Positions 1 to 37,070 of a stretch of DNA of 37,070 bases are shown piece by piece. A program made the position numbers and the translations under genes. How positions within the stretch are numbered: position 1 is the first letter of the stretch; every line of letters starts with the position of its first letter. This DNA is from Halodesulfovibrio sp. (GTDB taxonomy: Bacteria > Desulfobacterota > Desulfovibrionia > Desulfovibrionales > Desulfovibrionaceae). The notes below the pieces were generated by a model. The model saw nothing but the letters and a program-made list of their open reading frames with translations, ran no database searches and was not told the DNA's origin. The DNA is taken from NCBI GenBank assembly GCA_003252375.1, contig QKEJ01000072.1, forward strand, positions 1 through 37,070, given 5' to 3'.

Positions 1-655
1 TTCGGGCGGGCTCGTTCCATTCGAAATAATCACGATACGTGGCGGCTTTGTCGGCGTGTTTTGCGGCAGCCTTGGAGGCTCCGGATACAAGCTGGCCCCG
101 CTGGGAGAACATGGCCCGCATGACCTTGCGGGTTGCGGCGTCCTCGCTGATGCGTTCGGCGACAATGTCCCGGGCTCCGGTCAGGGCGGTCTCCGTGTCG
201 GGCACGTCCCTGTTCTTGTCCACGAAGGCCCGGGCTTCCCCTACAGGGTCTCGGCGGGGATCCTGCTTCCAGAGAATGTCGGCCAGTGGTTCGAGACCGC
301 GTTCGCGGGCTATCTGGGCACGGGTGCGGCGCTTGGGACGATACGGAAGGTAGATATCCTCAAGGCCGGAGAGCGTATCGGCACCGTTGATGCTGGCGTG
401 CATCTCTGGGGTGAGCAGGTCGCGTTCCGTGAGGGAGACAAGAATGGCCTCCCGCCGCTTTTCCAGTTCGAGGAGCTGTGTGTGGCGGTCGCGGACGGCC
501 GCAATGGCAACCTCGTCCATGCCGCCCGTGGCTTCCTTGCGGTAGCGGGCAATGAACGGGACGGTGGCTCCCTCCTGCAGCAGGGAAATGGTGGTTTCAA
601 TGCCTCGGGTGGGCAGATTCAGCTCGGCGGCAATGACAAGAGCGGGTGTGCGCAT
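1..655 (-). CDS. tex: Tex-family transcription accessory protein, N-terminal part (cut by window edge)
   Basis: The minus strand is open for 218 codons from ATG 655 to the left edge. It reads MRTPALVIAAELNLP, then PFIARYRKEATGGMDE, YLPYRPKRRTRAQIARERGLEPLA in pieces, and YRDYFEWNEPAR at the edge. These are the hallmarks of the Tex N-terminal helical region (family about 720-770 aa). The YqgF-like, helix-hairpin-helix and S1 RNA-binding domains would lie outside the window. Tex is a nucleic-acid-binding cytoplasmic protein linked to transcription. A weak GGAA ribosome site sits about 8 nt before ATG 655; an in-frame GTG at 667 is possible but has no ribosome site. It is divergent from the small gene at 759. 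Confidence 0.9.
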   Translation of the reverse strand, partial: MRTPALVIAAELNLPTRGIETTISLLQEGATVPFIARYRKEATGGMDEVAIAAVRDRHTQLLELEKRREAILVSLTERDLLTPEMHASINGADTLSGLEDIYLPYRPKRRTRAQIARERGLEPLADILWKQDPRRDPVGEARAFVDKNRDVPDTETALTGARDIVAERISEDAATRKVMRAMFSQRGQLVSGASKAAAKHADKAATYRDYFEWNEPAR

Positions 656-758
656 GATTTTTTCCACGAAAAGGGTGTTGCTGTCTGTAAATGTGTGCTT
701 ACTGTACGCATGTGGAGTACGGATTTTCGTCGATTCACGATCCGCGAAAGGAGGAAGC

Positions 759-998
759 ATGGAATACAACGAACGCGATCTTCCTGTTTCCATCAGGGAG
801 GCAGAAATGGTGACCCTGCAGCCCGGAACGGTTGTACGGTTCGAGGAAAGCGGTGGAGCCCGTGACGTCTTTGTGGATGACGAATGGTCTTCCCGCGTGT
901 CGTTGTTTCCCGGTATGACCTACGAGCTGGAGTGCGAGGGCTGTACCTACATGCTGTCCGCCGAGGAGGCCGGGCTCCGGGTGGAACGCAAAAACTAG
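759..998 (+). CDS. small protein of unknown function (79 aa)
   Basis: ATG 759 is preceded by a very strong ribosome site (AAAGGAGG, 5-6 nt spacing), which fixes the start and argues that the gene is real although it is short. The 79-aa product is acidic (many E and D) with a possible small beta-rich fold: LQPGTVVRFEE, then a stretch ending in FPGMTYELECEGCTYML, and a basic last few residues (RVERKN). No signal peptide or membrane segment is seen. The LQPG...FPGMTYEL pattern loosely recalls short beta-sandwich/cupin-like domains, but I do not recognise a family. It is divergent from tex with a gap of about 100 bp. Confidence 0.7.
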   Translation: MEYNERDLPVSIREAEMVTLQPGTVVRFEESGGARDVFVDDEWSSRVSLFPGMTYELECEGCTYMLSAEEAGLRVERKN

Positions 999-1014
999 GG
1001 AATAACAACAGAGG

Positions 1015-1032
1015 AGGCCGCGGAAGCGGCCT
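1015..1032. terminator. hairpin between convergent genes
   Basis: Seven-base-pair stem AGGCCGC / GCGGCCT with a GGAA loop, between the convergent genes ending at 998 (+) and 1040 (-). Neither side has a strong T run (minus side reads CTCTGTTGTTATT after the stem), so it may be a weak or bidirectional terminator. Confidence 0.45.
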
Positions 1033-1039
1033 TCCGGCC

Positions 1040-1492
1040 TTATTGGGGCGGGGTGGCCCCTTTCATGTTGGCCAGCTTGGCGCGCAGGTAGTCGGCAAGG
1101 GTGTTTCCCACGTCATCCTGCTGGGCCTGTTCCAGCCCGAGGGTGGCGAGGTCTTCGGCCACTTGGCGCTCCATGCGTTCCGATTCCATGAACATGACGT
1201 AGACCAGCGCGATGGTTGCGTTGTTTTCCTCCGTGCCGCTGCACAGCTCGGCCAGCTGGTCCAGCGAGACGGTTTCAAAGAGCCGGTCCACGAACATGGA
1301 GACCCATTTCCCGTACACGGAGGAGGGGATTTCCGGAACCATGGCCGCAACGTTGTCGGCGGTCTTCCCGTCAATGCAGGGCATGGTGACGCCCATGAAT
1401 TCGCCCAGTGCTTCCGAGCGGCGATCCTGGGAGTCCGTGAGGCGGGCAAGAACCACTTCAGCCAGATGTGATCTGATTTTCTGCGTATCCAT
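1040..1492 (-). CDS. hypothetical protein (150 aa)
   Basis: The start is placed at ATG 1492 (MDTQKIRSHLAEVV) because AGGAG lies about 6 nt upstream. An ATG 15 bases further upstream lacks a ribosome site. The product is a soluble, mostly helical protein without signal peptide or membrane segments. It is rich in acidic residues in its second half (NNATIALVYVMFMESERMER), and ends in KGATPPQ. I do not recognise the family. It sits alone between the small gene at 759 (convergent) and tpx (same strand, about 220 bp upstream), with a period-10 repeat upstream. Confidence 0.7.
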   Translation of the reverse strand: MDTQKIRSHLAEVVLARLTDSQDRRSEALGEFMGVTMPCIDGKTADNVAAMVPEIPSSVYGKWVSMFVDRLFETVSLDQLAELCSGTEENNATIALVYVMFMESERMERQVAEDLATLGLEQAQQDDVGNTLADYLRAKLANMKGATPPQ

Positions 1493-1533
1493 GAGTGCTC
1501 CTGTCATGCGGTGCGGGCGTGTCCGGGGATGCC

Positions 1534-1560
1534 CCGTGATAATCCGTGATAATCCGTGAT
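1534..1560. repeat. three tandem copies of CCGTGAT at 10-bp period
   Basis: CCGTGAT occurs three times with AAT spacers, an exact 10-bp period (about one helical turn). The last copy is followed by a near-copy, GATCGG. It lies 42-68 bp upstream of ATG 1492 on the minus strand, where a promoter or regulator site for that gene would be expected. It could be a same-face protein-binding array or a chance microrepeat. Confidence 0.6.
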
Positions 1561-1657
1561 GATCGGGGAAGACCGGGAAATCGGACCCTACTGTATCCGA
1601 TGCCTGGATGCAACTGTGTGGTTTTGTGGTGGAATGTGCTTCTTTTTACAAAAAAGT

Positions 1658-1689
1658 AAAGGCGGCCATACAGAAGTGTGGCCGCCTTT
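1658..1689 (-). terminator. intrinsic terminator of tpx
   Basis: Perfect 11-bp stem AAAGGCGGCCA / TGGCCGCCTTT with a 10-nt loop, starting 22 bp after the tpx stop. On the minus strand it is followed by a T-rich run (ACTTTTTTG), as expected for a rho-independent terminator. Confidence 0.85.
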
Positions 1690-1711
1690 GTTGTTGCACG
1701 TGCGAAAAGGG

Positions 1712-2227
1712 CTAGAGAGCAGCTTTGGCAGCGGCGATGGCTGCTGCGTAATCCGGTTCGCTGGTAATTTCGGGGATGAGCTCCTGGTATACGATCTTTC
1801 CGGCTGCGTTCACCACAAGCACGGCACGGGTAAGCAGGCGCAGTTCCTTGATGACCAGTCCGTAGGCGGTGCCGAAGCTCAGGTCCTTGTGGTCCGACAG
1901 GGTCTGGACGGCGTCAATGCCTGCCGCGCCGCACCAGCGGGCCTGCGCAAACGGCAGGTCGGTGGAAAGGGTGAGAATGGTTACCTTGTCACCGAGGTTT
2001 GCGGCTTCCTGGTTGAAGCGCCGGGTTTCCACGTCGCACACCGGAGTGTCGAGGGAGGGGACAGCGGAGAGGATGACTACCTTGCCCTTGAAGTCGGCAA
2101 GGGTCTTGGGGCTCAGATCGTTGGCAGCCACGGTAAAGTCGGGAGCGGTATCGCCCACCTTGACGGGAGTGCCCAGTAGGGTGAGGGGATTGCCTTGAAA
2201 AGTAATAATTCCGGTATGTTCAGTCAT
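1712..2227 (-). CDS. tpx: thiol peroxidase Tpx (atypical 2-Cys peroxiredoxin)
   Basis: A 171-aa protein of the usual Tpx length. It reduces hydrogen peroxide and organic hydroperoxides with electrons from thioredoxin. The peroxidatic cysteine is Cys64 in PSLDTPVCD and the resolving cysteine is Cys99 in ARWCG. Both sit where Escherichia coli Tpx has Cys61 and Cys95, so the intramolecular disulfide mechanism is intact. The N-terminal FQGNPLTLLG and the APDF motif are also typical. AAGGAG before ATG 2227 fixes the start. The gene is single, ends in a strong terminator, and is divergent from amtB across a palindrome-rich spacer. A role in oxygen defence of an anaerobe is an inference from the family. 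Confidence 0.95.
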   Translation of the reverse strand: MTEHTGIITFQGNPLTLLGTPVKVGDTAPDFTVAANDLSPKTLADFKGKVVILSAVPSLDTPVCDVETRRFNQEAANLGDKVTILTLSTDLPFAQARWCGAAGIDAVQTLSDHKDLSFGTAYGLVIKELRLLTRAVLVVNAAGKIVYQELIPEITSEPDYAAAIAAAKAAL

Positions 2228-2339
2228 GATTCATATCTCCTTGAGACGATGTGTTCGTATGTAAGTCGCGGTATGCAGCGGCGCTTGTTGGCATGCAGTC
2301 CTGTGAACCGCACTGGTGAACATAGTACATGGCGGACTA

Positions 2340-2391
2340 AATGGGAACCATTCTCAGAAAAAAAGTGTCCCTGAGGGCAAGATTTTGCCCT
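2340..2391. promoter_or_regulatory. two palindromes upstream of tpx, possible operators
   Basis: AATGG-GAA-CCATT (2340-2352) and AGGGCAA-GATT-TTGCCCT (2374-2391) are perfect inverted repeats with 5- and 7-bp arms, 113-165 bp before the tpx start. They are part of the 437-bp gene-free stretch 2228-2665. They do not match PerR or Fur boxes that I know, and no convincing -10/-35 pair is seen beside them. The second could also be a hairpin in a leader RNA. Confidence 0.3.
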
Positions 2392-2466
2392 GGTACAAAA
2401 ATGAACGACATATTTTGCAAATTTGTGAAACATGAGTAGAATTTTATAACAATTATGTCACAATAT

Positions 2467-2499
2467 GAGGTGCGGTGCGCATGCGTCGTACGCCACCTC
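2467..2499 (+). promoter_or_regulatory. candidate upstream activator site for the amtB promoter
   Basis: Dyad GAGGTG (2467-2472) ... CACCTC (2494-2499), arms 27 bp apart start to start, enclosing the palindromic GCGCATGCG. It lies about 40-70 bp before the -24 element of the sigma-54 promoter, a place where enhancer-binding proteins such as NtrC can bind. It is not a clean NtrC consensus, so the identity of the activator is unknown. Confidence 0.35.
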
Positions 2500-2536
2500 C
2501 CAGCGAACCCCTTGCATTTGGAGCAGAGTTAAAAAA

Positions 2537-2552
2537 TGGCATGTCTTTTGCC
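2537..2552 (+). promoter_or_regulatory. sigma-54 (-24/-12) promoter of amtB
   Basis: TGGCAT-N5-TTGCC, with the invariant GG and GC separated by exactly 10 nt, matches the sigma-54 consensus TGGCAC-N5-TTGC at all key positions. Transcription would start near 2563, giving a leader of about 100 nt before amtB. The location in front of amtB and PII genes, classic sigma-54 targets under nitrogen limitation, supports it strongly. Confidence 0.85.
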
Positions 2553-2665
2553 ATTGATAGCTCCATGCCCGAAAGATGAGGGGTACGCTTGCCTGATGTC
2601 ATGCAAGCCGGTGCATGTTTCGGGACCTTCCCACCCACCCTATTTGATGAGCGAGGAGGCTGTTT

Positions 2666-3871
2666 ATGAATGCGGCGGATACCGCCTTTATCCTTGTGTG
2701 TGCTGCGCTGGTAATGTTCATGACGCCCGGATTGGCGTTGTTTTACGGTGGTCTTGTTCGTTCCAAGAACGTGCTGTCCACCATCATGCACAGCTTCATG
2801 CTGCTTGGCGTTGCGACGCTTGTATGGGTGTTTGCAGGCTATTCCCTCTCCTTTGGTACCGACCATGGTGGTCTTATCGGAGGACTGGATTATCTGTTCC
2901 TGAACGGGGTCGGCGTTGAGCCCGGACCTGCTGCAACCATTCCGCATGCACTATTCATGATTTTTCAGTGCATGTTTGCGGTCATTACGCCCGCCCTTAT
3001 TTCCGGTGCCTTTGCGGAGCGCATCAAGTTCAGCGCCATGGCCGTTTTCAGCGTCCTGTGGGTGCTGGTTGTCTATGCGCCCATGTGTCACTGGGTGTGG
3101 GGCGGAGGCTGGATGGCCCAGATGGGCGCTCTGGACTTTGCAGGCGGCGCCGTGGTGCACATGAGCTCCGCTGCAGCGGCTCTGGCTGCCGCAACCGTGC
3201 TTGGCCGCCGTCGCGGCTATGGCAAGATGGCCTTTGTGCCGCATAACCTGCCCATGACCGTGCTCGGTGCCGGCATTCTCTGGTTTGGCTGGTTCGGCTT
3301 CAATGCCGGGTCGGCGCTTGCCGCCAACGGTTCTGCCGTCATGGCCTTTGTTACCACGCACATCGCTGCGGCATCTGCTGCCGTGAGTTGGGTGGTGGTG
3401 GAATGGTTCCACAGCGGAAAGCCCACCACCCTTGGTGCGGCCTCCGGTGCGGTTGCCGGTCTCGTGGCCATCACGCCTGCTGCCGGGTTTGTCAGCCCCA
3501 TGGCGGCCTGTGTCATCGGCCTGATCGGCGGGATTGTCTGCTTTGGCGGCATCCTGCTCAAGAATGTTTTCAAGTATGACGACGCCCTTGATGTGGTGGG
3601 CATTCACGGCATCGGCGGCTCCTGGGGAGCGCTGGCCACCGGCATCTGGGCCTCCGAGCAGTACGGTGGCGTAAACGGCCTGCTGCACGGCGCTCCCGGC
3701 CAGCTGTGGATTCAGTTCCTCTCCGTGGCGGCCACGTGGCTGTTCTGCTATCTTGTGAGCCTCTTCCTCTTCAAGGCCATTGATCTGGTCATGGGGTTGC
3801 GCGTGGATGCCGATGCGGAACAGGCCGGCCTCGACGTGAGCGAGCACAACGAAACCGCATACACCGGCTAG
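2666..3871 (+). CDS. amtB: AmtB ammonium channel
   Basis: A 401-aa polytopic membrane protein of the Amt/Mep/Rh family that moves ammonium/ammonia across the inner membrane. The conserved pore histidines are His165 (GGAVVHMSS) and His314 (VGIHGIGG). The acidic Asp157 (LDFAGG) and Trp145 match the external binding site of E. coli AmtB, and Phe104 matches its outer Phe gate. The N-terminus resembles the first membrane helix of mature AmtB without a clear cleaved signal peptide. The short C-terminal tail after the last helix is the part that contacts PII. A GGAGG site precedes ATG 2666. It is the first gene of amtB-PII-glnD and is preceded by a sigma-54 promoter, so it is probably expressed under nitrogen limitation. 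Confidence 0.97.
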   Translation: MNAADTAFILVCAALVMFMTPGLALFYGGLVRSKNVLSTIMHSFMLLGVATLVWVFAGYSLSFGTDHGGLIGGLDYLFLNGVGVEPGPAATIPHALFMIFQCMFAVITPALISGAFAERIKFSAMAVFSVLWVLVVYAPMCHWVWGGGWMAQMGALDFAGGAVVHMSSAAAALAAATVLGRRRGYGKMAFVPHNLPMTVLGAGILWFGWFGFNAGSALAANGSAVMAFVTTHIAAASAAVSWVVVEWFHSGKPTTLGAASGAVAGLVAITPAAGFVSPMAACVIGLIGGIVCFGGILLKNVFKYDDALDVVGIHGIGGSWGALATGIWASEQYGGVNGLLHGAPGQLWIQFLSVAATWLFCYLVSLFLFKAIDLVMGLRVDADAEQAGLDVSEHNETAYTG

Positions 3872-3961
3872 GCTTTGACGTAGGACTGATCGTGGTCTAC
3901 AAGTACTCTAGGCTGTTATGCATTGTTGCCGGTGAGAACAAGCTGCCCCGTGCGGGGTTGA

Positions 3962-4315
<354 letters not shown>

Positions 4316-4424
4316 TCCTCTCCCTTTGGGCCCGTGCATGGCGCGGGCGGATGCGGAGCCTCGCACGGGAGGGCGCTGTCCTGCTGCCCCTGTGTTGACT
4401 GTCGCTCCCGCATAATGGAACCGA

Positions 4425-7088
4425 ATGGTCAAAGATATACTCAACCCGTCCAGCGGTGATGCCGTAAAGGCCTTGGCCGCTGGACGGGCTTCGCTTGTCT
4501 CCGATCTGGAGTTGCCCCCTGTGCCCGGAAGCATTCGCTTTGAACGGGCCTTTTCCCGTTTGCTGGATGTCTACTTCCAGACCCGCGTGGTGGAGACCGG
4601 TGCCGACAGGCAGAAGATTGCCCTGGTGGCTGTCGGTGGCTACGGACGCGGCGAGATGTGCCTCGGCTCGGACATCGACATCATCATCCTCTGCCGTCGC
4701 AGTATTCCCCCCCAGGCCATTGACGTGGCGCAGCCCCTGTTCCTGCCCTTGTGGGATGCAGGCTACTCCCTCGGACACGGTTTCCGGACCATTGCCGATT
4801 GCGTGAAGCTGGCGAACAAGGACCACAAGGTGCTCTGTTCCCTGCTGGATGCACGGTTTGTTGCCGGGGATGTGACCATTTTCGAGGAACTTGTCGCGCG
4901 TATGCACGACAAGGTGCTCGCACGACGCGAAAAGCCCTTTCTGCAGTGGCTGGATGAGGAGCATGCCCAACGGCTGGTGACCCATGGTGATGGAGCCATG
5001 CTGCTGGAGCCGAACCTCAAGGAAGGTGTTGGCGGCCTGCGTGACTATCACAGGTTGCTCTGGCTTGCCCGTCTGCGAGGTGGCGCCGGGGATGTCGGCG
5101 CAGTGATGCGGCAGGCAGGGTTCAGCAGCAAGGACAGCGAGCTGCTGGAACGGAATGTGGATTTCCTGCACCGCGTGCGGAACAGGCTGCATGCCCTGAG
5201 CCGCCGGAAAAGCGACCAGCTGTTCCTTGATGTGCAGCCGGATCTGGCGATCCGCATGGGCTACAAGGACAGGGACGGGCTGCTGGCCGTGGAACTGTTT
5301 CTGGGAGACCTGCACCGCTGCATGGGGGACATCAAGGCCCTTGCCGCAGCCTTCCGCTCCATTGTGGGGGATGCCGTGGAGCACGCGCAGAGCGTGTGCG
5401 TCGGGCATGCCGCCACCGTGGAGGTGCGTGGGCATGTGGTGCATGTCTGCCCGCCTGAAGCACTGTTTGATGCGCCCGGACTTGTGCTGGATGCCCTGAA
5501 GGCTGCCGCCCGACTCGACACCGAGGCGCAGCCCGTGCTGGCGTGGGAGACGCGGCAGGTGCTCTCTCAGCTGGTGACCGAGGCTCCGGAACGTCTGGCG
5601 GGTGTACAAGGCTTCAGTGATGCCCTGGTGGCCATACTTGTCTCCGGCAGGGCGTTCGGTGTTCTGGAGCAGATGGTCAGCGTGGGACTGCTCTCCGTGT
5701 TCATGCCCGACTTCGGACGGGTGCGCGACCGGGTGCAGTTTGACGGCTTTCATACCTACCCGGTGGGCCAGCATACCCTTTTCGTGCTCCACTATCTGGA
5801 AACTTTGCCGGTTGAGATGCACCACAGGTTCACCCCGCTTTGGAACGCGCTGGAGGACAAGGCGGTCCTGATGCTGGGCGCCCTGTTCCATGACCTTGGC
5901 AAGGGCGGAGAGGATGCCTCCTCGCATTCCGCCAAGGGGGCCGAGATGGCCCGTACCTGCCTTTCGGCATGGGGTATGCCGCAGGACATGGTGGAAGAGG
6001 TGGCCTTTCTGGTGGAACACCACCTGCTGCTGGCCCGTACGGCGCATCGCCGGGACCTGTCCGATGAATCCGTGGTGGCGCAGTGCGCCGGAATTATTGG
6101 TACGCAGGAGCGTCTCGACAGGCTGTATCTGCTGACGTACGGCGACTCGCGGGCGACGGGACCAAAGGCGTGGAGCCAGTGGTCCGCTTCGCTGTTGTCG
6201 GAGCTCTACGGCAAGGTGGCCAACATGCTGCGGGACAGCACCCTGGCCACTCCTCTTTCCGCCCGGACCATTGCGGATACCCAGCGGCGTGTGCTGGAAC
6301 TGTTGCGGCAGCCCGACTGTCCGGTGACGGGTGAAACCGGAGCCGCCATGCTGGAGCAGTTGCCGTCCCGGTATGCGCTGGTGGTGGAACCCGAGGCGAT
6401 CATCCGCCACATGGTGCTGGTCCGTGACCTTGCGTGGGAAATCAAGGAGGCGCAACGTCGCCTGAGCGAGGAACGCGCCGCCCGTGGGATCGTTCTTCTG
6501 GAACCCCGCCCTCTGGAGGGCAGGCAGAGCGACGTGTGGGAGGTTGTCGTGGTGGCCCGTGACCAGCACGGTCTGTTTGCCACCCTTGCCGGCGTGTTTG
6601 CCCTGCACAATCTCAAGGTCTTTTCTGCCGATGCCTTTGTATGGCGTGACGGGACCGTGGTGGACGTCTTTCATGTTTCCGCACCGCCTGACCCCCTGTA
6701 CGCCAAGGAGTTCTGGGTAAAGGTGCGGGGCGCCATCCAGTATGCCTTGATTGGCAAACTCTCCATGGAGTACCGGATAGATCAGACCCGGGACAAGCAC
6801 CCCAGGCCGCACAGGGGGCGTAATGATGTTTCCGTGGTCATAGAGAACGGCCTGTCCGACTTCTACACCGTGATCGAGATATCCGCGCCGGACCGGCGCG
6901 CCATGCTGTATGATGTGGCGAGAACCCTGCAGGCCATGCGGCTGGACATTCTGTTCGCCAAGATCGCCACGCTGGGCTCGCGGACCAATGACAGCTTTTC
7001 GGTGCGTGACACGTATGGCCAGAAGCTGCTCGACAGCGAGATGATCACCGAGGTCCGCAACGCCCTGCTGCATGCGCTGCAGCAGTAA
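4425..7088 (+). CDS. glnD: GlnD, PII uridylyltransferase / uridylyl-removing enzyme
   Basis: An 887-aa bifunctional enzyme that adds UMP to PII when glutamine is low and removes it when glutamine is high. Domains in order: nucleotidyltransferase with G71-G-Y-G-R and catalytic D83-I-D85; a PII-uridylyltransferase helical part; the HD hydrolase domain with H489-D490 in LFHDLGKGG; and two ACT domains (about 705-780, WEVVVVARDQHGLF; about 813-887, VIEISAPDRRAMLYDV) that bind glutamine. All catalytic motifs look intact, so both activities are predicted. The ribosome site before ATG 4425 is weak (GGAA). It lies 109 bp after the PII gene and ends at a strong terminator, so amtB-PII-glnD are likely one transcription unit. 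A 1233-codon antisense frame over it is a coding shadow. Confidence 0.96.
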   Translation: MVKDILNPSSGDAVKALAAGRASLVSDLELPPVPGSIRFERAFSRLLDVYFQTRVVETGADRQKIALVAVGGYGRGEMCLGSDIDIIILCRRSIPPQAIDVAQPLFLPLWDAGYSLGHGFRTIADCVKLANKDHKVLCSLLDARFVAGDVTIFEELVARMHDKVLARREKPFLQWLDEEHAQRLVTHGDGAMLLEPNLKEGVGGLRDYHRLLWLARLRGGAGDVGAVMRQAGFSSKDSELLERNVDFLHRVRNRLHALSRRKSDQLFLDVQPDLAIRMGYKDRDGLLAVELFLGDLHRCMGDIKALAAAFRSIVGDAVEHAQSVCVGHAATVEVRGHVVHVCPPEALFDAPGLVLDALKAAARLDTEAQPVLAWETRQVLSQLVTEAPERLAGVQGFSDALVAILVSGRAFGVLEQMVSVGLLSVFMPDFGRVRDRVQFDGFHTYPVGQHTLFVLHYLETLPVEMHHRFTPLWNALEDKAVLMLGALFHDLGKGGEDASSHSAKGAEMARTCLSAWGMPQDMVEEVAFLVEHHLLLARTAHRRDLSDESVVAQCAGIIGTQERLDRLYLLTYGDSRATGPKAWSQWSASLLSELYGKVANMLRDSTLATPLSARTIADTQRRVLELLRQPDCPVTGETGAAMLEQLPSRYALVVEPEAIIRHMVLVRDLAWEIKEAQRRLSEERAARGIVLLEPRPLEGRQSDVWEVVVVARDQHGLFATLAGVFALHNLKVFSADAFVWRDGTVVDVFHVSAPPDPLYAKEFWVKVRGAIQYALIGKLSMEYRIDQTRDKHPRPHRGRNDVSVVIENGLSDFYTVIEISAPDRRAMLYDVARTLQAMRLDILFAKIATLGSRTNDSFSVRDTYGQKLLDSEMITEVRNALLHALQQ

Positions 7089-7119
7089 CCGCCCCTTTCC
7101 CCCTGCATGCGGATTCATG

Positions 7120-7154
7120 ATGCAGGCACCAAAAGGTGCCTGCATTGTTCTTTT
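7120..7154 (+). terminator. intrinsic terminator after glnD
   Basis: Perfect 11-bp stem ATGCAGGCACC / GGTGCCTGCAT with an AAAA loop, followed by TGTTCTTTT. It closes the amtB-PII-glnD unit and lies 31 bp after the glnD stop. Confidence 0.92.
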
Positions 7155-7193
7155 GTACCGGAGGGGGTATAGAGTGCGGTTCAGGAGATGCAT

Positions 7194-7916
7194 ATGAACG
7201 ATTTTCTGCTTACCGCCGCCATCTATGGCCTTGCCGGATTCGTGCAGGGGCTTACCGGATTCGGTTCCGCCCTTGTGGCCATTCCCCTGCTGACCATGTT
7301 TCTGGATCTGCCCGTGGCCGTGGCCGTGTCCATTCTCTGCGGCATTCTGCTCAATGCGCAGGTGGGCTGGACCTATCGACGGTTTGCGGATCGCGAGCGC
7401 TTGCGGCCGTTGTTTATCGGGGCGGTGCCGGGTGTCGTGGTCGGTGTCCTGCTGTTGCGCAGCGTTCCCGGAGACATGATGAAGAGCGCCATGGGCTGCT
7501 TTCTCATGCTGTATGCCGTGTACGGACTGTTTTTTGAAAAGGTGCGTCTGCAGGGTGTGTCTCCCCGCTGGGGATATCTGGCCGGGTTCGGAACCGGTGC
7601 CATTGGCGCCGCGTTCAGTGCGGGCGGACCTCCCACGGTGGTCTATACGGCCCTGACCGGGTGGCCCAAGGATGTGATCAAGGCAACCCTTGCCTATTTC
7701 TTTCTGGCCGTCTGCCTTGTCGTGAGTCTGGCGCACGCGCTCTCCGGGATGTGGAGCTGGAAGGTCTTGGGCCTCTTTGCGGCCTGTGCTCCCACGGTAT
7801 GGTTCGGCACGCGTATGGGAATCCGTTTTTCGACCGGCATGAGTGAACGCACCTACCGGAAACTGCTCTTTGTCATGCTGGCGATCATGGGAGCCATGAT
7901 GCTGCGCACAGCGTAG
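7194..7916 (+). CDS. TauE/SafE-family membrane permease
   Basis: A 240-aa integral membrane protein with about eight hydrophobic segments in two repeats. It has the glycine-rich family pattern LAGFVQGLTGFGSALVAIPL near the N-terminus and a second copy, GFGTGAIGAAFSAGGPPTVV, about residues 130-150. The family (formerly DUF81) exports or imports sulfur-containing anions such as sulfite, sulfoacetate or related compounds; the substrate here is not evident. The start is set at ATG 7194 because AGGAG (7183-7187) is 6 nt before it but directly abuts the other ATG at 7188. It is a single gene between two strong terminators, so its neighbours give no hint of its role. Confidence 0.88.
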   Translation: MNDFLLTAAIYGLAGFVQGLTGFGSALVAIPLLTMFLDLPVAVAVSILCGILLNAQVGWTYRRFADRERLRPLFIGAVPGVVVGVLLLRSVPGDMMKSAMGCFLMLYAVYGLFFEKVRLQGVSPRWGYLAGFGTGAIGAAFSAGGPPTVVYTALTGWPKDVIKATLAYFFLAVCLVVSLAHALSGMWSWKVLGLFAACAPTVWFGTRMGIRFSTGMSERTYRKLLFVMLAIMGAMMLRTA

Positions 7917-7938
7917 AGAGAGGCATCGATGAAAAAGA

Positions 7939-7973
7939 AAAGGCCGACGCATTTGCGTCGGCCTTTGTTGTTT
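7939..7973. terminator. bidirectional terminator between permease and ABC operon
   Basis: Perfect 12-bp stem AAAGGCCGACGC / GCGTCGGCCTTT with an ATTT loop (7939-7966), followed by TGTTGTTTCG on the plus side. Run of A (TTTCTTTTTC on the minus strand) flanks the other side. It serves the convergent genes ending at 7916 (+) and 7989 (-). Confidence 0.92.
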
Positions 7974-7988
7974 CGTCGTGCGGAGTTT

Positions 7989-8732
7989 TTACAGGATCTG
8001 CTCGAGAAACTTCTGTAGGCGGGGGTGCTCCGGATTGGTGAAGAAGTGGTCGGGCGTGCCCACTTCCAGAATCTGCCCCTGATCCATGAACACGATGCGG
8101 TCGGCCACCTCGCGGGCAAAGCCCATTTCATGCGTCACGCAGACCATGGTCATGCCTTCGCGGGCCAGGTTGACCATGACGTCGAGCACTTCGCCGATCA
8201 TTTCCGGATCAAGGGCTGACGTGGGTTCGTCAAACAGCATGATCTTGGGCTGCATGGCGAGGGCGCGGGCAATGGCCACACGCTGCTTCTGCCCGCCGGA
8301 CAGGTTGGAGGGGTAGACGTGCGCCTTGTCGGAAATGCCCACCTTTTTCAGCAGGGAAAGGGCCGTGGCCTCGGCCTCGTCCTTGGGCACCTTCTTCAGT
8401 CGCGTGGGGGCCATGGTCAGGTTGCCAATGACCGTCCGGTGCGGGAAGAGATTGAAGGACTGGAATACCATGCCCAGTTCCTGCCGGATGGCGTTGATGT
8501 CGTTGGCCGGATCGTTCACGTCCTTGCCGTCCACGATGATGGAGCCCTTGTCCACGGTTTCAAGCCGGTTGATGGACCGCAGCATGGTTGATTTTCCGGA
8601 ACCCGAAGGGCCGATCACGACAACCTTTTCGCCGGGCTGGATATCAAGGCAGACATCATTGAGCGCGGTGAGCTGGCCGAAGAACTTGTATACGTTGCGT
8701 ATCTGGATGATGGGGGTATTAGCGTTCGTCAT
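7989..8732 (-). CDS. polar amino-acid ABC importer, ATP-binding subunit (GlnQ/HisP type)
   Basis: A 247-aa ATPase of the polar amino-acid uptake family. Visible motifs are Walker [10 protein letters not shown], a Q-loop in [11 protein letters not shown], signature [16 protein letters not shown], Walker [14 protein letters not shown], and the H-loop VTHEMGFA. It powers uptake by the permease whose gene lies just upstream. Its start overlaps the end of that gene by 14 bp, implying translational coupling. It is the last gene of a binding protein - permease - ATPase operon and ends in a strong terminator. The substrate cannot be fixed from sequence; glutamine, glutamate, cystine or basic amino acids are all possible. 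Confidence 0.95.
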
Positions 8733-9510
8733 AGTAATTCAACCTTGCTTCCATGATGCTGACAGCCTTGGACATCAGCAGGGTGATGCACAGGTAGATG
8801 AGCGCCACCATGAGGTAGGCTTCGAAGTATTCAAAGGTAACCGAGGCATACTCGCGTCCGCGCCGCAGCAGTTCGGATACGGCCAGAATGGAGACGAGGG
8901 ACGAGTCCTTGAGCAGGGCAATGAATTCGTTGCCCACGGGCGGCAGGATGGTGCGCCATGCCTGCGGCAGGACAACCAGAAACATGGTCTGCCTGGGGTT
9001 GAAACCGAGGGAGCGTGCCGCTTCGGTCTGTCCCTTGTCGATGGCGTCGATGCCCGCGCGGAACACTTCGCCCATGTACGCGCCGTAGCAGACGCTCATG
9101 GCGATTATGGCCGCGGTAAGGTCCGGCAGCTGGACAAATTCGCCGAGGGCGAAATAGATGAAGAACAGCTGTACGAGCAACGGGATGCCGCGGATGATCT
9201 CCACATAGGTGGACGCGATCAGATTGATGGTCTTGTTCTTGGAGAGACGCCCCAATCCGGTAATGAGACCTATCGGGATCGTCACGATGATGGAGGCAAT
9301 GGTCACTTCGAAGGTGATGAGTATGCCGTCCGGCAGGAACTTGAGAATTTCATAGTAGGGCTTCGGCTTCGTAATGCACAAAAACAGTATGGAACCGACA
9401 GCAATGCATAGTGAGATCATCCATGCGCTGACAAAGGACTTGTCCTTGCTGGAGGGGATGAGCATCCCGTCTGTTACCGCAATGCGGATCTCTTTCTTTT
9501 CTACAGTCAT
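8719..9510 (-). CDS. polar amino-acid ABC importer, permease subunit
   Basis: A 263-aa inner-membrane protein of the HisM/GlnP family (His/Glu/Gln/Arg type). A cytoplasmic N-terminal tail of about 28 residues is followed by one extra membrane helix, then the five-helix core. The loop that docks on the ATPase is [20 protein letters not shown] (about residues 162-181). The [20 protein letters not shown] segment is typical of the family. Only one permease gene is present, so a homodimer is expected. It follows the binding-protein gene by 88 bp, with a strong hairpin in that gap, and overlaps the ATPase gene. Confidence 0.94.
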
Positions 9511-9546
9511 ACGCCTATCCGGATATGCTTGAGATCATTCAAAAGC

Positions 9547-9576
9547 AAGGGACTGGCACCCAGGTGCCAGTCCCTT
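9547..9576 (-). terminator. intercistronic hairpin after the binding-protein gene
   Basis: Perfect 14-bp stem AAGGGACTGGCACC / GGTGCCAGTCCCTT with a 2-nt center, lying 22 bp after the stop of the binding-protein gene and 36 bp before the permease start. On the minus strand it is followed by GCTTTTG, a weak T run. It probably works as a partial terminator or as a 3' stabiliser that lets the binding protein be made in excess over permease and ATPase, a common pattern in ABC importer operons. Confidence 0.8.
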
Positions 9577-9598
9577 GTAATTCTTATATTTCAGCGAC

Positions 9599-10360
9599 TT
9601 ATTTGCCGATCCATTTTTCGCGCAGTTCCTTCTCGATCCCCTTGGCCTTGACGGCCTCGATGCCCTTGTTGAGCAGGTCGAGAAGCTCCTTGTTGCCCTT
9701 CTTTACCACGAAGCCGTAGTATTCCTTCTCATCGGCTTCCACAACAAAGCCGACCTTCAGCTTGCCGGCGTACTTTTCGTTGTTAAGCACGTAGTCGTAT
9801 GCGGTCACGTCGTCGCAGATGGCGGCGTCAATGCGGCCGGTGAACAGGGCTTCAACAGCCAGCCCCACTTCATCGAATTCCTTGGGGATAACTTCGCCGT
9901 TCTTCTTGGCCACGAATACGCCGGTGGTGCCGAGCTGGCCGCCTACGGTCTTGCCCTTGAGGTCGGCAAGGCTCTTGGCGGTGCTGTCGGCAGGCAGGAT
10001 GACGCCCTGCTTGACTTCAAAGTAGGGGGTGGTGAAGTCAAACTGCTCTTTGCGTTCTTCGGTAATGGAGACGGAAGAGGCGATCATGTCGTACTTGCCA
10101 TTGGCCAGGCCGGCGAAGATGCCGTCCCAAGCAACGTTTTTGTGTTCGACCGTGAAACCGGCTTCCTTAGCGATGGCGTCGGTGTAATCCACGGAATACC
10201 CGACAATCTTTTTGTCTTTGTCGAGGAATTCCATGGGCGGCCAGGTGGCGTCATGTGCGATGACCACCTTCTTTTCTGCCTTCTTTTCTTCCTTGCCGCA
10301 GCCGAAAACAACCATGGCAATGGATATTGCCAACGCGATGAGCACTAACTTCTTCAGCAT
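9599..10360 (-). CDS. polar amino-acid ABC importer, substrate-binding lipoprotein
   Basis: A 253-aa periplasmic solute-binding protein (SBP_bac_3 family). A signal peptide with lysines at the start and a hydrophobic stretch ends at VVFGC, making Cys21 the likely lipidated residue (Phe at -2 is unusual but tolerated). This is followed by the lysine/glutamate-rich linker KEEKKAEKK. Family landmarks are ATWPPMEFLD, GYSVDYTDAIAKEAGF, the YDMIASSVSITEERKEQFDFT segment in pieces, and LKGKTVGGQLGTTG. GGAG about 8 nt before ATG 10360 sets the start. It is the first gene of the importer operon. A near-complete -35 hexamer lies 70 bp upstream. Substrate unknown. Confidence 0.95.
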   Translation of the reverse strand: MLKKLVLIALAISIAMVVFGCGKEEKKAEKKVVIAHDATWPPMEFLDKDKKIVGYSVDYTDAIAKEAGFTVEHKNVAWDGIFAGLANGKYDMIASSVSITEERKEQFDFTTPYFEVKQGVILPADSTAKSLADLKGKTVGGQLGTTGVFVAKKNGEVIPKEFDEVGLAVEALFTGRIDAAICDDVTAYDYVLNNEKYAGKLKVGFVVEADEKEYYGFVVKKGNKELLDLLNKGIEAVKAKGIEKELREKWIGK

Positions 10361-10409
10361 CCTCTCGTCTCCTGAACTACTTGAATTTTGAAAAAATACC
10401 TTCTGACTT

Positions 10410-10436
10410 GTTGTACGCGAATTGCCAAATTGTCAA
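10410..10436 (-). promoter_or_regulatory. candidate sigma-70 promoter of the amino-acid importer operon
   Basis: On the minus strand a perfect -35 TTGACA (10431-10436) is followed after 15 bp by TACAAC (10410-10415, 4 of 6 matches). The short spacer lowers confidence, but the position 50-75 bp before the binding-protein start is reasonable. Confidence 0.35.
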
Positions 10437-10534
10437 CGCAAAATCGTAGAATCAGCCAAAAAGCGGGCTTTAAATGACAAGAATGTACACTGAGGTAGTT
10501 CTGAGAGCGACTACGTACAATTGTGAGGGTGCCC

Positions 10535-11134
10535 TCAACTGAAGATGAAGGTTACCAGAAAGGGCACGGCCACGGTCAGGAACATGCCGCTGAATACGGC
10601 CACAATTCCGTATCGTTCCCCGGCGAAGCGAACGATGATGGGCAGCGTGGTGTCCATGGCGGTGGCGCCCCCCGAGGCAACAGGGCCGAGCTTGCCGAAA
10701 AGGCGAACGAGAAGGGGAGCCCCCAGCAGAGTGGTCAGTTCGCGGATGATGTTGGAGAGCAGGGCAATGGAACCGAGCATGGGGTCCACCATCTTGGTGA
10801 TCATCACGCTGGAGAGGGAGTAGTAGCCGAATCCGGCTCCCACACCGAGAACGTGGCGCAGGGGCATGTCGGGGACCAGCAGCGCAGCCACGGCGGCACC
10901 GGCAAAGGTGCCCAGCGTGATGCATACGGGAACCAGCAGCACGCGCAGGTGCATCTCGCGCAGGATGGACCAGCATCGGGTATCAAAGCCGATGGACATG
11001 CCTACGAGCAGAAGGAGGGCATAGAGGGCGTACGTGGCGAGTTGATCGTTGCAGAGCCATCCGGGTAGCACCTGAAGCCTCCCCAGTAGGCAGCCTGCCA
11101 GGAAAAAGGAGAGAATGATGAGGCTACCGCGCAT
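10535..11134 (-). CDS. lysO: LysO-family exporter, C-terminal part as a separate gene
   Basis: A 199-aa integral membrane protein matching the C-terminal two thirds of LysO/YbjE (formerly DUF340), the lysine exporter of E. coli. It contains LLLLVGMSIG and the family segment GVGAGFGYYSLSSVMITK, followed by NIIRELTTLLGAPLL with the buried charged pair R-E that is typical of the family. ATG 11134 lies inside the last codons of the upstream gene (11-bp overlap) and has AAGGG before it, so the two parts are translationally coupled. Together 94 + 199 aa equals the length of a single-chain LysO (about 299 aa). The two are best read as a naturally split transporter rather than a damaged gene. Confidence 0.85.
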   Translation of the reverse strand: MRGSLIILSFFLAGCLLGRLQVLPGWLCNDQLATYALYALLLLVGMSIGFDTRCWSILREMHLRVLLVPVCITLGTFAGAAVAALLVPDMPLRHVLGVGAGFGYYSLSSVMITKMVDPMLGSIALLSNIIRELTTLLGAPLLVRLFGKLGPVASGGATAMDTTLPIIVRFAGERYGIVAVFSGMFLTVAVPFLVTFIFS

Positions 11135-11408
11135 CGAGCTTACCCTTCAGAATGAACCGGTCAAGGGCCCACGCCGCCAGCGCGCTGCCCATGAGGCAGC
11201 ACAGGCTGATGATTGCGGCTCGCAGGCCTATGGAACCTAGCTGGGAGAAGAGATCGGCATTGGTGCCGAGAGAGACGCCGAGCAGAAAGAGCAGGCCATA
11301 TATGGCCCACATGGTCAACCTGTCGACGGCATGCACAATGGACGGGCGCTTGCGCAAGGCCAGGCCGAGCGGGATGCCGGCGACGATGCAGCCTACTTCT
11401 ATGAACAC
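11124..11408 (-). CDS. LysO-family exporter, N-terminal part as a separate gene
   Basis: A 94-aa membrane protein with about three helices, matching the N-terminal third of LysO: a GIPLGLALRKRP segment, then RLTMWAIYGLLFLLGVSLG, and a last helix ending in LDRFILKGKLDAR. The start is a GTG at 11408 with AAGGAG 5 nt upstream; no ATG is near. The stop overlaps the start of the second half, so the polypeptide chain is broken exactly where LysO proteins link their two regions. It would act in export of lysine or a lysine analogue together with the downstream half; no lysine riboswitch is visible upstream. Confidence 0.82.
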   Translation of the reverse strand: MFIEVGCIVAGIPLGLALRKRPSIVHAVDRLTMWAIYGLLFLLGVSLGTNADLFSQLGSIGLRAAIISLCCLMGSALAAWALDRFILKGKLDAR

Positions 11409-11450
11409 GGTATCTCCTTGGGATAATGCGTGGTTCGGTTGGTGTTATGG

Positions 11451-11478
11451 GGTATGTCGAGACGAACGGGTCTGTCAA
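11451..11478 (-). promoter_or_regulatory. candidate promoter of the split lysO pair
   Basis: Minus-strand TTGACA (11473-11478, perfect -35) with CATACC (11451-11456, 3 of 6) after 16 bp, 43-70 bp before GTG 11408. The -10 is poor. The divergent CRP/FNR-type site lies about 57 bp further upstream and could affect this promoter too. Confidence 0.3.
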
Positions 11479-11527
11479 TGATCGCAGGGCGGCAGCCTTG
11501 AGGTTTTCTGCAGGAAATGTTGCCTTG

Positions 11528-11543
11528 TGTGATCTTGGTCACA
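11528..11543 (+). promoter_or_regulatory. CRP/FNR-family operator upstream of the cupin gene
   Basis: TGTGA-TCTTGG-TCACA is a perfect two-fold CRP-type site, nearly identical to the E. coli CRP consensus core. Its centre (11535.5) is 41.5 bp before the start point predicted from the -10 at 11564, the exact class-II activator position. In Desulfovibrio, CRP/FNR-family regulators such as HcpR use related TTGTGA-N6-TCACAA sites; this one lacks the outer TT/AA on one side. Which regulator binds is unknown. Confidence 0.75.
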
Positions 11544-11563
11544 TCGGAACGCGGCAGAGTGGC

Positions 11564-11569
11564 TATCCT
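11564..11569 (+). promoter_or_regulatory. -10 element of the cupin promoter
   Basis: TATCCT (4 of 6 matches to TATAAT), with no good -35 hexamer, as expected for an activator-dependent class-II promoter. The transcription start would be near 11577, about 28 nt before the ATG. Confidence 0.5.
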
Positions 11570-11604
11570 TTGCATAACGAAACACGTAAGTAAGGAGTGC
11601 AACC

Positions 11605-11922
11605 ATGCAACATACCAGTTTGACCGGCGTTCGCGCCTATCGTGATCAGGGGTTCCACAAGTATCTCGTGCACGAGTCCGAGAACTTCAAGATTCTCAAT
11701 TTCAACTTCAGGGCCGGGCAGGAACTGCCCATTCACAGCCATGATCTTGATGGGGAGCTTTCCATCCTCGTGCTGGACGGGCGTGGAGAATTCCTTGGCG
11801 AAGGTGGTACCGTTCTTCCGGCGGAAACCGGCGACGTGCTCATTTCCGAGATCAGGGAGCCGCACGGCGTGCGGGCCATCACCGACATGAGTGTGCTCGT
11901 CACCATCGCACCTCCCATCTAG
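11605..11922 (+). CDS. small single-domain cupin protein
   Basis: A 105-aa cupin. The first cupin motif is GQELPIHSHDLDGELSILVLDG in two parts: G-x5-H-x-H-x4-E-x6-G with metal ligands in IHSHDLDGE. The second motif is PHGVRA near the C-terminus, with a histidine ligand. Such proteins bind a metal ion and may be enzymes, sensors or small-molecule binders; the sequence does not say which. A TAAGGAG site lies before ATG 11605. The gene is single, driven by a promoter with a CRP/FNR-type operator and closed by a very strong terminator. Activation by a redox- or nitrosative-stress regulator is an inference from that operator. Confidence 0.85.
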   Translation: MQHTSLTGVRAYRDQGFHKYLVHESENFKILNFNFRAGQELPIHSHDLDGELSILVLDGRGEFLGEGGTVLPAETGDVLISEIREPHGVRAITDMSVLVTIAPPI

Positions 11923-11944
11923 CCGCCACCTCAGTGCAAAAAAT

Positions 11945-11993
11945 ACACATAAACGAACGCCCGCAGCCGTGCTGCGGGCGTTCGTTTATGTGT
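11945..11993 (+). terminator. terminator after the cupin gene, 23-bp perfect stem
   Basis: Arms 11945-11967 and 11971-11993 are perfectly complementary over 23 bp with a CGT loop. The stem core is GCCCGCAGC / GCTGCGGGC. It is unusually long for an intrinsic terminator and can work for both strands. Confidence 0.85.
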
Positions 11994-12012
11994 TGCACGG
12001 GGCACATGAAAA

Positions 12013-12031
12013 GGGGACGCTGTGCGTCCCC
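12013..12031 (-). terminator. intrinsic terminator of the mla operon
   Basis: Stem GGGGACGC / GCGTCCCC with a TGT loop, 11 bp after the mlaA stop on the minus strand, followed by TTTTCATG. Confidence 0.85.
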
Positions 12032-12041
12032 CTGATGCTTG

Positions 12042-12878
12042 CTATTTGGCTACCCGGGCCCGCCGTGACTGAATATAGGCGTTTCGGATGGCAAGGTACG
12101 GCTCGATGGCCGACTTCTTCAGTTCTTCATACTGCGTGATGCGCTGGTCCATGTCATTGAATTCTCCGTATCCCTTCACGCCCAGCGAGGAATGCCACGG
12201 GGTGATGTAGGAGACCGGGTTGAGGAACGAGTCACCTACCATGCCGGCGCTGTCGCGCAAGGAGGACGGGCCGAGCAGGGGCCAAACAATATAGAGGCCT
12301 TCGCCCATGCCCCATGCGCCGAAGGTCTGTCCCAGGTCTTCCTCGTCGCCGCTGACCTTGATGAGGGGCTTCTTGTCCTCGGCAGGATTCATCAGGCCGC
12401 CGAAACCGGCAGTGGTGTTGACGATGAAGCGTGCACTTTCAACGCTGGCATCGGCAAGCTTGCCCTGCAGGATGGCGCTGACGAAACGGACCGGGAAGAG
12501 CAGGTTGTGGAAGAAGTTGGAGACACCGGCCCGCAGCTCCCACGGTGTGACGGCGGAGTACCCTTTGTGCAGGGGCTTGAGCACGTCAATATAGAGCGAG
12601 TCATTGAAGCTGAACCAGAAGCGGTTCCATCCCTCAAGAGGATCGTTGACCGAACTATCTGCAGAGTTTGCGTATTCCGCCTCGTCGTCAAACGTGTCCA
12701 GGCCCATCCGCTGGGCATAGAGCTGGTCCTTGGAGGTGGTGTCGGCCATGGCCAGCGTGGCGGTTCCCTGCGGCTCCGGGGAGGAATAGGCAAGGGGAAC
12801 GCTTCTGTCTGCCAGGGCCGTACAGGCCATTGCAAGGACAAGAAGGGCAGTTGCGAGAAGAGAGGTCAGGCGCTTCAT
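12042..12878 (-). CDS. mlaA: MlaA (VacJ), outer-membrane phospholipid-removal protein
   Basis: A 278-aa secreted protein. A signal peptide (MKRLTSLLATALLVLAMACTALA) is followed by an acidic linker. The family hallmark NDPLEGWNR begins near residue 78, followed by the helical MlaA domain with SNFFHNLLFPVRF and the FGAWGMGEGLYIVWPLLGP region. MlaA sits in the outer membrane, takes mislocated phospholipids from the outer leaflet and passes them to MlaC. E. coli MlaA is a lipoprotein; here Cys19 (LAMAC) is only a weak lipobox, so lipidation is uncertain and cleavage after ALA is an alternative. It lies 17 bp after mlaC and ends the operon. In E. coli mlaA is elsewhere in the chromosome. Confidence 0.93.
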   Translation of the reverse strand: MKRLTSLLATALLVLAMACTALADRSVPLAYSSPEPQGTATLAMADTTSKDQLYAQRMGLDTFDDEAEYANSADSSVNDPLEGWNRFWFSFNDSLYIDVLKPLHKGYSAVTPWELRAGVSNFFHNLLFPVRFVSAILQGKLADASVESARFIVNTTAGFGGLMNPAEDKKPLIKVSGDEEDLGQTFGAWGMGEGLYIVWPLLGPSSLRDSAGMVGDSFLNPVSYITPWHSSLGVKGYGEFNDMDQRITQYEELKKSAIEPYLAIRNAYIQSRRARVAK

Positions 12879-12895
12879 GTGTACGCTCGTTTCGA

Positions 12896-13546
12896 TTAAT
12901 CCGTTTTCCCGGATTGGGTGCGGACTTCCTCGGCGCGGGCCTTGACCCGGGCGATGAGGGAATCGGCATTTTCGTCATCGTTCAGCAGTTCCTGGAACTG
13001 GGTGCGGTAGTTCTTGACCAGACTCACGCCTTCCACGATCACGTCGTAAATGACCCATGTGTCCTTCTGGAGCATGCGGTAATCTACGGGAACACTTTTT
13101 CCCTGATAATCCAAAAGAGTCTGGATTTCAACCTTGTCGCCCTTGGTGCTCCGGCGTTCTCCCACGTAGGTGACGCCATTGCCGCTGTATCCCTTGACCC
13201 GCTCAATGTAGGTTGCGCGGATCAGGTCGGCAAAGGCGCTGGCAAACCTGTGCTGCTGGTCGGGAGTGAACTTGTGCCATTTGCGGCCCACGGTCCGGGC
13301 GGAAAATTCGGTATAATCGAAGATGGACTGCACCACCGTTTCGATGCGGTTGAGCAGCTCTTCCCTGTTGGCTTCATCCTTGTACTGAGGATCGTTCAGC
13401 GTGGAAAATACGGTGTCCAGGGATTTCTTGAGTGCGTCCTGTGCGGCTGAAGGCGCTGCCTGCGCAGCGGATGCACAGAGCGTCAGGACAAGGCACAGTA
13501 CCAGAGCCCGCGCTATTCCGCGGATACCTGACAAAAAGCCGATCAT
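12896..13546 (-). CDS. mlaC: MlaC, periplasmic phospholipid shuttle
   Basis: A 216-aa protein starting at ATG 13546 (MIGFLSGIRG), 4 bp after the mlaD stop. Longer open frame upstream is antisense noise. A signal peptide ends at ASAAQA-AP. The mature part is a MlaC/Tgt2 domain (toluene-tolerance Ttg2 family): FSTLNDPQYK, FDYTEFSARTVGRKWHKFTPDQQ in parts, then VDYRMLQKDTWVIYDVIVEGVSLVKNYRTQF in parts, which is the family's most conserved block. It ferries phospholipids between MlaA and the MlaFED complex. The C-terminus is lysine/arginine rich. It belongs to mlaEFDCA. Confidence 0.94.
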   Translation of the reverse strand: MIGFLSGIRGIARALVLCLVLTLCASAAQAAPSAAQDALKKSLDTVFSTLNDPQYKDEANREELLNRIETVVQSIFDYTEFSARTVGRKWHKFTPDQQHRFASAFADLIRATYIERVKGYSGNGVTYVGERRSTKGDKVEIQTLLDYQGKSVPVDYRMLQKDTWVIYDVIVEGVSLVKNYRTQFQELLNDDENADSLIARVKARAEEVRTQSGKTD

Positions 13547-13550
13547 AGTT

Positions 13551-13997
13551 CTATACCCCCCCAAAAACATATTTGCTGATAAGCTCTTCGATATCCACGG
13601 CGGACTCGGTTTCGGTGATCTCGTCACCGTCGCCGAGCAGCTCGGGGGAGCCGCCGAGGGAAAGTTTAATGTACTTGTCGCCAATGAGCCCGCTGGTCTT
13701 GACCGACGCGATGACGTCGTCGGACAGGGTGACATCCTTTCGGATGGCGAGCGAAACCTTGGCGCGTCCGTCTTCCGTGTCCAGTCGTATGGAGGCAACC
13801 TTGCCGATGGGCACGCCGGCCACTTCCACATCGGCGCCGACCCGCAGGCCGGTGATGGAGGTGAACCGGGCGTACACGGAATACGTGTTGTCTCCCATGA
13901 CTTCCATCTTGCCGAGCTTGATGGTGAGGTAGCCTACACACAGCAGGCAGACAAGAACGAATACCCCTACGGATGTCTCTTTGGAATACTTTTTCAT
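13551..13997 (-). CDS. mlaD: MlaD, MCE-domain lipid-binding subunit
   Basis: A 148-aa inner-membrane-anchored protein. A basic start (MKKYSKETSVG) and one membrane helix (VFVLVCLLCVGYLTIKLG) are followed by a single MCE domain with the family segments FTSITGLRVGADVEVAGVPIG in parts and VKTSGLIGDKYIKLSLGG. MlaD hexamers hold lipid between MlaC and the MlaFE transporter. The C-terminal tail (IEELISKYVFGGV) matches the short tails of non-enteric MlaD. It starts 34 bp after mlaF. Confidence 0.95.
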   Translation of the reverse strand: MKKYSKETSVGVFVLVCLLCVGYLTIKLGKMEVMGDNTYSVYARFTSITGLRVGADVEVAGVPIGKVASIRLDTEDGRAKVSLAIRKDVTLSDDVIASVKTSGLIGDKYIKLSLGGSPELLGDGDEITETESAVDIEELISKYVFGGV

Positions 13998-14031
13998 CGT
14001 GGTGTCCGGTTCATCATGGTTTCATCACGCA

Positions 14032-14853
14032 TTACTTGTCGAGCCACGCCCTGAGGGCGTCCCGGGCTTCCTGGCCCAGCCGGAGGTCCGGAGTCTGCAT
14101 GTCTCCTGCCGAACGGTCGAGGAACTGGCGCAGATACGGATCCGTGGTCTGCCTCAGCGGCTCAAGGCCGCCGTTGTACACGGCCTTGCCGGCGTGTAAT
14201 ACAAGGACGTGATCCGCGATAGTATAAAGGCTCTGCAGATCATGGCTGACGACAATTATCGTCATGTCCGGGAAATGTTGTTTCATATCCAGCAGCAGCT
14301 TGTCCATCTGGGCGGAGTTGATGGGATCAAGTCCTGATGTCGGTTCGTCGCAGAGCAGGATGGGCGGGTCGGTCACAATGGCCCGGGCCAGGCCTGCCCG
14401 TTTGCGCATGCCGCCGGAAAGCTGGTTCGGATAGTAGTCCGCGTACTTGTCCAGTCCCACAAGGGCGAGCTTGTGCTGTACGATACTCTCGACGGTGGCT
14501 GCATCCAGCTTGGTGTGCTCGGTCAGCGGCAGGGCCACATTCTGCCCCAGGGTAAGCGAACCAAGCAGGGCGCCATCCTGAAAGAGGACTCCCATGCGGC
14601 GGCGGACCTTGCGGAATTGCCCCGAGGACAACTCGAACAAGCTGTGCGGGCCGAGGAAGATCTTTCCTGCCATCGGCCGCTTGAGCCCGAGTACATGGCG
14701 AAGCAATGTGGATTTGCCGTCTCCCGAGCCACCGAGAATGACGGAAATCTTGCCCGCAGGCAGGGACGCGGAAATGTTGTCGAGTACGACGGTGTCGTCA
14801 TACCCGAGCACAAGATTTTCCATGCGGATGTCCCAGCCGTTGTGATCTGCCAT
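14032..14853 (-). CDS. mlaF: MlaF, ATPase of the phospholipid ABC transporter
   Basis: A 273-aa ABC ATPase. Walker A is GGSGDGKST, the signature is LSGGMRKRAGLARAI, Walker B is ILLCDEPTSGLDP, and the switch histidine is in IIVVSHD. The GMRKR signature and the LIxxLG-like spacing are typical of the MlaF/Ttg2A family. It pairs with MlaE, whose gene is 17 bp upstream. In E. coli a STAS protein, MlaB, stabilises MlaF; no mlaB is present in this operon. The roughly 20-residue C-terminal extension ending in LRAWLDK could replace its contact, but this is only a guess. Confidence 0.95.
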   Translation of the reverse strand: MADHNGWDIRMENLVLGYDDTVVLDNISASLPAGKISVILGGSGDGKSTLLRHVLGLKRPMAGKIFLGPHSLFELSSGQFRKVRRRMGVLFQDGALLGSLTLGQNVALPLTEHTKLDAATVESIVQHKLALVGLDKYADYYPNQLSGGMRKRAGLARAIVTDPPILLCDEPTSGLDPINSAQMDKLLLDMKQHFPDMTIIVVSHDLQSLYTIADHVLVLHAGKAVYNGGLEPLRQTTDPYLRQFLDRSAGDMQTPDLRLGQEARDALRAWLDK

Positions 14854-14870
14854 GTGAATCCGGGCGCCTG

Positions 14871-15674
14871 CTACAGCAGGAACGAGGTTACAATGTAGTC
14901 CGTAATGAGGACGAGAACGCAGGACATGACCACCGCCGAGGTTGTGGCGTTGGAAACGCCTTCCGGTCCCACGCCGTCCTTCCGCATATGCGTGTAGTAT
15001 CCCTGGAAACAGCTTACGGTGGCGACAATGACGCCGAACAGCAGGGCTTTGAGGAAGCCTTCATATATGTCGTGGCTGTTTACGCTGGATTCAATGCGAT
15101 AGAAATAAATGCCGGGATTGATGCCGAGCAGCGCGACACCGGTCAGGTAGCCGCCGATGATGCCGATAACGTCGAAGACGGCCGTCAGCAGGGGAAAACA
15201 GATGATGGCAGCTGCAAAGCGCGGACTGACGAGGTAGCTGATGGGGTTGATATCCATGACTTCCAGCGCATCAATCTGGTCGGAGATGCGCATGACCCCG
15301 ATTTCAGCCGCCATGGAGGACCCGGCGCGTCCCGTGACCATGATGGCCGTGAGAACCGGTCCCAGTTCGCGAATCAGCGACAGGGCAACGGCTGCGCCGA
15401 GCAGCCCTTCCGAGCCGAACTTGACGAGCGTGTAGTAGCCCTGCAGGCCAAGCACCATACCTGTGAAAATGCCGATCAGGGAGATGACAAGCAGCGACTT
15501 GGACCCGATGAAATACATCTGGTGCACGATTTTGCGCAGCTGCTTTGTTGACGTGAAGATGTTGACGAGCCCATGGAGCAGAAAGAGAAACATGGCTCCC
15601 ATTTCACTAAGGACAGCAAGTGTCCGCATGCCCAGGCGGGCAATGAAATTTGGTTGGGGAGCTGTTTGCATCAT
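14871..15674 (-). CDS. mlaE: MlaE, permease of the phospholipid ABC transporter
   Basis: A 267-aa inner-membrane permease of the MlaE family (formerly DUF140). Family landmarks are QMYFIGSKSLLVISLIGIFTGMVLGLQ in parts, LGPVLTAIMVTGRAGSSMAAEIG in parts (the coupling loop) and SALEVMDINPISYLVSPR-like VMDINPISYLVSPRF. It starts the mla operon at one of two adjacent ATGs (15674, 15671) without a good ribosome site. A promoter-like pair lies about 70-95 bp upstream. Confidence 0.95.
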   Translation of the reverse strand: MMQTAPQPNFIARLGMRTLAVLSEMGAMFLFLLHGLVNIFTSTKQLRKIVHQMYFIGSKSLLVISLIGIFTGMVLGLQGYYTLVKFGSEGLLGAAVALSLIRELGPVLTAIMVTGRAGSSMAAEIGVMRISDQIDALEVMDINPISYLVSPRFAAAIICFPLLTAVFDVIGIIGGYLTGVALLGINPGIYFYRIESSVNSHDIYEGFLKALLFGVIVATVSCFQGYYTHMRKDGVGPEGVSNATTSAVVMSCVLVLITDYIVTSFLL

Positions 15675-15742
15675 GGGGTCGTCGGCGTCAGAGGCGCACT
15701 GTTCAAGAGGTTTGGGGTAAATAGAAAGTCCGATAACTGGTT

Positions 15743-15770
15743 AGTGTAGATAAAACCCAGAAAAAGTCAA
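15743..15770 (-). promoter_or_regulatory. candidate promoter of the mla operon
   Basis: Minus-strand TTGACT (15765-15770) and TACACT (15743-15748) separated by 16 bp, in the 137-bp gap between the SPOR-protein gene and mlaE. Five and four of six matches respectively. Confidence 0.5.
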
Positions 15771-15811
15771 TTAAATGTTCCAGTTTAACCTCTTTTAACA
15801 CTTCGCTCGGA

Positions 15812-16504
15812 TTAGTCCTGGGTCTTGCTTTTGAGCAGGGGCCGGGCGATGCCGAGCTGCTGGAGGATTTCCTTCATTTCTCTGGTGTCCTCCGGCGTAC
15901 CGCGGAACAGAACCTGAATGCGGTACCATGTGGTGCCGCTGGATTGCGCACTTTCAATGCGGGTGCGCAGTCCCTTGTCCATTATGCGCTGGGCCAAGGC
16001 TTCGGCTGCCGCCTTGTCCTTGGAAGCAGCTACCTGGTAGACGTAATTGAAGACGGCGCCGTTACTGCTGTTCGTCCGTTCCACCAGGGAGGGGGCCTCC
16101 GGGGTAGTGACAGGGGACTTTGCCGAAGGGGGGCGCGTCGCAGCAGGCGAGGAATGAACCGGCGCGGAGGCCGGGGCAGGGTCCTTCTTCAGGCGGTCAT
16201 AGAACGTAAGATCCTCTGCCTTGATGACCTTCGCTTCATGAGGAACCGGTTCGGCTGTCGGAGATGTGCCGGTTGCGTTCCGCGCATCGGTGCGGTTTGC
16301 AGAGGGCATGAACTGGCGGAGTTCGGGAACGGCTTCCTCAGGCTGATAGCCGCGACCCACGATGAGCCCGAATACGAAAACCCAGACGAAGCAGAGCAAC
16401 ATGACAACCACCAGCCCGATGCAGGCGGCAGGGCTGGCGGTGACATGTATCTGGCGTCTGCCGGTTTCCCCGGCTTCCTTGTCTCTGGAAAAGCGAATGC
16501 CCAT
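15812..16504 (-). CDS. SPOR-domain membrane protein
   Basis: A 230-aa single-pass protein. A basic cytoplasmic N-terminus (RFSRDKEAGETGRRQ) precedes one membrane helix (about residues 28-50, GLVVVMLLCFVWVFVFGLIV). A long proline/alanine/serine-rich periplasmic linker follows, then a C-terminal SPOR domain from about residue 148 (YVYQVAASKDKAAAEALAQR, then TWYRIQVLFRGTPEDTREM). SPOR domains bind denuded peptidoglycan glycans at division sites, so the topology and order resemble FtsN/DedD-type division proteins. It lies 24 bp after argS, and the argS-SPOR pair is seen in related bacteria as far as I recall. Confidence 0.88.
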   Translation of the reverse strand: MGIRFSRDKEAGETGRRQIHVTASPAACIGLVVVMLLCFVWVFVFGLIVGRGYQPEEAVPELRQFMPSANRTDARNATGTSPTAEPVPHEAKVIKAEDLTFYDRLKKDPAPASAPVHSSPAATRPPSAKSPVTTPEAPSLVERTNSSNGAVFNYVYQVAASKDKAAAEALAQRIMDKGLRTRIESAQSSGTTWYRIQVLFRGTPEDTREMKEILQQLGIARPLLKSKTQD

Positions 16505-16528
16505 GAAGCGATTTGTCCGTTCTGCCGG

Positions 16529-18181
16529 TTACATTGATTCGGGGGCGCTGACGCCCAGGAGGTCCAGCCCGTTGCGGATGACCGTGGCCACGCCCTTGAG
16601 CAGGACGAGGCGGGCGGCGGCAACGTCGTTGTCTCCGGCGTTGAGGACGGGGTTGTTGGCGTAGAACCGGTGCAGGGCACTGGCCACATCCTGCATGTAG
16701 AAACTGATGTGGTGCGGCGCCAGCTGGCGCGCGGCGGATTCCACAACGTCCTCGAACTGGTCGAGCAGTCGCAGCATGTCCAGCTCGTCCTGACCGGTCA
16801 GCGCACCCAGGATGGCCGGGGTGGCTTTGGCGGGCACGGCAATGCCGCGCTCCTCGGCCTTGCGCAGCACCGAGGCGATGCGGGCATGGGCGTACTGTAC
16901 GTAGTATACGGGGTTGTCCATGGACTGCTGCTTTACGAGGTCGAGGTCAAAGTCGAGATGGCTGTCGCTCTTGCGCGACAGGAACATGAAGCGGGCGGCG
17001 TCGCGGCCCACTTCCTTGACCACTTCCTCCAGCGTGTCAAAGGTGCCGGCGCGGGTGGACATGGCCACCTGCTCGCCGCCGCGCAGCAGGTTCACGAGCT
17101 GCACCAGGATGACATCAAAGCTTTCCTTGGGCTTGCCAAGAGCCTCGACAGCCGCACGCATGCGGGGCACGTAGCCGTGGTGGTCCGCTCCCCAGATGTC
17201 GACACACAGGTCGAATCCCCGGTCATACTTGTTGTCATGGTAGGCGATGTCGGACGCAAAATACGTGAGCAGGCCGTTGGACTTCTTCAGCACGCGGTCC
17301 TTGTCGTCACCGAAGTCGGTGGTGCGGAACCACAGGGCGCCATCCTGTTCAAAGGCCAGCCCCGCCTCACGCAGGCGGTCGAAGGTCTTGTCCACGGCGC
17401 CTTCGGCCAGCAGGGATTTTTCCGAGAACCAGACCTGGTGCTCGACATTGAAGTCCGCAAGGTCCTTCCGGATGCCGTCGAGGATGTCATTGAGGGCGTA
17501 GTCCCGGCAGATGGGCAGCGCATCGTCCTCGGGCATGTCCATCAGGTCGGGGTGCAGCTTGAGCACCTCGGCGGCAATGTCCTTGATGTATTCGCCCCGG
17601 TAGAAATCTTCGGGGTCGGGCAGGTTCTGTCCGCACAGCTGCTTGGCGCGGAAGAGCACCGAGAAGCCGAGGATGTACATCTGGCGGCCCGCGTCATTGA
17701 TATAGTATTCCGTTTCCACATCGTATCCGGCAAACCGCAGCACGCGGGTAAGGCTGTCGCCCACGGCGGCACCCCGGCCGTGGCCGATGTGCAGGGGGCC
17801 CGTGGGGTTTGCGGAAACATATTCCACCTGGGCCCGTTTGCCCTTGCCGTACTCCACGCTGCCGAACCGGGGGCCGGCTTCTTCGATGGCCGGGATGGTG
17901 CTGTGCCAGAAGTCTGCGGCAAAGGTGATGTTCAGGAAGCCGGGGCCGGCGATGTCGACATTGGCGATTCGGGGATCATGCTGCAGCTCGCCTGCAATCC
18001 GGGCAGCGAGTTCGCGGGGGCTGGTGTGGGCCTGCTTGGCAAGGACCATGGCTATGTTCGCAGCCATGTCGCCGTGCTGCTTGTCTTTGGGGGGCTCAAT
18101 GGTGGTCTTGTCGGGCCACTGCAGGTCCATGCCCGCCACGATTGCCTTGAGGGAGCCGAGCAGATGATTCTTTGCGCGCAT
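16529..18181 (-). CDS. argS: arginyl-tRNA synthetase
   Basis: A 550-aa class-I aminoacyl-tRNA synthetase. The start at ATG 18181 ([12 protein letters not shown]) gives the usual N-terminus; the open frame extends 23 codons further but without family similarity. The HIGH motif is H131-I-G-H in [14 protein letters not shown]. As in most ArgS proteins the KMSKS loop is degenerate (AMSTRAGTF). The C-terminal anticodon-binding domain ends in [19 protein letters not shown]. It is preceded by fabD and followed by the SPOR-protein gene on the same strand. Confidence 0.97.
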
Positions 18182-18236
18182 AATGTCGTTCTCTGATTCT
18201 TCTGATATGGATGAAATAAAGGATTGGTATGTAAAT

Positions 18237-18263
18237 CGGGGTATGGACAAGATCCATACCCCG
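18237..18263 (-). terminator. 11-bp hairpin between fabD and argS
   Basis: Stem CGGGGTATGGA / TCCATACCCCG with a 5-nt loop, 87 bp after the fabD stop and 56 bp before argS. The following minus-strand bases (ATTTACATACC) are only weakly T-rich, so it may be a partial terminator or a leader hairpin of argS. Confidence 0.5.
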
Positions 18264-18349
18264 TTTCGAACTCCAAATTATACCACACAACTTGGCACAT
18301 GAAAAGATGTCATTCGTGCCGGCCGGTGTGGCGTGTCGCCCGTCAGCGT

Positions 18350-19306
18350 CTATTGATCCGCCAGGTGGGCAGCGGCTGCCGCAAGGTTGCCTACCGAGGA
18401 ACAGCTCCAGTCGTCTCCCTGCGCCACGGGCTTGAGGATCTGGCCGAGCATCTTGCCCAGCACGCCCTTGGGGCCCACTTCGACGAACCGCCGGATGCCC
18501 GCGACGTACTGGTTGCAGATAGTGTCGATCCACATGACCGACGAGGTCATCTGCCGGGGCATGATGTCCTTGAGCGAGGCGGCATCGGCAACGGCTGTGC
18601 CGCTGACGTTGCAATAGACGGGGAACTTGGGCTTGTTCCAGCTGAGTCCTGCCATGTGGCCTTCCAGCTCCTTGGCGGCCTCGTTCATGAGCGGGCTGTG
18701 GAAGGCGCCGGAAACGGCAAGGGGGACCGCGCGGCCCTTGCGTGCCTTGACGCGTTCCGCGGCATCGGCAATGGCGGCCCTGGTGCCCGAAAGAACGAAC
18801 TGGCCGGGGGTGTTGTAGTTGGCGACGCGGATCATCTCGCCGACAGCTTCGGCAGATTCCTGTACCACGGCTTCCACATCAGCAAGGGCCATCTTGAGCA
18901 CGGCGGCCATGGTGCCGTTGCCGTCCGGGTCGGCTTCCGCCATCAGTCTGCCCCGCAGGGAAACCGTTTCCAGCACGGCGTCCACGCTGAGCGCCTCGGC
19001 GGCGGCAAGGGCGCTGAATTCGCCCAGGCTGTGTCCGGCGGCGCACTGGGGCGCGGTCTTGCCGGCAATGTGCATCCAGAGGGCCACGTTCACGACGGTG
19101 AGGGCCGGCTGCAGGTTGCGGGTGTTGGCCATTTCGGCTTCGTCGCCGTCCCAGTATATTCCGCGAAGATCGATGCCGCTTATGGATTCGGCCTTCTTCC
19201 AGAGGTTCATGGCTGCGGAATCGGCTTCGGCGAGATCCCGGCCCATGTTGGGTTCCTGTGACCCCTGGCCGGGGAAGAGTATCGACAATGCTGGGGATTG
19301 GGACAT
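18350..19306 (-). CDS. fabD: malonyl-CoA:ACP transacylase FabD
   Basis: A 318-aa enzyme that loads malonate onto acyl carrier protein for fatty-acid synthesis. It has the N-terminal FPGQGSQ motif, the nucleophile Ser93 in GHSLG, and the catalytic histidine in SGAFHSPLM near residue 203. GGAG before ATG 19306 (MSQSPALS) fixes the start; an upstream open extension has no support. Unlike the usual fab gene cluster, it stands alone here, before argS, and divergent from rsmG. Confidence 0.95.
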   Translation of the reverse strand: MSQSPALSILFPGQGSQEPNMGRDLAEADSAAMNLWKKAESISGIDLRGIYWDGDEAEMANTRNLQPALTVVNVALWMHIAGKTAPQCAAGHSLGEFSALAAAEALSVDAVLETVSLRGRLMAEADPDGNGTMAAVLKMALADVEAVVQESAEAVGEMIRVANYNTPGQFVLSGTRAAIADAAERVKARKGRAVPLAVSGAFHSPLMNEAAKELEGHMAGLSWNKPKFPVYCNVSGTAVADAASLKDIMPRQMTSSVMWIDTICNQYVAGIRRFVEVGPKGVLGKMLGQILKPVAQGDDWSCSSVGNLAAAAAHLADQ

Positions 19307-19359
19307 GTGGTCTTCTCCAGAAAATGATTGTTCATTCAACATCAGTGTTGCGTGCAGAG

Positions 19360-19388
19360 GTAATAGGGTATCTGCAAACAGCTTGCAA
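19360..19388 (-). promoter_or_regulatory. candidate fabD promoter
   Basis: Minus-strand TTGCAA (19383-19388) and TATTAC (19360-19365) with a 17-bp spacer, 54-82 bp before the fabD start. Four of six matches in each hexamer. Confidence 0.35.
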
Positions 19389-19454
19389 GTGTTGCTCCTG
19401 TGCAGTAGTCCAGATTTCCCCGGGCCGTCGGTTGGCCCCGTAAAGCAGTCTGTA

Positions 19455-19473
19455 GCACCCGCCATGCGGGTGC
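19455..19473 (+). promoter_or_regulatory. hairpin just before the rsmG ribosome site
   Basis: Stem GCACCCGC / GCGGGTGC with a CAT loop, ending 2 nt before the GGAGGA ribosome site (19475-19480). If transcribed it could limit ribosome access or mark the mRNA 5' end. No regulator is evident. Confidence 0.4.
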
Positions 19474-19488
19474 GGGAGGAATCGAGCG

Positions 19489-20145
19489 TTGAAGAAGACG
19501 GTGCATATGAATGCGGAAACGGTTGGCGCCATTGTGCGGGAGTGCGGCTTTGCCCTGACGGACGGGCAGATGGGAAATCTCGCCACCTATCTGGAGCTGG
19601 TGCTCAAGTGGAACAAGGTGATGAATCTTATCGGTCCATACTCGTGGGATGACGCCTTGCGGACCCTGCTTATGGACAGCCTGCATCTGGCCGTATTCCT
19701 GGACAGCCTGAAGCTTCCCGATGCGCCGAGTTGCTGGGATTTCGGGGCCGGGGCCGGGCTGCCGGGCATTCCGCTGCGCATTGTCTGGCAACGTGGGGAG
19801 TATCATCTTGTTGAGGTGCGCGAGAAGCGGGCCCTGTTCATGCAGCAGACTGTCGCCCGTCTCGGACTCCCGCATACCCATGTTTTCCGTGGCCGTGCCG
19901 AAGACTTTATGGAGGGGCGCATTCCGGCCGACCTGCTGCTCAGCCGTGCCTTCATGCCGTGGGAACGCCTGCTGGAGTTCGCCGGTGATCGCGTGGCCCC
20001 GAATGGCCGGGTGGTTATCCTTGCTCTTGAGTCTCCTCCCGCAGCCTTGCCTGCAGGGTGGGGGCTAGAGGACTCGCAGGAATATGCGATCGGGAGTGAT
20101 ACCCGCTATTTCTGGTCGTTGATGCCGAACAGCGCGGCCATCTGA
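19489..20145 (+). CDS. rsmG: 16S rRNA (guanine-527 N7)-methyltransferase RsmG
   Basis: A 218-aa methyltransferase (formerly GidB) that modifies G527 of 16S rRNA with S-adenosylmethionine. Landmarks are YLELVLKWNKVMNLIGP, the SAM-binding loop WDFGAGAGLPGIPL and a later SRAFMPW segment. The start is ambiguous: a TTG at 19489 has a strong GGAGGA 8 nt upstream, whereas ATG 19507 aligns better with the E. coli N-terminus but has no good ribosome site. I report the TTG. The last 40 bp overlap, tail to tail, the minus-strand gene ending at 20106. Confidence 0.9.
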   Translation: MKKTVHMNAETVGAIVRECGFALTDGQMGNLATYLELVLKWNKVMNLIGPYSWDDALRTLLMDSLHLAVFLDSLKLPDAPSCWDFGAGAGLPGIPLRIVWQRGEYHLVEVREKRALFMQQTVARLGLPHTHVFRGRAEDFMEGRIPADLLLSRAFMPWERLLEFAGDRVAPNGRVVILALESPPAALPAGWGLEDSQEYAIGSDTRYFWSLMPNSAAI

Positions 20146-20330
20146 GATTTCTTGAAGATCATCTTTGTGGCCGTTTCGTCAGCCAGCTCCGCGATGTCCA
20201 TGAGGGTTTCGAGGAATTCGAGCATCTCCAAACGGCGCTCTTCAGGGGAGTATTCGAAGTCTTCCAGCATGGTTCCGGAGCGCATGTATTCGCCGAGTTC
20301 ATTAAGGTATTTCATGTTCAGTGCAGCCAT
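20106..20330 (-). CDS. small helical protein of unknown function (74 aa)
   Basis: ATG 20330 has AGGGAG 5 nt upstream. The acidic, helical product (MKYLNELGEYMRSG, then EERRLEMLEFLETLMDIAEL) has no signal peptide or membrane segment and ends in LFGINDQK. The open frame extends far upstream on this strand but without ribosome sites and opposite the next gene, so that extension is noise. Its 3' end overlaps that of rsmG by 40 bp. I do not recognise the family; the good ribosome site and a natural amino-acid composition argue it is real. Confidence 0.65.
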   Translation of the reverse strand: MAALNMKYLNELGEYMRSGTMLEDFEYSPEERRLEMLEFLETLMDIAELADETATKMIFKKSQMAALFGINDQK

Positions 20331-20561
20331 GGAGACTCCCTTGTGCTGATGTTCGCCCGGAGCTTCGGGTGATGGGTACGGGATGTGTGCATAGCGCAAA
20401 TCAGGCTGGACGGAAAGTGGGGAATGGGCCCGGCAGGGACGGGATTTGCATTTGAATATCCTTACGGGTGCATGTAAGGTGCCCGAAGGATTCGGCTCTG
20501 GATATACTTCGCGCATCAGGGCATGTGCCCCGCAACCCCTTAAGCCCCTCAGGACTAACCA

Positions 20562-22697
20562 ATGACGTCCGACAGCATACGTTTCGACTGGAAGAAATTC
20601 GCTATCTGTGCGCTTGTCGCCTACTGCCTCGTTCTCGGCGTCCGCATGCTGCAGCCCTCGCCTTTGCCGGACCAGGTGGCCATGGTGGACGGCGAGCACA
20701 TTCTGGCGACGCATGACGCGTACACATGGCTGATCCGGGGGATTAACCCTGATCTCTTCGTGTATCATCCCTTTGCAGCCATGACCAATGACCTGGTCTC
20801 GTTGACCGGGCTCAGCCATGAAACCCTGGCCTACTGGGCTCCTCCCTTTATGGCCAGCCTGGTTGCCGTGGTCATGATCGGCTGGATGGTGCTGCTGGGC
20901 TGTCCGGAGCTTGGGATAGCTGCCGCCATTGTGACCTCTCTTTCTCCGGGGTTCCTGTACCGGACGCTGCTGGGCTTTTATGACACCGATCTTGTCATGC
21001 TGCTGTGCCCGTTGCTGCTGGCATTGGCGCCTGCCGTTTACCTGCGTGGGCGCATCCTTACACCGCTTGCGGCGTTTAGCATGTGGAGGAGCAAGGGAAG
21101 ACAGGATGGTGCACAGGAGGCTTCGCCAGCTGTCCGCACGTGGGAATGGGGCATGCTTTTGCTGGCGGGTATCGCCGGATGGCAACTGCATGAAATGCAT
21201 CCTTTCTTTTTGTACCTGTCAAAGATCTTTCCCCTTGTGGGGGTCGGGCTGGTGCTGCTTTTCGGCCGCAAGGGGGAACGGATTCCGCTGCTCGCCGGAA
21301 TGGCCGTGTACGGCTTGCCGCTGGGGGGCGGCTGGGTAGGTATTGCTGCCGCCCTGCTGGTGCTGGGCCTGCTGCTTTTTCCCGAACGAGGAGACCGCGT
21401 GCTTGCCAACAGGTATGCCGGGGTTGTGCTGGTTCTCGGAATTCTTGTCATCGGCCTGAACGGTACGTTCTGGTCCACCCTGTTTGCCAGTATCGGCTCT
21501 TATCTCAAGCCTGTGGATAATGCCGGGGAATCGGCAGGCGCAAACCTGCACGTTGTGTTTCCTTCGGTGGTGCAGAGCGTCATTGAAGCGCAGAATCTGG
21601 CCGTTAAGGAGATGCTGCAGTACTTCTACACATATCCCTGGGTTGCCCTTGTCGGATGTGTAGGATTTCTGTTTGCCATACTTTTTGAACCGGTGCTGGC
21701 CTTTATGGCACCGCTCTTCGTTCTTGGGCTGCTGAGCTTCAAGCTCGGGGGGCGCATGACCATGTTCGCCGGGCCAGCCCTTGGAGTGGGCATTTGCTAT
21801 CCCCTGCACTGGATGCTGCACAGGTTCCTTGCATCGCGTTATGCAAAGCCTGCACTGCGGTATGCTCTGGGTGGGGGACTGGCATTTCTGCTTGCGGTCC
21901 CTGTCTGGGCTCAGATGGCCTACATGCCGGTTACGCCCTTCATTTCCGCTCCGCATGTCAAGGCGCTCAAGGAGATAAGGACGAACACTGATCCGGGCGG
22001 GACCGTTTGGACCTGGTGGGACTGGGGCTATGCAACGCAGTTCTTTACCCGCAAGTGGACCTTTTCGGACGGCGCCCGGCACAGCTCCGACTCCCTTTAT
22101 CCCATGGCGGCCATCTATACCACTGACAGCCCCCGCTTTGCCAACCAGTTCATCAAGTATATCGTGACACACCAGGGAAATGTGTTTCGGGCATGGGCCG
22201 GAAAGAGCGAGCAGGAGGTTGTTTCCCTCCTGCATGATCTCGGCACCAAGGATATGGAGTTCCAGTTGCCAGAGAAGCAGTATCTGGTGGTGACGGTGGA
22301 CTCTCTCAAGCTGGGGGAATGGATTACGAGGTTCGGCTCTTGGGACTTCGCGGCCAAAACCATGAGCGGGTACAAGGTGACGAAACTGGGTCAGATAAGT
22401 CTGAATTCGCAGTTCGGAGCCTTTGCCGAAACCACCGGGAAGCTGAAGACCCCCATCCCTATGGAGAGTGTGGACATTCTGACCCCTCAGGGCGTGCAGC
22501 ATAAGGATTACTTCCGGTTCAACGGCGTGCACCTGGTGATCGATACGTTGTCGGATACGCGGTATGTCATGGATGCCGGCATGTATGACAGCATGATGGT
22601 GCGTCTGCTTGTCGGTGACCCCCAGTCCGAGGATATTCGACCGTATTTCAAGCTTGTTTTCGGGAACGTGCACACCCGCGTATACGAGGTGCTGTAG
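20562..22697 (+). CDS. STT3/PglB-type oligosaccharyltransferase
   Basis: A 711-aa membrane enzyme with about 13 N-terminal helices and a periplasmic C-terminal domain from about residue 455. It carries all STT3 hallmarks. The first acidic motif is in THDAYTW (Asp52). The second, D141-T-D143 in GFYDTD, is a metal-binding DxD motif as in Campylobacter PglB. The external loop Glu342 in SVIEAQ corresponds to the TIxE motif, and W485-W-D-W-G-Y490 is the sequon-reading WWDxGY motif. It should transfer a lipid-linked glycan to asparagine side chains of exported proteins. Activity of a Desulfovibrio PglB homologue has been reported. No glycan-synthesis genes are adjacent; a lone glycosyltransferase lies 13 kb away. 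The 230 bp upstream hold no gene. Confidence 0.92.
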   Translation: MTSDSIRFDWKKFAICALVAYCLVLGVRMLQPSPLPDQVAMVDGEHILATHDAYTWLIRGINPDLFVYHPFAAMTNDLVSLTGLSHETLAYWAPPFMASLVAVVMIGWMVLLGCPELGIAAAIVTSLSPGFLYRTLLGFYDTDLVMLLCPLLLALAPAVYLRGRILTPLAAFSMWRSKGRQDGAQEASPAVRTWEWGMLLLAGIAGWQLHEMHPFFLYLSKIFPLVGVGLVLLFGRKGERIPLLAGMAVYGLPLGGGWVGIAAALLVLGLLLFPERGDRVLANRYAGVVLVLGILVIGLNGTFWSTLFASIGSYLKPVDNAGESAGANLHVVFPSVVQSVIEAQNLAVKEMLQYFYTYPWVALVGCVGFLFAILFEPVLAFMAPLFVLGLLSFKLGGRMTMFAGPALGVGICYPLHWMLHRFLASRYAKPALRYALGGGLAFLLAVPVWAQMAYMPVTPFISAPHVKALKEIRTNTDPGGTVWTWWDWGYATQFFTRKWTFSDGARHSSDSLYPMAAIYTTDSPRFANQFIKYIVTHQGNVFRAWAGKSEQEVVSLLHDLGTKDMEFQLPEKQYLVVTVDSLKLGEWITRFGSWDFAAKTMSGYKVTKLGQISLNSQFGAFAETTGKLKTPIPMESVDILTPQGVQHKDYFRFNGVHLVIDTLSDTRYVMDAGMYDSMMVRLLVGDPQSEDIRPYFKLVFGNVHTRVYEVL

Positions 22698-22712
22698 ACG
22701 TTCCCTGTCGGA

Positions 22713-23183
22713 TCAGACGTGATGGTAGGGGCTGCCCCGCAAAATGGCGTCGGCCCTGTACAGCTGTTCGTAAAGCAGGACGCGCGCCATTTCATGCGTG
22801 AAGGTCATGGGCGAAAGGCTGATGGTGTGACGGCACGCTGTCAGCACCGCCGGCGACAGACCGAAGGCTCCGCCGATGATGAAGCAGGGGACGCGATTGC
22901 CGTCCAGTGACAGGTCTTCCAGAAAGGCGGCAAACCGTACGGAAGGGTAGGTCTTGCCGTGCTCGTCCATGCCGATGGGAATGTCGGCAGGCGAAAGGGC
23001 GGCCAGTATCCGGTTTCCTTCCTCAATATTGCGCTCGGCTGTGGGCAGCTTGGCATTTCCGTCCTTGACGAGAACCTCCTGAATCTTGAGGGAGTGGCCA
23101 AGCCGTTTGCGGTAGTGCGTGACCGCATCCGCCCAGAAGGGCTCCTTGATCTTGCCGACGGCAATCAATTTGATATGTTTCAT
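22713..23183 (-). CDS. rlmH: 23S rRNA pseudouridine-1915 N3-methyltransferase RlmH
   Basis: A 156-aa SPOUT methyltransferase of the usual length. It methylates pseudouridine 1915 in 23S rRNA on assembled ribosomes. The SAM-binding knot is seen in FIIGGAFGLSP and the C-terminal block in THEMARVLLYEQLYRADAI followed by GSPYHHV, the invariant end. It converges on the oligosaccharyltransferase gene, with 15 bp between stops, and is divergent from the TsaC-type gene. Confidence 0.95.
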   Translation of the reverse strand: MKHIKLIAVGKIKEPFWADAVTHYRKRLGHSLKIQEVLVKDGNAKLPTAERNIEEGNRILAALSPADIPIGMDEHGKTYPSVRFAAFLEDLSLDGNRVPCFIIGGAFGLSPAVLTACRHTISLSPMTFTHEMARVLLYEQLYRADAILRGSPYHHV

Positions 23184-23314
23184 GCAGGTGGTATCCGGGC
23201 CCGGTATCGTCGGGCATCATGTGTTGGTGTCCTGAGGCGCAGCGGCCTCTTTTCTTGTATACTGCATTCCTACGGTCCTCAACCGTTGCGAATCGCTGCG
23301 GAGAGCATGTGTCC

Positions 23315-23944
23315 ATGAACGGACTTTCGATTGATACGATGGCCCTTGAAGAGGCCGCAGCGTCGCTCCGTAACGGAGAGGTGCTCTGCTATCCCACGGA
23401 GACGTTCTTTGCCGTGGGCTGCTCGGCTTTTGATGTCAACGCTATTGTCCGTGTGTATGCGGCCAAGCGACGGCCCGATTCCATGCCGTTGCCCGTTATC
23501 GTGGGCAGCCGTGAGCAACTGGACATGCTTACGGATGTCCGTTCCCCTCTTGTGGACAAGCTGGCCGATCATTTCTGGCCCGGATCCCTTTCCATTCTGG
23601 TGACCGCCTCGGATGCCGTTCCTGCGATTCTTACCGGAGAAACCGGGAGGGTCGCCGTGCGTCTCACCCCCCACCCTGTCGCCGGAGCCCTCTGTCTTGC
23701 CGCAGGCGTGCCGCTTGTCTCAACCAGCGCCAATCTGAGTGGGCATCCCGCCGTGACCGAGGGGCGCTGTCTTGATCCGGAGCTTGTACGGGCTACGGGG
23801 GGCATTCTTGACCTGCCTCCAGCCCCAGCCGGGGGCAGGGCCTCAACGCTTGTGGAAATTGTCGGTCCGGATGCCGTGCGCATCCTCCGCAGCGGGGCCG
23901 TGGAGGCCGCGGATATTGCAGCCTCCGGAATTCTGGTCGCATAG
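23315..23944 (+). CDS. TsaC/Sua5/YrdC-family threonylcarbamoyl-AMP synthase
   Basis: A 209-aa protein with the YrdC fold that makes threonylcarbamoyl-adenylate for the t6A modification of tRNA. Family segments are YPTETFFAVGCSAF, VYAAKRRP, WPGSLSILV, RVAVRLTPHPVA and STSANLSGHPA. The start is set at ATG 23315; an in-frame GTG at 23309 has GGAG at closer spacing and is an alternative. A long open extension upstream lacks similarity. The KRRP loop keeps the basic residues that bind nucleotide. The gene is single, followed by about 300 bp without genes. Confidence 0.92.
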   Translation: MNGLSIDTMALEEAAASLRNGEVLCYPTETFFAVGCSAFDVNAIVRVYAAKRRPDSMPLPVIVGSREQLDMLTDVRSPLVDKLADHFWPGSLSILVTASDAVPAILTGETGRVAVRLTPHPVAGALCLAAGVPLVSTSANLSGHPAVTEGRCLDPELVRATGGILDLPPAPAGGRASTLVEIVGPDAVRILRSGAVEAADIAASGILVA

Positions 23945-24001
23945 CAGCAGTACAAAAACTTGAATTGTCCTGCGGCCCCCAGAGCGGGCAGAGGCGTGCA
24001 G

Positions 24002-24037
24002 GTACAATTTGTTGTACTTCAAAGGGACAATTGTTCC
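24002..24037. promoter_or_regulatory. two adjacent palindromes in a 308-bp gene-free stretch
   Basis: GTACAA-TTTG-TTGTAC (24002-24017) and GGGACAA-TTGTTCC (24024-24037, one mismatch) lie side by side, 22 bp centre to centre, about two helical turns. They lie between the TsaC-type gene and two terminators. They look like an operator pair. No clear promoter hexamers are seen around them. Confidence 0.35.
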
Positions 24038-24124
24038 GCGGCTGCTTTGTGTGTATGGGCTGTAAAAACAGTGTGTTGTGGGCTTGCTTTGTTGTTTTTT
24101 ATTTCCTGGCCCGCATTGTGCATT

Positions 24125-24147
24125 AAGAAGTGCATCTTCTTCTTTTT
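24125..24147 (+). terminator. weak terminator-like hairpin
   Basis: Stem AAGAAG / CTTCTT with a TGCAT loop, followed by CTTTTT. The stem is AT-rich and weak; the stronger terminator follows 8 bp later. Confidence 0.4.
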
Positions 24148-24154
24148 GCAAAAG

Positions 24155-24191
24155 ACGGCCTTCGGGGATGGCGCCCTGAAGGCCGTTTTTT
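24155..24191 (+). terminator. intrinsic terminator before the Nudix gene
   Basis: Stem ACGGCCTTC / GAAGGCCGT, extended inside by GGG/CCC, followed by TTTTTT. It lies 210 bp after the TsaC-type gene stop, far for a gene-end terminator, so it may end a transcript that starts in the gene-free stretch 23945-24154. Confidence 0.85.
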
Positions 24192-24252
24192 ATATGCTTG
24201 TCGGTTTTATTCCGTCGTGGGCTGGTGTATTATTCTGAAAAAGGGAGCACAT

Positions 24253-24729
24253 ATGGCAGGTGACGGCGGTTCGGCGGATGGTGTTGTATGCCCGCAATGT
24301 GGTGCGGTTGTGCGTGTGTACAGGAATCCCGTTCCCACGGTGGACGTCATTGTTCATGTGCAGGGCAGGGGGGTTCTGCTGATAGAGCGTAACAATCCCC
24401 CGTTAGGATGGGCGTTGCCTGGCGGATTTGTGGACTACGGTGAAACCGTGGAACATGCTGCCGTGCGGGAAGCCTTTGAGGAGACGGGGCTGCGTGTGCG
24501 CATCCGTCAGCTGCTCGGTGTTTACTCGGACCCCGCGCGTGACGCCCGTCTGCATACGATGAGTTGTGTTTTTGTCGTGGACGTGGAGGGGGACGCCAGC
24601 CCGGTTGCCGGGGATGATGCCGGAAGGGCGCAGTTCTTTCCCTTGGAGGAACTGCCGCCGCTGTGCTTTGATCACGGCCGCATTTTGCAGGACTACGGGA
24701 ACATGCTGGCGGCGTATCCGGCGGAGTAA
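24253..24729 (+). CDS. Nudix hydrolase
   Basis: A 158-aa Nudix enzyme that cleaves a nucleoside diphosphate linked to another group. The full Nudix box runs G58-x5-E64-x7-R72-E73-x2-E76-E77-x-G79. A CPQC pair at 13-16 is left over from, or resembles half of, a zinc ribbon like that of NADH pyrophosphatase, but no second pair follows. ADP-ribose or NADH-type substrates are likely from the overall resemblance. AAGGGAG 6 nt before ATG 24253 sets the start. It lies 136 bp before glgA. Confidence 0.88.
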   Translation: MAGDGGSADGVVCPQCGAVVRVYRNPVPTVDVIVHVQGRGVLLIERNNPPLGWALPGGFVDYGETVEHAAVREAFEETGLRVRIRQLLGVYSDPARDARLHTMSCVFVVDVEGDASPVAGDDAGRAQFFPLEELPPLCFDHGRILQDYGNMLAAYPAE

Positions 24730-24865
24730 TCATTGAGTTTTTCATGAGGATGCGGGAATTCTTACAGGGGTGTGTGCTGAGCGCAGACGTGGGGCAGGGG
24801 ATGGCCGTGCGTGAGGGTGGACTGTGAGGGCGTCAGGCCCGCATGAGGGGCAACGCTAGGGAGAT

Positions 24866-26326
24866 ATGTCGACGATGAGACCGCAAGTAGTGTTCGTGAC
24901 CTCTGAGATATACCCGTTTTCCAAAACCGGCGGACTCGGTGACGTTCTTGGGGCATTGCCGCTGACCCTGCATCGGATGGGCATCCGGACCGCCGTGGTT
25001 ACCCCCTTCTACGGCAGGCTGGGCTCTGCCGAATTCGGGGTGCACCTCGCCTGGTCTGATTGCCATGTCGGGTACCCGTGGGATCCTGTCACTGCGGATA
25101 TCTTTCAGGCCAATTTTCACGGGATGCCGGTCTACTTCGTGCACCGAAGCGAGTATTTTGACCGTCGTTTCTACTACAATGATCACAAGGGCGATTATTT
25201 CGACAACGCCGAGCGCTTCATCTTCTTCAGCCGGGCCGTCATGGAGTTTCTCAAGCGTCTCGGACCCGCCCCCGCCATCCTGCATGCGCATGACTGGCAG
25301 GCATCGCTCATTCCCGTCTACCTGAACTACTGGCGGCAGCACGATCCCTTCTGGCAGGACACCCGAAGTGTCATGACCATTCATAACCTGGCCTTTCAGG
25401 GGCGGTTCTCTTCCCGTCTCTTCCAGGGGGCTGCCCTGCCGCCGCAGGCATGGTCCATGGACGGCGTGGAGTTTTATGGCGATTTCAATTTCCTCAAGGG
25501 CGGGATTGCCTGCGCTGACAAGGTCAGTACCGTCTCCCCGAGCTATGCAAAGGAAATTCTCACAGACGCCTTCGGCTGCGGCCTGCAGGGCGTGCTTCGG
25601 GCCCGTCAGCACAAGTTGCACGGCATTCTGAACGGGGCGGACTATTCCATCTGGAATCCGTCCAGCAACCGTTTCCTGCCCTGCACCTACGACGCCGATC
25701 ACCTGAAGGGAAAGCGCAACTGCAAGCTGAGCCTCATCAAGGAACTGGACATGGATCCGGCGCTCAAGAACAGGCCTATCCTTGGCTTTATCGGGCGATT
25801 GCGCCGACAGAAGGGCGTGGACCTGCTGATCGATATCCTGCCGCGTCTCATGCAGCAGGACGTGGGTGTCGTGGTGCTGGGAGAGGGCAACCTCGAGAAG
25901 GAAGCCCGTCTGCACGCCATGATGGAGGACTATCCCGGCCGGCTCACCACCATTGTGGGCTACACCGAGGATCTGGCCCACCGCATTCAGGCCGGGTGCG
26001 ACATCTTCCTCATGCCCTCCACGTACGAACCCTGCGGGCTGACCCAGATGTATGCCTTGCGGTTCGGCACGCCGCCTGTGGCCACGGCCGTGGGCGGGCT
26101 GCGTGACACCATTACGCCCTGGCCGGAATCTGGTGCCACGGGGTTCATCTTCAACGAACAGACCCCGGATGCTTTTCATGCTGCCGTGACGCAGGCCATA
26201 TCCGTCTGGAAGGATGAGCCGAAGACGTGGCGGGACATGGTGCGCCGCGCCATGCAGCAGCAATTTACATGGGAACGCTCCGCCACCGAATACATTGATC
26301 TCTACCGGGAACTGGGAATGCAGTAG
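24866..26326 (+). CDS. glgA: glycogen synthase GlgA
   Basis: A 486-aa family-5 glycosyltransferase that extends alpha-1,4-glucan from ADP-glucose. The ADP-glucose-binding motif K20-T-G-G-L is near the N-terminus. The second domain has [15 protein letters not shown] and the acidic-site block [17 protein letters not shown]. The length is typical. The start is unsure: ATG 24866 is only 2 nt after AGGGAG, while the in-frame ATG 24875 ([11 protein letters not shown]) has 11-nt spacing and fits the family better. It is followed after 21 bp by glgB, forming a two-gene glycogen unit. Confidence 0.96.
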
Positions 26327-26347
26327 CCGATCTCCCAAGGATGTTTC

Positions 26348-28255
26348 ATGCAGACAATACCGACCTTTCTGGAGCCGTTTGACCTCTATCTCTTTGGCCG
26401 GGGAGAGCATTGGGACCTGTACCGTATCCTCGGCGCGCACCCGCTTGTGCAGGACGGACAGGAGGGATACCGCTTTGCCGTCTGGGCCCCCAACGCCGGG
26501 GAAGTACATCTGGCAGGGGATTTCAACGACTGGAACTACGGGACCATGCCGCTCTATCCCGTGGGGGATTCGGGGATCTGGGCCGCCTTTGTTCCCGGAC
26601 TCGGCAAGGGGGAGCTCTACAAGTACGGCATCCGGGGGGCGGATGACCGCGTGGTGTACAAGGTCGATCCCATGGCCTTGTATGCGGAGCTGCGCCCCGG
26701 CGTTGCATCGGTAACGTGGGATCTGGACAATCATGCCTGGCAGGATGATGTGTGGATGCAGGCCCGGCGCGATGCCGGCCCGCCGCTTGACCGGCCCGTC
26801 TCCATCTACGAGATGCATCTTGGCTCGTGGCGGCGCAAGCATAACGGCTACGAAGGATACTCGCCGTTTCTCTCCTACGCTGAGATCGCCGACGAGCTCA
26901 TCCCCTACATGCTGGAGATGGGATTCACCCATGTGGAGCTGATGCCCGTGGCGGAGCATCCCCTTGATCAGTCATGGGGATACCAGACCAGCCACTACTA
27001 TGCTCCCACTTCCCGTTTCGGCACGCCGGAAGAGTTCAAGAGGTTTGTCGACCGTTGCCACCAGGCGGGTATCGGCGTCATTCTGGACTGGGTTCCCGCC
27101 CATTTCCCCAAGGATGATTGGTGTCTTGGGCGATTCGACGGCAGCGCCCTGTATGAACACCTCGATCCCCGGCTGGGCGAACACCCGGACTGGGGCACAT
27201 ACATTTTCAACTACGGACGTCATGAGGTCCGCAACTTCCTGTTCGCTAACGCCCTGTACTGGCTGCGGGAGTTCCATGTGGACGGGCTGCGCATCGACGC
27301 CGTGGCCTCCATGCTCTATCTGGACTATTCGCGGGAGGACGGGGAATGGCTGCCCAACATGTACGGGGGCAGGGAGAATCTTGAAGCCATTGATTTTCTT
27401 GCGGAGCTTAACCGGGTTGTGCATGCCGAGTTTCCGGGCGCCTGCATGATCGCGGAGGAATCCACGGCCTGGCCGGGGGTTTCCCGCCCCCTGTATGCGG
27501 GGGGGCTGGGGTTTACCTTCAAGTGGAACATGGGGTGGATGCACGACATGCTCGACTACCTGCGCAAGGACCCGGTCTACAGGCCGCATCATCACAACAA
27601 TCTGACCTTCTCCATGCTCTACGCCTTTACGGAGAACTTTGTGCTACCGCTCTCGCATGACGAGGTGGTGCACGGCAAGGGGGCCCTGCTTTCCAAGATG
27701 CCGGGCGACATGTGGCAGCAGCAGGCCAACCTTCGCCTGCTGTACAGCTACATGTGGGCGCATCCGGGCAAGAAGCTGCTCTTCATGGGCGGCGAGTTTG
27801 GGCAATGGAACGAATGGAACGAAGAGGGAGAACTGGACTGGTGCCTCAGGCAGTTTCCTGCCCATGAAGGCATCCGAAACCTGGTGAAAGACTTGAACGG
27901 GTTGCTGGTGCGCGAGCCGGCCATGTACCTCTCCGATCACGACTGGTCCGGTTTCCGATGGCTGGACATTACGGATTATGCTGCTTCGGTCATCAGCTTC
28001 ATGCGCATGGGGCACGGCACCCGCCCCCTGCTGTGGATTTTCAATTTTACCCCGGTCGTGCGCACGCATTACAGGATAGCCTGCCCCGGTGGCGGGATGT
28101 GGCAGGAGCTGCTCAATTCGGACAGCGAGCACTACGGCGGTTCCAATGCGGGCAATGACGGCGCCGTCAGGGCGGAGCAGGATCACTTTAGCGGTGACCA
28201 TTATCTTGAGCTGACGTTGCCGCCCCTGGGGGCCATGTGCTTTGCCCCTGCTTAG
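26348..28255 (+). CDS. glgB: 1,4-alpha-glucan branching enzyme GlgB
   Basis: A 635-aa family-13 branching enzyme that makes alpha-1,6 branches in glycogen. An N-terminal CBM48 domain (GYRFAVWAPNAGEVHLAGDF) is followed by the catalytic barrel with nucleophile D317 (GLRIDAVAS), acid/base E370 (MIAEEST) and D438 (LSHDEVVHGKG), then a C-terminal beta domain. All catalytic residues are present. It lacks the extra N-terminal module of E. coli GlgB (728 aa), matching the shorter type. AAGGA lies 6 nt before ATG 26348. It follows glgA, but glgC, glgP and glgX are not in the window. Confidence 0.97.
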   Translation: MQTIPTFLEPFDLYLFGRGEHWDLYRILGAHPLVQDGQEGYRFAVWAPNAGEVHLAGDFNDWNYGTMPLYPVGDSGIWAAFVPGLGKGELYKYGIRGADDRVVYKVDPMALYAELRPGVASVTWDLDNHAWQDDVWMQARRDAGPPLDRPVSIYEMHLGSWRRKHNGYEGYSPFLSYAEIADELIPYMLEMGFTHVELMPVAEHPLDQSWGYQTSHYYAPTSRFGTPEEFKRFVDRCHQAGIGVILDWVPAHFPKDDWCLGRFDGSALYEHLDPRLGEHPDWGTYIFNYGRHEVRNFLFANALYWLREFHVDGLRIDAVASMLYLDYSREDGEWLPNMYGGRENLEAIDFLAELNRVVHAEFPGACMIAEESTAWPGVSRPLYAGGLGFTFKWNMGWMHDMLDYLRKDPVYRPHHHNNLTFSMLYAFTENFVLPLSHDEVVHGKGALLSKMPGDMWQQQANLRLLYSYMWAHPGKKLLFMGGEFGQWNEWNEEGELDWCLRQFPAHEGIRNLVKDLNGLLVREPAMYLSDHDWSGFRWLDITDYAASVISFMRMGHGTRPLLWIFNFTPVVRTHYRIACPGGGMWQELLNSDSEHYGGSNAGNDGAVRAEQDHFSGDHYLELTLPPLGAMCFAPA

Positions 28256-28407
28256 CAGGAGACTGCGTCCTTCCGCATCCTGTATCTCTTTGATTGAATT
28301 ATCGGGCTGAAATCGCCATGAGATCTGCTGCTGAATCTGCTTGATCATTATGTAAGGGATCAGTAGAACGCCCCTTGTCGTCATCCATACAGATCAGCGA
28401 GGCAAAC

Positions 28408-29316
28408 ATGATGGAACCGAGGATAATCGTGCACGGTGGCGCCTGGACCATTCCGGAGGACCGCAGGCAGGCGCATATTGATGGCTGCCGTGAGGCCGTG
28501 GAACGGGCATGGCCCATGCTGCAGCGCGGTGCAAGCGCACTGGACGCCGTGCAGACCGCCGTGAACGTGCTGGAAGTGGACCCCACCTTTGATGCGGGGC
28601 GCGGCTCCGTATTGAACAGCGACGGGCAGATCGAGATGGATGCATCCATCATGGATGGCCGCGACCTGAATTTTGGCGCCGTGGCCGCGGTGCGTCGTTT
28701 CATGACCCCCGTGGACATTGCCCGCAAGCTCATGGATACGGAGTTCTGCTTTCTCGTTGCCGAGGGGGCGGAGCGGTTTGCCCGGGAGCAAGGGCTCAAG
28801 GAGTGCGATCCCCGTGCTCTGGTAACCGAACGCGAACTGAAGCTTTTCGAAACCATCTGCAACCACCAGGGATACTGCACCCATGACGCGTTCAAGCCTG
28901 TTCCGCAGGGAACCGTGGGCGCCGTGGCCATTGACCGGTACGGAAACATGGCCGCCGCTACCTCAACGGGTGGCACTCCCGGCAAGCGCCCCGGACGCGT
29001 GGGCGATGCTCCCATCTGCGGTGCCGGCGTCTACTGCGATAACCTGCTGGGCGGCGCATCCGCTACGGGCTTCGGTGAAGGCATCATCCGGACACTGATG
29101 TGCCGTTCTGCCTGCGAGCACCTTGCTGCGGACGACGCCATGATAGCGGCCCGCAAGGGGATCGAGCTGCTCCATTCCCGCGTGCAGGGCCATGCGGGGA
29201 TCATCATGATAAGCAACCGCGGAGAGTACGGCGTGTTCCACAACACGGATCACATGGCCCATGCCTATGTGCTGCCGGACGGAACGGTGCATGCCACTGT
29301 CCACAAGGACAGTTAG
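28408..29316 (+). CDS. isoaspartyl peptidase / plant-type L-asparaginase
   Basis: A 302-aa Ntn-hydrolase precursor of the IaaA/EcAIII family. It is expected to cut itself before Thr169 in QGTVGAVA, giving alpha and beta chains with Thr169 as nucleophile. The substrate-binding segments IIVHGGAW at the start and ATSTGGTPGKRPGRVGDAPI in the beta chain are intact. Such enzymes cleave isoaspartyl dipeptides and asparagine in the cytoplasm. GAGG lies 6 nt before ATG 28408; an upstream TTG in frame has no ribosome site. It stands alone, closed by a perfect-palindrome terminator. Confidence 0.93.
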   Translation: MMEPRIIVHGGAWTIPEDRRQAHIDGCREAVERAWPMLQRGASALDAVQTAVNVLEVDPTFDAGRGSVLNSDGQIEMDASIMDGRDLNFGAVAAVRRFMTPVDIARKLMDTEFCFLVAEGAERFAREQGLKECDPRALVTERELKLFETICNHQGYCTHDAFKPVPQGTVGAVAIDRYGNMAAATSTGGTPGKRPGRVGDAPICGAGVYCDNLLGGASATGFGEGIIRTLMCRSACEHLAADDAMIAARKGIELLHSRVQGHAGIIMISNRGEYGVFHNTDHMAHAYVLPDGTVHATVHKDS

Positions 29317-29337
29317 CTAAGGCCACACGACCTTACG

Positions 29338-29375
29338 AACGAGGGGACGGAATGCGCGCATTCCGTCCCCTCGTT
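29338..29375. terminator. 38-bp perfect palindrome, bidirectional terminator
   Basis: Arms of 19 bp (AACGAGGGGACGGAATGCG and its complement) with no unpaired centre. It lies between convergent genes ending at 29316 (+) and 29411 (-). T content after the stem is modest (TTCATGTG on plus). Confidence 0.8.
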
Positions 29376-29410
29376 TCATGTGTTCCTTGTGCAACGTGCG
29401 GAGGCAGGGC

Positions 29411-30139
29411 TTACCGTTTCCTTCGGGAGGCCATGTAGGCGGCGATGCCCATCAGGCCGAAGATGTAGCCTATGCCTCCCATGACATCCTGAATGTTGGG
29501 GGAGTGCTGTCCGAGTTCAACAAGCTGCTTGCGGATGGGAGCCAGCTTTCGTTCCAGCGCGGCGTCCATGGCGCGTTCCAGACTCTTCTCCAGCATCTGC
29601 CCGTCGGGAGATGAACCCTGCCGAGCGTGGGCTGCCGGGGCGGTGTCTTCCATGAAGGGGGGCATGTCGTCCGAGGTGCTTTCCGTGGCGGACATGCCGG
29701 CTGGAGAAGGACTGACGCCCTCAGTGTCGGCACCTGCGTAATCCGCCGCAGTCACGGTCCACGTGTTGGCATGGCCCTCGCCCGCATTGAGCGTGAGAAG
29801 GATGTCCGGGTGGCTCGCAAGGGTCGCCTCGTCCAGGGTAAAGCTCCAGATGCCCTCGTTGCTCGTCTCGCCCTCGGCAATGACGGCTCCCGTGTCCGTG
29901 CGCGTGGCGACCACATGGCTCATGCGCGCCTTGTTGCCGCTGTTGAACGTCGCTTCGGTGTGTATGACCGCCCCTTCCGACCATGCGAAGAGATTGACCC
30001 GGTGTGCATGGGCAGCGGGAACAAATGCGGCCAGCAGCATGCAGAGGCACAGTGTGACGCGGGCGGTTCGAAGCAGACATGACAGGGGAGACGTGTGTGG
30101 TGATGACGGCAGGCGAAGCGATTGGCGGGAGCTGCTCAT
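29411..30139 (-). CDS. NikL/CbiL-like nickel/cobalt uptake accessory protein
   Basis: A 242-aa membrane-anchored periplasmic protein. GGAGG 5 nt before ATG 30139 fixes the start. The signal peptide ends in AAHA, followed by HRVNLFAWSEG, a beta-sandwich domain with GAVIAEGETSNEGIWSF and LNAGEGHANTW. Then comes a linker, a charged helix (LEKSLERAMDAALERKLAPIR, about 180-200) and a C-terminal anchor (GGIGYIFGLMGIAAYM-ASRRKR). This order and the HRVN...LNAGEGH pattern match NikL/CbiL-type components encoded with energy-coupling-factor nickel or cobalt transporters. No cbiM, cbiN, cbiQ or cbiO gene is in this window, so it is an orphan here. The metal and function are inferred. Confidence 0.7.
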   Translation of the reverse strand: MSSSRQSLRLPSSPHTSPLSCLLRTARVTLCLCMLLAAFVPAAHAHRVNLFAWSEGAVIHTEATFNSGNKARMSHVVATRTDTGAVIAEGETSNEGIWSFTLDEATLASHPDILLTLNAGEGHANTWTVTAADYAGADTEGVSPSPAGMSATESTSDDMPPFMEDTAPAAHARQGSSPDGQMLEKSLERAMDAALERKLAPIRKQLVELGQHSPNIQDVMGGIGYIFGLMGIAAYMASRRKR

Positions 30140-30156
30140 GGAATCCTCCAAAATAT

Positions 30157-30197
30157 GTGTTACGTGTGAAAATATACCAATTCGTGCTACGTTGCAA
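30157..30197 (-). promoter_or_regulatory. candidate promoter of the NikL-like gene with NikR-like half-site
   Basis: Minus-strand TTGCAA (30192-30197) and TATTTT (30169-30174) with a 17-bp spacer form a plausible promoter. GTGTTAC at 30157-30163 equals, as I recall it, the half-site reported for Desulfovibrio NikR. A near copy, GTGCTACGT (30184-30192), repeats GTGTTACGT in direct rather than inverted orientation 27 bp away, so it is not the canonical NikR dyad. Confidence 0.35.
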
Positions 30198-30252
30198 GGG
30201 TGGTGCAGGTGTTTCATGACATATCCGGCGTGGTGGAAAGTGGATTGAGGAC

Positions 30253-30281
30253 TTTACAAGGGCGTCCCGGTTGCGTACTGT
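30253..30281 (+). promoter_or_regulatory. candidate promoter of the thi operon
   Basis: TTTACA (30253-30258, 5 of 6) and TACTGT (30276-30281, 3 of 6) with a 17-bp spacer. The start of transcription would be near 30288, just before the first riboswitch, which supports it despite the poor -10. Confidence 0.5.
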
Positions 30282-30291
30282 TTACCCGAAC

Positions 30292-30379
30292 AGCTAGGGG
30301 AGCCCGCAGATACGGGCTGAGAGTGGGCACGGCCCAGACCCTTTGAACCTGAGACGGTTGACACCGGCGGAGGGAAGCT
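30292..30379 (+). promoter_or_regulatory. TPP riboswitch (THI element), copy 1
   Basis: The conserved THI-box pieces are in order: GGGGAGCCC, GGGCTGAGAGTGG (pyrimidine-binding arm with CTGAGA), a variable P3 arm (GGGCACGGCCC), ACCCTTTGAACCTGA and CCGGCGGAGGGAAGCT. The P1 stem can form from the two AGCT ends. It should bind thiamine pyrophosphate and promote the terminator that follows. Confidence 0.93.
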
Positions 30380-30398
30380 ACAGCAATCATGCTGCTGC

Positions 30399-30427
30399 AA
30401 CGCTCGCCTCAGGGGAGCGTTTTTTTT
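30399..30427 (+). terminator. terminator of TPP riboswitch 1
   Basis: Stem AACGCTC / GAGCGTT with an inner CC/GG pairing and a run of eight T. It lies 20 bp after riboswitch 1 and before riboswitch 2, so it is the expression platform of the first switch. Confidence 0.88.
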
Positions 30428-30463
30428 GTGCCGGGCGCATTGTGCGTTTCGGCCGAGAAGTCA

Positions 30464-30553
30464 AGCTGGGGGAGCCCGCAGATACGGGCTGAGAGTGGAT
30501 AGGAGATCCAGACCCCTTGAACCTGAAGCGGTTCGAACCGCCGGAGGGAAGCT
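30464..30553 (+). promoter_or_regulatory. TPP riboswitch (THI element), copy 2
   Basis: A second complete THI element. Its first 30 bases from GGGGAGCCC to GAGAGTGG are identical to copy 1. The P3 arm differs (GGATAGGAGATCC). The later part reads ACCCCTTGAACCTGA and then GGTTCGAACCGCCGGAGGGAAGC in two blocks. The junction CCGCCGGAGGG departs from CCGGCGGAGGG in copy 1, so ligand affinity may differ. Confidence 0.9.
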
Positions 30554-30576
30554 GGCCGCTGGGTGCGGCGACTGTG

Positions 30577-30602
30577 GCTTGCCCTGTGGCAGGCTTTTTT
30601 TT
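30577..30602 (+). terminator. terminator of TPP riboswitch 2
   Basis: Stem GCTTGCC / GGCAGGC (one G-T pair) with a CTGT loop and eight T, 23 bp before the thiS start. It is the expression platform of the second switch. Confidence 0.9.
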
Positions 30603-30625
30603 GGGCATGCGACAGGAGTGAGCCA

Positions 30626-30826
30626 GTGATAATTCGTGTGAACGGAGAAGAATGCGAATGCGCCGAAGGCGTCTCGCTGCTCAGTTTTTTGGAGGGCAGG
30701 GAGCTGGATGTGCGTTCCGTGGTTGTGGAGCATAACCGAACCATTGTCATGACCGACAATCTTGGGAGTGTCCGGCTTGTCGCCGGGGATGAACTCGAAA
30801 TCCTGCATTTCGTAGGAGGGGGCTAA
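30626..30826 (+). CDS. thiS: sulfur carrier protein ThiS
   Basis: A 66-aa ubiquitin-like sulfur carrier that ends in the required Gly-Gly (HFVGGG). It receives sulfur as a C-terminal thiocarboxylate and passes it to ThiG for the thiazole ring of thiamine. The start is GTG 30626 with AGGAG 7 nt upstream; the open frame continues upstream into the riboswitch terminator, which cannot be coding. Its stop shares one base with the ATG of thiG. It is the first gene of thiSGHFE. Confidence 0.93.
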
Positions 30827-31614
30827 TGGAACACAGCAACAACAACGATCCTCTGGTAATCGGTGGAACCGAGCTGCAAAGCCGGCTGTTCACCGGTACC
30901 GGAAAATACGGCTCTGATGCGGTCATCCCTGATGTCTGCCGCGCCTCGGGATCACAGGTCATAACAGTGGCCCTGCGAAGGGTGGATATGCACGCCGCCA
31001 CGGGGAATGTGATGCAGCACATTCCCAAACACATGCAGCTCCTGCCCAACACCTCCGGTGCGCGCGATGCCGATGAGGCGATTCGTATCGCCCGGCTGGC
31101 TCGCGCCGCCGGATGTGGCAACTGGATCAAGATCGAGGTGATCTCGGACAACCGGTATCTCCTGCCTGACGGCTATGAGACCGCAAGGGCCACCGAGGTT
31201 TTGGCCAGGGAAGGGTTTGTGGTGCTGCCGTACATGAATCCCGATCTGTATGTGGCGCGTGATCTTGTCAATGCAGGGGCTTCTGCCGTCATGCCGTTGG
31301 GCGCGCCTATCGGTACCAACCGGGGCATCCGTACCAAGGAGATGATCGGCATCCTCATCGAGGAGATCGACCTGCCCATCGTGGTGGACGCCGGTATCGG
31401 CAAGCCCTCCGAGGCCTGCGAGGCCATGGAGATGGGGGCTGACGCCTGCCTCGTGAACACGGCCATCGCCACGGCGGGGGACCCGGTCGCCATGGGCGAG
31501 GCCTTCGGGGCTGCTGTGCGTGCGGGACGACAGGCCTTTCTGGCCAAGGCCGGCCCGGTGCTGAGCGGAAGCGCATCAGCCTCTTCCCCGCTGACCGGTT
31601 TTCTGGGAGCGTAA
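30826..31614 (+). CDS. thiG: thiazole synthase ThiG
   Basis: A 262-aa beta-barrel enzyme that joins deoxyxylulose 5-phosphate, dehydroglycine and ThiS-bound sulfur into the thiazole phosphate. The Schiff-base lysine is Lys102 in NWIKIEV. Phosphate-binding and glycine-rich segments [13 protein letters not shown] and [12 protein letters not shown] are intact. ATG 30826 overlaps the thiS stop (TAATG) and uses GGAGGGGG at the end of thiS as ribosome site, so the two are coupled. thiH follows 5 bp later. Confidence 0.97.
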
Positions 31615-31619
31615 CCATC

Positions 31620-32744
31620 ATGGCATTTGCTGAAGTATTGAACCGGTTCGCCGACATGGACATCGTCGGCGTCATGGAACGGGTGACGGATACGGATGTG
31701 CGTCGTGCGCTTGCAAACCGCGTCCCCTCCGTGGAGGACTATCTGGCCCTGCTGTCCCCTGCGGCGGCGGGCCTGCTGGAACCCATGGCCCAACAGGCGC
31801 AGCAGCTTACCCTGCAGCACTTCGGCAGGACCATTCATCTTTTTACTCCGCTGTATCTTTCCAATTACTGCACCAACCAGTGCGTCTACTGCGGGTTCAA
31901 TACCTGTAACGGCATCCGGCGGGCCAAGCTGGATGACGCGCAGATCCGTCGTGAAGGCGAGGCCATTGCCGCCACGGGACTGAAGAATCTGCTTTTGCTC
32001 ACCGGTGAGGCGCCCAAGAAGGCTTCGGTGGAATACATCGGTAATGCCGCACGGCTGCTGCGTGATCTCTTTCCCTCCATCGGGGTGGAAATCTTCGCCC
32101 TCACCGAGGAGGAGTACGCGCATCTCGTGGCGTGCGGCGTGGACAGCTTCACGCTCTTCCAGGAGACGTACAACCCTGCTCTCTATGCTGACCTGCATCC
32201 CGGCGGTCCCAAGCGTGATTTCGCCTTTCGGCTTGATGCGCCGGAACGGGCATGCAAGGCTGGCATGCGTGTGGTGAATATTGGCGCACTGCTTGGTCTG
32301 GATGAGTGGCGGCGGGATGCCTTCTTTACCGGACTGCACATCGCCTACCTGCAGCGTACCTATCCCCAGACGGATTTTGCCATTTCCATTCCCCGCATGC
32401 GTCCGCATGCCGGTGCCTTCCAGCCCACCAGCGTTGTTTCGGACCGGGAGCTTGTCCAGATCATGCTTGCGCAGCGCATCTTTCTGCCCCGCTGCGGCCT
32501 TACGCTCTCCACCCGGGAGCCGGCGGAGTTGCGCGACCACCTCATTCCCCTCGGGGTGACGCGTATGTCTGCAGGTGTGTGCACCGCCGTTGGCGGTCAT
32601 GCGGATGCGGATGAGACGGAGGGGCAGTTTGAGATCTCCGATCCGCGCAGCGTGGACGAAATGTGCGCGGTGATCCGCAGCAAGGGGTACCAGCCCGTAT
32701 TCAAGGACTGGGAACCGCTTGAAGGCGCTGCCGGGGCCGTGTAG
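31620..32744 (+). CDS. thiH: 2-iminoacetate (dehydroglycine) synthase ThiH
   Basis: A 374-aa radical-SAM enzyme that cleaves tyrosine to dehydroglycine and p-cresol for thiazole formation, the route used by anaerobes in place of glycine oxidase ThiO. The iron-sulfur cluster cysteines are C84, C88 and C91 (CTNQCVYC). LTGEAPKKASVEYI and the C-terminal thiamine-associated region with GVCTAVGGHADADETEGQFE in parts are typical. It is 5 bp after thiG, with start ATG 31620. It needs strictly low oxygen, which fits an anaerobic host. Confidence 0.96.
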   Translation: MAFAEVLNRFADMDIVGVMERVTDTDVRRALANRVPSVEDYLALLSPAAAGLLEPMAQQAQQLTLQHFGRTIHLFTPLYLSNYCTNQCVYCGFNTCNGIRRAKLDDAQIRREGEAIAATGLKNLLLLTGEAPKKASVEYIGNAARLLRDLFPSIGVEIFALTEEEYAHLVACGVDSFTLFQETYNPALYADLHPGGPKRDFAFRLDAPERACKAGMRVVNIGALLGLDEWRRDAFFTGLHIAYLQRTYPQTDFAISIPRMRPHAGAFQPTSVVSDRELVQIMLAQRIFLPRCGLTLSTREPAELRDHLIPLGVTRMSAGVCTAVGGHADADETEGQFEISDPRSVDEMCAVIRSKGYQPVFKDWEPLEGAAGAV

Positions 32745-32772
32745 GGCTTGGATTTAGATGGAGGACGCAGGC

Positions 32773-33414
32773 ATGCAGCAGGATGACGCAGAAAACGGGA
32801 ACAGCTTTTTCCGCAAGGGATTGCTGCGCTACCTGAGTGAAGTGCAGCTTGCCCGGCTGGAGTCCGTGACCGTGGGAATTGCCGGCGCCGGGGGGCTGGG
32901 GTCCAATTGCGCCATGCTGCTCGCCCGTTCCGGTGTCTGCCGGTTCGTGCTTGCCGACCATGACAGCGTTGACGATTCCAATCTCAATCGTCAGTTCTTC
33001 TTTGCGGACCAGGTGGGCCGGGTCAAGGTGGCTGCCCTGCGGGACAACCTGCTGGCCATCAATCCGGCTGTGGAGGTCTCCATGCACCGTCTGGAACTGG
33101 ATGAGACCAATGTGCTGGCCGTGTTTGCCGAATGCCCGGTGGTGGTTGAGGCGCTGGATGGCGTGGAGGGCAAGAAGATGTTGGCCGAGACCTTTCTTGG
33201 GCGCAAGGCCTTCTTTGTTTCCGCATCCGGCATGGCCGGATGGGGCGGCCCCGACATGGGAACACGGCGCATCCGTGACATAGCGGCCATGGTGGGGGAT
33301 TTTTCGAGTGACATCAGCAGAATGCCGCCCATGGCGCCTCGGGTGATGATGGCTGCGGCCTTGCAGGCGGATGCCGTGCTGGCCCATGTTCTCGGGCCCT
33401 GTATCCCCGAATAG
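32773..33414 (+). CDS. thiF: short ThiF, ThiS adenylyltransferase
   Basis: A 213-aa E1-like enzyme that adenylates the C-terminus of ThiS. The start ATG 32773 (MQQDDAENG) is chosen because GGAGG lies 8 nt upstream; an in-frame ATG at 32758 has none. The nucleotide loop is GIAGAGGLGSNCAMLLARSG, followed by DDSNLNRQFFF with the catalytic arginine. The protein is shorter than E. coli ThiF (251 aa) and has no pair of CxxC zinc motifs, in line with the anaerobe-type ThiF that goes with thiSGH. Confidence 0.92.
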   Translation: MQQDDAENGNSFFRKGLLRYLSEVQLARLESVTVGIAGAGGLGSNCAMLLARSGVCRFVLADHDSVDDSNLNRQFFFADQVGRVKVAALRDNLLAINPAVEVSMHRLELDETNVLAVFAECPVVVEALDGVEGKKMLAETFLGRKAFFVSASGMAGWGGPDMGTRRIRDIAAMVGDFSSDISRMPPMAPRVMMAAALQADAVLAHVLGPCIPE

Positions 33415-33434
33415 CTTTCAGAAAGGAGAGATTG

Positions 33435-34070
33435 ATGCAGGCTGTGCTCAATACGGATATCTACGCCCTGACAGATGAGGGGCTCTCTGCCGGGCGCTCC
33501 ACCATTGCCGTGGCCGAGGCCATGCTCATGGCGGGCATCAAGGTGCTGCAGTACCGGGAGAAGGACAAGAAGGCCGGCGCCATGCTTGCCGAATGCATCG
33601 AGCTGCGACGCATGACTCGCGATGCTGGATGTACCTTCATTGTCAACGATCACGTGGATATTGCCATGCTCGTGGATGCGGATGGTGTTCATGTGGGACA
33701 GGAAGATCTTCCCGTGGAGGATGTCCGCCGCCTGGTCGGGCCGGACAAGATAATCGGACTCTCCACACACTCGCCTGAACAGTGCCGCGACGCCATCGTC
33801 CGGGGGGCGGACTATATTGGTGTCGGCCCCATCTTCGCCACCAGGACCAAGAAGGATGTCTGCGCTCCTGTGGGATACGAGTATCTGGAGTATGTGGTGA
33901 AGAATCATGATATCCCTCACGTGGCCATCGGGGGCATCAAGCTGCATAATGTGGCTGATGTGGTGCGGCACGGCGCCCGGTGTTGCGCCCTGGTCTCCGA
34001 GATCGTGGGGGCGGATGATATCGGGGCCATGGTGCATCGTCTGCGCCGGACCATGGCAGAAACCCGATAG
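33435..34070 (+). CDS. thiE: thiamine-phosphate synthase ThiE
   Basis: A 211-aa TIM-barrel enzyme joining the thiazole phosphate and the pyrimidine (HMP) pyrophosphate. Visible motifs are QYREKDK, NDHVDIAMLVDADGVHVGQED in parts, GLSTHS and DYIGVGPIFATRTKKD in parts. AAAGGAG 6 nt before ATG 33435 sets the start. It is the last gene of thiSGHFE and ends 25 bp before a strong terminator. thiC and thiD, needed for the pyrimidine half, are not in the window. Confidence 0.95.
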   Translation: MQAVLNTDIYALTDEGLSAGRSTIAVAEAMLMAGIKVLQYREKDKKAGAMLAECIELRRMTRDAGCTFIVNDHVDIAMLVDADGVHVGQEDLPVEDVRRLVGPDKIIGLSTHSPEQCRDAIVRGADYIGVGPIFATRTKKDVCAPVGYEYLEYVVKNHDIPHVAIGGIKLHNVADVVRHGARCCALVSEIVGADDIGAMVHRLRRTMAETR

Positions 34071-34094
34071 TTGCGAACCTCTTGTGCCTGACGG

Positions 34095-34126
34095 ACGGAC
34101 TCACTTTCTGGTGAGTCCGTTTTTTT
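34095..34126 (+). terminator. intrinsic terminator of the thi operon
   Basis: Stem ACGGACTCAC / GTGAGTCCGT with a 6-nt loop and seven T. Confidence 0.93.
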
Positions 34127-34296
34127 ATGCTGCCAGCACTGTCAATTGTTGGTGTGATACATCTGTCTTTGGTCGTGAGTGCTTGTTTCCTATTGTCTTT
34201 TGAGTGGGATTTGGGTATTTATCCGTCGGTTTGTACTTGTTGCGTGAATGTGGCTAGGTTTTTGTCTATTATTCTCCATCTCTTGAAAGTATAGCA

Positions 34297-35181
34297 ATGC
34301 AATCCGCACAACAGATGCTGGATTGCGGTATGTATATGAAGGTTTTCACTCCTGTTCTGCGTTTCTGCACGTCTCTGCTTGAAAAATCTGCAAGACTCGC
34401 CTCTGTGTGTCTGGTCATTCTTATGGTTCTGGGGATGTCCCGTGCTCCTGCGTGGGCAGCACCGGAGCAGCCGGCTTCGGATGGCCCGTTGCTGCCGCCT
34501 ATCCGGGTAGGGTTCAGCTCCTTTCCTCCGTGGCGGTTTGAAACGCCTGATGGCGAGCAGGGGATAGAGACGGAGTTCCTGCAGGAGCTTGCCAGACGGA
34601 TGCAGGTGCGGCTCGTGTTCGTGCATGCTCCCTTTGTGCGCAACCTGTGCCAGATGGAAAGCGGCGAGCTCGATCTGATGATCGGTGTGCAGAGGCGTCC
34701 CGAGCGTGAGCGCTATCTCCTGTACGTTGAGCCTGCCTATTCCGACACCATCCGTATCGGGTTCTTTACCCTCCGGGAAAAGGCGTACAGCCTGCGACAG
34801 TATGAGGATTTGCGGGACATGGTCATCGGCGTTTCCAACGGCGTGGCCTATGCTCCGCAGTTTGATGCCGATACGTCCCTGACGAAGTATGCCGTGCGGA
34901 GCGTGCACCAGAATGTGGACAAGCTGCTCAAGGGACGAATCGACGTCTTCATCAATGAGGAATCGACGGCTCGGTACATTCTGCAGAAACGACATCTTGA
35001 ATCGCGAATCACCATGGCGCCGTTCTGTTTCGAAAAGGACATCCGTCCCCATGTGGTGGTATCGAAGCGTTCGCCTCTGGCAGGCCGATTCGAGGAGTTG
35101 TCGGGGCACGTGGGAGATATGGTCCGGGAAGGCTTCATCAAGGAGCGATATCGCGCCTTTTTTTCGCATGATGGGATATAG
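34297..35181 (+). CDS. secreted solute-binding-like protein (first of a tandem pair)
   Basis: A protein of up to 294 aa in the SBP_bac_3 family. Start is uncertain among ATG 34297, 34330 and 34336; the last (MKVFTPVLRF) gives the cleanest signal peptide, ending AWA-AP, but none has a good ribosome site. Domain landmarks are VGFSSFPPWRFE, GIETEFLQELARRM, RRPERERYLLYVEPAY and NVDKLLKGRIDVFI. It shares these with the next gene, pointing to a duplication. No permease or ATPase gene is nearby, so it may serve a transporter elsewhere or act as a ligand sensor. A possible -10 TATTAT is at 34267. A terminator-like hairpin sits inside its last codons. Confidence 0.82.
   Translation: MQSAQQMLDCGMYMKVFTPVLRFCTSLLEKSARLASVCLVILMVLGMSRAPAWAAPEQPASDGPLLPPIRVGFSSFPPWRFETPDGEQGIETEFLQELARRMQVRLVFVHAPFVRNLCQMESGELDLMIGVQRRPERERYLLYVEPAYSDTIRIGFFTLREKAYSLRQYEDLRDMVIGVSNGVAYAPQFDADTSLTKYAVRSVHQNVDKLLKGRIDVFINEESTARYILQKRHLESRITMAPFCFEKDIRPHVVVSKRSPLAGRFEELSGHVGDMVREGFIKERYRAFFSHDGI
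35142..35164 (+). terminator. terminator-like hairpin inside the end of a coding region
   Basis: GG-A-GCG / CGC-G-CC around ATAT (35142-35157), followed by seven T, overlapping the last codons of the first solute-binding-like gene. The stem has one mismatch and is short, so it may be a weak terminator between the tandem paralogues. Confidence 0.4.
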
Positions 35182-35288
35182 CTGAAAGGGGACCGGGCAT
35201 CGGCTTGCATTGTCGCGCATTTCGTGGCAAACAGCCGCAGAATGGGATATCCGATGTCCTATGGCATGACTGGTGAGAGGAGAGGTGG

Positions 35289-36089
35289 ATGAGGAAGGTG
35301 GTCGGAGGCGTCTTGCCTGCGCTGGTGTGCATGCTTTTGTGTACGTTGGCACTTGCGAGCCCGTGGCAGTGCCGGGCGGAAAGTATTGTGGTGGCCTACT
35401 CGGACTCCGCACCGTGGCGCATGACCCTGGTGAATGGGCGCAAGGTCGGCATTGACGTGGAGTTCTTCGAGGAACTCGCGTCCCGGCTGGGCTGCAGTGT
35501 TGTCTATGAACGGCTGCCCTTTGAGCGGGGCCTCAGCTACATGGCCAAGGGCCGGGTTGATGTCATGGTTGGCCTGCTGCGCAGGCCGGACCGGGAACGC
35601 TACATGTACTTTGTCGATCCGCCGTACAAGGACAAGACCACCAAGGCGTTCTATGTCCGTCAGGGGCACTCCCATACCATTTCCTCACAGGCAGACCTGG
35701 CCGGAAAGAAGATAGGGGTCATTAATGGTGCCTGCTATCATCCCGACTTTGATACGGATACGCGCATTATCAAGGAGGGCGTGCTCTCCTTTGAACAGAA
35801 TATTCGCAAGCTTCTGCGGGGCAGGCTTGATGCGGTCATCATGACGGAGAGTGCTGGCGACTGGATGTTGCGTTCCCTCTCCAGCGCTCGTGATGTCACC
35901 AAGAGTCAATTCAAGTATGAGGACGGGCAAAACGTCTATATAGCCATTTCCCGCCAATCTCCGTTCTTTGCCCGTCGGCACGAGGTTTCGACCGTTCTGG
36001 GGCAGATGGTGAAGCAGCGGGTACATGCGCAGATCTATGCCAAATACATGGCGGCTCCGCAGGGGGCCACCTGCGAAGCGAACCGCTGA
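35289..36089 (+). CDS. secreted solute-binding-like protein (second of a tandem pair)
   Basis: A 266-aa protein of the SBP_bac_3 family. GGAGAGG before ATG 35289 sets the start. A signal peptide ends near CRAE. Landmarks are VVAYSDSAPWRMT, GIDVEFFEELASRLGC, GLLRRPDRERYMYFVDPPY and NIRKLLRGRLDAVIM, closely parallel to the preceding protein. No lipobox is seen, so it is probably soluble in the periplasm. The C-terminus (GATCEANR) is extended by a few residues. It lies 107 bp after its paralogue and ends in a perfect palindrome terminator. Function unknown; no transport partner in the window. Confidence 0.85.
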   Translation: MRKVVGGVLPALVCMLLCTLALASPWQCRAESIVVAYSDSAPWRMTLVNGRKVGIDVEFFEELASRLGCSVVYERLPFERGLSYMAKGRVDVMVGLLRRPDRERYMYFVDPPYKDKTTKAFYVRQGHSHTISSQADLAGKKIGVINGACYHPDFDTDTRIIKEGVLSFEQNIRKLLRGRLDAVIMTESAGDWMLRSLSSARDVTKSQFKYEDGQNVYIAISRQSPFFARRHEVSTVLGQMVKQRVHAQIYAKYMAAPQGATCEANR

Positions 36090-36108
36090 ACCGTTTGCGT
36101 GGTTCTGC

Positions 36109-36150
36109 CACACAAAAAAGGGCCCTCGTACGAGGGCCCTTTTTTGTGTG
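36109..36150. terminator. 42-bp perfect palindrome, bidirectional terminator
   Basis: Arms of 20 bp around a TA centre, with core AAAAAAGGGCCCTCG and its complement. The A run on one side and the T run on the other make it a symmetric terminator for the convergent genes ending at 36089 (+) and 36167 (-). Confidence 0.92.
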
Positions 36151-36166
36151 CAAGTGAAGCGTGTTG

Positions 36167-37070
36167 CTACCAGGAGGTAGTGGGAAACTGGCTGCCGAGC
36201 TGGGTGTCCAGCATGGCCTTGGCGGTTTCGGACACCACGGCACAGTTGTAGGCGCGCTTGTCCGCCGAGCCGATGGAGGGCAGCAGATTGATGCAGTACC
36301 GCACGGAGTGCGCCAGCATGTCCACACCCGCGAAGAAGAGCACGGTGAAGGGGCAGAAATGCTTCCAGAAATAGAGCTGCTCACTTCTGATCCGGTTGCG
36401 AACCACCTGCGTGCCGTAGAGGGCAAAGTCGGCAGGTTCCTTCTTCATGGCAAAACGGTCGAGCACCTTGGCGCTTGCCTGCGGAACAAAGGCAATCTGC
36501 CAGGAAGGATTGAGAGCCTTGCGTGAACGGCGGCACAGGTCGAGGTCGGCGTAGCCGCCGAAGAAGCGTTCGTCGAGCCTGCCAATGTTGCAGAACAGCG
36601 CCTTGCGTACGGCGGCAAAGGCAAAATGAACGGCCTTGGCTTCCACGGGCTGGCTGGGAGTCTTGCGGCAGCAGCAGGAAATGCCCAGTGCGGAAGCGAG
36701 ATTGGAGACGCAGCCGGGGAGGGCGCGGGCTCCCTTCAGGGTAAAGCCCTTCTGGTCCACAATGCGTCCCCCTGCGATACCGCAGCTGGTGTTGGTTTCA
36801 AGGTAATCGATGAGTCGGCGGGCGGAGCCGGGTTCCAGGGCAAGCTGCGGGTCCACGAAGAAGATGAGGTCGCCCGTAGCGGCGGCAATTCCCTGATTGG
36901 CTGCGGCAGCATATCCCTTGTCTCCGCTGTTGCGGATGACGCGGGTTGCCGAGAACGCGCTCTTGGCAACGTCGGCGGTACTGTCGCTGGAGGCGTTGTC
37001 CACGACCAGCACTTCGCTTTCCATGCCCAGGGGGGCCAGCTCGGTGGTGGTGTCGAATACGGATTCGAGA
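36167..37070 (-). CDS. family-2 glycosyltransferase, rhamnosyltransferase-like (5' end outside window)
   Basis: The minus strand is open from the right edge to a stop at 36167 (about 301 codons). The visible part begins with LESVFDTTTE, then SEVLVVDNASSDST, NSGDKGYAAAANQGIAAATGD, LIFFVDPQLAL (metal/nucleotide-sugar site, DPQ in place of the common NPD) and FFGGYADLDLCRRSR, all in the order seen in the WbbL/RfbF type of GT2 enzymes. The C-terminal part has one hydrophobic stretch (FCPFTVLFFAGVDMLAHSV). It likely adds a sugar, possibly rhamnose, to a surface polysaccharide. ATG 37024 is internal; the real start lies beyond the window. Confidence 0.88.
   Translation of the reverse strand, partial: LESVFDTTTELAPLGMESEVLVVDNASSDSTADVAKSAFSATRVIRNSGDKGYAAAANQGIAAATGDLIFFVDPQLALEPGSARRLIDYLETNTSCGIAGGRIVDQKGFTLKGARALPGCVSNLASALGISCCCRKTPSQPVEAKAVHFAFAAVRKALFCNIGRLDERFFGGYADLDLCRRSRKALNPSWQIAFVPQASAKVLDRFAMKKEPADFALYGTQVVRNRIRSEQLYFWKHFCPFTVLFFAGVDMLAHSVRYCINLLPSIGSADKRAYNCAVVSETAKAMLDTQLGSQFPTTSW

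Follow-up and report, generated by a model that had tools for sequence, protein, structure and literature searches.

Two complete predicted TPP riboswitches, each with an intrinsic terminator of its own, stand in tandem before the thiSGHFE operon of a Halodesulfovibrio sp., and we consider it very probable that a single transcript runs through both, each acting independently as an OFF switch, one after the other. They lie in the window, by which we mean the whole stretch of DNA that was analysed, 37,070 nucleotides in length. An Rfam covariance-model search returns two full-length matches to RF00059 (TPP riboswitch) on the + strand, both covering model positions 1-105 of 105: copy 1 at 30286..30392 (69.1 bits, E 9.8e-12) and copy 2 at 30458..30566 (67.1 bits, E 3.1e-11), with 172 bases from start to start. 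The cut-off for calling both aptamers was the RF00059 gathering score of 54.3 bits, by which both copies are complete predicted TPP riboswitch aptamers; this is the check that the first-pass annotation had proposed, and its central claim, that two complete riboswitch-terminator modules precede thiSGHFE, is borne out by these scores together with the hairpins and U-runs described below. The tandem unit, comprising both aptamers and their terminators, spans 30286-30602. The blocks CUGAGA, GAACCUGA and the CG of J5/4 are the same in copies 1 and 2 and invariant over an alignment of 30 aptamers, in agreement with the claim that both THI elements have all conserved blocks; they correspond to the ligand-binding blocks of the thiM structures. 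A permissive Rfam scan of 30100-30900 (E <= 1) gave no further RNA family, our copy of Rfam being one that may lack the thiS-motif family, and no additional TPP match was found at E <= 0.001 elsewhere in the window's genome, the assembly of which is 86.5% complete.

The downstream genes, which had been named as thiSGHFE from the sequence, are confirmed in that order on the + strand by family profiles. thiS (sulfur carrier protein, 30626..30826; TIGR01683, 56.9 bits, and PF02597) has a GTG start at 30626 after an AGGAG site, and is followed by thiG (thiazole synthase, 30826..31614; PF05690, 342 bits), thiH (2-iminoacetate synthase, 31620..32744; TIGR02351, 515.2 bits), thiF (ThiS adenylyltransferase, 32758..33414; NF006395, 238 bits) and thiE (thiamine phosphate synthase, 33432..34070; TIGR00693, 214.7 bits), for which the start codon (TTG) is unsure. 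Two SBP_bac_3 solute-binding proteins are encoded after the operon on the same strand (34297-35178 and 35289-36086). The divergent neighbour on the other side (29411-30217, - strand) matches NCBIfam NF058648, a NikL-family nickel/cobalt ECF transporter subunit; an exact NikR-type operator pattern was sought across the window and none was found.

Each aptamer is followed on the + strand by a predicted intrinsic terminator, and the observation that both THI elements have their own hairpin and eight T stands. Terminator 1 (30399..30427) consists of a hairpin at 30399-30421, with a folding energy of -13.0 kcal/mol that none of 200 shuffles equalled, and a T-run at 30420-30427; terminator 2 (30576..30602) consists of a hairpin at 30576-30595 (-11.7 kcal/mol, a stability reached by 10 of 200 shuffles) and a T-run at 30595-30602. 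Both hairpins are G+C-rich and both are upstream of the thiS start. A simple terminator scan of 30150-30700 lists hairpin 2 as its sole match; hairpin 1 is absent, probably because a G/G mismatch near the loop causes it to fail the scan's loop limit. Among the 15 tandem genomes described below, a hairpin with a U-run follows copy 1 in every case and copy 2 in 13, and both terminators are kept in 10/10 members of the genus. The second intrinsic terminator is therefore not universal, since copy 2 of G046 and G073 (loci L123 and L125) has GCTTGCC in its hairpin without a U-run, and its output there may be something other than intrinsic termination. The ThiG sequences of these two genomes group with Nitratidesulfovibrio.

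Just upstream of copy 1 there is a candidate promoter on the + strand, TTTACA - 17 bases - TACTGT (30253..30281). The TTTACA hexamer recurs within two bases of the same spot before copy 1 in 15/15 tandem genomes, and in all of them a hexamer starting with TA lies 17 bases after it; in G006 both the site and its match count were read by eye, the script having ranked other sites of that genome higher. The -10 hexamer of the window is weak, matching at 3/6 bases, and a consensus promoter scan does not list the TTTACA-17-TACTGT site. We considered a separate promoter between the copies and rejected it: by a 12-base match count, which excluded the aptamer sequence itself, no site between the copies scores as high as the upstream TTTACA site in 14/15 genomes, and in G006 the best of them ties with it. 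The TTTACA site is best described as a conserved pattern and a candidate promoter.

Because this site precedes copy 1, one start followed by two serial stops is the simplest reading of the arrangement. A single transcript would begin just upstream of copy 1 and cross both switches. Binding of TPP to a nascent aptamer would keep P1 closed, and the next hairpin and U-run would then stop transcription. In the absence of TPP, the aptamer's 3' side (GGGAAGC, or GGCGGAG in copy 1) could instead base-pair with the terminator's 5' arm, and RNA polymerase would read through. Transcripts that passed switch 1 would be re-tested at switch 2, so that overall read-through would approximate the product of both. 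Were the two affinities similar, the expected consequences would be deeper repression, a small gain in steepness and a threshold near half the single-switch value. We infer TPP binding, termination, antitermination and the similar affinities of both copies.

The evidence on antitermination is mixed. The motif GCTT[AGT][CT]C, which is complementary to GGGAAGC in the aptamer, occurs in the terminator 5' arm of 20/28 switches and of 3/76 other terminators, a comparison in which the motif was picked after viewing the sequences and the switches are related to one another. The 76 control terminators came from 50 sources chosen by us, namely the window and Desulfovibrio-like loci, and their arms are longer than those of the switches (mean 16.4 vs 11.9 bases); the copy-1 hairpin of G006 was trimmed by hand for both the shuffle and the control-terminator tests. 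In the window, terminator 1 is without the motif. When the arms of the window's own terminators were shuffled, the folded antiterminator share was reached by 5/60 (copy 1) and 16/60 (copy 2) of the shuffles, which is not significant, and the energies of the bare antiterminator duplexes are unremarkable, 104/300 and 169/300 shuffles being as strong. For each window copy, 14/76 control terminators pair as strongly. Across 30 switches, just nine had 3/60 or fewer shuffles reaching the antiterminator share, and 12/28 were matched in pairing by at least a quarter of the control terminators. The enrichment of the motif fits antitermination and, for the window's pair, weakly suggests it; it stays a step that we infer, because the shuffle tests of that pair were not significant.

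Comparative genomics, which had been recommended at the outset as a check on conservation, places the window's arrangement within a limited set of relatives. Defining a tandem as two TPP matches whose starts lie less than 300 bases from each other, we find it in 15/149 genomes, the window's included, and a TPP match of any kind in 114/149; the filters of this search were the stricter ones, and weak second copies in genomes with a single match may escape it. For the 64 genomes with at least two matches, complete lists were used for 49, the window's genome was handled separately and 14 were taken from the general listing. All 10 members of the genus among the 149 genomes carry the tandem, and the lowest aptamer score in them, 58.4 bits, is above the family cut-off. 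The other tandem genomes are G044, G046, G072 and G073, from the same family, and G093, from another family of the same order. A second survey, which used a model built from the tandem aptamers found here, took in 80 named thiG loci; there was a match in 71 and a tandem in 10, the remainder including uninformative loci that hold little sequence upstream of thiG. These 10 comprise two Halodesulfovibrio, five Nitratidesulfovibrio or Desulfovibrio and three Pelosinus loci, and at three of them ThiG is identical to that of three of the 149 genomes. A thiG tree was built with 92 rows, of which 22 are tandem; five changes of the label are required on it (bootstrap 4-6), whereas shuffled labels require 20.1 on average, and so the trait is clustered; two of the changes are forced by well-supported branches, and more than one gain or loss may have occurred.

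The history of the pair is less simple than its appearance. The first-pass annotation had noted 30 identical bases in the 5' halves and concluded that the copies look like a duplication. The identity is confirmed: 30297..30326 in copy 1 and 30469..30498 in copy 2, both on the + strand and comprising the P2 5' strand, P3 and J3/2, are the same sequence, while the longest run common to both copies in the other 14 tandem genomes is 11 to 24 bases. The conclusion drawn from it does not follow, since outside P3 the window's copies are as diverged as the pairs of its relatives, agreeing at 61/79 columns, where the range for the other nine members of the genus is 57-62 of 77-79 (62/77 in G003, 61/77 in G005 and 61/77 in G006, the nearest sisters). 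Three positions split all copy-1 from all copy-2 aptamers in the high-GC sub-clade, to which the window, G003, G005 and G006 belong, and thirteen do so in the low-GC sub-clade of six genomes, where several are adjacent and a single shift may explain them; over all 10 genomes of the genus there are no fixed differences between the copies.

An aptamer tree, built from 92 columns and with a bootstrap that had not settled, likewise sorts the aptamers by position within both sub-clades, with strong support for the copy-1 sets (100/99 and 98/92) and weak support for the copy-2 sets (79/74 and 51/78). It does not join both copy-1 sets (two changes), and the grouping was tested within the genus, so that the ten aptamers from outside may lie inside these sets. 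We rejected a recent duplication of the whole unit on these grounds. Because copy-specific bases are common to relatives and the tree groups the aptamers by position, the comparison indicates that the two copies are old neighbours, which may or may not go back to a single duplication before the whole genus.

The identical block is then a feature of P3 in particular. The two P3 sequences agree at 13/13 columns in the window, and in the nearest sisters they differ in both length and sequence (identity of 3/20 in G003, 5/23 in G005 and 7/26 in G006). Identity of P3 is by itself no proof of homogenisation, because the P3 sequences of G008 are also identical (7/7), there in the form of a short UUCG hairpin. 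Our reading is that the window's P3 probably reflects a recent local homogenisation, most likely by gene conversion. No paper on P3 homogenisation in tandem TPP pairs came up in our literature search, which was not aimed at that subject. These observations allow a further proposal, which we think unlikely to hold, that the switches are distinct and non-interchangeable and were kept through the radiation of the genus because they operate in separate regimes (their binding kinetics might, for instance, suit different growth states or speeds of the polymerase), while local gene conversion of P3 kept their folding matched.

As the copies have long been kept apart and differ in sequence, copy 2 might be clearly the weaker binder and the operon might be turned down in two steps, and such a two-threshold gate had been suggested from a difference in the 3' junction. 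That difference, CCGGCGGAGGG in copy 1 and CCGCCGGAGGG in copy 2 (CCGC/CCGG), is real but misplaced: the base that differs (alignment column 98) forms the 3' side of P5's outermost pair, and the junction bases beside it, the CG of J5/4, are the same in both copies. In copy 1 (P5 at 30354..30367, + strand) the outer pair is a mismatch, A30354 / G30367; in copy 2 (30528..30541, + strand) it is the Watson-Crick pair G30528-C30541. Among the 30 aptamers of alignment A1, columns 85/98 hold G-C in 26, C-G in 2, U-G in 1 and A/G in 1, the lone mismatch being copy 1 of the window. Column 98 is G in 4/4 copy-1 and C in 4/4 copy-2 sequences of the high-GC sub-clade, and the base difference looks ancestral. 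P5 is therefore predicted to be better paired in copy 2 than in copy 1, and the conserved blocks are alike, which removes the argument that copy 2 has the lower affinity; since the base lies in P5 and looks ancestral, we rejected the junction as a reason for a weaker copy 2. A better-paired P5 does not establish that the affinities are equal.

The covariance-model scores, which are not affinities, are nearly equal for the window's copies (69.1 and 67.1 bits), and within the genus copy 1 has the higher score in three of the 10 members and copy 2 in the other seven (in one by 0.1 bit). In six low-GC members (L113, L114, L116, L119, L120 and L121) copy 1 shares an altered P3a/J2-4 (AGTTCTGACCCTTGAACC), and at the same six loci copy 1 scores below copy 2, the reverse of the window. 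A steeper response and a graded two-threshold response had been offered together, and in a model of two switches in series, with read-through taken as a product and the termination limits assumed, they are mutually exclusive. With equal affinities the half-point falls to 0.41-0.48 of the single-switch value and the effective Hill slope is 1.13-1.19; if the affinities differ tenfold, most or all of the steepening is lost (slope 0.99-1.10), and a hundredfold gap gives a broader response with incomplete termination (slope 0.80-0.90) or a slope of 1.02 in the ideal case. Steepening is thus confined to affinities within about tenfold, broadening sets in beyond, and a plateau would require a large gap. 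Although only the upstream switch of Bacillus anthracis tenA was seen acting in the RNA-seq examined (PMC12121620), the two-threshold idea finds no support past general possibility and we regard it as quite unlikely for the window.

Two independent switches in series therefore remain the preferred account, and it has also to be weighed against the view that a single switch matters while the other is a passive leftover of the tandem duplication. A recombination remnant is named as a possibility in PMC545781, and the homogenisation of P3 suggests that the copies still recombine; yet in 10/10 genus members both aptamers score above the family cut-off and both terminators are kept, and the binding-site blocks do not vary across the 30 aptamers, which makes a passive second copy very improbable. 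That the copies differ in ligand, one responding to TPP and the other to a precursor such as thiamine monophosphate or HMP-PP, is more doubtful still: PMC9481103 cautions that certain RNAs classed as TPP riboswitches prefer thiamin or thiamine monophosphate, and it lists pairs of the TPP/HMP-PP type that accompany HET-P genes, but copy 2 is a typical match to RF00059, its invariant blocks are those of copy 1, and the scan at E <= 1, in an Rfam copy that may lack the HMP-PP (thiS-motif) family, gave no other family.

Tandem arrangements of this kind have analogues in other bacteria. Leaders with multiple TPP or AdoCbl aptamers make up less than 1% of those classes, as given in PMC2258182, and PMC9481103 puts at 213 the TPP-class representatives that form a tandem with a second member of the class, many of which it regards as likely pseudo-cooperative; the window's pair, with two complete predicted switches and a promoter-like site upstream of both, is a candidate for that kind. 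According to PMC12452182, tandem riboswitches are marginally enriched in Thermodesulfobacteriota, and TPP-TPP leaders of thi genes are found in Bacillota. The latter precede thiamine genes as the window's pair does, and our three Pelosinus loci (L086, L089 and L093) have theirs upstream of thiG; they belong to a distant lineage, and separate origins are likely, because the thiG tree needs five changes of the tandem label.

The tenA tandem of B. anthracis, which had been cited as a precedent, consists like the window's predicted pair of two complete TPP switches in series. According to PMC12121620, which cites Welz and Breaker 2007, its switches are reported to terminate independently in vitro, and the reported in vivo data show only the upstream one acting under the conditions tested. 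It belongs to another phylum and another operon and has been tested experimentally. Nearer to hand, Oleidesulfovibrio alaskensis G20 has two TPP riboswitches before thiS (PMC11124144, whose single use of the word 'tandem' is in its reference list); its RF00059 pair is 161 bases apart from start to start, compared with 172 in the window.

The closest precedent, however, is in Desulfovibrio, where two tandem THI-elements, each with a terminator, were described before thiSGHFE and proposed as a termination pair (Rodionov et al. 2004, PMC545781). The tandem before thiSGHFE is real and conserved, and has been in print for this lineage since 2004; the window presents the same arrangement in another species, with a P3 identical in both copies. 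The 2004 account raised the question of whether the tandem of Desulfovibrio is being maintained or persists as a remnant. Maintenance is favoured by the window's genus, where the promoter-like site, the two aptamers and their terminators are all retained in 10/10 genomes. Natural switch pairs of known divergence, such as these, offer material for measuring the benefit of a second switch for the same ligand.
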